64,000 nt of DNA from NCBI RefSeq assembly GCF_026151205.1, contig NC_087073.1, forward strand, positions 6,841,001 through 6,905,000, given 5' to 3'. This stretch comes from Bolinopsis microptera (taxonomy: Eukaryota > Ctenophora > Tentaculata > Lobata > Bolinopsidae). The notes under the pieces were generated by a model. It saw only the letters and a list, made by a program, of their open reading frames with translations. It was not told where the DNA came from and made no database searches. Made by a program: the position numbers and the translations under genes. Of this stretch, positions 1 to 64,000 are shown one piece after another. Positions within the stretch are counted from its first letter, which is position 1. The number at the start of each line of letters is the position of its first letter.

Positions 1-1930
1 TTAACAAATTATTGATGATTCATTTGTCAGCTTGGGATGAATAAATTTGATTGTTGAAACCACGCAACAATCAACAATGTTCATTTCATCGGACTGTCAG
101 TTGTTACTAATAAGCCCTACAAGTTATACTTATAGGGCTTAATAATAACAACTAACAGTAACAGGTTGCATGTCCATCGGATCGTACATCTGCATGGAGT
201 TCTTACATGTTTTCTTGTGAAAATCGTATGCTAAAGGATCTAGAATACTAAATTTTATAATGTCAAATATGTTGTCAAATTCTTTATTCAAAAATTCAAG
301 ATCAGCCTATTAAAAGTTAACGAAAACGCCTTCTTATCATCGTTTTTAGTTACCTACCGCACGGAAGAACAGGTTAAGAATTAAAAAACCTACCTGCACA
401 AGTTACAGAGGTTAATACCAGCCCCTTCTACTTGGATACCAACCAGTTAGAGCTACAGATAACCAGGGTCAACGTGTTGTCAGCTCCAGCTCAAGTTGGT
501 TACTAACAGCACGGTGTTAGTGAGAGCACGTTGTTACTAAGTTAAAGTATGCAGAACCAATAATACTAATAGTCAGATACCCTCCCCAGAATTTTACCGA
601 GCTGATGACAGCTGTTGACAGGTATTCCCTTACTCGCTAGGGAGTCCGAGTAGGAAAATAACATTTACAAAGTGCAGGGCTCGGTCGATTATAACTATAT
701 TTCAAAAAGCTCCTGTTATGAGCTTAATTGTGTGTCCTCAAGCTCACTGCGCGGCGAGTTATAGTTTACCTGGTGTAAGTCAGCTGAACTTTGGGTGAAT
801 TTCTGTTCCCTAGTAGTAATTGGATTCGAGAATATTTGACAGTTTAAAGCGCAAGTTGCCGCCCGGACGTGCTCCCTTTTTAGCTCCTTAATACAATATA
901 CTTCTTTCTGATCTTGGATCTTGCAGATCACTTACAAAAGTAAGTGAACGTTTTCTTTCGCATTCCAGGAGGACAATGTCCTTAATTTCATTGCATATGT
1001 CAAGTTAAAAGGATACCTTCAGCACGCCTAAGGCAGCTAGGAATAAGATGTTCAGGTTGCAGGCGGTCGTGTGATTCTACATTAAGCTACAGTACCCAAC
1101 CCTGCAGTTACTGTTAGGGAACATCAGAACCACACTTTGACATGATCAAGGTACACATTATGTTAGGATTGTCACTAGTCACTTTCGCATTCGGTATATT
1201 TGTGCAGCAGCAGGTGTCTATTATACAAATTGCAGCAAAACCAACCTTTTGTTTGCAAAACATATTCCTAAATTGTACCAATGCCATGCACTCCTTTATT
1301 ATAGCCGGCCAGACCTCAATACTCTATTGTTGCTAACATTAGTATACTGATAACTTGCCTGTAGTTTAAAGTGAACACTGAATTGTACGATAAGTTTAGC
1401 ACGACATCCTGGTGTAAGAACCACAAATACCCAATCCTGGTCATTGGTTCTCATGCTCATATCTGCTATTGTTCCAATATTCCTTTGTCATTTCAGCCCT
1501 GAAGAATAGACATGGAGGAGCTACAAATAGCCACTTGAAGTGATGCTAGTCCACTGGTGATATTTTCAGACACTTCTTATGTAACGGGCACTAATTTCAT
1601 TGTTTTGCCTTCCAATATTCAGTGCAGTTACAGTTATCCGGCTATAACATTCCATTGGAACCTTCATACACACTTATACAGTACACAGGGTCAGGATACA
1701 TATCACATATCCCATAATTTATCATATCTAACCAAAATCGAATCAACCATAGCCGAAATAGTGCAGGGTTTAGGTATCGTACGTGATGGTCGATGGACCA
1801 TGGTATATGTTTGCTTTGACTCTTATAATTTCCGAGGACTGTACGTATACACCCTGGCCAGATAAGTTGCTGTAATCATGAGTTGGATGAAGCATACTGG
1901 TAGTTATAGTAGTCACGTGACTCAGCTCAC
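1..1930. other. Non-coding stretch
   Basis: No open frame here resembles a protein family, and short frames are AT-rich without codon structure. Nothing RNA-like was recognised. It runs up to the 23-bp minisatellite. Confidence 0.6.
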
Positions 1931-2670
1931 GTCACATGTGGGACAGTATCTCTGTCACATGTGGGACAATATCTCTGTCACATGTGGGACAGTATCTCTG
2001 TCACATGTGGGACAATATCTCTGTCACATGTGGGACAGTATCTCTGTCACATGTGGGACAATATCTCTGTCACATGTGGGACAATATCTCTGTCACATGT
2101 GGGACAATATCTCTGTCACATGTGGGACAGTATCTCTGTCACATGTGGGACAGTATCTCTGTCACATGTGGGACAGTATCTCTGTCACATGTGGGACAAT
2201 ATCTCTGTCACATGTGGGACAGTATCTCTGTCACATGTGGGACAGTATCTCGGTCACATGTGGGACAGTATCTCTGTCACATGTGGGACAGTATCTCGGT
2301 CACATGTGGGACAGTATCTCTGTCACATGTGGGACAGTATCTCTGACACATGTGGGACAGTATCTCTGTCACATGTGGGACAATATCTCTGTCACATGTG
2401 GGACAATATCTCTGTCACATGTGGGACAATATCTCTGTCACATGTGGGACAATATCTCTGTCACATGTGGGACAATATCTCTGTCACATGTGGGACAATA
2501 TCTCTGTCACATGTGGGACAATATCTCTGTCACATGTGGGACAATATCTCTGTCACATGTGGGACAATATCTCTGTCACATGTGGGACAATATCTCTGTC
2601 ACATGTGGGACAATATCTCTGTCACATGTGGGACAGTCAGTATATCGGTCACATGTGGGACAATATCCCG
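1931..2670. repeat. 23-bp minisatellite, about 32 copies
   Basis: The unit GTCACATGTGGGACARTATCTCT repeats every 23 bp: 30 regular copies from 1931 to 2620, then a 27-bp variant and a degenerate copy. Position 16 is G or A. The first 19 copies mix both types, while copies 20-30 (2368-2620) are all A-type, suggesting recent expansion of one variant. Each unit contains the palindrome CACATGTG. The unit has no stop in any forward frame, so long forward frames in all three phases are artefacts and not genes. Confidence 0.95.
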
Positions 2671-4523
2671 GTCAAAGCTGAAAGTAAAAGTAGCTACAGA
2701 CTAAAGCAGTCACTGCAAGTTGCACTTACACAATATCATGTAGTTCCGAGTTCGAATACATAATTTTAAGAATATAATGTAGTTCGACTGCAGCCTTGCC
2801 TACTTCTACTTTTGTTTTGTATTGGTCATGAGTAAATTTGTAACCTGTAAATGACATAAAAGCAACACTATTTTCAGTTCTGTTATTTTTTTACATTGTT
2901 TAAAGTTATTTTTATTGTGATCTAGTTTCAATTACGATAACCAACAATTTTCCTAGTTTTACAGCCATCCCTATTCCCTACATCTTTAACTTTATTTATT
3001 ATGTATATATCAGATCGGAAAAATTCTCGACATTATCAGTATCAATATCTGCACATATCACGTAGAGTCCGATAAGGTACATAATAAATGTAATAATTGT
3101 ATAATAATTATATAAAGTTGCAAATGCACCAAGGAGTGACTGAGCATATTACCATAATGGTCTTACTCTAGCTTACTGTTAGTTCACTTGTCCGATGTAA
3201 TTGCTGTGGCCCGGCCGGCACCCCATCACTTCTGTGCCACAGCTCACAGCTCACAGGAGTGACACGGCAGTGAGCAGCGACATCAGCCAAGTAATCTATA
3301 AATTAGCATAATATTTTGGCAAATTGCCAAACACGCACATTCACCATAATATAAGAAACTAAATACTTTTTACGGCAGTCGGCAGATCCAGATGGAATTG
3401 CTTAGCTACGATTTTGTGTAATTCTGGACGTGTTTTAGTTTTATTATTTATAGTTATCTCTTTTTCAATAACGAGAGAGTTACTGTTATAGTGTTAATTT
3501 TCCAGGCCAAAGGAACGGAAACATTGCACATTTCCATGAATACGTAGTGTATTTTTTAATGTTTATTTTGGGTTACAATTACATTGGATCGTCCAAAAGC
3601 GAAAGTGCATATCGCTTCCTCTCGCATGTTATAGTTGTTGCAGTATTAATAAATTAGTGGTTGTCCGGCTTATTTTCTCGTGTTTGAGTTGCTCAGGGTA
3701 CCCTGTGATCACGATACATCGAAATGGTTATTGGTTTCAAACATCTGTATTACTACTACTAGTAGTAGTTACTACATCTGTATATATTAATTCAACCAGC
3801 TATAGTTTGCGCTCATTTTCTTCGTTGATTGATTAAAATTATGTAACAACCAGTCCAGATATCAAAAATTTTACACAATTCTCAAAATTTCAAATATTGT
3901 GCTGCAACAATCAACATCCTGATATGAGTGATAACTATGGAGAATGTTTCTGCCAGAACTGGTTTGGAAATTGGCTCCCAAATGTTTTGTTGAGCCTTGA
4001 TCTAAAATCTTATCACCCTTATCAATAGTGCAAAGACAATTAAATACGATTCTATATTGACTCTGAAAATTTCATACAAAATATTAAGGAATGGAAAAGT
4101 AATTACGAATTGAACGAATTTTGTTATAGATATTTAAGACCGTTTCAATGTTTCGTGAACACCCTGATCTGTACTTGTAGTACCTGTATAGTACAGTGTA
4201 CAGTGTACTTGTAGTACTAGCAAATTACTTTTCGAGTAATCTATACAATTCGTGGATCACGCCGGTCAGGTCACAAGTTAACCTCTAAGGAAATATACGC
4301 TAGATTTTTTAATAGCGATAGATTTGTTTAATAGCGATGCCGATACTGATAATAAGCACTTGTCTTAATCGAAAATATTAATTTGATATCTTCTTATAGC
4401 ATGTTACAGGTGGCTTGAATTTATTAATATTGACGATAGAACATTTTAATCAAGACGATAGATGATTCTTTTTTTTCTAAATATACAACTATATTTCTAG
4501 CTCAAGAAATTCAGAAATCCGAG
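2671..4523. other. Non-coding stretch upstream of the NUDT9-like gene
   Basis: AT-rich, with no supported gene. Small curiosities are an 18-bp perfect palindrome of ACT/AGT triplets near 3752-3769 and two GTACTTGTAGTAC-like repeats near 4170-4215. An acceptor-like TTTCTAG sits at about 4500, 23 nt before the proposed start of the next gene. Confidence 0.5.
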
Positions 4524-6277
4524 ATGAAAGATACAAAAAGTATGATCTATCCCAGTTCAATGGTAAGATTGATATTTTCTAATATTTGCTTTGTTTATTC
4601 TAACAATCGTTATGAAGTTCTTTATTATTTCCCGCACTTGCTAATGCTTAATAACAAAAACAACAAAATCACATGATCGTACTGACCCCCATATTCCGAC
4701 AGCTGTGTTTTGCACCAAAAGAAGCGAAGAGGAAAAAGAAAGCAGGTCCAGCCCATCTGCAGTGTATTAACGTGAGGTATGATGGTTACGGGCCCGACAG
4801 AACTCACGTGCCTCTCCAGAGGATATCCTGGATAAAATCCTTCCCTAGATACATGCCTAGCCAGGTACGTAAGAAACGTGTTTAACAGTAGTAGATCATT
4901 CAAAACATTCTCCTCAGCTCAGACACCCAGGACTCTTTAAAATAATTAATTTCTAACGACTGCTACCCCCTCAGTACACATCAGAAGACGTCTTATCAAA
5001 GCCTCAGTGGGCTGATCCCCCGATGGACTCCCCTAAAGTACGTGTCCCAGCTTATAACCAATTAGATGGCCCTGTGGATAGGAGGTCTCACCATGGAAAC
5101 TATAAACTAGACGAGGGTGTACCTAGAAACCCTAGAGGAAGAACCGGCATGATAGGTAAACTCTTATTTTATAGCTCTGCGAAAAGTGAATCTATCGTTA
5201 TAAATATAATGACACAATATTATCTGTTGATTTGATGAAGGCGCGTATTCTATTTCTATATTCCAACCTGACACCATCACTCTACAGGTAGAGGAGTGTT
5301 AGGAAGATGGGGACCAAACCACACAGCCACCCCAATAATCACCAGATGGGCCCGGGACAAGACTGGTGCCCTGAGAGAAGTGGAGGGGAAGAGGGTTCTG
5401 GAGACAGTTGCCGTCAGATCACGGACTGGCTGGGCTCTGCCTTGTGAACTTGTAGTTCCTGAAGACAAGTCAGTGTTTTCTCTGTAAATATTCCAATAAA
5501 TATATCGAGTAATTCCCTTTCTAAAGACACCTAGTCTGGTTTTCTCTCACTAATGATCTTACACAATTAAAGGATGAGCACATATTATGGACCGAAAGTG
5601 CTCACTTTCGGTTAAGACTGCAGATTTGCAGTATTTCTCGGTTATAATTATATCACAGTAGAGTCACTAATACCAGAGAAGATGAATAGGAAAATAATGT
5701 ACAGATAATTCTTAGTTTACCAAATAATACAGATTAGGGCGGACCACTTAAACTTTTGGTATTTCAGATTGGGTTTCGGTACAAGGAGAGCGTTTTTAAC
5801 GGAACTTGTCCGGAACAAGACAAGAACAGCTGCTGAGGATGCTAGCAAGTCACTGTCACAGTTGTTTGCGGAGGGAACTGTCATTTACAGGGTCAGTACA
5901 CTTTCAATGCAGTTTTAGAGATAATTAGTGGATTATGGCACATGATTATATTGTGGTATTTAATAACTTAACAATATAATCAATGATAATGTTACGTGAT
6001 TATACAAGAGAAATGTAAATATAAGACTATACATAGCATTTCCCACAAATAATTAACGCTTTCACCACAGGGTTATGTTGACGACGCCAAAAACACGGAC
6101 AATGCCTGGCTAGAGACAGTTTCAGTCAACTTCCACGACAACTCCGGAACAAAGTTCGGCTCCTTCAGACTGGCGGAGGACTTCACCTGGGTGGAAGCTC
6201 ACTTCTCTCTGAATGTGTTCGCTCAACACAAAGAATGGTTGAGGGAGGTTGTGGAGTTACACCGGGCTCACTGGTGA
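4524..6277 (+). CDS. NUDT9: NUDT9-like ADP-ribose pyrophosphatase family protein with degenerate Nudix box
   Basis: Six exons (4524-4562, 4703-4864, 4975-5155, 5288-5468, 5768-5891, 6071-6277) join in frame with GT-AG introns to give 297 aa. The start is the first in-frame ATG in the first exon and is tentative. Family landmarks in order are KPQWADP, a PRNPRGRTG segment, then GVLGRWGPNHTATPIITRW, and near the C-terminus GYVDDAKNTDNAWLE; these match the NUDT9 / TRPM2 NUDT9-homology fold, which binds or hydrolyses ADP-ribose. The Nudix box itself is eroded. The GGMVDPGE segment known from NUDT9 reads CELVVPED, and the REFGEE helix reads RRAFLTE, losing metal-binding glutamates. Hydrolysis is therefore doubtful (inference) while the fold looks kept. 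A mitochondrial leader is not visible. Confidence 0.88.
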
Positions 6278-6366
6278 GATACCACTTCTGGCTCACTGCC
6301 AAGAGATGTATAGCACTAGATAATATCTAGTATATACATCTTGGCAGTGAGCCAAGTAATAGTATC
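6278..6366. repeat. Long hairpin immediately after the NUDT9-like stop codon
   Basis: Arms 6289-6312 and 6331-6354 are inverted copies (TGGCTCACTGCCAAGA against TCTTGGCAGTGAGCCA) with a 2-nt insertion, around a loop that holds a second palindrome, CTAGATAATATCTAG. Pairing extends outwards imperfectly to GATACC / GTATC. It begins within 12 nt of the stop, so it would lie in the 3'UTR. It could be a small foldback element or an RNA structure. Confidence 0.8.
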
Positions 6367-7507
6367 TAGTATATACCCCTTCTAACTGTGATGAAACGAA
6401 CTGCGGAGATACCGATACTCGACAACATTCCTGTTGTGTTGCTAGTAAAAGTGTGATCATTACTACACGAGGTTAACTCTCAAGTCTGAGCAGCAATTTT
6501 GCTTTTGACTGCAGGGACTAGAAATTATGACTTAATCTATTTCTGGGGCGGAGTTTAAGGACGAGTGTTAACTGCCGGATCACTATGGAACTCAAAAGAA
6601 TAGCTGCATTGCCCACTTTTGCCTGAGCATTCGATGTAAATGAAAAATGTCATGTGCCATTTAGGCTGAAGGATGTTATTATTTTGTTGGCAGAGAGAAA
6701 GCACCGAACAATGCGAGTAATCAGCGTTCAGCCGGTTCAGCGATGGATAATTTACATCCTGAGCATTCCACAAATCATAGCAGCTCATAACTTATTTGAC
6801 GAACTGAGTAGCAATTAGAGTCCAAAAGAAGCCCTCATAGATATCAAGTTAAACTTAATGTAGTACTGAATATGAACTGGACACTAACTGTACATGTCAG
6901 ATACCCATTCATTTGACGAACCCAGTAGCGATCTATATCATGTATACTTCATGGTAATAAACATGCAAACACCTTAACAGTTAACATGCTAAACATTATT
7001 TATTATGTTTCATTTAAAGTTATATTAGGTTTAACTAGTTTTTGATTTCGATAATATGTTGTTTGTTAATAAATACTGTTTATTTTCTATTCTACAAAGT
7101 TTTGATACGAACTAAATGATAAATAATACAGGAAATTCAAAAGCTTGCAATCGAAAGTTGTTGTTTTTCTTTTAATCATGGATCAAAGTAAAACGTAAAT
7201 AATTTAGATGCTACTATGATAAACCGACAGTTTATCCGCAGAATTACCAGGAGTGTATAACATAAAACTTCATCACATACATGATCACAAAATAAAAATC
7301 ACCCGGTAAATCAAATTTCACTGGACGTGTCACATATTATCATTCACTCTCTTGCATGGAGTAGATTTAATGAATGAAAAATATTTAAAAAAATCAAATA
7401 ACAACCTAGACCATCAAATAAAGTTTGTTAAAACATCTGCTATTTCAATCAGTGACAAACTTATCATCAAAGATCCCTGAGATGACAGAATAAATATAAA
7501 ACTGATC
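6367..7507. other. Intergenic, convergent gene ends
   Basis: AT-rich spacer between the NUDT9-like gene (+) and the SON-like gene (-), which converge here. No supported ORF or RNA gene was seen. Confidence 0.5.
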
Positions 7508-10500
7508 TCAGCGAGGAGGTGGGGGTCTCATGTGACCAGTGATCTTGGTTGCCATAGCGATCATCTGTTGGATGTTACCTTGAATAGGTTTAGCTCCTGG
7601 TATCATTGGAGGGGTAGAGGCGCTAGATCGGGGTAAAGGTGGTCTGGCTGGTTGATAAGGTTGCGGTGGGCCACCTAGTCGAGGCGGGGGCGGGCCACCC
7701 ATTCGAGGTGGGGGAGGGCCACCCATTCGAGGTGGGGGAGGGCCACCCATTCGAGGTGGGGGAGGGCCACCCATTCGAGGTGGGGGAGGGCCACCCATTC
7801 GAGGTGGAGGAGGGCCGCCTAGTCGAGGCGGGGGAGGGCCACTCATTCGAGGAGGAGGGCCGCCTAGTCGAGACGGCGGGCCACCCATTCGAGGTGGGGC
7901 TGGAGGTGAACCTCGGGGTCGGGATGGAGAAGGGCCCCCAAACCGAGATGGAGGTGGACCTCTAGGTCGAGGTTGTCTGATAGGAAGTCTGTGTTCTGAA
8001 ACTGCCATTAGAGGCTCTCTCCGGACAGGAGGTCTGTTTGACAAGTTCTCAGCAGCTATCCTCTGAGAGGAGATGAGACTAGCAATGGATGCCTGATGTG
8101 AGGTCCCTGTATTAGAACAAGGTGTTTGTTGAGGTCTGTGGTGAGCGGCCCCCCCATGTTGGGCGGGTGGTCTGAGGTGAGGTATCCCCGGGGGCAAGCT
8201 TGGTCGAGCAGCAGCATGTTGAACTGCATTTTCCTGAGCCAAGGCGGCCGATACGTTCTGAAATTATAATTTATATCATTTTAAAGGTATCCAATCACCT
8301 TGAGAGGCTACTATATTACAGCAATTTTTTGTATCATAAATTTAAAAATCATTAAAATATCTACAACTAATAAATCTCTCCTTAACCTTGACATCGATAT
8401 AAACTTTGTTTGGGTCGTTGAAGTTGGCGTTGTACTTGGCGTTCTGACCAGGGGTGGTGGTCTTGAAGAGGATGGACATGACAGTTGATGTGGGAGCTTC
8501 CTCTGGACACGTCTGATTGTACTTGTCCGCTTCTATCGCTAAAATCTGCGAAGTTGTTACAAAATAATTAGACTTGCAGTCAAAATTATGCTGCCGAAAT
8601 GATACAGCCGGTGGCTCTCCGTTCCCTTATATAGCCCTTCAGCATAATCTTTATCAATTATACTTTATCTATCGTGATATATGCCAGAACGAAGTGAACA
8701 TCTGATAGTCCTCAGGTAAATTGTGATTGCGAGTGGTCTGCATTATTCAACAAAAAACAACAAACCGCACCTTTTTTAAAGCCCATAGAGCAGCTCTTCC
8801 TTTAGATTCCTTCTTGCTTGGTGCCACGGAAGGAGGAATGAACTGACCCCAGGCTGTTTTAGCAGTTATCTGGTGGACTCCAGTGGAGGGGTGGTCTATG
8901 TACTCCGGACAAGGTCTCCCTATGTGCTGGTGTATCTCCCCTAGTCCAGATACTGCATGCTTACCTGTCACGTGGTGGGCTCAGTTATGTGCGTTGTAAA
9001 GATACTTCTTATGCTTTACTTTGAACCACTTAAAGATTGGAGATACTTTATACGTAGTTCATGACTGATCTTGTTAGAGAGAAACAGAAAGAGAAAGGGG
9101 TATCGAGACTTACCATTCACAATCTTGAGCACCCAGTTACAGCCCACAACATTCGCTCCTCTTTCTGCTGCTGGGTTTTTCTTTATAACCTCTTGTCCCG
9201 TCATCAATCCTGGGAAACGTAAAATTACTACGACGTATTTTAGAGTAGTCTTACTTAAATGAGAAATAAGATATGTCAAACAAATTCGATGAAAGTTACG
9301 ATATTTAACTTTATTTATAATAAATATAATATGCTAATATAATACCAGTCAAACAGTGTGTCAGTGTCAAAGGAACACATTTCTGCCGCCAATATAAAAT
9401 ACTTACTGTCCTCGGCATTGCAATTGGGAAGCTTCTTTACACCTCATCGACTTGGAGCACGAACAGCTGGCCACAACTGATACCTTTTGATAACTGATAT
9501 CATTCGTCATAATTTTCGACAAAATTTGGCACAAAAAACCAAATTTTGTCGAAAATTCGGAATGTAAAAATTGTGTTTCGATGGAAGATCATGATAATAT
9601 GATACCAACTTATTAGGGGTGAGTTATCAGAAGGTATGAGTTACGGTCAGTGTTTAACTTACAATGAAGGGAGTCGGGATTCATGTTGCTTACATGAGGA
9701 GTCTATGTTATACCTACTAAAATTAACCAAATAACCAATTTAGAATTAGCAGCTGAGATTGGACACTTTTTATTGCAATCTTAGCTGCTAATCGTAATTC
9801 CTTCTTTAAATTTTATATGTTTTTAGCCCTTATGGAAGATGTACTTTCCCCATTTGCATCCTAACCGTAGATCGATAATCGATATGTATTGGATAATCTA
9901 AAATTCTTTAAGTATAGTCGAACTGTGAATATGTCTGTAATAAGGGTTTGAGCAACCCTTTAGCTTTGCAGTTTGCATACAATCGAAATTGGTAAACTCT
10001 ATACAGGCGTTTCAATTATCATTGAATTTGTCAGTGCTCGGAAAGGGCCTAATCGAAGTGACCGGTTTTAAAACCTTTTTTTTACTGACTAATCTAAAAC
10101 GCCAATCTTTAAAAACTCAGGAAAAAATATTGTACTGTAGTAATGGGGGTGGGTGGGCGAGGCTGAAGCTGAGCCGCCAACATCAGGTACCTGAACAAGT
10201 TAAAGAAGTTAAGGTTGATTGACCTCAGCATTGTTGGAGCCAAATAAACTTGCTGCACCAACAAATTGAGATCAATCAACATCAACCTTTTGGAAAATGT
10301 AAAACATTCAAAGGGAGATAATATAATTACAGAAACCTTTGCGGTCGGTTTTCACAGCCAGTTGAAGAGGGTTCACATCACCGGTACCCTCTTTTCCCAG
10401 ACCCTGTCCCGAACTCCAGCCCATCTTCATCATCATCGCAATCCCCGGACTCTCTGTTAACGGAGCAAGGTTCATGAACATGTCCTGGAATTTGAAGTAT

Positions 10501-13500
10501 TTCTAACTTACCCGGAATTTGGTCGAACTGTTAAGTTTCGATTGTACCAAAATTTAGATTTTAAACGAATTCTTCAGAGATTTGCAATAGCTATTTTTTC
10601 GATGAAAATGAAGTATAAGATTTTTAGTTATAAACCTTTCTAGCCCAGGTGAGAGGGTGATGAAGTATAAGTTATAAACCTTTCTAGCCCAAGTGAGAGG
10701 GTGATGAAGTATAAGTTATAAACCTTTCTAGCCCAGGTGAGAGGGTGATGAAGTTTAAGTTATTAAGTTATAAACCTTTCTAGCCCAGGTGAGAGGGTGA
10801 TGAAGTTTAAGTTATTAAGTTACAAACCTTTCTATCCCAGGTGAGAGGGTGATGAAGTTTAAGTTATTAAGTTATAAACCTTTCTAGCCCAGGTGAGAGG
10901 GTGATGAAGTATAAGTTATTAACCTTTCTAGCCCAGGTGAGAGGGTGATGAAGTATAAGTTATAAACCTTTCTAGCCCAGGTGAGAGGGTGATGAAGTTT
11001 AAGTTATTAAGTTATAAACCTTTCTATCCCAGGTGAGAGGGTGATGAAGTTTAAGTTATTAAGTTATAAACCTTTCTAGCCCAGGTGAGAGGGTGATGAA
11101 GTATAAGTTATTAAGTTATAAACCTTTCTATCCCAGGTGAGAGGGTGATGAAGTTTAAGTTATTAACCTTTCTAGCCCAGGTGAGAGGGTGATGAAGTTT
11201 AAGTTATTAAGTTATAAACCTTTCTATCCCAGGTGAGAGGGTGATGAAGTTTAAGTTATTAAGTTATAAACCTTTCTATCCCAGGTGAGAGGGTGATGAA
11301 GTTTAAGTTATTAAGTTATAAACCTTTCTATCCCAGGTGAGAGGGTGATGAAGTATAAGTTATAAACCTTTCTAGCCCAGGTGAGAGGGTGATGAAGTTT
11401 AAGTTATTAAGTTATAAACCTTTCTATCCCAGGTGAGAGGGTGATGAAGTTTAAGTTATTAAGTTATAAACCTTTCTATCCCAGGTGAGAGGGTGATGAA
11501 GTTTAAGTTATTAAGTTATAAACCTTTCTAGCCCAGGTGAGAGGGTGATGAAGTTTAAGTTATTAAGTTATAAACCTTTCTAGCCCAGGTGAGAGGGTGA
11601 TGAAGTTTAAGTTATTAAGTTATAAACCTTTCTAGCCCAGGTGAGAGGGTGATGGCTGTCAAGCAGCTCTTTTGGTAGAGGTGTGGTCAGTGGGGCGCCA
11701 GTGTAACGTCCTCCAGCATTTCGGACAGTAGAAGACTGCCACTGATTCATCTGATCGTGAGAAAATGAAAGGGTAAATAATTTTCTGAAGTTCTTTTAGA
11801 AAATCAGGACCAAATCTAAATGAGTTTTTCTCCTATCTGTCCAATATATGGCCCATTTTTTATAAGATCGGCTTGTGCATGGTGCAAAAGACCCTGCCCA
11901 GTTTAAATTATATCATTGTGTTTGGAGCGATAAAGACATACGGTATTTAATAGTTTGACAGCATGTTTGAAAATTATTTTTGAGTAGCATTATGGCTCAT
12001 CAGATTCCTTAATGCAGGAAACATTTTGACTTACTAATATCTGAGCTTCGTGCAATATCTTTTTCGCAGCTAAGTCATGTGGGTCTTTAAGCAGGAGTTT
12101 GTTCGCTTCAATTCTCATTTGCATTATTTCTGACAGCGATGGCTGAGGAGATGATCTATTGTTACAAATACAAACTTATCATGAAATAAATATAAATTTG
12201 GTATGATCCCATGAAAGTGTGCTCCAGCTCCATATAATAGCTTCTCGGTCATTTAATAAGAAAATGTTAACAATATCTAAAGAAGAAATTCTTTATATCT
12301 CCCTTACCGGAGGTTTCAGTTCACCCTCCTCCTTTTCCTCCTCCGCCTTCCCTTTCTCCTTAGGACCCTCAATTGCCAACACAGAGGCTGCTGCTTTCTC
12401 GGACTCCTCAGTCTTGTGGTCGGACCCACAAGAGACGGGGAACAACTGTTGAGCTAGAACGGGGGGTAACCTCACCCTATCCAATGTAGGAGCCGCTAGA
12501 GAGGGGGTTGCTGATGGGTACAGGGTAACTAAAGCTTTGTCCATCTCAGGTCCCTCTATGGCGAGGTAAGAGCTGGAGGAAGGGAGTCCGCGAGGAGGAC
12601 GTTCCACGCTGGAGGAGCTGGATCTGTGTCGGGATCTGCTCCGGGACCGTCTGCGTTTCCTCCGGTCTACAGGCCTGGACACTGGCAAGTCAGGACCATC
12701 CTGTATTGACTTACATTTCCTCACGTAGTCATCTTTATCTGAAATAAGTACGGTTAACCGACGGGATGATTTATTTGAATCAATTGGAAGTTTGTTCAGC
12801 TATCATTTAAAGTTGTTGGTATTCTAACAATTTAGGATTTTATCAAGGAACGTTAAAGGAGAAAATAATAGTTACCTCTTGAATCCGATCTCGATCTCGA
12901 TTTGGACTTGCTTTCCCACAATTTTTTGCGGTGTCTACGTGATCTTCCTCGACTCCGAGAACGACTTCGTCTTCTTCGTCGATTATGGGATCGGTGTCCA
13001 CTATCCCGATTCCTACTTCGGGATCTCCTTTTACTTTTGTTCCGGGACCGACTGTTGGAGCGAGAACTTTTACGTGGCCTTGAGGACCTCTTTGGGCTCT
13101 TAGACTTGCTGCGTTTTGACTTTTTCGGACTTTTGCTTTTAGATTTCGATTTGATGCGTTTCAATGGCTTGGGACTTTTGGACTTGGACTTGATTTTTTT
13201 TGCCAGTTTTGGGGACTTTGACCGAGATTTACTGTTGGTTTTCTTTTCTCTGTATTGACGATCCTTTTTGCTGCTCGGTGATTTAGATCTAGACTTGTTC
13301 TTTTTCTTTTTCTTTTTCTTCAACTTGTCTTTTAACTTTTCGATAGAATTTTCTCGTTCTTCAACCTAACAATTGAATGGGTTACAAATATACAGGGTCG
13401 TCTTTTAACATTTTTCTAAACTTGCCCCGTTGAGTTTTGCTATAATTTTTATCGGTATCACTATTTAGTGATAAATATCATGATTTTGAACACTGGAACG

Positions 13501-14139
13501 TGATTTTACCACTTAATACCCTCCTCAATAATGAAGCTCACATCCCCTACATAATATTACAACCCTTGTGTTCGGACTGCTTTTTAACAATTATAAACAG
13601 AAGTCACAATATCATGAATCACACTCAAACCCCGTCTAAAATCTATAGATTTGAAAACAAATCCACACGAACAGCTAACCTCCTTTGCATCCTCCTTCAG
13701 TTTCCTCCTCTTGTAAATAATTTTCGCGAGTTCGATAGCAGGAAGAGCCTCATTGAGGGGAGCCCCCTTTGAGCCCTCTTGTGTGGCTACATGAAGTCTG
13801 TAGCTCCTGTGATTGAATTGTGAAATAAAAATGGGAATTTTGATCAGCACGTGGTGGTGGAGTTAACCAAGAATCATTCTAAAATATTCGAAACACGCAG
13901 TTGTAAACTGTACAGTATGCCTGTACAGATTACCTATGTAGCAAATCTATAAACCCATTTATTCAGCTTACAGAACCAATTCCGCCTGTTGCAACAGTGG
14001 AGGCAGTAACGAATGACTCTGTAAAAACTTACTTTAAATCTTCCTCGGTTATGAGATTTGTTTCGATGTAGTCGCCGTTATCCTCGAATATCACCTCACT
14101 TTCGGACGATCCTCCCGCATCTGAGTCATTGCTGGGCAT
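7508..14139 (-). CDS. SON: SON-like splicing cofactor: RS domain, G-patch, dsRNA-binding domain, proline-rich tail
   Basis: Eleven exons (14139-14033, 13806-13680, 13365-12876, 12738-12308, 12142-12035, 11750-11628, 10484-10337, 9209-9114, 8964-8771, 8545-8387, 8257-7508) join in frame to 910 aa. An acidic N-terminus is followed by a Lys/Arg-Ser RS domain (about 95-240), a linker, a G-patch (about 475-510; MGWSSGQGLGKEGTGD) and a C-terminal dsRBD-like segment starting NGKHAVSGLGEI (about 543-612). RS plus G-patch plus dsRBD in this order is the SON arrangement, a nuclear-speckle cofactor that supports splicing of weak introns. Unlike vertebrate SON the protein runs on for about 300 residues, ending in GGPPPPRM repeats. 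The donor of exon 6 lies inside a 21-copy minisatellite. An AG lies 1 nt before the ATG. Family call is strong; orthology rests on domain order. Confidence 0.85.
7673..7900 (-). repeat. 24-bp coding repeat for GGPPPPRM octapeptides
   Basis: Within the last exon of the SON-like gene a 24-bp unit (GGGCCACCCATTCGAGGTGG plus 4 nt on the + strand) is repeated about eight times, some copies shortened by 3-6 nt or with RL for RM. All length changes keep the frame. This yields a poly-proline/Gly-Arg tail resembling low-complexity splicing-factor tails. The opposite-strand open frame is a by-product. Confidence 0.9.
9467..9650. mobile_element. Small foldback/MITE-like element in a SON-like intron
   Basis: Imperfect terminal inverted repeats of about 29 bp (CTGGCCACAACTGATACC at 9467-9484 against the reverse complement of 9633-9650) continue into TTGATAACT. 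Inside is a perfect 18-bp-arm hairpin around 9511-9555 (ATTTTCGACAAAATTTGG, loop of about 8 nt). It has no coding capacity. The target site duplication was not resolved. Confidence 0.6.
9746..9791. repeat. Short hairpin in a SON-like intron
   Basis: TTAGCAGCTGAGATTG (9746-9761) and CAATCTTAGCTGCTAA (9776-9791) are inverted copies with one mismatch and a 14-nt loop. It lies about 100 bp from the foldback element and may be part of the same insertion history. Confidence 0.7.
10632..11653. repeat. 44/52-bp minisatellite carrying 21 copies of a 5' splice site
   Basis: The unit (+ strand: AAACCTTTCTAGCCCAGGTG, then AGAGGGTGATGAAGTTTAAG, then TTATTAAGTTAT) is 52 bp, with a 44-bp short form; 21 copies can be counted. 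Read on the gene strand, each carries the end of SON-like exon 6 and its donor (CTGGGCTAGAAAG|GTTTATA). Only the copy nearest the exon (donor after 11628) keeps the reading frame. The other 20 lie in the intron as potential decoy donors. Some copies have a G-to-T change (TCTATCCCAG). Confidence 0.93.
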
Positions 14140-15917
14140 GCTAGAAGTTACCTTCTAAGCCTCTTTTTAGACCATCATCAGTATATCAGTTCTTGATACA
14201 TGTCTTAAACTATAGAAAAGTGTTTAGAACTTTATTATGAATGAATAGTATTAAGAATAGTTTCACGGCGTGATATCCTTAGTTGGCTGTGCGCTTAACT
14301 TAATGTTCAAGTTTGCTTGCTAAATCTTATGAATAAGATTTACAAAACGGTAAAACTTAAAAGCAAAGTTATCGAGTTTGGAGAAGCAACGATAGAAGGA
14401 GCCCGTATTCCCCGTAACCAATGATATATACCTACCACGGAGGAATGATTCGGTATTTTCTTTAAATTTTCTCTCAAACAGTTTTAAGTTAAAGTCTTAA
14501 CACGCATTAGTCGCTGTTGATGGAAGCAAGCCAGATAATTGTAATCAATAAACGATGTGATATATATATATATATATTATATATCATGTATATAATATTA
14601 ACGATGATGTGATATATAATAGTGGAGTACACGATATGCATGCAGCGCAGTGTTGTGTGCGCCGCGCGCCGCGCCGGGTCACGCGCAGCCTTTATGCTGC
14701 TGGCTTTCCTTTCACTATATCAATGTCGCTGCGTTTTCCAGTATCTGTATAATTTCACTGTGACAACTTATCGAATGTTGCCACATATCAAAATTTAGTG
14801 CATACTGCATGCCACACCTGATTTCCAAGAACGAAAATCATGCCTAAGGTATTTTCAAAGCTCTGAAATTCATGGTAAATGGTGTTACAGTAGATGGACC
14901 AAAGCTGACTTTAAAACTAGCAACAAAAGGTCGATTAGTTGCATCTTATCTGTTATCACTGCCCAGGTAGCAGATTCTATTAATATAGACAGGACACTGG
15001 TGTTCGTCATAATATTAGAAAATTGGAAACTTACTGAACCATTCTGTCGAGGTGTTTCGCTGTAAAAAATCCCAAAACATGTCATGGGTAAATATTTCTA
15101 CCCACAATGTGTCCTGTGGGTACTCTCGAATGAACATTGCACATGCCTATGGAAAAATACTGTTAAAATTCAGACTATCGTAGTATGTAAATAGATAGAC
15201 TGATTTTAAATTGCCAACAAAATCATAAAACACAGATATAATACCAAGTTACTGATTAGTTATAATCCCACTAAATGTAGCAGCCTAGCCTGTCAATACC
15301 AATTTGGAGACACATTTTGTTTCATGCAATATTAGCTCATAATATTTACAGAGGATTTGATGAGGATTTCATTCTTCAATGAGGCTTACATCGTACTCAT
15401 GTCGTATTTCTGAGTCTGAAACTATGTAAGGAAATAGCAACTCGCTTAGCATTCCCAAATTAGATCAAATGATAGAAATATAACGAGAAAATTAGAAAAA
15501 CACATTTGAAAGTCAATCAGCATTACTTGAGCTGTGTGTAAACAAATACATTCAGTCGAATAAAAACAAACCGGTACACGTGAGAAAAACTCAATTTAAT
15601 GAAACAACTACTACTTAATCGTCACGCTCACTCTTCGCACTTTAAGTACACAACATGTGTCATCATATATAGAAATTTATCAAATAAAAATTGCGAATTA
15701 AAAAGTTAATGAAGTTAAAATTCAGAGCTGCTGTGCTCTTGACTTGATGTTCAATAAATATGATTGCAACGAGCTCATAGTTCACAATTTAATCGCAACA
15801 AATACCATGTTCCAACGAAGGACTATCTGCGTATTTTATATTCTGACGATATCTTATATATCTCGTATCTCAGTACAGGGTTAAATGTTATGCATGTAAA
15901 ACCATGCTCTGACTTCG
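14140..15917. other. Intergenic between the SON-like gene and HAT1
   Basis: Holds an AT dinucleotide tract near 14563-14600 and a small GC/CpG-rich patch at 14640-14700 (GCGCCGCGCGCCGCGCC), which could be part of the SON-like promoter because it lies about 500 bp upstream of its start. No supported gene was seen. Confidence 0.5.
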
Positions 15918-18900
15918 CTAAACCTCAACATGTGCACTGAGCCGCTCGATTACTTTCCTATACTCCAGTTCCACGTCTCGGTACGACTTCTCAAGGAACT
16001 CGTGCTGGTTGTCCACTGATTTAGATTGCAGGACTGCCTCATACTCCTGAACAGAAATATGTAAAACATGTAAAGTTTTAACATAATATCAGGTTTTGAG
16101 ATTACCTTTACTTACACGTAATTAAGTTATTCAAGAAACAAGATAATGAACACGACAAATCAGCTATCTCGCTAACCTGGGGCTGCAGGAATTTTTCCAA
16201 CTTCTGAAGAGACTTCTTTTCTTTTTGGAATGGAATATTAAGTCTCCTCTTCACTTCTAATCTGTATTTTTTGTATTCCTCAGCTTTAGATACATCTGTA
16301 GCTCGTAGTCTCAATAACTCGTAGATTTTCCTAACTTGAACCGCTGTTATCTTGTACTTTACACCTGCTTCTGCCACCATTTCCTGAAAATAAGGGAAAA
16401 AATAAAGAAAGGAAAAAAATTTTCAGAAAGGAATTGCCACCTCTTAAGATAAAACACCAAATGAATTTGATGGAAAGTAAATGGTATTACGTTGAACAGA
16501 GGACAGCTCACCTCTGAAAAGCCATCTTTAAGCTTGTCTGGCTGAAAAGAGGGCAGTGAACTGCACTTTAGAGCATCCACAAAATTCCTAAGCCGAGTAA
16601 AATTCTCAGAGGGATCCTCAACAGTGATATCACAGACGAGCGGGTCCGCACAAGAGTGTTCGTACATGGCAGTAAGAAGCTTGGCACCATGCCCACACTT
16701 CTGATACGGCGGCAGAACTAGAACTTGACTTATCCGGGGTCTCTTTTTGTTTGGGTAGCAGTAGTAGTTGTAGCAGGAGAGGAACCCTATACTTTTGTAC
16801 CTGAAATAGTAATTAGTAGGGGACCGGGAGGGTATGAGATGAGGGGGGGGGGGGGCCGGGGGGGGGGGGGGTAAGTAATAAGTATGTGGATACTAGGATT
16901 AAATAATATGAAATAGTAGGGGGAGGGTCTAAAGTAGAAGGGTAACTGTGTTGAAACTAGGATTACATAACATGAAATAGTAGGGGGAGGGTCTAAGGTA
17001 GAAGGGTAACTGTGTTGAAACTAGGATTACATAATATGAAATAGTAGAGGGAGGGTCTAAGGTAGAAGGGTAACTGTGTTGAAACTAGGATTACATAATA
17101 TGAAATAGTAGAGGGAGGGTCTAAAGTAGAAGGGTAACTGTGTTGAAACTAGGATTACATAACATGAAATAGTAGAGGGAGGGTCTAAAGTAGAAGGGTA
17201 ACTGTGTTGAAACTAGGATTACATAATATGAAATATTAGGGGGAGGGTCTAAAGTAGAAGGGTAACTGTGTTGAAACTAGGATTACATAATATGAAATAT
17301 TAGGGGGAGGGTCTAAAGTAGAAGGGTAACTGTGTTGAAACTAGGATTACATAATATGAAATAGTAGAGGGAGGGTCTAAAGTAGAAGGGTAACTGTGTT
17401 GAAACTAGGATTACATAATATGAAATAGTAGGGGGAGGGTCTAAGGTAGAAGGGTAACTGTGTTGAAACTAGGATTACATAATATGAAATAGTAGGGGGA
17501 GGGTCTAAAGTAGAAGGGTAACTGTGTTGAAACTAGGATTAAATAATATGAAATAGTAGGGGGAGGGTCTAAAGTAGAAGGGTAACTGTGTTGAAACTAG
17601 GATTAAATAATATGAAATAGTAGGGGAGGGTCTAAAGTAGAAGAGACATTCAGACCAATTCAAAAGTTTCAAAATAAAACAAATGATGATTGATATCAAT
17701 GTTAATATTTTAAAATTAAATTAATTATTTCAGTTTATCCTACATGAATTGAGATTTCTTAATTAGATCACTCCGCAGTAGGGCAGCACAATGAACATTG
17801 AACATGAAAGATTCTTTTTACTGAATATTTCAGGATATTCAACATGAAATGTTGGGATTTTGACTCATTCTCACTGCATAATTTGAATATGTAATATGAG
17901 TCATTCCGACTGTCGCGTCGTGACACTGAATGTCTTTTGTAAGTATTTTTTCTTTATATCGCAAATACGTCATAAGGTTGTGGAATTTCTATATATTTCT
18001 TTTTATTCCTTCTTTTTTATTCATTTTTATTTCCAAGTCATTGTTGAAGTAATAAAAAGTAATTCTATTCTATTTTCAGCTGTTGTACTTGACGACAAAT
18101 CTGTCACAACTGCAACCGATCAAAATTTGGTGTGCACGATCAGTGGATTATCACAGAACTCCCCTGTTACTTGGATTGGACCTGACAACAACGAGATATC
18201 AGACTCTGAGACCAACAACTATGTTGTTGATCAAGGCACATACCGACAGTCGGGCAATTCAATATTATAACTTTATAAATGTACTTTAATTTAATTTTGT
18301 GACGTCCAGTTTTTATCTGACCACGACAGTAACCATGGTAACCATATTTCTTGTTTCCTACCCTAATTATTATTAACTTAACAACACTGTACCACACTAC
18401 CACAGTTATGGCTTCAAGTTCTAAACCGAAAGGAAAACAAAAAGAAACCCCAGGTGACTTTATAATTCTATATTAGGCAACGCTTAAGATTTTAGTTAAC
18501 ATCAAAGTCATACATCCAAAAGTTTTCAGTTGTTTCCTGTCACCTACCCTAATTATTATTAACTTAACATGTTTGTAGGAGGACAGAAGTGTCGTGCGCC
18601 TCGCTGCAAAACATGCCCCCTTTCATTTACGGAGTCGAAGATCAAGGTCAACGGCATGAATCTGAAGCTGGACCAAACGTTAACATGTAAGGACGATAAT
18701 GTTATTTATGTTGCCCAGTGCCAGCTATGTCACAAAAGAAAGAAGGGAGAAAACCCAAATTGCGGCAACTACGCTTATTTCGGAAAGACAGAAACACCAT
18801 TCCACATCCGTGTTAATGGCCACCGTAGTCACTTTAATGACAAAAGTTATAATGATTCTACATTATCTCATCACTGGTATAAAAAGCACAACAAAACTGT

Positions 18901-21781
18901 TACAGAAATTGAAATGTTCAAATTTGGGATCGTGGAGAAAACAACACCGAAGTCATTAAGCAGTCGAGAAAGTTTCTTTTGTAAACAATTTAAATCAGAG
19001 AGCTGTTTGTTAAATAGAATCAAACCCCCAAGTGGCTAAAATATAAAAAGTGGCTAAGAATCTGTTTTGGTCGGAAAAAGTGGCAATACATGTTTCGGCC
19101 ATATGTTTGGTTTAAATTTTGCGTTTCGGCTGAGTTTTTAAGGACTCACACGTTTGTAGCCTTGGGTCCGCTTTTTGAGTACGTTTAACTGACCAAGTTT
19201 TGAGTATCTAGATTTATCCCGAGGTTATATTTTAGTTTTTACGGCACTAACTTAATTTCACAAAATTATTGAGACAACCTTTTTCTATTCTATTCGTGAA
19301 CATTTTAAGAAAAAACAGTTCTGAATGTTGTATAAAACACACTTCTGATACAACCAAATTGTATATAGAGACACACTTCTCTCCTTTTCTGTTCCTGATA
19401 TCTATATCGGGACAATGGACACACTTCTCGTTCAGTTTTAGTTAGTCTAGACTTCTGTTATAGTTAGTGTTTATCGTCACTTCTTAAACAAGAATTTTTA
19501 GCGTTATCAATTTTCAGTAATATGGGATTAGTAATATGGGATTAGTAATATGGGATTAGACCGATTAGTGTATTATTGTACCCAAGAAAGGGTGCAACAT
19601 TAAATTACTTTGAAAATTTTACAGAAAAAACAACAAAAAAAACAAAAAAACAAAAAAACAAAAATATAAGATAGACTTGAGCCATTAGCTCACTTGATTT
19701 TTAACATTCCTATTAAATCTTGTTTTTGGTTAAATAATTATGGTGCATTATTTGACACTGTTAATTTTACTATTAGTATTAACTACATATTTTTGAAAAA
19801 AAGCCTATTTTTTATTACAAGTTTAAAAGATTAAATTACCTTGTTTCACCGCACGAAGTTACCCTCTCGAACAAAGTATAAAGGTTCCAGTTGTGGTCCT
19901 CATCATCAATATAACTAGCGGCGTCAATGTACCATATAATGAAGGTCTGCAGTCTGCTGTGATAATCCTGGAACTTTGGATTTGCGAATGTGGCGTGGAA
20001 TATCTCGAACGTTTTTTCGTCCTGCAAAATAGACTCGGGTTATTTTTGCCTTATTTTACCTTCAAATATGAAGCTAAAAGATTACAAGTGACAAAGGTAA
20101 TAACACAACTTAAACGTTTAGCTGTAACTTGATCTGAACTATTTAAAATATTATATATTTGAATATTCAAAATATTCAAAATATTCGAAATATTTAAAAT
20201 CTGAACCTGTTTATAGGATGTTATGAGGTCACCAGGAGGCCTGAAACTCTTATCTTTGTTCATGTCCATGATAAACTCATTGTAGTTAGTGGTGAATCCA
20301 GCGGGGGTCTGTTCGCTTATCAAGTGAAGCACGTTGTCGGGCTCCACCGTGCTATTCACTGGTACCTGATACAGACACATTAAGTAGGATATTAAACTGG
20401 TACCTGATACAGACACATTAAGCTATTAAGTAGGATATTAAACAAGTCTGCAGCTGTGATTATAGAATAATCGCTTTATTCTCTTCCTTTTTGATAGGGT
20501 GAAAGTAATGGAAAATAGTTGAGTTAAACTTGTGATAAGTGGGCTAACAAATAGTTGATGTTAGCATTCCTTTAAATCTCAGTTCTATGATTTCTAACAA
20601 CCCAAACAAGCTATAAACATAACGGCCACTATCACCACATAAATACAAAAGAACAATTACCGTTTCCGAGTGTTGAACCTTGACATACTGTTTGAGGGAC
20701 CCAACAGTGTAGTAGATGTTGATCTTCAGACCCTTGTAACCGAATATCACTTCCTGGTCTCCAAATACCTACATCATGGTGTTGATATTATTAATAAATA
20801 GATAATAAATTAAAACATTTAGTACGCTAATGATAAGATAGTACTAATACTATATTAGATTGAAATTAGCTACTTTCGTTAATTGAGTCATTATTTAATA
20901 CAAATTACACAGTTAAGTGATAAAACTAAATGGCAGTGAAAAGTGTGACTACACTACACAGCTCAGTATTACGTTGTAAAACATGATATTAAAACTCCGG
21001 TTTGAAATAAAGGTGAACCCACAAGTTTTATGGTCAAGAACCTAGTGTAATATAAACTCTGGTTTGGAAGTGAATCTGTGAAAGAGAAACTACACATACT
21101 ATATCACCTGATGTGTGAACTCTAGCTTAAAAGTGAAAGAGAAACTGCACGTGCTATAATTACCTGATGGATGAACTCTGGTTTAAGTGAAAGAGACACT
21201 ACACGTGCTATACATTACCTGATGGATGAACTCTGGTTTGAAGTGAAAGAGAAACTGCACGTGCTATAATTACCTGATGTGTGAACTCTGGTTTGAAGTG
21301 AAAGAGACACTACACGTGCTATACATTACCTGATGGATGAACTCTGGTTTGAAGTGAAAGAGAAACTGCACGTGCTATAATTACCTGATGGATGAACTCT
21401 GGTTTGAAGTGAAAGAGACACTACACGTGCTATACATTACCTGATGTGTGAACTCTGGTTTGAAGTGAAAGAGAAACTGCACGTGCTATAATTACCTGAT
21501 GTGTGAACTCTGGTTTGAAGTGAAAGAGACTACACGTACGTCGTACCGTGCTATAATTACCTGATGTGTGAACTCTGGTTTGAAGTGAAAGAGACACTAC
21601 ACGTGCTATACATTACCTGATGTGTGAACTCTGGTTTGAAAGTGGCTGCCGTATCGTCAGGAGCCTGTACGTCAGCCTCGCACTCACAGAACTTGAAGAA
21701 TATAACGTCCTCAGCTTCACACACGAACTTCTCTCTGTTACCGCGCTCTATCGGAGCACATAACCCATCTAGTACATTCAT
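15918..21781 (-). CDS. HAT1: Histone acetyltransferase type B catalytic subunit
   Basis: Seven exons (21781-21617, 20768-20661, 20365-20207, 20021-19840, 16800-16512, 16383-16177, 16046-15918) join in frame to 412 aa, close to the usual size of about 420. HAT1 acetylates new histone H4 at K5/K12 with RBBP partners. Visible signatures are FGYKGLKINIYY, WYIDAASYIDDEDHNW, the acetyl-CoA motif QKCGHGA (238-244), the segment CDITVEDPS containing the likely catalytic Glu266, and a basic C-terminal helix region ending IERLSAHVEV. Exon 4 uses the donor after GGTGAAACAAG, not the earlier GAGAGG|GT, because only that restores phase into YKSIGFLSCYNYY. Intron 4 is about 3 kb and contains other genes on the opposite strand. 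The exon-1 donor and the exon-3 and exon-5 acceptors are each next to tandem duplications. AG lies 2 nt before the ATG. Confidence 0.96.
16843..16871. repeat. G13-CC-G14 tract
   Basis: Two long G runs separated by CC, next to the acceptor of HAT1 exon 5 (a C-rich tract on the transcribed strand). It could form G-quadruplexes. Run lengths may be assembly-uncertain. Confidence 0.85.
16905..17645. repeat. 64-bp minisatellite, about 12 copies
   Basis: The unit GAAATAGTAGGGGGAGGGTC followed by TAAAGTAGAAGGGTAACTGT and GTTGAAACTAGGATTACATAATAT repeats every 64 bp with few substitutions. The unit begins with the same TGAAATAGTA that forms the HAT1 exon-5 acceptor at 16801-16812 (CTATTTCAG on the gene strand) and continues with a GGGGA..GGGAGGGT motif present there. 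The array therefore seems to have grown from the 3' splice-site region. Inside the array the AG is changed to AT. Confidence 0.9.
17896..18270 (+). pseudogene. Truncated Ig-like domain gene fragment nested in HAT1 intron
   Basis: Two exons (17896-17938 and 18080-18270) with a good GTAAGT donor and a TTTTCAG acceptor join in frame to 77 aa. The second exon holds the first half of an Ig-fold: DDKSVTTATDQNLVCTISG with the B-strand Cys, then SPVTWIGPDNNEI with the core Trp. The frame stops before the F-strand Tyr-x-Cys, so the domain is incomplete. It is probably a remnant of a larger Ig gene, or the 5' part of a gene whose other exons I cannot find. Confidence 0.45.
18357..18569. repeat. Perfect 27-bp direct repeats around the GIY-YIG gene's first exon
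   Basis: CCTACCCTAATTATTATTAA plus CTTAACA occurs at 18357-18383 and again at 18543-18569, flanking exon 1 and the intron of the GIY-YIG gene. The second copy directly precedes the exon-2 acceptor. A short local duplication around a splice junction would produce this. Confidence 0.85.
18408..19039 (+). CDS. Stand-alone GIY-YIG endonuclease-like protein (PLE-type)
   Basis: Exons 18408-18453 and 18579-19039 join in frame to 168 aa, starting MASSSKPKGKQKETPGG; an AG acceptor lies 2 nt before the ATG. It has a Cys-rich linker (CRAPRCKTCPLS, then a Cys before DDNVIYVAQCQLC) followed by a GIY-YIG core (VIYVAQC ... YAYFGKTETPFHIRVNGH) and a later SHHWYKKHN. This Cys/His linker plus GIY-YIG order is the endonuclease end of Penelope-like elements, and the PLE at 59.4-62.0 kb has the same arrangement. 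There is no reverse transcriptase here, the frame is intact and an intron is present. It may be a captured or domesticated PLE endonuclease, or an intact 3' end of an old element (inference). Confidence 0.7.
19040..19839. other. HAT1 intron remainder after the GIY-YIG gene
   Basis: Contains three tandem GTAATATGGGATTA copies (about 19515-19558) and an A-rich C(A)n tract at 19621-19666 that looks like a decayed poly(A)/simple repeat, possibly the 3' end of an inserted element on the + strand. No further exons were recognised. Confidence 0.5.
20359..20442. repeat. Tandem duplication of the HAT1 exon-3 acceptor
   Basis: CTGGTACCTGATACAGACAC followed by ATTAAG and TAGGATATTAAA is present twice (20359-20396 and 20397-20442, the second with an 8-nt CTATTAAG insertion). 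On the gene strand each copy carries TGTGTCTGTATCAG|GTACCAG, the acceptor plus the first exon bases. The copy at 20365 is used in the coding model and the other lies in the intron. Confidence 0.88.
21070..21616. repeat. 55/56-bp minisatellite carrying the HAT1 exon-1 5' splice site
   Basis: The unit TTACCTGATGTGTGAACTCT, then GGTTTGAAGTGAAAGAGACA, then CTACACGTGCTATACA recurs about every 55-57 bp. Ten CCTGATG sites are present, including the real exon end at 21617. On the gene strand each copy reads ACCAGAGTTCACACATCAG|GTAAT, that is about 24 nt of exon 1 plus its donor. Nine near-identical donors therefore follow the real one within 550 bp. Alternating GTG/GGA and GACAC/GAAAC variants suggest dimer-wise amplification. 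Confidence 0.93.
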
Positions 21782-22794
21782 TCCTGCAGTAGTTCACATT
21801 AAATATTATCTACTGCACGTTAATTAATCACGCGTTTTGTGTTTTCAGTAGAATTACTTTTTAAGTCTATACAAAATTAAAGTTACGAAAAATGTGAGGT
21901 ATCTCACATCATCAAAAATGGTCAGTAATCAGTATTTATCTTATGAACACAATCCTAAAACTGGTCGAATTGTTGTTTTAATTGTTGTGTATATACAGTG
22001 ATTAAAATGGAGACAAATGAAGCTCAGCAAGTTGGGACAATTTCCAATGAAAATAGAAAAATAATTTAAAACTTAGTATCAGTAACTAGCAATATATCAT
22101 ATTATATCCATTCCAAACAATGTTAGGAGCTCTAGATCACCTAGAACTTGCATAAAACAATTGAGTTAAAGACTGTGTTAAAGCAATCTAAACATATTTT
22201 AATAATACGAGAGCTTAATCCGGGAGAAATGCCTACTTTACAGTTTTATACTTTAGCAAATTCAATCGTCATGTACGGAGGATTTCTATAATCGCTTTAG
22301 CTTTTTAGATACAATTTTTTTGTTAAAACAACGTATTTTTATGTCACAAACACACATCATAATTTACACTGAACAAAATTGGAGTATTTTCATCTCATGG
22401 CACAATATCAGAATATATGAATTTAAAATATCCAACAATTTAAAATATCCAACGATGCAAGTGCTAGTACTTTTAAATTTATAACTTCATCATTTAATTA
22501 TAAATAGTTATCAATGAAAAGTACTGACCAATAAGCGTAAATTCTAAATTTCTAAATACCGAGTTGCCTAGTAGAAAAGATGTTTCTAATCTCAATCGTT
22601 GTGATAGTGCCAGCACAAACTCACATTAAAAATCATGCCAAAATCCTCAAATCGCATTAAAAATTGCAATTCGGAAATGTCGATCATAAATTCATAATTC
22701 ATAACACAAAAATTACCCATCAAAAGAATAAAGCAATATACCATACCCATAACCTAAACATTCAGAACTGAAATCATTGGGAATCATTAAACAA
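21782..22794. other. Intergenic between HAT1 and VPS54
   Basis: AT-rich, with no supported ORF. It separates HAT1's 5' end from VPS54's 3' end on the same strand and so should hold the HAT1 promoter and the VPS54 3'UTR. Confidence 0.5.
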
Positions 22795-25700
22795 CTACCT
22801 TGTGCCGATATCATGGAATATATCATCGCTATCACCGACAAACTCCAAGTAACCGACAGAATCGATGAAGTGCGACAGTTCAGCGCCCACAATTCCATGC
22901 CTCTTGGGGTTAGACCCACAGTTCATGAGTCCATGTTTGGTGAGTTGTTCCTCAAAGTGCTTCCTAAACAAACAGAACACCCCCCTAAACACCAGCTGTA
23001 TTTCAGAAGGCTGGAGCAGCGAAGCCAGGGCCTCGTGGAGTTTAATGGTTTGCCTGGTTACCACGGTGATGGCTGGGGATGGGGTCGGTGGTTTGGGTTG
23101 CCAGTTCCGTAAACTTCCAAGATACACATCACCCATGATGTTGATAAGTTTGCTGAAGATCTGGTTCATGTGATCCTGGATATCAGTTTCTAAATTATTG
23201 ATCTGATCCAGGAGGAGGTGCTGAGTTTTAGGGAGGTGCACTATAAAGATGCTCCTGACCCAGGGTAGTAATAGCAGGACTACTGATAATGACTGGGAGG
23301 CGATCCCTAAATGTTTTGCTGTGATTGTTTTCAGTCCAATGTTCTTGATAGCTCCTGCTTTTAAAACCAAATGACATGTTCCCTCGTTAAAATGTTTCAA
23401 ATTTTCCACTGTTTTCGTAAGAATGTCTTTAGACATAACAGGAATATCAACTACACACTGGCAGTACTCCACAACAATCTTAATAACAAGGAGGAGGGTG
23501 CTGGTGACGATGTATTGTTTGCCACTGAACAGCAGTGAGGTGGTGGGAGGGTTGTTGGTGTGGCTGGTGGGTCTGGCTACCACCTCGCTAGGCGAGCAGT
23601 TCTTCACAATGTTGTCCACCATCCTCTGGAAATCTGCCGGAACGTCAGCAGCAACCCAGCGCTCAGTTTCTAGCAGGAGTTTTATGTTTGTGAGGCGCTC
23701 CTGGTGGAACTGTTTGACCAGTTCTCTGCTTTGTCCGACCAGGGAGGCTCGGATCGGGTGGGAGGACCTGTTAGTAAGCTTCTCACAGGTCACTGCAAAC
23801 GACTCCACTAGCCTGGATAGCTTTATGTGGTTATTTTGGTCTAATCTCTCGTGTACCGCGTTGTTTCTCTGTTGTCGTAGAGTTAGAATCTTGATACATT
23901 GTGATTGTGCTATCTCACATGAGGTTACCACAACGTCGTTACTTTCTGCCATCATCTAGTAAAATCAGAATCAGATAACAGGGAACACACTTCAGGATCT
24001 TTCTGAGAATTGAGAGTAGCTTTTGCATGATCCGAGAAACTTTCAAGCAATTCCTCTGGTACAGGCTTATTGGCAGCTGAAGTTATCACACATTTAATCA
24101 ACTTGTTTGTGATACCCATTTTTGTTAAAAGTTTAGTGATTCCCTCGAACACCTTCTCTATTAACCTGACAGCTGTGACTGGTGGTAATGATCGGATCTG
24201 CTCGTCCAACTTCAGATCACCATCAAAGTTAACATCGTACAGCTGTTCAGCTATGATTTGTTTGATCTTTGCTTTCATCATCGTGTTGGATTCAGATTTG
24301 TATGTCTGTAGAAAGTTGAGGTTTTTCTTCCTTAACAACCCAAAAAGTACACATATGATTCTATCGGTATCGTCCTCTATCTCGGAAAACGTCTTGTCAT
24401 CGATAGTAAGAGTGGACAGGGTGAACTTAACAAAATCAGCCTCAATCATGTTGTAGATCATTCTCTCCATTTCACAGAGCTGCACATCTAAATGTCTGAA
24501 GCTTTTAATACCGTTTAGATCATCATGGAGGACCTCCTGAGTTGTGGTGATGAGATCTAGAGCTCCAACAAAGTCAGATTGGCTCAGTAGGAGTTGGATT
24601 GTTGGTTGTGCTTGTTTCACAGTTGACATAAGGACAAGCTTCTCGTGGCATTGCTTGTAACGATCTCGGAGCCGATGAAGATGCAAAATCTGCAGGGACT
24701 TCTTGTTCAGACCAGTATCCACTGCTGATAGTTGACCTCTCAAATTCTGGATGTCGCTCCTGATGAACTTTGCATCTTCACTCAGTCGTTCTTGGCTATG
24801 GATTGTCTCAAAAAACTTGTGCGACTTGATATCAACTTGTTCGCCCAGTTTCATTTCTACCTTGTCGAGGCTGTGAGACAATTTTTCTTGCAGCAACTTT
24901 GTTGATCTTTGAGGTAGACCAGCATTTCCCACGAATGTTTTCCTGTCTTTCTGAACTTGAATTTGACCTTCAAATTGAGACTGTGGCAGAACATATTCAA
25001 AAGTATCTGGGTCGGAAAGACGGAAGTCGGTTTTCAGAAAGATCGGATCTATATCAACATTCTCACCGGACTTTTTTCTAGCTCGAGCAATCGCAGCCAT
25101 TTCTTTTTCCTTAGCCCTGACATTTTTGTAAGGGCCAAGCAGGTACTTCAAATATGGAATAAAATGCTCAGGACGAATATCACCGGGAAGATGCTTGCTA
25201 GGCACCACAGGAGTAGGCACAAAATACGAACCCCACGTTCTGGTAAACAAATCAGCATCGTAATTCTTAGATCTCCTGGTTGGGTCATTTAGAATGGAAG
25301 TCATGTTGGACTGGTGACGCTCACGTTGCAGTTCAGGAACTGGTGACTCGGGCCGGGAGTTCTCAGCACGCAAACTTTCAGCTCGTGAACTCTCAGCGAT
25401 ACTACTGGTATAAAGAGAGCTGTCCAGAGAAGAGACTGATTGTCTACCATTGTCTACATACAGTCCACTGTCCACACTGTGTACCTTCCTTAGATCACTC
25501 AGGTTCCTAGTGGGGGAGGTAACTGGGGTACTTGATACACTGTCAACAGATAACCTGTGGTTCGAGGAGATGCTCGTAAGTGTTGGGGTTGTTTTCTGTA
25601 CTGTCAGGCTCTCCACAGAGCTGGAGTCAGATTGAAACATTGGTACATTTCTAGGCAAGCTGCTCACCGAACCAAATGGGTTGAGAGAGTTCAAGGAGCC

Positions 25701-25985
25701 GAGGTTCTGGGAGCTGGCAGATTTTGAAGAAGATCCAAAGGGGTTGTGTGAACTGCTGGAAGTAGTGGAGCCGAAAGGGTTTTGTCCACCACCAGAAGCA
25801 GCTCTGTAGTGTCCTCTAGCAGGGAGTCTGGGAGAGGAGGGGGTCGAGGAGGAGGAGGAGTTGAAGGGGTTCCTCGAGTCTCCCTCTGAGGACTCGTCGA
25901 AAGGGTTGTTAGATGTCACATTTAGCTTGTTTTTCTGATTTGCAGTGGAGTAGTGGTGGGAAGTGTAGGAGAGTCTGTTGCTCAT
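22795..25985 (-). CDS. VPS54: Vacuolar protein sorting-associated protein 54 (GARP subunit)
   Basis: Two coding blocks, 25985-23991 and 23955-22795, separated by a 35-nt candidate intron, give 1051 aa (human VPS54 is about 977). VPS54 is a GARP tethering subunit for endosome-to-Golgi retrieval. The middle region has the VPS54 coiled-coil core (LHRLRDRYKQCHEKLVLMS, then SFRHLDVQLCEMERMIYNMI). The C-terminal VPS54-like domain has ETERWVAADVPADFQRMVD, IVVEYCQCVVDIP and AGAIKNIGLKTITAKHL, in the family order. The Ser-rich N-terminus carries five NPF motifs, an EH-domain ligand not typical of the family as I know it. The first in-frame ATG is used; the frame stays open to 26045 and an upstream exon is possible. 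Almost intronless. Confidence 0.93.
23956..23990 (-). other. Candidate 35-nt intron inside VPS54
   Basis: On the gene strand the sequence starts GTGTGTTCCC and ends TTTTACTAG, with TTCTGAT as a possible branch point. Removing these 35 nt joins ..DPE| to |MMAESN in frame and replaces the TGA that would otherwise end the first block. Without splicing, a TGA and an ATG overlap as ATGA at 23955-23952. Alternatives are a one-base assembly error or a true frameshift. Confidence 0.65.
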
Positions 25986-26045
25986 TGACAACACCTCATC
26001 CCGACACCTGGTGTCCTTGTTGTTTTTACATTCCTGAGATTGCAC

Positions 26046-27110
26046 GTGGTTAATAAGTCAGGAAGTTAATTAATGGACAGCAAATCCATACTGGAAATTC
26101 AAGTTGGAATGTTCAAAGCAGTTGATTGTGCGGAGATTCAAGTTACGTATGTAAAGATGTAAAACAGCTTATAATAATGATTTTCTGTAACTCGTAATGA
26201 GAATCAATGTACAATCTAAGCGGACACAATGAAGACACACTCATATATTGTGGAAATGAACAACATTCAGTCAGATGTGGTTTACCTCGATTGTCAGAAA
26301 AATTACACCAAGATCTCAATTTTCAGGTCAGCTTTGCTACCTTATTAACGACACGCAGTGAGGTTATAGTAAACCGAGCTAAATAATATATAAGTTACTA
26401 CTTATTAAAAGCAATGGTATGCAGCTGTAAAAATAAAGTTTACAATATCCTTCTAAATAAAATGAACTCAATTAGCTTAAATAAAATATCGATGAAATTA
26501 GGTCAACACTTGCTAAAAATTCTGTAGACCTAGACCATCATCTATAAATTAAAACAAAAATACATTATTTTAAAGTGAGTCAGTTTAATTTAACTTTAAA
26601 AACGATATAGTTTAACAAGTCGATACGAATTGTGACATTTGAATAAAAATATTTAGCGGTGATTAAGATTACTACAGTTGTGAAAATAGAGAATTTCATG
26701 AAAGTGATGATCTATGTAAATAATTAAATTTAACTATCCTATTGTTAACTAAATCTAACACTTAATTCAGAGCTGTAAATCAAAATGTATCCTGGGTCAC
26801 ATGATAATTTGAATGAATTATAACAGTCCGCTGGTTATCCTAGATTAAAAAACTGTTGACCTACACAAAACAGGTCAACAACTTCTCCTGTAACTGAGCA
26901 ACTGAGACAGGTAAAGAGAATCGAGGAGTAAGTTTCACTTCCGAGCGAGGGGTTATTTTCACTTCCGAGGGGTAAGTTTCACTTCTCCCAGCACGTCGTC
27001 AAAAGGTGTACAAGTCCTTCCATAACATACAAGGGTGACCTAGATGATCAGATGATGGTGACTAATCGTAGAGATTGGTAGTTGAGTGAGAGCTACTGGT
27101 GGGGCGGCAT
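26046..27110. other. Intergenic upstream of VPS54
   Basis: Mostly AT-rich. Near 26930-26985 a short repeat of AGTTTCACTTCCGAG is present three times. No supported gene was seen. Confidence 0.5.
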
Positions 27111-27604
27111 CTACTTGCCGGGACAGAGGTTGTTGGGGAAGAGAAGATAGTTTCCTTCTCTGTACTGGTGCTCTTTGTTCTCACAATACTCGTACCTGTC
27201 CAGGTGGTGCGTTAACTCTGCTAACAGAATCAGAAGCTAGATGTTAAGCATAGTAGTCAGATAGAAATATGTATATCAGGAGGAATAACTTCAGACAGGG
27301 CCACTAAAAGCCCAAAATTAAAATATAAATCATAGGGGGCAACTCACCTCCATCCCATGTAAGCTTTACACTTAATACAGGACAAATATCTGACAATATT
27401 AGTGTCATCCTCAACCGCAGCCATTATTCGTTCAGACACGTGACTTTCCTTGACATTAAAGCCGGCACTAAAGAGGAAGCCTTGACCATCCACAAGGGTC
27501 TTACACCGGTCAATAAAGTCCTTCTTTGCAGCTATGGGCGTTTTGCACTCCTTGCAGCAGTAGATGTGGTTACCGCCGGGATGGACTATAAAGAGCTTGC
27601 CCAT
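27111..27604 (-). CDS. Yippee-family zinc-binding protein
   Basis: Exons 27604-27348 and 27195-27111 join in frame (donor GGAG|GTGAGT, acceptor TGGACAG|GTACG) to 113 aa. The Yippee fold is seen from MGKLFIVHPGGNHIYCCKEC (first CxxC) and a GRAFLF-like QGFLFSAG, through YLSCIKC (second CxxC), to GWRYEYCENKEHQYREGNYL. It differs from the YPEL5 gene 3 kb away and lacks the ILERAL tail, so it is a divergent paralogue. Yippee proteins are small nuclear/centrosomal zinc proteins; YPEL5 is linked to the CTLH/GID E3 ligase. An AG acceptor lies 5 nt before the ATG. Confidence 0.9.
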
Positions 27605-28588
27605 TTTTGCTGAGAACTTTGACCCCCTAGATTGAGAAGTGCATGGTTAATGTTAGTTTCGGTAAGTTGGATTGATTTTATTAGGGCCGGGTGCATTCGT
27701 TATAACGTAATTTCTGACGAAGAAGGGGTTTCTGAATTATGACCCTTTAGGCCTTTATTATTAGATTAATTGTTCGTGAAAATTTTTACGGAAGGGTATA
27801 AATTGTCAAGAAGTGATATCGTAATTATAATCCCCGTAAATATTTACGTGAACGGCCCTTTATTTTAAAATCCAAATATACATCGAATCGGAATGTTAAC
27901 ACTGATGTTTTCTCGTAAATTTGATTAATTTTATTTTATTCTTGAATTTAGTCACGATGTTGCAATGTAATTAATTAGTAATGGAACACGAGGTCAAAAC
28001 ATTTAAACGCAGGAGTTTGTTTTGGTAGAATAAATCTGTTTATCAAAATCTATAAAAACTATAAAACTATTTACAATAAAAGAATTGGTAAGAAAATATT
28101 TAGGTTTAGTATTATATACAATACGTTCCACATGCTTACATATTGTAATATTATATTAAAGACATAATATGTTTTAGGAATTAACATATTACATTTAAAT
28201 TAACTTCACATGCTATTACCAGCTATAAATTACAAATTCGCGACATAAAAATGCTTAAAAATCTAATTTTAAGTAAATTATTGTAAGTATTTAGCAAAAT
28301 TACACACGAAAATATTTTTAAGGTTTATAAATTCGTTAAAGCTACTTGGATTACCAAACAATTTAAAGAAACACGATAATATTGATGAATTTAGCCAAAT
28401 CACCTACTCAACTCATCTACTCAACTTATCTGAATAATAAATTAGAATAAAAACCTGTTTTATAAATCGTTAGATTGAAATTAATGTATAAAAGAAATTC
28501 AAGCTCAAATTATTAAGTCCCTCCTTAATTTCAACAGTCCGTTACGATTACCGTAACCTATATCTCAAGTCAAGCTTTCTTTGCAGAG
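27605..28588. other. Intergenic between Yippee-like gene and sulfotransferase
   Basis: Very AT-rich. A segment near 27705-27860 repeats motifs such as GTAAATATTTACG and GTGAAAATTTTTACGG in inverted relation and may be a weak foldback. No gene was seen. Confidence 0.45.
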
Positions 28589-29749
28589 CTAACACTTGAC
28601 GATTTCCTTTGTTATTCTGCCTAAAGAGAGAATCTCATTCATGGTTTCCTTGCACGGATAGGAGTAGAGCTCACAGTCTTCCTTGAAGAACTGGTTGTAC
28701 AGAGCCTGAAGATCATGTCTGGGGATGGTCTGGTAGTACCTGTGGAGACACTCATCTGTCTTACCGTGCACATTGAGAGACATCCTGAAATCCAGGTTTA
28801 GATAAGACCGCTCTATCACACTAAACAGGTAGCCACTCTCTTCGTTCAACTTCTCCAACCGGAGAATGTTATAATCGATGGAACACGGCGCACAGCTCTG
28901 ATAGTACGGCATTATGTGGGGATCCATCCCTCCGTTCACAGCCCATTTGACAAACTCTCTAAAAGTAGGACCAGGTGGGTTTAAATAAGGGTTGTTATGT
29001 ACGTCTTCTGGTAGGAGATTCATTTGTTGGTGATCTTGTATCACTTTCCTAGCAGCCATTAGCAAGGCTTCCTTCTCAACATCAGTTACCTGGTGGCTGA
29101 CACTCCTGTACTTCTTTACTATCTCCTCTCCTTGTCTCTTCCTGTAGAAAGGATACCACACACCCAATTCCCACTTGTCTCTGTACGCACTTAGGAATCT
29201 AGCTAGGGGATTTCTTACCGTCATAAAGGGTAATCCCAGCTCTTCCTTCATTACCTTGTTATAGTGAAACTCATCAGGCTCCGCTGAGAGGTATCGTGTA
29301 GTGGGGTTGTTCTTTCTCATTGTTGATATGTCACAATCCTCATAGATGTGGTGGTTGAAGTTTGCTTTGCAGAAGAGGTCCAACCAGTTGGAACTTCCTG
29401 CTTTGAAAGTCGGACACCACAACAACCCGATGGACGGAACATCAAACAGTTCCTGCGGTTTGGTAACCGTTGCTGCTTGATTTTCCGGAACATCACAAAT
29501 CCTCCTGACGTTGTCAGATCTCTTTTCAAACCTCAGTTGTATAACGTGCTCGACATGGTTAGCTGCAGTAGCAGTAGGAATGACAGTAGCAGTGGGTTCC
29601 TCTGTTGACGCCTCAACAGCATTACCTGCCATTAGGTCGGAGGGAAACCTGATGTTTCCGTTAAATATGGCCATGTTGACAACAATCAGAGCGGCTAGGG
29701 CAAGTATCTTTAGTGCTACCATGATTTGGTGTCTTGTGATGCAAGACAT
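28589..29749 (-). CDS. Carbohydrate sulfotransferase, HNK-1/CHST8-14 family
   Basis: Single exon, 386 aa. A short cytoplasmic tail and a membrane anchor (about residues 11-30) make a type II Golgi topology. The PAPS-binding sites are clear: 5'-phosphosulfate motif CPTFKAGSSNW (112-122) and 3'-phosphate motif RNPLARFLSAYRDKWE (179-194). A later LRLEKLNEESGYLF also fits the family. Such enzymes transfer sulfate from PAPS to chondroitin/dermatan or HNK-1-type glycans; the exact acceptor cannot be told. The nearest acceptor AG lies 18 nt before the ATG (TTCTTATGTAG). Confidence 0.9.
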   Translation of the reverse strand: MSCITRHQIMVALKILALAALIVVNMAIFNGNIRFPSDLMAGNAVEASTEEPTATVIPTATAANHVEHVIQLRFEKRSDNVRRICDVPENQAATVTKPQELFDVPSIGLLWCPTFKAGSSNWLDLFCKANFNHHIYEDCDISTMRKNNPTTRYLSAEPDEFHYNKVMKEELGLPFMTVRNPLARFLSAYRDKWELGVWYPFYRKRQGEEIVKKYRSVSHQVTDVEKEALLMAARKVIQDHQQMNLLPEDVHNNPYLNPPGPTFREFVKWAVNGGMDPHIMPYYQSCAPCSIDYNILRLEKLNEESGYLFSVIERSYLNLDFRMSLNVHGKTDECLHRYYQTIPRHDLQALYNQFFKEDCELYSYPCKETMNEILSLGRITKEIVKC

Positions 29750-30463
29750 CGTAGTGGGTGGCCCTGTCTACATAAGAAATCCTTAAACCTGAATAGAGAA
29801 TAATCATGATATTATCATCTTACGCTTGAATTGATAAAGTTATAACTTCTGATGAAATTTCAATCACGATACTTTCCCCAGTAAGGTTATCATCACAATG
29901 AGCATTTAAATCAATTATCCTTCGAGAGTCAAGAAATTACCAAATTACATAAACTTTTAAAGTAAAACCATAACTATTTTTGTGAAACTGAAACATCATA
30001 AAATTTGACAAAGAACTGTAAGTGAACAACAAACAAATTCAAAGTAAAATCTACTCTAAATGAAAATACATAGATCTTCAACAATCCCACTTAGCAATAT
30101 CATACAACTTAAATAATCTCAATGTGTTACTGATATTATGCATTAGTAACTTTTAACATGCATAGCTGTATGAAATGCTTTTAAGACTATTACTTCTTGG
30201 CAGAAATAACTCATAACTGCAACGTAAACTAAGATACACTATGTACATTATAAATCTTTCTTTTCAAACTACAATTCAAAGGATACTTATATCTGTTTTT
30301 AAGTTGTTCTAATTGTTCAAACATGACCAAAAAGTTGCGGTAAAATCGTCAAAACCAGCAAGTCAATTATGATTATAGATACTTTTTCAAACATTTTACT
30401 TTGATAACATACTGAATAATGTACATGTCTTATTCAAAACCCCAGAAATATAAACTTAGATGG
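29750..30463. other. Intergenic upstream of sulfotransferase
   Basis: AT-rich, no gene seen. Contains the 5' region of the sulfotransferase and the 3' end of the YPEL5 distal exon. Confidence 0.45.
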
Positions 30464-30601
30464 TTAATTCGGTCCTTGGTAAGCGTCGTATCCAAAGACC
30501 TGGTCATATTCGACGATGAGCGCACGCTCCAAAATGAACTTCCCTTCTTTATATCTCTGTGTGTCTTCGTCCGCGTATTCATAAGTCCACCCTAACTTCG
30601 T
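30464..30601 (-). other. YPEL5: YPEL5 alternative last exon, distal
   Basis: Acceptor TGTTTCAG|ACGAAG, stronger than that of the proximal exon. It encodes 45 residues, [20 protein letters not shown] onward, with a longer tail ending DAYQGPN. A tandem exon duplicate of the proximal exon, diverged at many synonymous sites but conserved in protein. Confidence 0.88.
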
Positions 30602-31383
30602 CTGAAACATAGTGGTGTGAAAAGTAATAGAAACTAGTGTGTGTTTGGAGCAATAATTTAATCGAACTATGAGCAGTGCAGGATTAGTCGTTCAGTATGA
30701 AACATGTCCGGTCGGGTGTAGTCCCGGGGAGCACAGCGAATTTAATCTTTGGTTGTTTTGCAATAGTAGATTGTCTTCTTTAAATCTTGTCTTCTTATCT
30801 TGTCTAAGGTAGTCGGTTCCGTAATGTCGCTATCTTGATAGTCTGAATTGTGGTCGTGTCTGTTAACCAACCAGTTTAATCTGACGGAGGTGGTTGTCTC
30901 ACGGCTGTCAAATCTCCTCAATTCCGTTTATTTCAGCGATAAGAGCCCTCTCCAGTATCACTTTCCCTTCTTTGTACCTCTGTTGCTCTTCTGTTGCATA
31001 CTCATACATCCACCCAACACGACTCTAAATTAGTGTTACTTTTCTCATCATCATTCCTGAACCACTGTTTCAAAAAGAGAATCTCTGCAAAAATGGCACA
31101 AAAAAGAACGCAATGTAAACCCTGTCAACAAAAATTCGATTAAACAACTCACCTTGCACTTTTTGCAGGACACATCTCTAACAATATGTCTTCCAGTGAG
31201 CATAACTCTGTCCTGTTTCTCGCTCATAGCCAAGTTAACCACCTTCTTAAACAGGAATGCTCGCCCAGTTGAACCAGTGAACCTGGTTGAGAGGAGATTA
31301 GCTCTGTTTGTGAGGACGGTGCTGCATTTAGCACACGAGTACAACCGCGTACCACCTGGGTGTTCCAGGAACATCTTACCCAT
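30464..31383 (-). CDS. YPEL5: YPEL5-like Yippee protein with two alternative terminal exons
   Basis: Exon 1 (31383-31153, phase 0) encodes [20 protein letters not shown] through DVSCKKCK, with [19 protein letters not shown] and [16 protein letters not shown] strikingly conserved with YPEL5. The frame can then be closed by either of two exons in phase 0: 31024-30908 (115-aa protein) or 30601-30464 (122-aa protein). Both encode GWxYEYAxExxQRYKEGKxILERAL, so either restores a full Yippee fold. YPEL5 works with the CTLH/GID ubiquitin ligase. AG lies 7 nt before the ATG. Which exon is used, and when, is unknown. Confidence 0.93.
30908..31024 (-). other. YPEL5: YPEL5 alternative last exon, proximal
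   Basis: Acceptor ATTTAG|AGTCGTG. It encodes 38 residues, [20 protein letters not shown] onward, ending in an acidic GIEEI tail before TGA. Closest to exon 1. Confidence 0.88.
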
Positions 31384-32447
31384 TGTCAGGCTGGAGTAGT
31401 TGCAGTTTGTTAGTTTAGTTTAACTATATAAACTTAGTTAAGTTTGATTATAAGTTGTTATTTACTTTAATTAATATGGCTATAGAACTGGTGTACTAGT
31501 GTCCCAGACTGTCCCGTATAGTGCACAAATTTTAATGATTCACGAAGATTATTAGCTACGTAACATTCAACAATTATATATCACGTTCAATTATTGAATA
31601 AGGAATGCTTTTAAAATATTCTGAAGAGGTAATCATTCAACTAATCAACATTCAAGATAGCAATTCTGCACAATATCACCAATTAATATATATACAACAG
31701 CTCAAAACAACAACATTCGACAAACCATAATCTTTAATAATCAACGATGTCACAGTTCAAAATAAAATAAATTATCCCAGCGAAACACACAGTCGGGAAA
31801 TTAATCATAATTTAATACTCGTAATAATTTTCTTTTTTATTCTTTAAAAAAACTTAGCTTAAAGATTGATTATGAAAAATGGTAATGAGTCCTAGTTGCC
31901 ATGACATTTCAAACTATGTTAACATTATCAATTCAAAGTTATCGTAATATTATCAGAAGAGCATCATCATAAGAAATAGCTTAGTTAATGCAATATTTCA
32001 ATCAGTAATCACTTAAATTAACACTTACCACGGAAAAATATTATTGTAATATGTGAACGATATTTATACAGCGATCAATTTATTGATACAAAATATATAA
32101 GTTAACCGAAAAATTGCATGAAAACTGTCGGTCAATGTTTAAACTAATTCTAATACTTGTAGTGCCTACCTAACATGACATGGTGCTTATTATAGGAATA
32201 AGAAAGAAAATATAAAGAATAATAATACTTGACAAAGGGCAAACAATCATAAGGCTCTAAATCCAACAGCATAATTTATATATTAAAGTAACAATAACGG
32301 TATTATATCCCTTTTAACTAAACTATCAAACAACAGCAAAATAGCTTTTCCTTACGTGGAAATCTCCCAATATTTATTTTGATTCATACAATTTTTATCA
32401 AAAATAAACAATTCACTAGGAAACTTTCACAGTAAATTGCTTGCAAA
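31384..32447. other. Intergenic between YPEL5 and SCYL2
   Basis: AT-rich, without supported ORFs. Should contain the YPEL5 promoter and the SCYL2 3'UTR. Confidence 0.45.
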
Positions 32448-35117
32448 CTACCCAAAAATGTCATTTAAATCTAGAGCAGCCTGATTGGTATTGGCTTTAT
32501 TGGTTGGAACGATCGGCACTTTGATAGGAACAGCTTGGGGCTTTGACATCTGATTCAAGGATGGCTGAGAGGGTTTTGCTCCAAACAGACTGTCCAAGCT
32601 ATTTGATGCATTGGACTGATTTCCCCGGTTACTGGGAGCCATCATACTAAGTTGTGTAGAAAAACCAGATGACATATTATGAGCTGATGAAAATGCAGGT
32701 GCCATGCTGGGACCTGTATTCATAGCCAAGTTACCAAAGGAATGAGGGTTCATTGCTGGCATTCCAGAACCAAAATCTGACGAATTGTTATAATTGGTGT
32801 TAGCAAAATTGTTTCCAAAGGTCGTATTCATACCAGTCATCTGGTTGCCAAAATTGTTACCAACTGGAGCACTAAACTGTGATGTAGTATTTGCCATGGG
32901 CTGGCTAGGCATAGCTGTCATCATTCCCGAAGAAGAATTAGTAGCGTTGGAACTCAGGGACAACTTGGGGAAATCTGCAAAAGTATTTGACTTTGGAGGC
33001 TGTTTTAAAATTGGAGGATTCTGCACAGCACTCCCTGGTCTACTACCAGACTTCATCATGTTGGCATCAAAACTAGATGCATTGCTAGAAGTAGAACTCT
33101 TTCTTGAAATGTTGCCCATCATCACATCTGGAGCGAGTTTATCAAAGTTCGAAGATTTTGGTGCAGCAGGTTTTGAAGACACCAGGGAGGGACTGTAAGA
33201 AGCAGGTGCTGCAGTGGGTTTGGGTACATCAGCCACTATGTTCTTAACTTGCTGAGAACCAGTGTTATTACCAAACATTTGATCCATTTTTGTCACCAAT
33301 TCCCCAACTTGTTTGTTTTCCACAACTTCTTTGGAAAAATTTAAACTTTGTGCCTGTTCTACTTTATTTTGTTGTAATTGCTTGAGTTTGCTGAGTTGCT
33401 CACTTTCCACTTTACTAATCATGCTTTTAATGATGGTCATACAAGTTCCAAACTGCTGCACATTAAGCGAAGGAGACACCAACATCGGAAATAAAATAGG
33501 GATGCACCTGTTTGCTAGAGTATCTCTGTCAAGCAGATTTGAAGAGTGTTTCAAAAGTTTTTGGTAGATCCCAACGATACTCATGAGAACTGCAGGCTCC
33601 CTGGAAGGCACCTGTTCCAATAGAGGCAATATAATGTCACCAGTCAATGTCCTATCCACCAAATTACTATCCAGAACTTTAGCAACACATATCAGACTTC
33701 CAACTCTGATTTTCAGAAACCTAGTCTCAAGGCAGCATGTCTTGATTTTAGGCAACAGCTGATGACGCAATGTAGAGTAGTCCAATAGATCCACGATTTC
33801 AGGTAAAAGTTTGAGAACAGTCTCTTGCAATTCCACCATGGGATTCTCTAGGCTTCTAAATAAAACAGGCATCACAAATAGCTTGGCATCTTCAAGTTTA
33901 GACTTACTTATCAACAGATGAAGGTTCTGAATTACAATCAGAGATATTTGGGGCGGATCATTAATTGTAAAGATTGGCTTCAGTCCAGGAAAAATAAAAC
34001 TCTGGAAATCTTGGCTTTCCAAATCAGTGCCGATGTGGAAAATGTTTGGCAAAATGAAAGGAATTAGATCAACTTCTTTACAGCACTCAAACAGCTGGGT
34101 AAGAATCCTCTTTTTGCGAACCACAAGAGGCAAGCGAGGAAGAATACCTGGAAGCTCTTTAAAAAAAGCTATCTTTTGAGTCCTGTTTTTAAGCATCAAA
34201 TGATCAAGAAACTGCAAACTTACAGCACCAATATCACTGAGAAAGTTGGATTGTTGAAAGGTGCCAACTTGTTGCCGTGCAGAGGGACCGTTGGACACCA
34301 ATTGTTTTAAGTCACTAGCAGCCTCTTCTGGAATGCCACTAAGTGAAGATAATGGCATCTGGGCAATATCTTCAGACCTTCTCAGAGCACCTCGCAATGA
34401 GTCTGCTTTTCTCAGAGACGTTCCACGGTTAAACAGAGCATAGATAAGACACCCTACACTATACATATCAGCTGAGGTACCACCAAATTTAGTTGATAGA
34501 AGCTCTGGAGCAATGTAATCAATGTTAGGCTGACTAAAACCAGGCTCGTTGTCATAAAACATAAACTCTGGACTAGGAGGTTCAGGACTTTCTTCAGATA
34601 CAGCACTGAATTCCAAGCCAAAGATTTTCCATAATCCTTGACCATTCATAACTATTGTGTCCAAACATAAATTCCTATGACACCTTTTCAAATCATTGTG
34701 TAAAAATGCTATCCCATCTAACAATTGTAATATTCCGTATCTGATTTCAACATCAGTGATAGAATTGCATTTGATAAGATTGGACAAAGCATTACTGCAT
34801 GGTTCAGTAGCAAATGCTAGGCTTTCTCTACTTTCTTCAAGGGGGTGCTGTACAGTAAGAAACTTTGGATGGCGGACTTTAGTAAGAAGCTTGACACCAT
34901 TTTTATATTTTTCCAAAGCAAAGTCTTTGTTGCTTCTAGACATTTTATCAAAAATCTTTTTTGATAATACAAACACAGAAACTTGTTCTCTTGTTGATCT
35001 TTTAACAGCATTATGAATAACCCAGGGTCCAGCTTGAGTAACAACTTCTAATATCTCAAAGTCTTTGATGAGAGGATTTGTAACCACCACATTGGCAATT
35101 TTGTTCAGAAAATCCAT
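32448..35117 (-). CDS. SCYL2: SCY1-like pseudokinase 2
   Basis: One uninterrupted 889-aa frame. The N-terminal kinase fold (about 20-310) lacks a glycine loop, and the catalytic loop reads HRNLCLDTIVMN instead of HRD; DFG is replaced by FGLEF, so it is a pseudokinase. The HPLEESRESLAF segment and the APELLSTKFGGTSADMYSVG region match SCYL2. HEAT-like helices follow (about 320-560), then a long Ser/Asn/Met-rich tail ending in LDLNDIFG, like the family's terminal NDLxDLFG adaptor/clathrin motif. SCYL2 (CVAK104) acts in clathrin/AP traffic at TGN and endosomes. The absence of introns contrasts with neighbours such as HAT1. Acceptor-like CACCCTATTCAG ends 1 nt before the ATG. Confidence 0.94.
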   Translation of the reverse strand: MDFLNKIANVVVTNPLIKDFEILEVVTQAGPWVIHNAVKRSTREQVSVFVLSKKIFDKMSRSNKDFALEKYKNGVKLLTKVRHPKFLTVQHPLEESRESLAFATEPCSNALSNLIKCNSITDVEIRYGILQLLDGIAFLHNDLKRCHRNLCLDTIVMNGQGLWKIFGLEFSAVSEESPEPPSPEFMFYDNEPGFSQPNIDYIAPELLSTKFGGTSADMYSVGCLIYALFNRGTSLRKADSLRGALRRSEDIAQMPLSSLSGIPEEAASDLKQLVSNGPSARQQVGTFQQSNFLSDIGAVSLQFLDHLMLKNRTQKIAFFKELPGILPRLPLVVRKKRILTQLFECCKEVDLIPFILPNIFHIGTDLESQDFQSFIFPGLKPIFTINDPPQISLIVIQNLHLLISKSKLEDAKLFVMPVLFRSLENPMVELQETVLKLLPEIVDLLDYSTLRHQLLPKIKTCCLETRFLKIRVGSLICVAKVLDSNLVDRTLTGDIILPLLEQVPSREPAVLMSIVGIYQKLLKHSSNLLDRDTLANRCIPILFPMLVSPSLNVQQFGTCMTIIKSMISKVESEQLSKLKQLQQNKVEQAQSLNFSKEVVENKQVGELVTKMDQMFGNNTGSQQVKNIVADVPKPTAAPASYSPSLVSSKPAAPKSSNFDKLAPDVMMGNISRKSSTSSNASSFDANMMKSGSRPGSAVQNPPILKQPPKSNTFADFPKLSLSSNATNSSSGMMTAMPSQPMANTTSQFSAPVGNNFGNQMTGMNTTFGNNFANTNYNNSSDFGSGMPAMNPHSFGNLAMNTGPSMAPAFSSAHNMSSGFSTQLSMMAPSNRGNQSNASNSLDSLFGAKPSQPSLNQMSKPQAVPIKVPIVPTNKANTNQAALDLNDIFG

Positions 35118-35432
35118 CCTGAATAGGGTGAAATATTACACTGATGTCAAGTCAATAGTCGACAAAGTTAAAATCATTCAATTTTGTTGCCTTAAACGTT
35201 TTAAAAGGCATGCCTTTAATATTTGTATAAAATGCTTGATTGCATAGTAATTAGTAATTGGTTAAATTATTATTAACTCATTGATTCAAAGAATGATTTT
35301 TAAATCGATGCTAAATATGCTCCGATAACTGAACATTTAAACTTGAACCATGAAAACTGAGATGATAAATTTTTATTCATATTAAATATTTTATGTACAA
35401 GTTTTGATATCAAAAAACAAAACTATTGAGAT

Positions 35433-35924
35433 TCAGTTGATACCCAAACGGAATGGATTCCTAAGTCGCCAATGTGATTTATCGACTATAGTTCTTCTTG
35501 GTATTGCACATTGAGGATAAGTAACAATGTCTTTGTAAATCATCTCTGCACTGGGATTCTCGTTGACATTATCGAAATCAACTGGGTCCCTTTCCTCAAT
35601 ATCAATGGATTCAGCTGTACTAATAACATCTTCACCAAGTTTTGAAAACACCTCTGAATGAACATCTAGCAAATCATCTGATTTAATACCATAGATTGAC
35701 AATTTAACCAGATGACCTTGATCTTTTTTACCCTTTACTGTATATTCAAACTTTTTCTCCTTTGCCATAGGGCGAATGAATTGTTCAACTGCTTCGACCG
35801 TTTTCACTGAATTTTCTGGAAACAAGATGTTATATCTTTGGTTATGTGATAGCTCAGCAGTAACATAGTGTCTTTGTAAATTCTTTAATGAGCTCAATGA
35901 TGGTCTGAATATCTGTCTTTGCAT
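35433..35924 (-). CDS. Unrecognised 163-aa protein, possibly mitochondrial
   Basis: Single exon. The N-terminus MQRQIFRPSLSSLKNLQRHY is Arg/Ser/Leu-rich with no acidic residue, like a mitochondrial presequence. The rest is charged, with an acidic stretch (about 105-120, IDIEERDPVDFDNVNE) and a basic end (HWRLRNPFRLGIN). A very good acceptor (TTTTTCTTTTTAG) ends 2 nt before the ATG, supporting a real transcript. It lies 315 bp upstream of SCYL2 on the same strand. I do not recognise the family; a mitochondrial ribosomal or assembly factor would fit the leader, but this is a guess. Confidence 0.7.
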   Translation of the reverse strand: MQRQIFRPSLSSLKNLQRHYVTAELSHNQRYNILFPENSVKTVEAVEQFIRPMAKEKKFEYTVKGKKDQGHLVKLSIYGIKSDDLLDVHSEVFSKLGEDVISTAESIDIEERDPVDFDNVNENPSAEMIYKDIVTYPQCAIPRRTIVDKSHWRLRNPFRLGIN

Positions 35925-37645
35925 TCCTAAAAAGAAAAATGATTTAAAGTACTGTCAAGAGTACTCTACAAAAATATATTAAACTGATCATAACATGATC
36001 TTAAGCCATACCCAATCCCAGGCTGTTAGAAATATAGTTAATAGTTAATAGTTAATAGTAAATATAGTTAATATAGCACTATGTTTACAGTATGCACTGA
36101 ATGGGTATCCTAGGAAGTTTCTTGAACTTTTAACAGGTACCCCTCCTCATTTAAGTACGGATCCATCGGATCTAAAACTACTCCCTAGCCTATACTAGCT
36201 GATAATAAGAACTAACTGTTAATAATTAACAAATTTTAGCATTCAATCGCGGATTTTCAAATTCAATATAAAAATTCAATAAAAATCTTGGAAAAATTTC
36301 ATAAAAACCCTTTGTAGTTATAGTGAAAGTAGCCAATTCAATTTGTTGGCTCTAAATTAATATCTAAATCTGATATTTTAACTATACTACCACTACCACT
36401 TTTTATCCCTCTTTCTCGATTGCAAGACTCTTCAAAAAAACACAGAAAACTGGATTACTGATCACTAATTCAGTTATATTGAAGAGTAGTGTACTGCCAT
36501 AGACAAAACGATAGGGTGACTAAGTTAAGTTGAATAGGATATCCTTATTCAGTATTAAATTATGAAATATGAATTGTTAACTCAAAACTTTTAAAGAATT
36601 TCGTCAGCCTCTATTTATATGCAGATCTTTGATAGGGTTGTCGTACATTGCCTCAAGATCAGATAACAGGGAAGCTTGCCAGGCCTTATCGTAGTTGATT
36701 GGGTATGAGGTCACATGTCACATGATTATGAGGTCACATGACCTGCAGCTTGGCTTTCCGCTCATTGTGAAAGCATGCTTGTGAATGTAGGTATGTAGTG
36801 TACTAACAGTGTCTCTCATGACACCTAGGTAACAGAGCTACAGACAAAAACCCGGTTTGTGATATTTTAAGATATGGAGTTGGGATTATTACAGTGTATT
36901 GAATTTTACAGGTCTGTAAAAATTAAGTTAGTGATACTATAACGTGGAGTTAAACATAATTCTGAGTTTGAACTGCCACAAAGTTCGAACTGCCTAACTC
37001 GGAATTTAAAACCCCATGCTGGGTACTTGCATGTATTATGATACGAGAAGACCAATACTTTATATGACTTTAAACAATACTTTGTACATAGGGATTGAAA
37101 TATAAAAGAATCCAGCTCAAAAATAACAACAAATTGTAATTTTAAATATAGTTAAGGTTCAATTGATCAAACGTATTATAAACATTCAACCAAAGTGTTG
37201 CAATTGGCAAAGCACAATACACAATTAACAAAAATACTCCATTGTATTGGTACGAATATTATTTAAAATATGCGCGTGCCGCACTTTATGCTATATCACC
37301 AAAAACACATTTAATTTGGTACGTATAATTGGTTTATAATTTTTATATTTGAAACTAAGTTGAAATGTGACATGACAACGAAATTGAATAGGAAATCGTT
37401 CCAAATCATTTTTGAAGCACCTTAATAAAAAGTATTTGTTGATTTAATTTATTGTGTACATACAACATACTATTTAACAAATTTTCTTGAACTGAAAGCT
37501 ATGATCAAGCTTAACGCGCGCTATGTTTATAGTTTTTATCGAAAGCACATCCAATTTTATATGTATTGTGTATGAAATATGTTTACAATTTGCTTGAATC
37601 TACACTAAGTTGGCCTGTCTCGACCAATGTCAGACAAGGAATCGT
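35925..37645. other. Intergenic, AT-rich
   Basis: Contains short GTTAATAGTTAATA repeats near 36030-36060 and otherwise nothing recognisable. No gene supported. Confidence 0.45.
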
Positions 37646-37649
37646 TTAA

Positions 37650-38880
37650 GCATTGCTTGTAGTCAGTTTCGAGGCACCTCATGCAACAAATGCTATTACT
37701 ACTAACGTTACTGGGCGGCGCTCAGTCTGTCATTCCACCAAATTTCACTTAGCCATGTGTCTACGCGTACTGCGTGACGCACTTGTTTGCGAAAGGGCTA
37801 TGGTTAAAGCAACCGCCGAATCTTTATTTGGGCTGAGTGAATTACGAGCTCCATCGCCCTGAAAAAAAGTGCGAATGCTTATTGGATGTTAGAGCGCACG
37901 TGACTCGCATTCACGTGATCGTTCAGAACCAATTACAGCCGCGCAAAAGATCACGTGTACGCCAACTACCAATAAAAAAGAAGTGACGTATGCGCTACAA
38001 GAGCCGCGCACTGAGTTAGATTGTAAAATCTGATTATTTGATTGTCAAATCGCATAAACGCGCCTATTTGCGCGTTTTAGAGGGTTCAATTACACCAGGC
38101 TATGTTTATGAACATAATAGCCTGGGGTCCTCAGGTAAATACTAACGCTATTGTGCTTTTTATGGAGAAATTAGACAATAGCATTTTCAATAATCAATGA
38201 TAATGTTATTCTTTTTCAAAAGTATTCGAATAGTGATTTATATAAATGCATAAATTGATTTTCTCCGTTATTGGCATTGCAGTGTTCAAGATCAACGACT
38301 TGTACTGCGCCATCCGAAGGACAAAAATTATTTTGATTGACGATGTCAATCCGTCGAGATCGTTGCTTTGCGTCGATGCGAAGCAAGAATGCTAGTTTGC
38401 GCGGCTTACTGGGCCGCGCTCAGCCTGTCATTCCGCCAAATCTTTATGTTAATGAACATAATAGCCTGGGGTCCTCAGGTAATGCGCGGCGCGTCGAAGC
38501 GGCGAAGTCCTCCAAAAATTATTAAACCTTAAAATTATTTTGCTTCTGAAATAATTTAAGGCTCTAGTAATTAATAAATGTAATTGTAAAATAACAATTA
38601 AATAAACCCTGCGCGCGGCGCTTTCAGCAGCACTGCACCTAATAAGGATTTCTTTGTAGCGCGATGCACTACTGGGTCGCGCGCGCATCAAATAATGCTT
38701 CTCGCAACCACGTATGCAGATCGGCGAGATGCGAAGGATTGACATCGTGAATCAAAGGATTTCTTAACAATGTGTGGCTGTGTGCAGCGGGCCGTATATA
38801 TGCATGGAATTGAAATTCCATACGTATTCGCGCGCCGTTTGCAGCAGTTAGTAGCAGTTTGTGGCATTTTCTTTGCACTT
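37650..38880. repeat. CpG-rich mosaic of repeated modules, probable mobile-element remnants
   Basis: This block is visibly richer in GC and CpG (many GCGCGC, CACGTG, TGCGTGACGC) than its surroundings. A module TTACTGGGCNGCGCTCAGNC continuing CTGTCATTCC occurs at 37709 and 38406. A perfect 31-bp module (ATGAACATAATAGCCTGGGG to CTCAGGTAA) occurs at 38108-38138 and 38452-38482. A GATGTCAATCC segment near 38342 recurs inverted near 38735. A related TACTGCGTGACGC phrase also occurs at 46810. No coding frame is convincing. Confidence 0.6.
37897..37957. promoter_or_regulatory. Cluster of three CACGTG E-boxes
   Basis: Perfect CACGTG sites lie at 37897-37902, 37912-37917 and 37952-37957, with CCAAT-like AACCAATTAC between them and TACCAATAAAA just after. 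The cluster resembles a bHLH (Myc/USF-type) binding region. No gene start is evident nearby, so it may belong to the repeat itself. Confidence 0.45.
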
Positions 38881-39462
38881 AATTGCCTCTTTTGTGAATA
38901 TGTATTGATTGTGTTGTGATAAATAAAATTTTTTTTTTTTTCAAAATTTTTGTTTTTTGTTGAACAAATTTAATGTTACAAAAGATTTAATTTTGCAATT
39001 CATAAAGTTTAAACGAAATTACTGTAATACACGCAATTTGGGGAGTGTGCTTTCCATGGAAATATTTGCCTCGCGTTCGCGTTGTAAGCCCATGGCTTTC
39101 GCTCCAATATTGGTGAAATACTAAGCTATTAAGTGAAATGACAATGCCTGGGGTCACGACGTTACAAAAATAAAATGACTTGCACTTTTACGCCATTTTG
39201 CATTTCACAGCAAACTTAAAACTAGTAAAAACAACAGTGCGCGCCTTTCAGAACCTGCAAAGATTTAACTTGTGTTCAGTCTTAAACTTCATAATTAATC
39301 GTTGATTATACGCACATTTATAAATTTATAATTTACCACAACGCGCGTCGTATTTGACTTATCGACGGTCTTGCATCGATTGTAATATTCGAAGCAAATA
39401 TTTTAAAAGCATCACCTGTTCAATGCAAAGTCCTTCTTGAAAGATTAAATTTAAAACCAAAA
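38881..39462. other. Non-coding stretch
   Basis: Begins with a T-rich tract (38928-38940); no ORF or known element seen. Confidence 0.45.
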
Positions 39463-39620
39463 CAGTGAGCAGCAGTGAGCAGCATTGAGCAGCAGTGAGC
39501 AGCAGTGAGCAGCAGTGAGCAGCAGTGAGCAGAAGTGAGCAGCAGTGAGCAGCAGTGAGCAGCAGTGAGCAGCAGTGAGCAGCTGCAGTGAGTAGCAGTG
39601 AGTAGCAGTTAGCAGCAGCT
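39463..39620. repeat. 10-bp tandem repeat GTGAGCAGCA
   Basis: About 14-15 copies of CAGTGAGCAG with a few substitutions (CATTGAGCAG, CAGAAGTGAG, final CAGTGAGTAG forms). Non-coding. Confidence 0.9.
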
Positions 39621-40082
39621 ACTTTGCACTATAGTCCTCCTGTGTACAATTCATGCAAAACAAATATATTTTCAGATTGATAATTTTTTAAAATTTTTGC
39701 TTTATTTACTTTGATAATTCACTTTATACATATTATTGATAACAATATTGTTTTAAACGCAGTAAATTGTCCAGAAACAAGTTTAGCCAGGAATACTGTC
39801 ATGATTGTCAAAAATTAGGCCTTTTTTATATCAGTTTTAGCAAAGTTGACCCTGATAAACCACTCTTAATTACTTTAAACCACTTTAAATCGATTCAGAG
39901 GTCGAACACACGTCAAAATAGATGGGTCTGATTTTGGGATATAGAGCAGAAAATTCCCGCAACATGACAGCATCTACTTATTGACGAATTTAAATCTGAT
40001 AAATTTCCCCCACCACACACCAGAATCTAAATCTATCATTTAAAAAAACTTTTATTAAATACAACATTTTCATCTACTTGGT
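39621..40082. other. Upstream region of DNAJC12
   Basis: AT-rich spacer that should hold the DNAJC12 promoter; no specific site recognised. Confidence 0.4.
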
Positions 40083-41432
40083 ATGTCTTTTTTGCTTCCC
40101 GAACTTGTTGACAAGAGCAACACCTACTACAAAACACTTAACTGTGATCGGTCATCCAATGAAGAGCAGATATTAACAGAATACAAACAACTGGCCAAGA
40201 TATACCACCCAGACTGTGAAACTGGCAGTAAAGAGAAGTTTCAGGTTAGAAGAAGAGTTTGATATTTATTTAGTAGACTGCGAATAATCTACAATAGAGC
40301 CTATTTACTGTTTACCGGGTACCTGTAATACATACCAGGCATCTAAGTTGTGATACATTAGTCAACACATTACTTTGCTTTGCCAGTCCCATGAAAATGA
40401 GAAAAAACGGTGTTACAATGCAAGGGTCCTGGAAGTAGAGAAAGGAAGCCGTTAGTTTTCTCATTGTCTGGTGGAATGGGTGGTGAAGCTGAAAGACTAG
40501 TAAAGAAGCTGGCTAGTAAGATGGAATACCACACAGGGCAGAGGTACTCAGATGCTGTGGGATACATTAGGAAGCGCCTTCGTTTAGAAATCTTAAGAAC
40601 GACGGTAATTTCTCTCCGGGGAGACAGAGGGGCGAGAAAGAACTTTGTCAATATAGACAATTTAGATTTGAACTTGGAGCCGCAAGGCCAAGGGTGATTT
40701 TCAAAATATTGAATTTTTGAAGGGTTATTTTTATATAGGGTCATTGTGACATTATGTGTATACTGTTTGAAACAATTTATTTACTTTGCTTTGCTTTAAT
40801 ACAGGATTTTACACATGATTTACACAGGATTAGATAAAATTGTAAGCCTGATATAAAAATAACTATCATGAGTATACCATAATTGCACAATGTGATTTGT
40901 GCTTTCTGAGTTGCATATTGTCATCTCATATCTCTTTTTAATCAGTTAATAAACTATAAAACAACCATAAAATATCTATGCATAAATTAATTAAATTTCA
41001 GGACATAGAAGAAGCCAAACGGATTTTGATTTGTCCCTCTCTGAAGAAAAGTTATGATAGTTGGCTTGACAGCGGATTATCCGTATCTTTCGAGACATGG
41101 AAAGAAAAGTCCACTACTAATATGCATTGGGCCAAATCAGAAAGTAATACATACAGGTATACCATGTTATTTCAATGAAACAATAAGTTTAGCTGTACTA
41201 TTCAATCAAATAGCTTCTTCAATCTTCAACTTAATTACTCCAGTGGCTTCTTCGTGGTTAGGTGATGATAGCATGAAACATATATACCTACAATTTAGTT
41301 GCAATTAATGTTTGAATCTTGTACAGGTTGATGAATCATTCACAAGGTGAAAACAGTTCTAAATCAGCAGACCTTAGATGGGAAAGTCACTCAGATGAAT
41401 CCATCAAATTATTTCGTAAAGGCAAACTTTGA
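40083..41432 (+). CDS. DNAJC12: DnaJ homolog subfamily C member 12
   Basis: Exons 40083-40244, 41002-41156 and 41327-41432 join in frame (phases 0 and 2) to 140 aa. The J domain spans about residues 14-80 with the HPD triad at 42-44 (KIYHPD), so HSP70 stimulation should be intact. After the J domain a DNAJC12-type segment (VSFETWKEKSTTNMHWAKSE) is followed by the C-terminal DLRW..SDESIKLFRK, like the conserved end of DNAJC12. The mammalian protein (198 aa) assists aromatic amino-acid hydroxylase folding; this one is shorter in the linker. Intron 1 contains a transposon fragment. No AG acceptor lies near the ATG, unlike most genes here. Confidence 0.88.
40410..40697 (+). mobile_element. Fragment of a retroelement C-terminal domain in DNAJC12 intron 1
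   Basis: An open 95-codon frame contains LVFSLSGGMGGEAERLVKKL followed by GYIRKRLRLEILRTTVISLR and GDRGAR. I associate SGGM....IR.RL.F.ILR....RG.R with the C-terminal end of reverse-transcriptase-like transposon proteins in invertebrate genomes. There is no upstream RT domain, so it is a fragment. Family assignment is from memory of the pattern. Confidence 0.5.
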
Positions 41433-41885
41433 TATTTTTCTTACTGCTAGCTTACATTTGCTTTTAATTAAACTATTTTTGATGTATGAAACAACATTAA
41501 TTTGGTGTTTTGAGTTGTCACAAAATTGTGTGAGTATTTTGCAAAACGTTTTTCAGCTGTTTGTTGCAATCATTTTATTTCATCATGTACTTAAATGTGC
41601 TTTGAATTGTGTTATAACAATATGTGATAATGAGAATGATATTTATTTATTTTCAATGCTATTTATTTGTTATATTCAAGTATTATAGATTTGGTTTGCT
41701 GTATATCGTGTATTACACTGTATATTTTACCATTTGGACCTCTCTTTTCTCCAGAATCAATTTCGTTTGTGACAGTTAAATTCGCTCTGATGATAAGTCG
41801 ACTGTTGAATTACAGTTGACCAAATCCAATTACTTTATTAGCCAATGTATTGTACATGTAAGTTGTAAAGATCTCTATTGGAGCC
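41433..41885. other. Spacer between DNAJC12 and YEATS2-like gene
   Basis: AT-rich, about 450 bp, same-strand neighbours; no distinct sites seen. Confidence 0.4.
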
Positions 41886-43500
41886 ATGGACTCAAGCAGG
41901 TCACAAAAAGAGAAAATGGATAAGGCCAAGGAGGTTATATCAAACATACTAGATGAGGAAAAAGAATACAAACTCCGTGAGCTTGACATGATTAATGAAA
42001 AACTGCAGCAGACTGAAGAACAGCTTGACAAATTAAGGTACATTTATTTTGTTTTTATATTTTATTAATATACTGATAAACCTTAAACAATTCAACGATT
42101 GTAATTTACTGGTAGTATTGCTATATCCATTGTGGTTTACAAGTACCGAAACTTAAAACTGCCCCATCTGCAGGTCATATTTATTAGGCTGCTTGTATAC
42201 TGACCAACCTGAAGACACCAAAGTTACTGTCCCGAAAAGATATCCAATCTTCGAGGTAACAATAGTGTGTTTCGCCTGTGTACCATTTGTTTCTATTTAT
42301 TCAAATAAATGCATGTAATATAAAACCTTAAATGGAATTATTGAATCAAATTTCAATAAGGTCTAAACCAGAGATCAGGAAATTGCTTTTGTAGAGAATA
42401 CACCTATGGATTGTTTCGATTAAAATTGATTGCTATGATGCAGGATGAGGTTGGAGTTAGAACTAGGAGAATTATCATCGGCAATGTCAGTAAATATATC
42501 CCTGCTGATCAGCGAGACAAAATGAGTGACCAGTAAGTTGGGGTAGACTTCAAAGTTCAACATCTTAAAAAATTATCATCTTTCAATTTACGCAGAATAT
42601 ATTGATAGGTAGAGCTGTACTGTATGCCTTTTAAAACTTTGACATATTTTCATTAGATGAATTAAGCAACTAAATGTGGAAATCAATTATTAATCTTGTG
42701 TAATCCCCAGGTTCACCTACAAGTGGTTACTGTATGTACGAACGCCACCAGGGCAGCCCGCTATTGAAACCTTTGTATCAAGAGTGGTCTTCAAACTAGA
42801 TCCTTCTTATATTCCTAATGATATTGTGGAGTTGACTGAGGTTTCTAACTTAACAACTTATATTTGTTACTTTAATGACGATTCTAATAATTGATATAGA
42901 CTGTGGTGTGAAATAATCTAGCCAGAAAGTCCTAAACAAAAAATAATTCAATCCTGGAATATTCTGTAGAAAATATTAGCTCATATTCGTATTAATTAAG
43001 TGAGCTGAACTTCTCTCGTATTGAAGTTCAAATTTGGCTTTCTCTTTGTCGGCTCATAAACACCTTTTATGTATGTCTATTGTCTTCACTAGGCTCCGTT
43101 TGAAGTAAGAAGAAGAGGTTGGGGAGAGTTTCCAGTACAAGTAAAGATCTTCTTCGCAAACGAAGACAAGGAGATTGACATTACTCATCAGCTCAACCTT
43201 GACACAACCTTCTCAGGGGTGCAGACTCCTGGAGCTGAAACGGTTAGATACATTTTGATTTGTACTCTATAGCTCCATTTACTATTAATTATATAAATCA
43301 AATAATTGTTTGTAGTGTAAAGAATAGTGCTTTTTAAATGTAAATGTATAATATATATGTATATATAATATTCACGTTAACGTTTAACTGTGCAGGTGGT
43401 TGACGTCGAATTTGGTTGTTATGCTGACGAAATGTCAAGGAATCGCATAAAGGGAATCAAGCGAAGCAATGGTCGAACTCAACCTCAATTGATTACGTAG
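41886..43500 (+). CDS. YEATS2: Short YEATS-domain protein, YEATS2-like
   Basis: Exons 41886-42037, 42174-42255, 42444-42532, 42711-42840, 43093-43242 and 43396-43500 join in frame to 235 aa. Residues about 6-50 form a charged coiled coil ([20 protein letters not shown]). The YEATS domain follows: [62 protein letters not shown]. These match YEATS2, the acyl-lysine reader of the ATAC acetyltransferase complex, better than GAS41 or AF9. The frame stops soon after the domain ([12 protein letters not shown]..), so the protein has only the N-terminal quarter or less of vertebrate YEATS2. Either the lineage has a short form or the rest is a separate gene. Confidence 0.85.
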
Positions 43501-44238
43501 CTGTTATTATTGACTATTGTTAGGGTGAGCTTAAGTACGCTGTTTTAAAATTAAATTATTAATCTAACATCAGACAGTTTTATGATGTTTTTTAGTGATA
43601 TAACCAACGAATCATTATAAATAAATAAATGTGTGGTCATGTAAACAAATGTTTTTTAAAGATACGTATTTAAATCTTCATGAAGTTTGGTTGAATATTT
43701 TGTGTACCACAATAATGTAAACTGCAAAGATTATGAACTGAGATGTCCTTATCAGAATTGGTGAGGTGCAGTTATACTAAAAGCCAACTCTTGGGTTGCA
43801 TATTTATGAAGAAATTCTGTCAGCATGAGATATCTGAGTACTTTTACTGCAGATGCAATATTTCTGTAGGTACGAATATTTTACTCATCGATCTTGATTA
43901 TTCTTTAGCTTGAATAATAATGTGTTGTAGAAGTATAAAGATACTATCTGGGCTTCCATGTAATTAAAGGTGTCAAATGATCGAATTATTGCAGCTAAAT
44001 TTGAAAAATAAACGAAATGTTTCTGATCTTTGAATGGTTCATGCTAGTTATAATATTATGTAACCTAAGCCATTAAAATTCACGTAATTTGAATGTATTG
44101 AACTCTAAAAGGTCACCGAGGATAACCAGGGAATTAGGGATAAAACAATTATATTTTCTGGGTCAATTTGATATCTTAATAAGTACAAGCTTCTTAAATT
44201 TATATAATTCGGTATTGTTAAATAAAACCTTTACAGCC
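43501..44238. other. Spacer before the first BTB-RRM gene
   Basis: AT-rich. The last bases (CCTTTACAG at 44228-44236) make an acceptor 2 nt before the next ATG. Confidence 0.45.
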
Positions 44239-45870
44239 ATGTCAGGAAAGTTGAGTCTTGACAGAGATTTCACACGGTTTCTCAACGACCCAAAATTTCC
44301 CTACAAAGCGACAGTTTGCATTGGAAATGAACGTATTTTGTGTTCAGGAGCATTGCTTGCTCAACAAAGTTCAGTTCTCGAGAGAAAAATGAGAGAGGAT
44401 GATGGTGTGCTGATGTTTGAAGAGATGTTGGACGTGGAAAATAGCAATAAAGTTATAAGCGATTGTATCAACTACTTGCATGGTGCTGATCTTTTATTCA
44501 CACTCAAAAATATTGAGGCTGTTTTAAAGTTTGCTAGTTGGTACAAAGTTAATGATTTGTTTGGAAAATGCTTATTTTGGCTCGAAGCTTACTTAGCCAA
44601 GTCAAGATCAGCGAATATTGCGATGGATTACCTCAAAGTTTCCAGCCACTTGGGCTCCAATGAGTCTACTGGCTTAAAATCAGTTATTAGCAAATTTATC
44701 AGGTCCGATCGTGATATTGTTGGGATGGATATTGAGGAACTTTTGGACAGTTCGTTTTCAGGATCTGACATTGCGCTGATAGTTGCCGAGATTCCAGCAA
44801 ACAGTGGTGAAATCTTGAAGCAATGGGCATCACTTTCGGATGAAAATAGAGCATTCATAATTGAAAATCATTCTCTATTTGATTTCACGAAGATATTCGA
44901 TAATGCAGATGAATTTTCATCGTTTGTTTCCCACATTTCAACTGGTTCTTCGTCAGTCGAATCCATGAAATGTCTGTTAGACATACAGAAGGATTACTTC
45001 TCTTACCAGAAAGTAAGAGGTAATCAAGAATCTGTACCTAATAAAGGTACCTCTAATAATATGTCCATTAATCGTAGTCTTACACCCCCGAAGCCAAAGA
45101 ACTTTTGCTTTATAGAAAGCAATGCGCTCAGTGTCATAATCTATAATGTGCCCAGCAGTGCAACAGAGCCTCGACTACTTGGCTTATTCAAATCAGTGGG
45201 TAGAATTGAAAAAATAAAACGGCAAAAATCTGACAAGACTGCAATCATGACATTTCAAGATTCAGCCTCAGTCTCTAGACTAGTGAATAGTCAGTGCAAC
45301 TACAGAATGGATGGTTGCCACCTTCACATCAACCCCTACGATGCAAGAAAGAGTCTGGATTACAACTTAACCTATGTCTATGTCGGTAATTTACCTGATT
45401 CAGCATCAAAAAGACAGATAACGCAACTGTTTAAATTCGCTGGAAGAATTGTCAGCATCGACCAGCTGAACCGTGAATCTGCTATATTGAAATTTGAGGA
45501 CACTTCTTCCGCCAGACGGCTGCTGAATTGTGGGAGGGGGTTCATGCTAGATGGTCATGAGCTGGAGCTTGAGGAATGTGAAGAAAGTGATGATGATGAT
45601 GATGATGATGAGGGTGACGAAGATGATGAAGAGACGGTTGTGTATGTGGGAAATGTCCCAGAAACTACTTCACAAGACGACTTGAAACACTTTTTCTCTG
45701 GATTTGGGAGAGTGGTTAATGTTACTATTAAGAAGAGGTCAAATGCGTACCGATATGCTTTTATTAAATTTGAAAAGACTGACTCTGCAATTGCTCTAGT
45801 TACAAGCAGTCAGTCAAAGCGGTACGAACTGAAAGGGAATGTCTTGAAAATTGCCAAATCTAATCGTTAG
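44239..45870 (+). CDS. BTB-BACK protein with three RRM domains (copy 1)
   Basis: Intronless 543-aa frame from the ATG just after CCTTTACAG. The BTB domain is about residues 18-120 (PYKATVCIGNERILCSGALL, LHGADLLFTLKNIEAVLKFA), followed by a BACK-like helical region to about 260. Three RNA-recognition motifs follow, each with recognisable RNP2/RNP1: VIIYNVPSSATEPRLLGLFK; YVYVGNLPDSASKRQITQLF; and, after a run of Asp/Glu (ESDDDDDDDEGDEDDEE), VVYVGNVPETTSQDDLKHFF with YRYAFIKFE. BTB usually recruits cullin-3, so the protein might link RNA binding to ubiquitination (inference). I know of no standard family with this architecture. A tandem paralogue lies 1.5 kb downstream. Confidence 0.88.
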   Translation: MSGKLSLDRDFTRFLNDPKFPYKATVCIGNERILCSGALLAQQSSVLERKMREDDGVLMFEEMLDVENSNKVISDCINYLHGADLLFTLKNIEAVLKFASWYKVNDLFGKCLFWLEAYLAKSRSANIAMDYLKVSSHLGSNESTGLKSVISKFIRSDRDIVGMDIEELLDSSFSGSDIALIVAEIPANSGEILKQWASLSDENRAFIIENHSLFDFTKIFDNADEFSSFVSHISTGSSSVESMKCLLDIQKDYFSYQKVRGNQESVPNKGTSNNMSINRSLTPPKPKNFCFIESNALSVIIYNVPSSATEPRLLGLFKSVGRIEKIKRQKSDKTAIMTFQDSASVSRLVNSQCNYRMDGCHLHINPYDARKSLDYNLTYVYVGNLPDSASKRQITQLFKFAGRIVSIDQLNRESAILKFEDTSSARRLLNCGRGFMLDGHELELEECEESDDDDDDDEGDEDDEETVVYVGNVPETTSQDDLKHFFSGFGRVVNVTIKKRSNAYRYAFIKFEKTDSAIALVTSSQSKRYELKGNVLKIAKSNR

Positions 45871-46404
45871 AGCAAGTACCTAGTACGTCTTATTATATCT
45901 TTTTTCTGTGCAATTCTATGTAACTTGAACATAGGAAATAGTCGTATGAACCATAGCTTTGCAGTGGTTCAATGATGTCGTATGTTATGAACTAATTCTG
46001 CCGAAGATTTGAAAACTGTTTACATGTTTGGTAATATGAGTAGTGCTTAGATTAGAAGTATCTACTTCCTGTTCAGCGCTGTACAGTGTGCATGCTTTGT
46101 TAACACAAAATGAAATGTGCTTGCATTACCTTTGTTGATTGTTAATGTAGTTGTTTCTTATGATATTTTCGATGCTATTAAGCAAATTAATATGTTTGTG
46201 AATTTTTATTGAAGTGGAATACAGTTTAAGTAGTTTTAATTTTATAGTTTATCAGTTCTGTAAATTTTATATTTGTACATAATGTTATTAGTTTCATTTA
46301 AAGTGTTTAAAACATAGATTTTAATTTATATTTTGAATATTTTGTACAGTATTTAATTTTTATTTTGCAATTACTGAGTTTACTTAATTCAGGGCCATTC
46401 GACA
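45871..46404. other. 3' region of BTB-RRM copy 1
   Basis: AT-rich, no ORF; runs to the oligo(T) end of the LINE remnant. Confidence 0.45.
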
Positions 46405-47280
46405 TTTTTTTTTTTTTTTTTTTAATTTCAAAATTCAAATAAACTTTAAATCAATGTATTACAGTTATATTCAATAAAAAGACCACAATATCTCCTGTGA
46501 AGCAAAAACATGGAAAAAGAGAGCTAGAAAAATATTCATGATACTCAACACTACCAGACTCAGCTGGAGTGAGAAACAATATGTAAAAACATCAAGGTAA
46601 AATTTATTTCGGCTGAACCAAAACACGGTGGTAAGACCATAATTACATTGGTGCCGACCCTACATAAAATCATTAATAAATAATCAAGAGAACAAATTTA
46701 AATGTATACGATACCTTCTTGCTACTACTCCACAAACTTACACGACATAACAACAAAATAACATAATTAAATAATATTATAATAAAACAATCTATAATCT
46801 AGCCACTCACGTACTGCGTGACGCGCTTGTTTTGGGTTGTTTCATAAGAGAAAAACGGCGCGTTCTACTGCAGGTGCGAGGGGCAAATTATAGAGAGTAT
46901 GACATTCATAAAGTAAAATATATATATAACAATATTCCATGATGGGCCGTCTAATCAGGCCTGCATACGTCAGAAGACCAGAGAAATTCAGTTAGCTTTG
47001 TTTTGAAAATAGAAATTTTCTCAGTCTGTCTAACATAGGCTGGCAGTGCATTCCACAGAAGCATTGTTCTATAAAAGAAGCTGTTTCTGAAACTATCGCA
47101 GTTTGGTACAATAGAGCAGGTATATGTGCTGGTGTCAAGTCCTTCAATGACTGATGCCGTGCTCCTTGTGTACCTCATTGTTCCAGCTTCCAAAATAAAT
47201 TGTAATGTGCTGGCAGTATCAATATTTGATATATTGAAACATTCCGTAGAAATGCGAAATTCTTCAACCTGGTTTTAAAA
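46405..47280 (-). mobile_element. 5'-truncated non-LTR retrotransposon (LINE), 3' end
   Basis: On the minus strand an open frame ending at 46951 has the typical C-terminus of LINE ORF2: SFFYRTMLLWNALPAYVRQT followed by ISIFKTKLTEFL. It is followed by a 3'UTR and a 19-nt poly(A) (T19 on the + strand at 46405-46423). The reading frame can be traced upstream to about 47275, just before the second BTB-RRM gene. A second copy of the same family is at 54.9-55.5 kb; both share GGCTGAACCAA..CACA in the 3'UTR. Confidence 0.82.
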
Positions 47281-47343
47281 AGCCCAGATAAAGTTGATCA
47301 CAGCATAACTTTCGTAACAATTTTATCCCATCAGAGTATTACC

Positions 47344-49070
47344 ATGTCAACGCAGTTGAGCCTTGATAGAGATTTCACACGGTTTCTCAACGACCCAACA
47401 TTTCCCTACAAAGTGACAGTTTGCATCGGAAATGAACGTATTTTGTGTTCAGGAGCATTGCTCGCTCAGCAAAGTTCAGTTCTTGAGAGGAAAATGAGAG
47501 AGGATGATGGTGTGCTGATGTTTGAAGAAATGTTGGACGTGGAAAATAAAAATAACGGTCTTCATGCGTGCATTCGTTTCCTTCATGGAGCAGATGTGAA
47601 TTTCGTGTTTGAAGATCTTACTGTCATTCTGAAGTTTGCTAGCTTCTACGAAGTTAAAGGTTTGTTCGAGGAAGCGTTGAAATGGCTGAGGCATCATCTT
47701 AAAACCTCAAGATCAGTCAGAGATGCCATACAATATTTGAAATTATCTAATTGTTTTCACAATTCTGATAACACCAAGAAGTTAAAATCGGAGATTCAAT
47801 TTTTTATCAGATCAAACAAGGACATTTTCTGCGCACAAGTTATTGAAAACTTAGATTCGGAGATCGCAGGGTTCGATATCATCAATATTATCAATGAAGA
47901 TATTGTCAACAGTGTTCAAATATTGAAGAAATGGGCTTCATTCTCTATCGAAAACAGGACCTATGTCATCAAAAATCATTCCAGCCTCGATCTAATTAAT
48001 TTGTTTCCAAATGAAGATGAATTTTCATCCTTTATCAGTTTTATTTCTGAGGGTAATTCTTCTGCAGAAAGCTTTAAAGCATTATTGGATCTTCAGAAAG
48101 CATTCCTTACCTTAAAGCTTAGCAAGGGTCCAGAGCCTAACATTGGAAAGCCAGAATCTAAAGATAATGTCGGATCAAGTGGCTTGGGACTCAATTCTAA
48201 TCCTGCTAGTTCCGTTCCCTTGTTTTCCCAGAATGAGTCTTCATCAAATATGCCTCCAACTGATCAACCATCTGATCAAATTGGTTTCACATGGAATGAA
48301 TTAGAAGGTAGTTTTGTGCCCTGCCCGATTTCTGCCAGATTTCCTACAAACCCAGCTGAATTAAGTAAGAAGCCACTTCACAATGAAGATGTTTTTGTCC
48401 GGGATCTCCCTCACGGAATATCTAAAAGAAGGTTGCAACGCCTGTTTACATTCTTTGCTGGTAGAATCAAGTCATTGATTATGTTTCCTGGTGAATCAAG
48501 TGCTATTGTTAGCTTTGAAGATGTAGCCTCTGCCCATACACTACTGAAGCATGATTATGATAATGGAATCATCATAGATGATTGTAGAATAAGACTGTAC
48601 CCGCAATTTAATGATTTTGTATGGGGTCACTCTATGATGCATTCAGAGGAACAAGTCTTGATCTGGAATATAACGCCTTCAACATCTAAAACGAAATTAA
48701 GAAAACTTTTCTCTTTTGCTGGGCAAATAGCGTCTATTGACATTCACCCTGAGAATTTTCATGCTGTGATAACATATCATACTGTAAGCTCTGCAAAAAC
48801 AGTACGTGCTTCCGATAGGTCCTTCAATATTGATGGTGTTTTGTTAAGCGTAGAATGAAGAACCGTTTGGTTACATCTTCTTCTTCGGAATCAAGAGAGG
48901 AGACAAGTGATGATGAATTCAATGAAACCAGGCTGTACATAGGAAACATTCCTGTTAATGCGGATGAAGAACAACTTAAGCGTACATTTTGCGGGTATGG
49001 ACGGATTGCTGAACTAGATATTGTAAGACGGGGTAACAGGGGTGTTTATTATGGTTTTATTACATTATAA
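47344..49070 (+). CDS. BTB-BACK-RRM protein, tandem paralogue (copy 2), frame break and truncated third RRM
   Basis: The main frame 47344-48858 (504 aa) has BTB, BACK-like region, a Ser/Pro linker and two RRM-like units (DVFVRDLPHGISKRRLQRLF; VLIWNITPSTSKTKLRKLFS). It ends in TGA where paralogue 1 continues into its acidic linker. The third RRM start (RLYIGNIPVNADEEQLKRTF) is in another frame, 48855-49070, which overlaps the stop as ATGA and then stops inside RNP1 (YYGFITL). A 50-nt GTAGAATG...AGAGAG or 62-nt GTGTTTTG... intron could rejoin the frames; otherwise it is a frameshift. The first ~65 residues are almost identical to copy 1 and the rest much less so. Acceptor TCCCATCAG lies 9 nt before the ATG. 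Confidence 0.78.
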
Positions 49071-50427
49071 TATGTCCGATCTGTATGAAACTTTTCATAC
49101 GAAGGATATTGTCTTAGAATTGAGAGTCAAGAGTAATTGATTGCTTGGTTGTGTGTTCATCGCCATTATTATTAAGGATTGTTGAGGGTCACATAAGTTC
49201 ACATAATAGTCTGAAATATATGCACAAAAATAATGATTACTTTAAACTGATAAGGCTTACTCTATAAGAACACTAGTACTAGAATGGCCAGTTTTTATTC
49301 TGAAATGGCTAATAATTTCCAGCAACTATTGGTTATTGTTATAAATTATAACATTATGTTAATTAGTTTACTTGTGGCATCGTTATGACTGGTTTTTGAC
49401 GAATCACAAATTTTAATTTTTTGATTTCGTTATTCAACGTTCCGACAGTTTAATTCGTGGAATTCATGATAATATGACAATGTCATAATATAACAATGTC
49501 ATTAGTTCAGAGTTGAAATTGAAAATCAATGTTTTTAATCATGGTCTTAATGATACTGTTTATTTCAGTTTAATATGATTTAATATTGTACTGCTATAAT
49601 AGCAGTGTGATTGTTTTATATTTTAATTACAATGTTGAACTTTTTATAAATTTGGGTAACTGCACAATTTATTGTAGTTTTGTCTTTATGTTAATCATAA
49701 CTGAAAAAATGTCATTGCATTATAATATAATATTTCAATGGCATGTTTTCGTTTTATTATCATGACCACTGATGAGTAATTTTGATATCCGGGGTGCTTG
49801 ATCCTTACTTTGTAGATTTTAGAATTTATTGCTGTTTAAAGTTTGAAATGATAAAACGAGTGTCTATTGTAATGAACAAAATAAGCGTGACAGTTGGCTC
49901 CAAAGCTAAGGTCAGTTGGCTCCATCTATAATAGACCTTCTTCTAGAAGTTCTTCATCCTATCAGAAATTATACAATTGTTAAACTCAGCAGTCAAAATC
50001 AATTGAAAATGAATCACAGATGACAGTAAACAAAAAATCAATTACAAAGCATAATTTTATTATTAGTATTAAATAGAGTTATAAAGGGTGATCTTCACGT
50101 AGCTGCTCTGTTGTCGTTCTATTGCAGCAGTGATTTCTTTGTTGGATCCACGATAATTCCCTACTTGCAGTTCATCTGCAAAGAAGCTATCTGCCCTATT
50201 TTAAATTGTAGATTGCAATGGAATGGAAGCTGGCTGGAATCAAGTTCCGCACGTCATGTGGTCTTACTGTTATACTCTGTATGAGACTTTCTCGAACAGT
50301 AAAGATTTGCTTTGCCATTATGCCATATTACGTAAACTAGTTATAAAGAATATTTCATTTTACACACTATTCAGCAACTAACTTCATATTATTGTATTGA
50401 AACATCACTCTGATCCTATAGTGCTAG
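49071..50427. other. Spacer between BTB-RRM copy 2 and CKS1
   Basis: AT-rich, no ORF supported. The 3' end has ATCCTATAGTGCTAG directly before the CKS ATG. Confidence 0.45.
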
Positions 50428-51498
50428 ATGGAGCTGGAGACGGATGTAAGCAAACTGATCAGGTACAGCGAGAAGTATTGTGACAGTCAGTATGAGTACA
50501 GACATGTTACTCTACCAGAGGCTATCAGCAAAAAAGTAAGTATTTCGTATTTTTTTAAATGTTGTGTGTTTATTGTTATAACATGTTTTGACGCTTTGTA
50601 GCAATTTTTGCATAACATCCTGGCCGTAATGTTGCATATCAATCTGACCGTAATTAGGCTATTTGTCGAACATCCAACACCGATTAAGAATACAAGGAGC
50701 TGCTTTAGAACCGCTTTCTAGCCAGCACAGTCAAGAGATGTTTACGCTTTTTAAAGCTTTAAAGAGTCTAGGGCCAGTTAAAAACCATAAAAGTCCTTTC
50801 TACTTCAAATTAGAGCGGATGGTACCTGGCATATCGAATTTCTTCGATTGATTTAGGACAGCCAATTATAGCATAAGTTATATTATATTCATCATGCACT
50901 TATCTCAAAAAGTCAGCAGCTGCCCACTATAATACACTATACAGATCAGGGTTTATTAGAGTAGTGATACACTCCTGGCGAAGGATATCTCACAAGAGTG
51001 CTGTTGTATTATAGTATTACCGGTTTCGGTCCAATAACTTTTAACTGTTAGCTGATATCCTACCTTTATCGTCTTAATAATGATAATAATAACGTTAACT
51101 AACAATGATTATTTATTATAACTATTGACATCAACACCTGTTTCATGAGGTATCACAGTTTTGTGTCGGGCAATAACTTAACTATTCAGCCATTTTGTCA
51201 TGCCGTTATTAAATACACCCATTACCAACCTTTGTTCGGTATAGAATTGTAAGGATTTAAATAATCTAAAACTATTAATTTAAACAACTGTCCCACTCTG
51301 CAGATACCGTCGACACACCTACTCACAGAGTCAGAGTGGAGGAACCTGGGTGTCCAGCAGAGTCCAGGGTGGGTCCACTACATGATCCACCCTCCAGAGA
51401 AGCACATCCTCCTCTTCCGTCGTGCTATCTCCACCACTTCCAGAGCTACCCAGGCAGCACCTGTACCTCCTCAAGAGCTGCAAGTTGCTGGTGCTTGA
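50428..51498 (+). CDS. CKS1: Cyclin-dependent kinase regulatory subunit (CKS1)
   Basis: Exons 50428-50535 and 51304-51498 join in phase 0 to 100 aa. The CKS fold is highly conserved: [20 protein letters not shown], then [20 protein letters not shown] and [18 protein letters not shown]. The residues of the phosphate-binding pocket and the HxPEPHILLFRR strand are present, with K in place of P in PEPH. CKS proteins bind CDK1/2 and phosphosubstrates in cell-cycle control. The C-terminus is longer than the usual 79 residues by about 20 (Ala/Pro/Thr-rich). The ATG immediately follows an AG. Confidence 0.95.
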
Positions 51499-52919
51499 TG
51501 CCTGGAGTAGTGGAGTCAGGCTTGCCTGGAGTCAAATACCTCAAGTTTGACTGAGACTCCCGATTAAATAGACTCAAGCTGATCTAAACTCTGGAACAGA
51601 TCATGGTACAACACCTCTTTGACTAAGAAGCCTGACTAAGCTGGCTAACAAGAATCAAGCTCTTACTTCTATGCGATGTGTTTTGTAGACTGTCTAATGT
51701 CTCATTAACGATGTACTTGTAGAGATGTGTATATATCAAAGGACACTAGTTGACTTCTGTATCTAGTGAGAGACATTTTGAGAAATATATTCTATTTATT
51801 TTGTCTAAACATAGCTTGCTAGTTTGTGGACGAGCACAGCGATGTTGTGTTCATCTACAATGTTATCGTCTTCAAATTTAATTACGGTAATATTATATTG
51901 CATAATATGTTTGAGTAAAGTAATGATCTGTAACCTTTCAGTCAGTTCTGCTGGTACTTTTTATGAAGGTAAAGGATCTCACCCCACTAAAATTGTGAAA
52001 TCCACCTCAAAATTGCCGCATTATTCTAAGAAATTCACCGCATATTTTTGGAATTCTTGCCGAATTATTGCCGTACCTTTACCGAATTACACCCTTATTA
52101 GACGCATGCGTTACCGGATTAAAACCTAAATTTGACCCCTCCTCATGAAAAGATGAAATATGATGCCTAAAGCTCTGTCATGTACTCACATCGTCGTTAA
52201 AAAGACAATTTGTAACTAGCTGATTTATCATCATGTCACTAAATTGCATCGATCACGAAAGTTCATACTGCGAAATTGAATGACAGCGCAGAATATTATA
52301 ACTATTTAGCGATAAATATTATACGACTATTTATGTTTGTGCACAGCTTTTACTTCCCAGTAGTTGATGTTTTGTTGGATGGTATTATCAAACTCCGTGT
52401 GTACTGGCTATAATAGTCTATACATATAATATAATCTCTGAAATGTTTGTGCGATTCTGACATGAATCAGATCACGTGAGTTATTAAAGGTTTTGCGTGT
52501 GGGTAATTACTTCTGCGCCATCCTGTATATTAAGAGGCAGTGAAACTATATAATGGTTATAGGATAAAACCACCTAAAGTTGTGATTTTATCGTTATAAC
52601 GTCATAACGTCATAATCTTACCTTGAGTATATTTAAAGCCTAAAGGTAGCCGGAATAACAGTAACCTCACGGTATGACTAAGGTGGTATTGTGCAATAGG
52701 ATATTCATTTGTGAGATGGTTGTTTCTCCGCTTCACCAGAATTTTGCTTTAAATAAACGTTTCTCGTCCTGTAATTGAATACGTGTAACTAAACGAAAGT
52801 AAAGTGTTATCAGCTTTTGACTCTCTGCTTTGTAGTTTGTTGTACACTGAAGCTTGTACAGTTTCTGTTTGGTGACTTGAGCCCTCCTAGTGTTAGTCTT
52901 ATTTCGCAGTCTGCTCCCC
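51499..52919. other. Spacer between CKS1 and the receptor gene
   Basis: AT-rich. Contains two tandem CRE-like half sites at 52596-52617. An acceptor (GTCTTATTTCGCAG) lies at 52896-52909. No gene seen. Confidence 0.45.
52596..52617. promoter_or_regulatory. Tandem CRE-like sites upstream of the receptor gene
   Basis: ATAACGTCATAACGTCATAA contains TAACGTCA twice, a match to CREB/ATF-type half sites, about 300 bp upstream of the receptor start. Function is inferred only from the motif. Confidence 0.3.
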
Positions 52920-53957
52920 ATGACTATATTCGGGGACACCTCCGTAGTGTTGGATCACGTGACATACATACACAACAATACTGTCTGGGACAATGCTGCT
53001 AACTACACTTACGGCTCCCTCCTCATCATCCTCATCCCGCTTGGTGTTATATTCAATTCTCTGGTCTACATGAAGAACCACATTCACTCCGAAACCCCCT
53101 CCTCTGTCATCTACCGGTGTCTTGCTGTGTCTGATTTGCTGGTCTGCACTTGCCGGGGTCTGCAACAAGCCACCACTCTGTTCTCAACCACTCAGCAGTC
53201 CTTCTACGACAACACCACACCCTCCGTTCTGACACGTGTCATCGCTCTTGTTACCATGACATCAGGTATCTGCATGATGACTGTCATCACTCTGCTAAGC
53301 ATGATGAGACTCTTGAGTTTGGTGATGCCGTTTTGGGCCCGAGCCAACTCAACTAAAATCAAATACTTTGTCATAACTTACATTCTCATCACTCTCGCAG
53401 TTTCGATCGGTATCTCTGTGCAATACCTCTTCAGAGACAAGGTGTACTACTCCTCCGTTACTCAATGGGTAGTGCCCTTCACAGGGGAGACTGCTCAGTA
53501 CATCATCGACGTGATTATCCCCGTGGTGTGCATGTCCCTGACCTCCCTCTCCTCCTTCCTCACCATGGGGTACCTCATCAAGACAGGAACATCTGCCAGA
53601 AGGAGGAGCAGTATAACCATCCTACTCATGTCTGCTGGAGTTATTCTGTGGAACCTCATGCTCTTTGTTGCTCTCACTCCTAAAGGTCTTCCCATTGATC
53701 ACGACGGTATGCTTATCTTCCTGAAGAAGGGACAGTATGAGATGTACTATGTATATTACATGATGACGTGCTTTTTCCCGATCTTGCTGGCGGTTTATAA
53801 CTCGTTTGTAGTGGTGATGAGGAGCTCTGAGATCAGAGAGTTTGTACTCCGAGCATGGGTTTGGGTTGGAACTGCGTACCAGGCTGTTAGGAGTGTGCAG
53901 GTGAGGGAAAGTAACACTGAGACTTCCCGGCTCATCCAACACAGTTCAAGTTCATGA
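52920..53957 (+). CDS. Rhodopsin-like seven-transmembrane receptor
   Basis: Intronless 345-aa frame with seven hydrophobic segments. The N-terminus has NNT and NYT glycosylation sites. TM1 carries GVIFNSLVY and TM2 LAVSDLL, matching the class A Asn and Asp. The TM3 end reads MMRLLSLVMP in place of DRY; TM6 lacks CWxP (ILWNLMLFVA) and TM7 reads LLAVYNSF where NPxxY is expected. It thus belongs to class A by TM1-TM2 and topology but has lost the canonical activation motifs, as many lineage-specific chemosensory or orphan receptors have. The C-tail is Ser/Thr-rich (ESNTETSRLIQHSSSS). The upstream acceptor lies 10 nt before this ATG, the choice of start. Confidence 0.85.
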   Translation: MTIFGDTSVVLDHVTYIHNNTVWDNAANYTYGSLLIILIPLGVIFNSLVYMKNHIHSETPSSVIYRCLAVSDLLVCTCRGLQQATTLFSTTQQSFYDNTTPSVLTRVIALVTMTSGICMMTVITLLSMMRLLSLVMPFWARANSTKIKYFVITYILITLAVSIGISVQYLFRDKVYYSSVTQWVVPFTGETAQYIIDVIIPVVCMSLTSLSSFLTMGYLIKTGTSARRRSSITILLMSAGVILWNLMLFVALTPKGLPIDHDGMLIFLKKGQYEMYYVYYMMTCFFPILLAVYNSFVVVMRSSEIREFVLRAWVWVGTAYQAVRSVQVRESNTETSRLIQHSSSS

Positions 53958-54408
53958 GACGCTTGTTTTTGTATGGAACTGGAATATTGTGATCTGATAT
54001 CTGCTAATAGTAGTCTGCTATTTGTGCTTGGTGTCGTTAGAAATGGAACCCTGAAGTTTTGCTATGTTATACTTGTATGAAGCTGTGTCGGGTCACATTC
54101 CTCATTTCTGCACCATCTCAACATTTTTATTATTTAATGGATAATTTAATATATAAGTATTGTACCAAGTGAATTTTATTACGACCCAGCTAGGTCACAC
54201 AGTATCCTTTGTAAACTTGTATTTAGACTTGATATATGTATTCGAAGTATGTGTCGTGCTTTTTTCTCTGATGGCATATTTTGGGTTAATAAACAAATAT
54301 GATAAATAAGTCTAGTTTTCTGTGAACTATTTGAAATTTTAATATTTTATAGATTATACAGTATGACGTTACAGTGATATCTGTGTATTGTAATAGGTAC
54401 ATTATTAA

Positions 54409-54908
54409 CAGGAGGTGACCGGGATTCCCGGTTCCGGGAATCCCGGTACCGGGATTGGCAATTTTGAGCTATCCCGGTCCCGGTCCCGGTCCCGGTCCCG
54501 GTCCCGGTCCCCGTCAATCACTCAAATTTGCCGGGATTTTGACCGGGCTCTTTTACATAATTTCATTCACTGTGATTTTAAGTTTTTCCTTTCATTCATT
54601 GTGAATTTCATCTTTAAACATCCTCTGAGCCAAATACAACAATGTTTAAAATTGCTAAACAAGTTTGAGTAATAAATTATGATCATGAATTAACCAGTAA
54701 TCGACCGGAATTCCCGGTACCGGGATTGGCAATTTTGAGCTATCCCGGTCCCGGTCAAGTCACATTTTTCATCCCGGTCCTGGTCCCGGTCCCGGTAAAT
54801 TGATAATCTCTTTGAATCTCAGTCCCGGTCCCGGTCCCGGTCAAGTCACATTTTGTATCCCGGTCCCGGTCCCGGTCAGGCCAGAAATCATGTCCCGGTC
54901 ACCTCCTG
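54409..54908. mobile_element. 500-bp hAT-like MITE with internal CCCGGT arrays
   Basis: Perfect 16-bp terminal inverted repeats CAGGAGGTGACCGGGA (54409-54424) and TCCCGGTCACCTCCTG (54893-54908), flanked by 8-bp target duplications ATTATTAA (54401) and ATTGTTAA (54909) with one mismatch. The interior is made of tandem CCCGGT hexamers, palindromic CCCGGTACCGGG cores and a repeated GGCAATTTTGAGCTATCCCG segment. The 8-bp target and CAGG-type ends indicate the hAT superfamily. The paralogous empty site (57483-57490, ATTGTTAA) confirms the insertion. Non-autonomous: no transposase. Confidence 0.9.
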
Positions 54909-54916
54909 ATTGTTAA

Positions 54917-55489
54917 TTTTTTTTTTTTAATATTTGAAAATTCAATTAATCATTATATATATAAATCAAGCGTTACATTTCAGCCATGCAAAGTTACAAT
55001 GACATATTTTGATATACTAAATGATAAATGGTACTGCAATATAAGTTGCTTAATATTTGGCCGGATGACAACTAACGAGAAAAATAAACTTGATTATATA
55101 ATAATTAATTCGGCTGAACCAACACATAGCAAGAGCCACATTAACGTTGGGGCCGTCTACCAAATTTGAATGACAAACATTAACAAGTAATCAAACATAT
55201 CATAAATAATTATAAGGATTTTGTTCATTACAATTCCGTCACAACTGATAAGAAAAAAGAAAAGGACAAGCAGATAGGAAATTGGACGGACAGAATTGTA
55301 ATCAACAAAAACAAATTTCTTAGACTCATAAGACTGATGAGCTAATCTGGCCAGACTGTATCGGCAGCCCAGAGGTACTTGATCAGTTTGGCCTTAAAAG
55401 TAGAAATCCGCTCTGACTGCCGGATACATACTGGTAGACTATTCCATTTCAGCATAGATCTATGAAAAAAGCTATTTCGGAAGGCATCC
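54917..55489 (-). mobile_element. Second 5'-truncated LINE copy
   Basis: On the minus strand the frame DAFRNSFFHRSMLKWNSLPV, then CIRQSERISTFKAKLIKYLW ending WPD, is the same LINE C-terminus as at 46.4-47.3 kb, followed by a related 3'UTR (GGCTGAACCAACACA) and a poly(A) of 12 (T12 at 54917-54928). It lies directly against the MITE's right target duplication. Comparison with copy B (TTAATACATAATTTAC) shows the uninterrupted site. Confidence 0.85.
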
Positions 55490-55749
55490 ATAATTTACTT
55501 GTATTATTTTTATTCCTTGTTTTATTTATCAATAATTATTGATCCAGAAAGGTTTGCAAGTTACTAATTTGCTTACACACACACTTCTTGACCCAATAAA
55601 GAAATTTGGGTAAAAATTCAGAATTTCAAAAATGATCTTTAAGCACATTTGACAGAAAACGGCAGAAATGGTGTGTTGATAATCAATACATCATATATTA
55701 TCTATCTTTCATTTGAATTTCGTTGTATCTAATTTTTCAATATCCTAGA

Positions 55750-56817
55750 ATGTCTAAAGATTTAAAAAAAGAGATCAAATCAGAACAAGTGGAGATCTCT
55801 GAGAAATCCAACGGTTTCCTCTGCCCAATGTGTGGAGCACATTACTTTTCAGAAAACTACTTTGTGGAGCACATCAAAGAACATAAATCAGCATCAAATT
55901 GTTCCATAAAACAAGATATAGCATCTGAATCAGATAAACCGTCTGTTTTTATCTGTCCAGTTTGTGCTGAACATGTTTACTCAGATACCCAATTAATAGA
56001 ACATGTAAAACAGCATCATGGTCAGAGCAGCCGAAAAGTGCCTGACAACCTTGATAGTGCAGATAACTCGACTGTAACAGATCCTGAGATGACATTAGTT
56101 ATGTCTTCTACTGAGAGTTTGTCTGTGAAACCTTTCAAATGTTCAGAGTGTTCATTTGCTACAAAACATAACTTTAGTCTAACTGCACATATGAGAATTC
56201 ATTCTGAAGAGAAACCCTTCAAATGTTCAGAGTGTCCATTTGCTACAAAACATATATTTAGTCTAAATAATCATATGAGAATTCATTCTGGAGAGAAACC
56301 CTTAAAATGTTCAGAGTGTTCATATACTACAAGACGATCCAGTGATCTTGCTAGACATATGACTATTCACTCTGCATCTGGAGAGAAACCCTTCAAGTGT
56401 TCAGAGTGTTCATTTGCTACAAGCAGTAATAGTGGCCTTACTAGCCATATGACTATTCACTCTGGAGAGAAACCCTTTAAATGTTCAGAGTGTTCATATA
56501 ATACAAGACGATCCAGGGATCTTACTAGACATATGACTATTCACTCTGAATCTGGAGAAAAACCCTTTAAGTGTTCAGAGTGTTCCTTTGCTACAAAACA
56601 TAAATTTTATCTAACTACACATATGAGAATTCATTCCGGAGAGAAACCCTTCAAGTGTTCAGAGTGTTCATTTGTTACAAGACAATCAGGTAATCTTACT
56701 AGTCATATGACTATTCACTCTGGAGAGAAACCCTTCAAGTGTTCAGAGTGTTCATTTGCTACAAGACAATCAGGTAATCTTACTAGTCATATGAGAACTC
56801 ACTCGAACAAGAAATGA
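55750..56817 (+). CDS. C2H2 zinc-finger protein, copy 1
   Basis: 355 aa from the ATG right after TATCCTAG. Two atypical fingers come first (FLCPMCGAHYFSENYFVEHI; FICPVCAEHVYSDTQLIEHV), then a spacer and eight tandem fingers of the FKCSECSFATxxxxxLTxHM type joined by H-S-G-E-K-P linkers, some extended by three residues (SASGEKP, SESGEKP). All eight keep both Cys and both His. It is a likely DNA-binding regulator; the target cannot be told. Finger-to-finger nucleotide identity is high, so the array is recent or homogenised. The adjacent copy 2 is its tandem duplicate. Confidence 0.92.
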   Translation: MSKDLKKEIKSEQVEISEKSNGFLCPMCGAHYFSENYFVEHIKEHKSASNCSIKQDIASESDKPSVFICPVCAEHVYSDTQLIEHVKQHHGQSSRKVPDNLDSADNSTVTDPEMTLVMSSTESLSVKPFKCSECSFATKHNFSLTAHMRIHSEEKPFKCSECPFATKHIFSLNNHMRIHSGEKPLKCSECSYTTRRSSDLARHMTIHSASGEKPFKCSECSFATSSNSGLTSHMTIHSGEKPFKCSECSYNTRRSRDLTRHMTIHSESGEKPFKCSECSFATKHKFYLTTHMRIHSGEKPFKCSECSFVTRQSGNLTSHMTIHSGEKPFKCSECSFATRQSGNLTSHMRTHSNKK

Positions 56818-56940
56818 AGAAACCCTACAAATTTTCAGAGTGTTCATTTGTAACAAGACAATCAGTTATGAGGCTATCTTAGTACACATTATATGAGAAC
56901 TCACTCTGGAGAGAAACCCATTCAGAGTGCTTATTATATA
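56818..56940 (+). pseudogene. Decayed extra zinc finger after copy 1
   Basis: After the stop, sequence still resembles a finger (GAAACCCTACAAATTTTCAG, TTCATTTGTAACAAGACAAT, then ACTCACTCTGGAGAGAAACC) but with frame breaks. The same relic follows copy 2, so the array was longer before duplication. Confidence 0.75.
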
Positions 56941-57824
56941 TATGCTAATCGAACCATATAGAACATTTTTAGATGGAACTGGTGTGGGGACTGGGGCAAT
57001 GATTTTTGTAACCATTTTATTGGTATCATTTTGTTAAACGTCCGAAGATTTCTCCTCAGGGCGAAAAGCGTTTAAATATAATTTCATGCTTAAACACGAG
57101 TAGATTCGCCTTTTTTGATTTATTTAGTTTTTCAAACTTTATTTTTAATCATAACTGCAACTTTTATTAGAATTAGATTTAGAACTAGAATTAAAATCAA
57201 ATTTACACTTCAAAACAATATGAATGAAAATTATTTGCAAAGAATCTTTAATCTGCAGCTGTGCAGCTAGGTCACACAGTATCCTTTGTAGACTTGTATT
57301 TAGACTTGATAATATGTATTCGAAATATGTGCCGTGCTTTTTCTCTGATGGCATATTTTGGGTAAATAAACAAAAATGTTAAAGAAGTCTAGTTTCTGTG
57401 AAATATTTGAAATTTTGTATTTGATTATAATATGACGTTACAATGATGCCTGTTTATTGTGATATCTTGAAGATTGAGGTACATTGTTAATACATAATTT
57501 ACTAAGTATTGTTCTCTTCCTTAGTTTATTTATCAACAATTATTGATTCAGAAAAGTTTGCAAGTTACTAATTTGCTGACACACATACTTCTTGATCCAA
57601 TAAAGAAATCTGGGTGAAAAAATTCAGAATTTCGAACACGATCTTTTAGCACATTTGTCAGAAAACGGCAGAATTGATGTGTTGATAATGAATATATCCA
57701 TTTCTTTCCGGCTTTCATTTGAATTTCGTTGTATCACGGTATGAATGCAAAATTTCTTGACGGTCGAATTTACAATTAATATAATGTGTATGTTATTATT
57801 TATCTAATTTTTCAATATCCTAGA

Positions 57825-58886
57825 ATGTCGAAAGATTGTAAACAAGAGATCAAATCAGAACAAGTGGAGATCTCAGAGAAATCCAACGGTTTCCTCTGCC
57901 CAATGTGCGGAGCACATTACTTTTCAGAAGACTACTTTGTTGAGCATATCAAAGAACATAAATCAGCATCAAATTGTCCCATAAAACAAGAAATAACATC
58001 TGAATCAGATAAACCATCTGTTTTTATCTGTCCGGTTTGTGCTGAACATGTTTACTCAGACACCCAGTTAATAGAACATGTAAAACAGCATCATGGTCAG
58101 AGCAGCCGAGAAGTGCTTGACAACCTTGATAGTGCAGATAACTCTACTGTAACAGATCCTGAGAAGACATTAGTTATGTCTTCTACTGAGAGTTTGTCTG
58201 TGAAACCCTTCAGAAGTTCAAAGTGTTCATTTGCTACAAAACATAAATATAGTCTAACTGAACATATGAGAATTCATTCTGGAGAGAAACCCTTCAAATG
58301 TTCAGAGTGTTCATATATTACAAGACGATCCTGTGATCTTACTAGACATATGATTATTCACTCTGCATCGGGAGAGAAACCCTTTAAATGTTCAGAGTGT
58401 TCCTATGCTACAAAAGATAAATGTAATCTAACTACACATATGAGAATTCATTCTGGAGAGAAACCCTTCAAGTGTTTAGAGTGTCCATTTTCTGCAAGCA
58501 GTAATAGTGGCCTTACTAGCCATTTGACTATTCACTCTGGAGAGAAACCCTTTAAATGTTCAGAGTGTTCATATAATACAAGACGATCCAGGGATCTTAC
58601 TAGGCATATGACTATTCACTATGGAGAGAAACCCTTTAAGTGTTCAGAGTGTTCATTTGCTACAAGACAATCAGGTCATCTTAGTACACATATGAGAATT
58701 CATTCTGGAGAGAAACTTTTTAAATGTTCAGAGTGTTCATATAATACAAGACGATCCAGGGATCTTACTAGACATATGAGAATTCATTTTGGAGAGAAAC
58801 CCTTCAAGTGTTCAGAGTGTTCATTTGCTACAAGACAATCTAATTATCTTACTAGACATATGAGAATTCACTCGAACAAGAAATGA
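57825..58886 (+). CDS. C2H2 zinc-finger protein, copy 2
   Basis: 353 aa, start by analogy with copy 1 (ATG after CAATATCCTAG). Same two atypical N-terminal fingers, then eight array positions. The first array finger is damaged: FRSSKCSFATKHKYSLTEHM has lost one zinc Cys. The other seven are intact, but several specificity helices differ from copy 1 (CDLTRHM, CNLTTHM, GHLSTHM, NYLTRHM), suggesting altered DNA targets. The linker pattern also differs. Confidence 0.92.
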   Translation: MSKDCKQEIKSEQVEISEKSNGFLCPMCGAHYFSEDYFVEHIKEHKSASNCPIKQEITSESDKPSVFICPVCAEHVYSDTQLIEHVKQHHGQSSREVLDNLDSADNSTVTDPEKTLVMSSTESLSVKPFRSSKCSFATKHKYSLTEHMRIHSGEKPFKCSECSYITRRSCDLTRHMIIHSASGEKPFKCSECSYATKDKCNLTTHMRIHSGEKPFKCLECPFSASSNSGLTSHLTIHSGEKPFKCSECSYNTRRSRDLTRHMTIHYGEKPFKCSECSFATRQSGHLSTHMRIHSGEKLFKCSECSYNTRRSRDLTRHMRIHFGEKPFKCSECSFATRQSNYLTRHMRIHSNKK

Positions 58887-58985
58887 AGAAACCCTACAAA
58901 TTTTCAGAGTGTTCATTTGTCACAAGACAATCAGTTATCAAGCTATCTTAGTACACATATGACAATTCACTCTGGAGAGAAACAT
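58887..58985 (+). pseudogene. Decayed extra zinc finger after copy 2
   Basis: The same post-stop relic as after copy 1: GAAACCCTACAAATTTTCAG, then CACAAGACAATCAG and CACTCTGGAGAGAAACATAT, with breaks. Confidence 0.72.
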
Positions 58986-59498
58986 ATTCAGATTGCTTAT
59001 ATATATGCTATTCGAACCATAATATAGAATTTTTAAAGATGGAACTGGAACTGGTATGGGGGCTGGGGCAATGATTTTTGTAACCATTTTATTGGTATCA
59101 TTTTGTTAAACGTATGAAGATTTTTCTTGGTGAAAAGTGTTTAAATATAATTTCATGCTTAAACACGAGTAGATTCGCCTTTTTGATTTATTTAGTTTTT
59201 CAATCTTTATTTATACTCATAACTGTAAGTTTTATTACTAAGATTATAATTAGATTTAGAATTAAAATCAAATTTACACTTCAAAACAATATGAATAAAA
59301 ATTATGCATGAAGAATCTTTAATCTGCTGTGCAAAACATTCAAATCAGTCTAAAGCTGTTAAAAAGTGCACTTTTCAAGACTTTTAATCAAAACATATTA
59401 TATATATATATAAGAGGAAAAAGGTCAACCGTACTTCGTCTCACAGACATCAGAGGACATTGATCAAAGGCACCCTTCCGAAGGTTGAAGACTTATCA

Positions 59499-60536
59499 AT
59501 GGAAAACATGTCCAGAACAGTTGTTAACCTTACAGACAAGGAGCTCACCAAAGAGCAACTATATGTCTTCTTCTTGTCTCATAAGTTTGCACCTACACCT
59601 CCCCTACCAGATCTGAGTCGCTTCGAGAACGATTTGTGTACATGGTTTTCCAAAATGAGAGCCAAAGTTGTTTTTGATAGCTTCAAATGTGGACCCAACA
59701 AAGCAGATAAAAGAGTTACTGACATGGAGCGCTGCCTCATCAAGGCCGAATCATCACGTACTTTTGAATCATGTAAAAACCCTGCACTCGAGGCATTCAT
59801 TAAATGCTGCAGAGCAGAAGTTGATCTCCACCGGCCAACTCAGAAGTATGTTTCACCAGACAACATCGCTGCACCTATCAGATCAGCTCTCAAAGAAGTG
59901 AAAGGATGGAAGGATGTGGTTATTAGACCTTTTGACAAAGGGGTAGGATTCTTTCTTCTTGGAGAGGAAGAATATATTCAACGAATAGGTGTACATTTGA
60001 ATGATAGATCTGTATATAGTATTGTAAATAATGTAGATGATTTAGTTTCAGAATTAATTGATAAAATTTCATGTTGGACAGTCAAGTATAAAGAAGAATT
60101 AGGTATGTCTAAGAAGGTCAGGGAGTGGGTTATTCCGTGTACGGAGCTCAACCAGCCTGGTAATATGTACCTGAATCCCAAGGCCCACAAGCCACCTTTG
60201 TACCCTGGGAGGATGATTACTACTGGATGTGGTTCGTACATTGAGAACCTATCTGCCCTGACTGCATACGAATTGAAGAAGGCTATTTTAGATTATAGAA
60301 TTATTGACACCCCACATTTTTTGAGGAAGATTGATAGCTTGAATGAGTCGACCATATTGTTGGGTAAGGAGGTGATACATGTTGCCATAGATATATCCAA
60401 CATGTTCACCAATATCCCCAGGGATATGGGGATCCAACAATGCACCAAGCACCTGAATGAAAGAAGTAGTTATGATCAATTGTTCAGTACAGAATGCATT
60501 ATTAGTGCTCTAGAATCACTCTTGATTACAACATAG
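59499..60536 (+). pseudogene. PLE polyprotein, N-terminal part up to the frame break
   Basis: An open frame from ATG 59499 (the frame extends upstream to about 59460 without ATG) covers the N-terminal region and the first RT motifs. It goes out of frame at about 60521, where the homologous reading continues in another phase. It then meets TAG at 60534-60536. Confidence 0.85.
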
Positions 60537-61951
60537 CTTCGTTCAACGGTATAACATACCGTCAGGAGCGTGGAGCGGCGATGGGTCCTAAGAACTCATG
60601 TGAGTATGCAGATTGTGCAATGGATAAGATCGATATTTTAGTTAATGAAAGAGATTTAGAACATGGCCCGCCACACAGACCAGCATTCTGGGGTAGGTTG
60701 CGTGACGATATATACATGGCCTGGCCTGGTACTGTTGAGGAGCTTCTACAATTTATGGAATGGCTCAATAGTATCCATCCGGACCTTGTGTTTACTTACG
60801 ACTACTCTAAGGATGGTGTTGAGTTTTTAGACACCTATGTCTATGCTGTTGGCGATGTTATTCATACCAAACTTTACTCTAAGCCCAGTGACACCCACTG
60901 CTATCTCATCCCCACCTCATGTCATAGGAGCCATGTTCTCAAAAACATACCCTATGGTGTGGCGAGGCGAGTGAGGCAGAACAATAGTGAAGACACTAAT
61001 TTCTTAGAGCAAAGGGAGGTATATACTGGTTACCTTGTAGCCCGTGGTTACCATTCTAGTATTGTAGACGATGCTTTTAACAAATTTAGTGATATAACCA
61101 ATAGGAAAAACTTGTATGCCCCTAAAAATAAGGATGAGACGACTACTTGTCTAATACCCATGGTGATGGATCAGAATCCAGCACTTCCCAACATGGGGAG
61201 CATTATTCACAAGTATAAGCACCTTCTTAATCTCGATCCAGCCTTGAAGAAGCTAGTACGTGCTGACAGTGTATTTGTAAGTCACCGAAAGAATCAAACT
61301 ATCGGTGGCATGCTTGTACACAATAAGTATCGTGCTAGTGGAACTGTAAGCAGTGATAGAGATGGAGAAGCCACTGCTAGTCAATTTCTTGAACCAGACG
61401 CTGCAATATTGCCGGCTGTTCGGGAGGCTGACAACGCAGGGTGCCATGCCTGTGGAAAATGCTATGTTTGTAAGCAAAGTTTCCTGTCCCCTTGTTCCAA
61501 ATTTAGTAGTCACCATTCTAAACAAGTTTTCCCTATTACTAAATATATAACTTGTCAGAGTAATAACCTTATTTATTTAATGGAGTGTAGAACTTGTAAA
61601 CAGTCGTATGTAGGATATACTACTTCTAATCTCCCTAAGAGATTTTCTAATCATAAGAGCCACATTAAGAAAGGTATCAGAAGTTGTAAGTTAGTAAATC
61701 ACTTTTTAGATATTGATCATGATTTAGATTTTAGTTCAGTAGCCTTATATAACTCTTCACTTAGTACGCACCTTTCTGTTATTATAGTGGACGCTCTTGA
61801 ATTTAAACCTGAAATAAGTCAAGCAGATAGGGAAAAGGCCATGGAAGCTAGAGAGGGGTTCTACCAGACCCAATTGAAAACCCTTGAGCGTTATGGGGGT
61901 ATGAACACCCTCGATAGTAACCACATCCTTTTTAAATCCGCTGGAGCTTAG
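60524..61951 (+). pseudogene. PLE polyprotein, C-terminal part after the frame break
   Basis: The open frame (476 codons) resumes at DYNIASFNGITYRQERGAAM and runs through the catalytic DD, thumb region, Cys-rich linker and GIY-YIG domain to TAG. The offset corresponds to one missing nucleotide. Apart from this the element looks young. Confidence 0.85.
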
Positions 61952-62589
61952 TGTTTAGTTTATTTATTTTATTTGACATGATCTCAGCCTATTAACCCGT
62001 GTTTAGTTTACAATATTGCTATCAGAGACGTGTTATATTCATTACTATTTATATATTTTTACTGCTTGATTCAGAGAAATCTAGCTTTTTCCGAGAAACT
62101 AATCTTTAATAGATTAGATAAAATGTACGCAGCCATTATTTTCGTTTGATTATTACTCAGTATATTTTAGTTTTGTACCGTTTTAAGTCACATAGTTTTG
62201 TACGTCTTCCTAAGACTTGTTTTCCTTTCCTAGTGTGTAAGTTATTTTAAAGATTTGTGAATATTCCAGTTGCTTTTAGAACAATTTTATCTCAGATAAC
62301 GATGTTTAATAAAATGATGCAAAGACTTATTTCGAAGATCTAATCAACACCGACTTTTAATGTGTAGGAGTACAGCTACAAAATATATATATACTATATT
62401 ATCTAATACTATATTATCTAATACATTTTTAAAAGTAATAAGTTTAATGGATAACTTAGAGTGAGTTATTACATGAAACTATGAAAAACAATCTGAACAA
62501 ATAATAAAATAACTGGTATTGGTTGGCTTTTCGAATATTTTAGAGAATATTATTCCAACTCTTACAATTTATCTTTATATTGGGTAAAA

Positions 62590-62905
62590 GCAGTTACAAT
62601 TTCGAATACCGCCGAGAGAATTCCCTTCAAAACCAAATAGCGCTGTTACTAACGGAAGTTATGTTAACTTTGGTGAAAAATCATAACTACTCGCACACAA
62701 CTGAATTTAGGATATTTCAAAAGCTTTTCGTTTTAGATCCATATAACTCCAACATCAAAATGACATTCGTTTTGAAAACTTTCACACCGAAACGTTTAAG
62801 CGTGAAAGTTGTTCGTAAACGAGGGTTAATCAAGCACCAACGTATTCACACTGATTAAAGCTTTTTAAGTGTGATTGTTGTCCGTACGATTCTTTATCAC
62901 GCCAT
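62590..62905 (+). pseudogene. Zinc-finger remnant
   Basis: The frame ends RGLIKHQRIHTD, a C2H2 finger end, and after the stop the next finger is visible in another frame (FKCDCCPYDSLSRH). Earlier parts do not give clear fingers. Probably a decayed zinc-finger gene unlike the two upstream. Confidence 0.4.
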
Positions 62906-62926
62906 GTCCCTCCCCCCATGTCCTAA

Positions 62927-62945
62927 CCCCCCCCCCCCCCCCCCC
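62927..62945. repeat. C19 homopolymer
   Basis: Nineteen consecutive C; length may be unreliable in assembly. Confidence 0.9.
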
Positions 62946-63502
62946 TATATAGCCTTATAGATAGAAAAGTTGCATCGCCAGCTTTCCTCGAGTATCACTA
63001 TCAGTCCTCTTTAAGTCTTTACTCCCCAGCATCTACATGTTCATGTTAATATTTCGACATAAAGACTATTATAATAGAGGCTGCCAATTTGAAATCCTGC
63101 CAAAAATTGCTTACAAGAATATCAATCACTGTCTTAAAAATATATAGAAGTGTATATTTTAAGTATACAAATTGAGTGGTACAAAGTTCATTGACCACTT
63201 CAAGTTGAACTACTTGCTATATATCTACAGTTGTAGCCAATTCACAAACGCTCGTTTGAACATCACATTCCTATGAACTTTAAGAAATTAATTATTATAT
63301 AACTTTATTCAAATCAAAAATAGAGCATAAATGAATATCTTAAAGATCTGTTAAGTAGCCTGAAAAAAAGAAATACTGATACACACGCTATAACAATTTC
63401 TTCCATCCCGCTCTATCAGAGGCTAAAAGTCTTAAAATGTTTAATTTTTAAGAAATAAAATACTAATTAATTAGTTTATGAACAGCACTTTAAAACCTCA
63501 GA

Positions 63503-64000
63503 ATGTCAGCAGATAACGAATCAGACGATGACGGAGATCTGGAGACCATGGTCATTACTCTCGGATCACGGATGATAAAAGCAGCCTACGCTGGGGAGAA
63601 AACCTGTAGATACCTCTCCCAACAGGTCCACTCAGGGACTACGGGTGGAAGATGAATAATTAAAATTTCATTAGCATATTGTTCCCTTCATTGTGCTGAT
63701 TCCGGGAAGCATTCTCTTTACGCCCTTTATCATACTGTAGAATGAGATATCGTTCATTTAAAGCTTTTTAAATCTCCCAACAGGTACACGTTCTCACCAC
63801 AACAGACTCAACTCTCATAGAACAGGTACACGTTCTCACCTCAACAGACTCAACTCTTATAGAACCTGATGAGGGCAAATCTATCCCTTTGTTAGACACC
63901 ACAGAAGAGAAAGTAAACCAGAAACAAGCTTTAGTGACTGCTCTGAGAAAATGCTGGTCCGAACAGTACGGTATTAATCTGCAGCCGACAGAGACTCGTT
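63503..64000 (+). CDS. Partial unidentified gene, first two exons
   Basis: Exon 1 (63503-63625) starts 1 nt after CCTCAG and encodes MSADNESDDDGDLETMVITL then GSRMIKAAYAGEK, ending CAACAG|GTCCAC. Exon 2 starts at 63784 (TCCCAACAG|GTACACG) in phase 0 and stays open to the window edge. Exon 2 begins with a 42-bp direct repeat (VHVLTTTDSTLIEQ then VHVLTSTDSTLIEP). The opening ITLGSRMIKAAYAGE faintly recalls the first phosphate loop of actin-related proteins, but this is weak. Truncated by the window. Confidence 0.6.

Follow-up and report, generated by a model that had tools for sequence, protein, structure and literature searches.

When the end of an exon has been repeated, together with its 5′ splice site, many times over in the intron that follows, how is the gene spliced, and how does such an array come about? 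This question is raised by exon 6 of a SON-like gene in the window, a stretch of 64,000 nucleotides from the Bolinopsis microptera genome (NC_087073.1, positions 6,841,001 to 6,905,000), in which the exon ends within a minisatellite that contains 21 donors. Either some rule gives donor 1 precedence over 20 near-identical copies, or the animal bears a cost. The preferred reading, held here with a probability of roughly 0.8, is that the array is a minisatellite of the “mirage” type described in lancelets, which would have arisen by local tandem duplication across the exon 6/intron 6 boundary and then expanded, splicing proceeding via the exon-proximal donor. Coordinates of the relevant features are collected in Table 1, and a slash marks the splice boundary throughout.

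Table 1. Features of the SON-like and HAT1 genes and their junction arrays (positions within the window)
Feature	Position	Strand	Basis
SON-like gene model, 11 exons, with RS-rich regions and G-patch	7508..14139	minus	Open frame, GT-AG introns; Pfam G-patch
Exon 6 of SON-like gene, 123 nt, phase 0-0; last 27 nt form part of repeat unit	11628..11750	minus	Open frame
44/52-bp minisatellite repeating exon 6/intron 6 junction, 21 donors in total	10608..11654	minus	TRF, score about 1600
Exon-proximal donor GT (GCTAGAAAG/GTTTATAAC), sole copy keeping the frame open	11626..11627	minus	
20 extra donor copies, all behind in-frame stop	10634..11575	minus	
Exon 7 of SON-like gene, G-patch start; acceptor AAATTCCAG/GACATG outside array, 151 nt from last donor	10337..10484	minus	
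HAT1 exon ending ...FKPEFTHQ/GTAATG	21617..21783	minus	phmmer versus HAT1 structures, E=2.5e-80
About 55-bp minisatellite with 10 donor copies, repeating the end of the HAT1 exon together with its donor	21078..21640	minus	TRF
Two-copy duplication across HAT1 3′ splice site, TATCAG/GTACCAG	20359..20442	minus	Read by eye

The exons of the host gene join across GT-AG introns of the minus strand into a single open frame that runs for 910 codons before its stop, and the predicted protein of 910 amino acids contains, as read from the translation, long RS/KS-rich stretches from exons 3–4. A G-patch (PF01585) was identified by Pfam at residues 472 to 513 (E=1.8e-12), and for a C-terminal dsRNA-binding domain no Pfam hit was obtained at E≤1. 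According to PMC4394511 (in part), human SON has a dsRNA-binding domain in addition to its RS domain and G-patch. The initial annotation had taken the host for a splicing cofactor of this kind; the RS-rich regions and the G-patch support that assignment, the dsRNA-binding domain went undetected, and the gene is accordingly called SON-like on the strength of the first two features. AlphaFold2 prediction of exon 9 alone, run without an alignment, returned a pLDDT of 55.5 and no usable model.

Donor copies were counted with the search word GGG[CA]TAGAAAGGT, the donor reading GGG[C/A]TAGAAAG/GT. Twenty-one copies, one real and 20 extra, were found with exon-end positions running from 11628 to 10636, and the exon does end, within an open frame, inside a minisatellite that copies its 5′ splice site 20 more times, as the initial annotation had proposed; the extent which it gave for the array (10632–11653) lies a few tens of bases from that reported by TRF. 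Successive donors are separated by 52 nt in 14 cases and by 44 nt in six, and because all spacings take one of these two values, no unit was missed between donors. The 21 units are contiguous and head to tail, with AAAG/GT (itself the search motif) in each. On the plus strand (10608–11654), where every unit had been said to read CAG/GTGAG, 20 of the 21 units read CCCAGGTGAGAG and one carries a base change in the CAG (CAA); the longer motif is TTTCTA[GT]CCCAG/GTGAG, an antisense acceptor and donor lying back to back in each unit and resembling a zero-length exon. No gene was noticed in passing on that strand.

The exonic part of the repeat unit, 27 nt long, is identical in exon 6 and the units, and beyond the last unit the sequence of intron 6 resembles the intronic head of the unit. 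A search of the genome (264.65 Mb) with 181 nt of the array, in which very common words may be skipped, returned a single locus. Taken together, these findings identify the unit as the local junction repeated, and an inserted element or satellite family was rejected because the search matched the SON-like locus only. Across the 21 units, 39 positions could be aligned, 27 of them in the exon and 12 in the intron; five vary, too few for a test of selection on the donors, and the base that would convert WARK to WDRK is present in eight of the 21 copies. Variants are interspersed, with nine distinct sequences among the 20 inter-donor stretches. The copy number comes from one assembly and tandem arrays are error-prone, which raises the possibility of an artefact in copy number or of haplotype collapse; the interspersed variants and the similar arrays at other loci (below) argue against this, and we consider it highly improbable. 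An artefact may shift the copy count, while the array structure itself is unlikely to be one.

When donor 1 is used, exon 6 reads ...HHPLTWARK and the intron opens with GTTTATAAC. Donors 2 to 21 are each preceded by an in-frame stop (VYNLIT, then the stop), in agreement with the earlier claim that only the copy nearest the exon continues the frame, and, as GT donors behind stops, the other 20 are formally candidate decoys. One other frame-compatible GT is found in exon 6, at 11726, and among the GT donors compared it matches the consensus at four of nine positions versus six of nine at 11627; the latter score is common to four of the gene's nine other donors. Homology to the G-patch begins at exon 7, so that the end of exon 6 is placed by the open frame rather than by homology, and the exon might in principle end elsewhere, the array then being unrelated to the junction. 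That the frame runs through 11 exons, that exon 6 offers no comparable in-frame GT donor, and that the same layout is confirmed by homology at HAT1, CDK1, and GNL2 make such an arrangement very unlikely.

Measured from donor 1, intron 6 spans 1143 nt, and from donor 21, 151 nt. Among the gene's nine other introns, eight measure 129 to 314 nt and the ninth 1127 nt. Judged by these lengths, intron 6 was probably ordinary before the array expanded. The acceptor also bears on a model of intron gain by tandem duplication, for which AG/GT, the arrangement carried by every unit, serves as the required proto-splice site (PMC4974935, in part). Since the acceptor (exon 7 at 10484) is not within the array, and a normal intron remains after the last donor, intron gain was rejected and is given only a very small probability. 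Support for the mirage-type reading at the level of sequence thus consists of a unit that is the local junction, an ordinary intron that has been lengthened, and a frame that only the first donor keeps open.

Under the mirage-type reading, the initial event would have been a tandem duplication of local origin, covering 27 exonic and about 17 intronic nt over the exon 6/intron 6 boundary, its ends probably joined at a 3-nt microhomology (CAT). Slippage or unequal exchange would have expanded the duplication to 21 copies, with a 44-to-52-nt variant of the unit. Duplication and expansion are themselves visible in the sequence; the route by which they came about, like the choice of donor, is deduced. 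To judge from the open frame, the exon-proximal donor is most likely the one joined to exon 7, probably because exon recognition favors the first donor after an acceptor, and the remaining donors would be rarely used or their products removed. The array itself would be passively tolerated, with no function of its own, and its unit number would be expected to vary among individuals. As a counterpoint, the distal donors, with their short distance to the acceptor, could win if short-intron recognition dominates here.

The same architecture is present at three other genes of this genome, HAT1, CDK1, and GNL2/NOG2, at each of which the exon is identified by homology. For HAT1, the second gene of the window, the phmmer alignment to solved structures is gap-free across the junction THQ/VFGD, and the last 24 exonic nt are repeated together with the donor. 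The duplication at the HAT1 3′ splice site, read by eye, takes in the first exonic bases GTACCAG. In CDK1, 10 donors recur with a 43-nt period and the exon (E=4.2e-12) stops at the first of them; the following exon, by reading, continues RLQADDEGVPSTAIREISMLKEL. In GNL2/NOG2, the array consists of 38-bp units, and its first donor marks the end of the exon (...DSNADMMCK; E=6.7e-10). This exon is flanked by two arrays (locus L003, 396–735 and 828–1601), the one of 41-bp units ending near the exon start and the one of 38-bp units beginning at the 5′ splice site. A TIL-domain exon (L013, E=5.5e-8; the script's frame differed from the Pfam-supported TIL frame) adjoins a further donor array, and coding-looking stretches without homology support abut arrays at L009, L010, L011, L048, L051, and L053; the architecture is probably shared at these further exons.

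Other repeats were observed alongside these. Two arrays, detected on one strand, adjoin on the opposite strand the acceptor side of a coding-looking stretch: that at L007 borders a MoCF_biosynth exon, which we take to be gephyrin-like, and that at L017 an uncharacterized stretch. Within the window, an intron of HAT1 contains a minisatellite of 12 64-bp units (16885–17643), which stops about 85 bp short of the following exon and adjoins a long C-rich tract. An array of 32 23-bp units at 1931–2674 has two frames open for more than 260 codons and is probably not coding. The open reading frames at 18563–19039 and 59388–61951 resemble pieces of Penelope-type retroelements (GIY-YIG-like). In the genome as a whole, homeodomain matches lie on contigs C1–C13 and C27, a search for tunicate GH6 was negative, and COX1 gave no match among contigs that probably do not include mtDNA.

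The initial annotation had further suggested that the extra donors could act back on the splicing of their own gene. In its full form, this explanation holds that the distal donors, through being used or through binding U1, cut the amount of productive mRNA, and that the splicing-cofactor product closes a feedback loop. Such a role would suit an array of 21 near-identical donors whose 20 extras all lie behind an in-frame stop, a donor with a consensus match of just 6/9, and a product resembling human SON, on which transcripts whose splice sites are weak are reported to depend (PMC4394511, in part). However, the architecture is shared by HAT1, CDK1, and GNL2, where no splicing-cofactor loop is needed; each of the window's two genes has AG/GTT donors; and lancelet arrays of this kind seem, from Adh3 data and globin RT-PCR, to leave regular splicing undisturbed (PMC3087553, in part). 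Feedback specific to SON was discarded on the ground that the architecture recurs in unrelated genes, and the array can be explained with no such loop. Decoy regulation at the SON-like array is not required by any of these observations, and as an explanation of the locus we regard it as improbable. Splice-junction arrays look like a recurring type of mutation rather than a gene-specific control switch.

Traces of the founding duplications were sought at the breakpoints of 12 arrays, the overlap being calculated as the exonic part plus the intronic part minus the period. A clean breakpoint was obtained in five of the 12, with overlaps of 1 nt (CDK1), 4 nt (L010 and L011, which are near-identical copies), 3 nt (L038), and 5 nt (L048), all candidate microhomologies. 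No clean breakpoint was obtained for L003 and L009, where the array passes the end of the fetched piece, or for HAT1, L051, L013, and L053. For the SON-like array, the exact intronic match found by the script extends for 10 nt; when the reading is continued by eye beyond 7 nt that differ in the last copy, the overlap comes to 3 nt (CAT). Duplications across the 5′ splice site were apparently joined at 1 to 5 bp of microhomology.

Whether minisatellites are commoner at splice junctions than elsewhere was addressed by comparing donor words with the same patterns read backwards; the figures are overlapping matches, dominated by a few long arrays, and not counts of arrays. Three donors in a row occurred in the genome 4200 times forward versus 527 backward for MAGGTRAG, 321 versus 11 for CAGGTGAGT, 1043 versus 48 for CAGGTAAT, and 404 versus 104 for CAGGTATG. 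Single donor words in 214 kb gave 51 versus 14, 6 versus 1, 18 versus 6, and 2 versus 4. The matches listed for the four donor words yielded 24 arrays, all of which were fetched and which include the near-identical pair L010 and L011. A coding-looking stretch ended at the array start with a score of at least 7 in nine of these 24 arrays among the matches listed, versus 58 of 1142 flank windows, and at score 5 in 15 of the 24 versus 78 of 1142. The same test, applied on both strands to reversed-word control arrays among the matches listed, was passed at a score of at least 7 by two of seven: L021, which has a poor donor and no Pfam match for the tested stretch, and L024/L025, a saposin-like stretch with a sub-threshold Pfam match (E=0.064). 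Because most strong donor words are genuine donors in any case, as the 51 versus 14 matches in 214 kb show, and because two of seven controls pass, the excess among the 24 arrays is weakened as evidence of a preference, and the odds of a preference are slightly lowered.

An unbiased test was made on 15 random 10-kb pieces and the window, considering arrays with a period of 20 to 120, at least three copies, and a length of at least 90 bp. In the random pieces, three of nine arrays attained a junction score of 9, versus a mean of 1.08 under random placement, a difference that was not significant (15 of 200 placements as high); at junction thresholds of 5 and 7, 85 and 45 of 200 placements were as high. 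In the window, the same test picked out two of seven arrays versus 1.06 under random placement, likewise not significant (59 of 200). Of the three candidates from the random pieces, L032 and L038 were 5′ sites without a Pfam match, and L031 was a 3′ site lying within a repeat that looks coding. It is therefore doubtful, though conceivable, that minisatellites form preferentially at splice junctions in this genome, with the 5′ splice site seeding tandem duplication. Short homologies shared by the exon tail and the GTRAGT-like sequence of the splice site could do the seeding, as could a transcription-coupled process. If the preference were real, many genes would carry arrays of 10 to 20 or more competing donors, concerted evolution would tie their exon ends to the intronic copies, and splicing would have to rank identical donors by position alone.

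Each junction array is a natural test of choice by the spliceosome, in which the sequence and strength of the donor are near constant and its position differs up to 21-fold. In the SON-like gene, nine codons at the exon end (27 nt) sit inside an array that is turning over, and exchange with the intronic copies could rewrite the protein sequence there. Were the process general, alternative exons and new introns could arise from duplicated boundaries.

Three known systems invite comparison. CeRep25B of C. elegans, a named repeat with intronic splicing motifs that is over-represented near regions of alternative splicing, is, like the SON-like array, an intronic minisatellite close to splicing decisions, but the available part of its description (PMC4039745) does not present it as a copy of a gene's own junction. 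Intron gain by tandem duplication shares with the SON-like array a duplication across a splice boundary; here, however, the intron has its acceptor from outside the duplication, and the reading involves no intron gain. The closest counterparts are the mirages of lancelets, minisatellite-like duplications of exon/intron boundaries reported in amphioxus Adh3, the globins BflGb6 and BflGb9, PGBD5, and TnC, which affect 5′ and 3′ boundaries and in which many units repeat the AG/GT signals (PMC3087553 and PMC3902484, each in part). Judged by its sequence, the SON-like array has the structural features of a mirage: head-to-tail units of minisatellite length (44/52 bp, about 20 copies), a unit spanning the exon/intron boundary (27 exonic nt, the donor, and the intron head), and AG/GT signals repeated in 21 units. 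The boundary is confirmed by homology at the sister loci and by the open frame alone at exon 6. Its 21 donors compare with six and three repeat units in two haplotypes of the BflGb6 mirage (PMC3087553 and PMC3902484, each in part), and, whereas lancelet mirages come with data on length instability and splicing, the SON-like array is known from the sequence of one assembly. In the portions of these sources consulted, mirages are reported from cephalochordates, and the open-access literature searched, likewise seen in part, yielded no splice-junction minisatellite from a ctenophore. The occurrence of such arrays in a ctenophore, far from lancelets, argues for a general mutational process.
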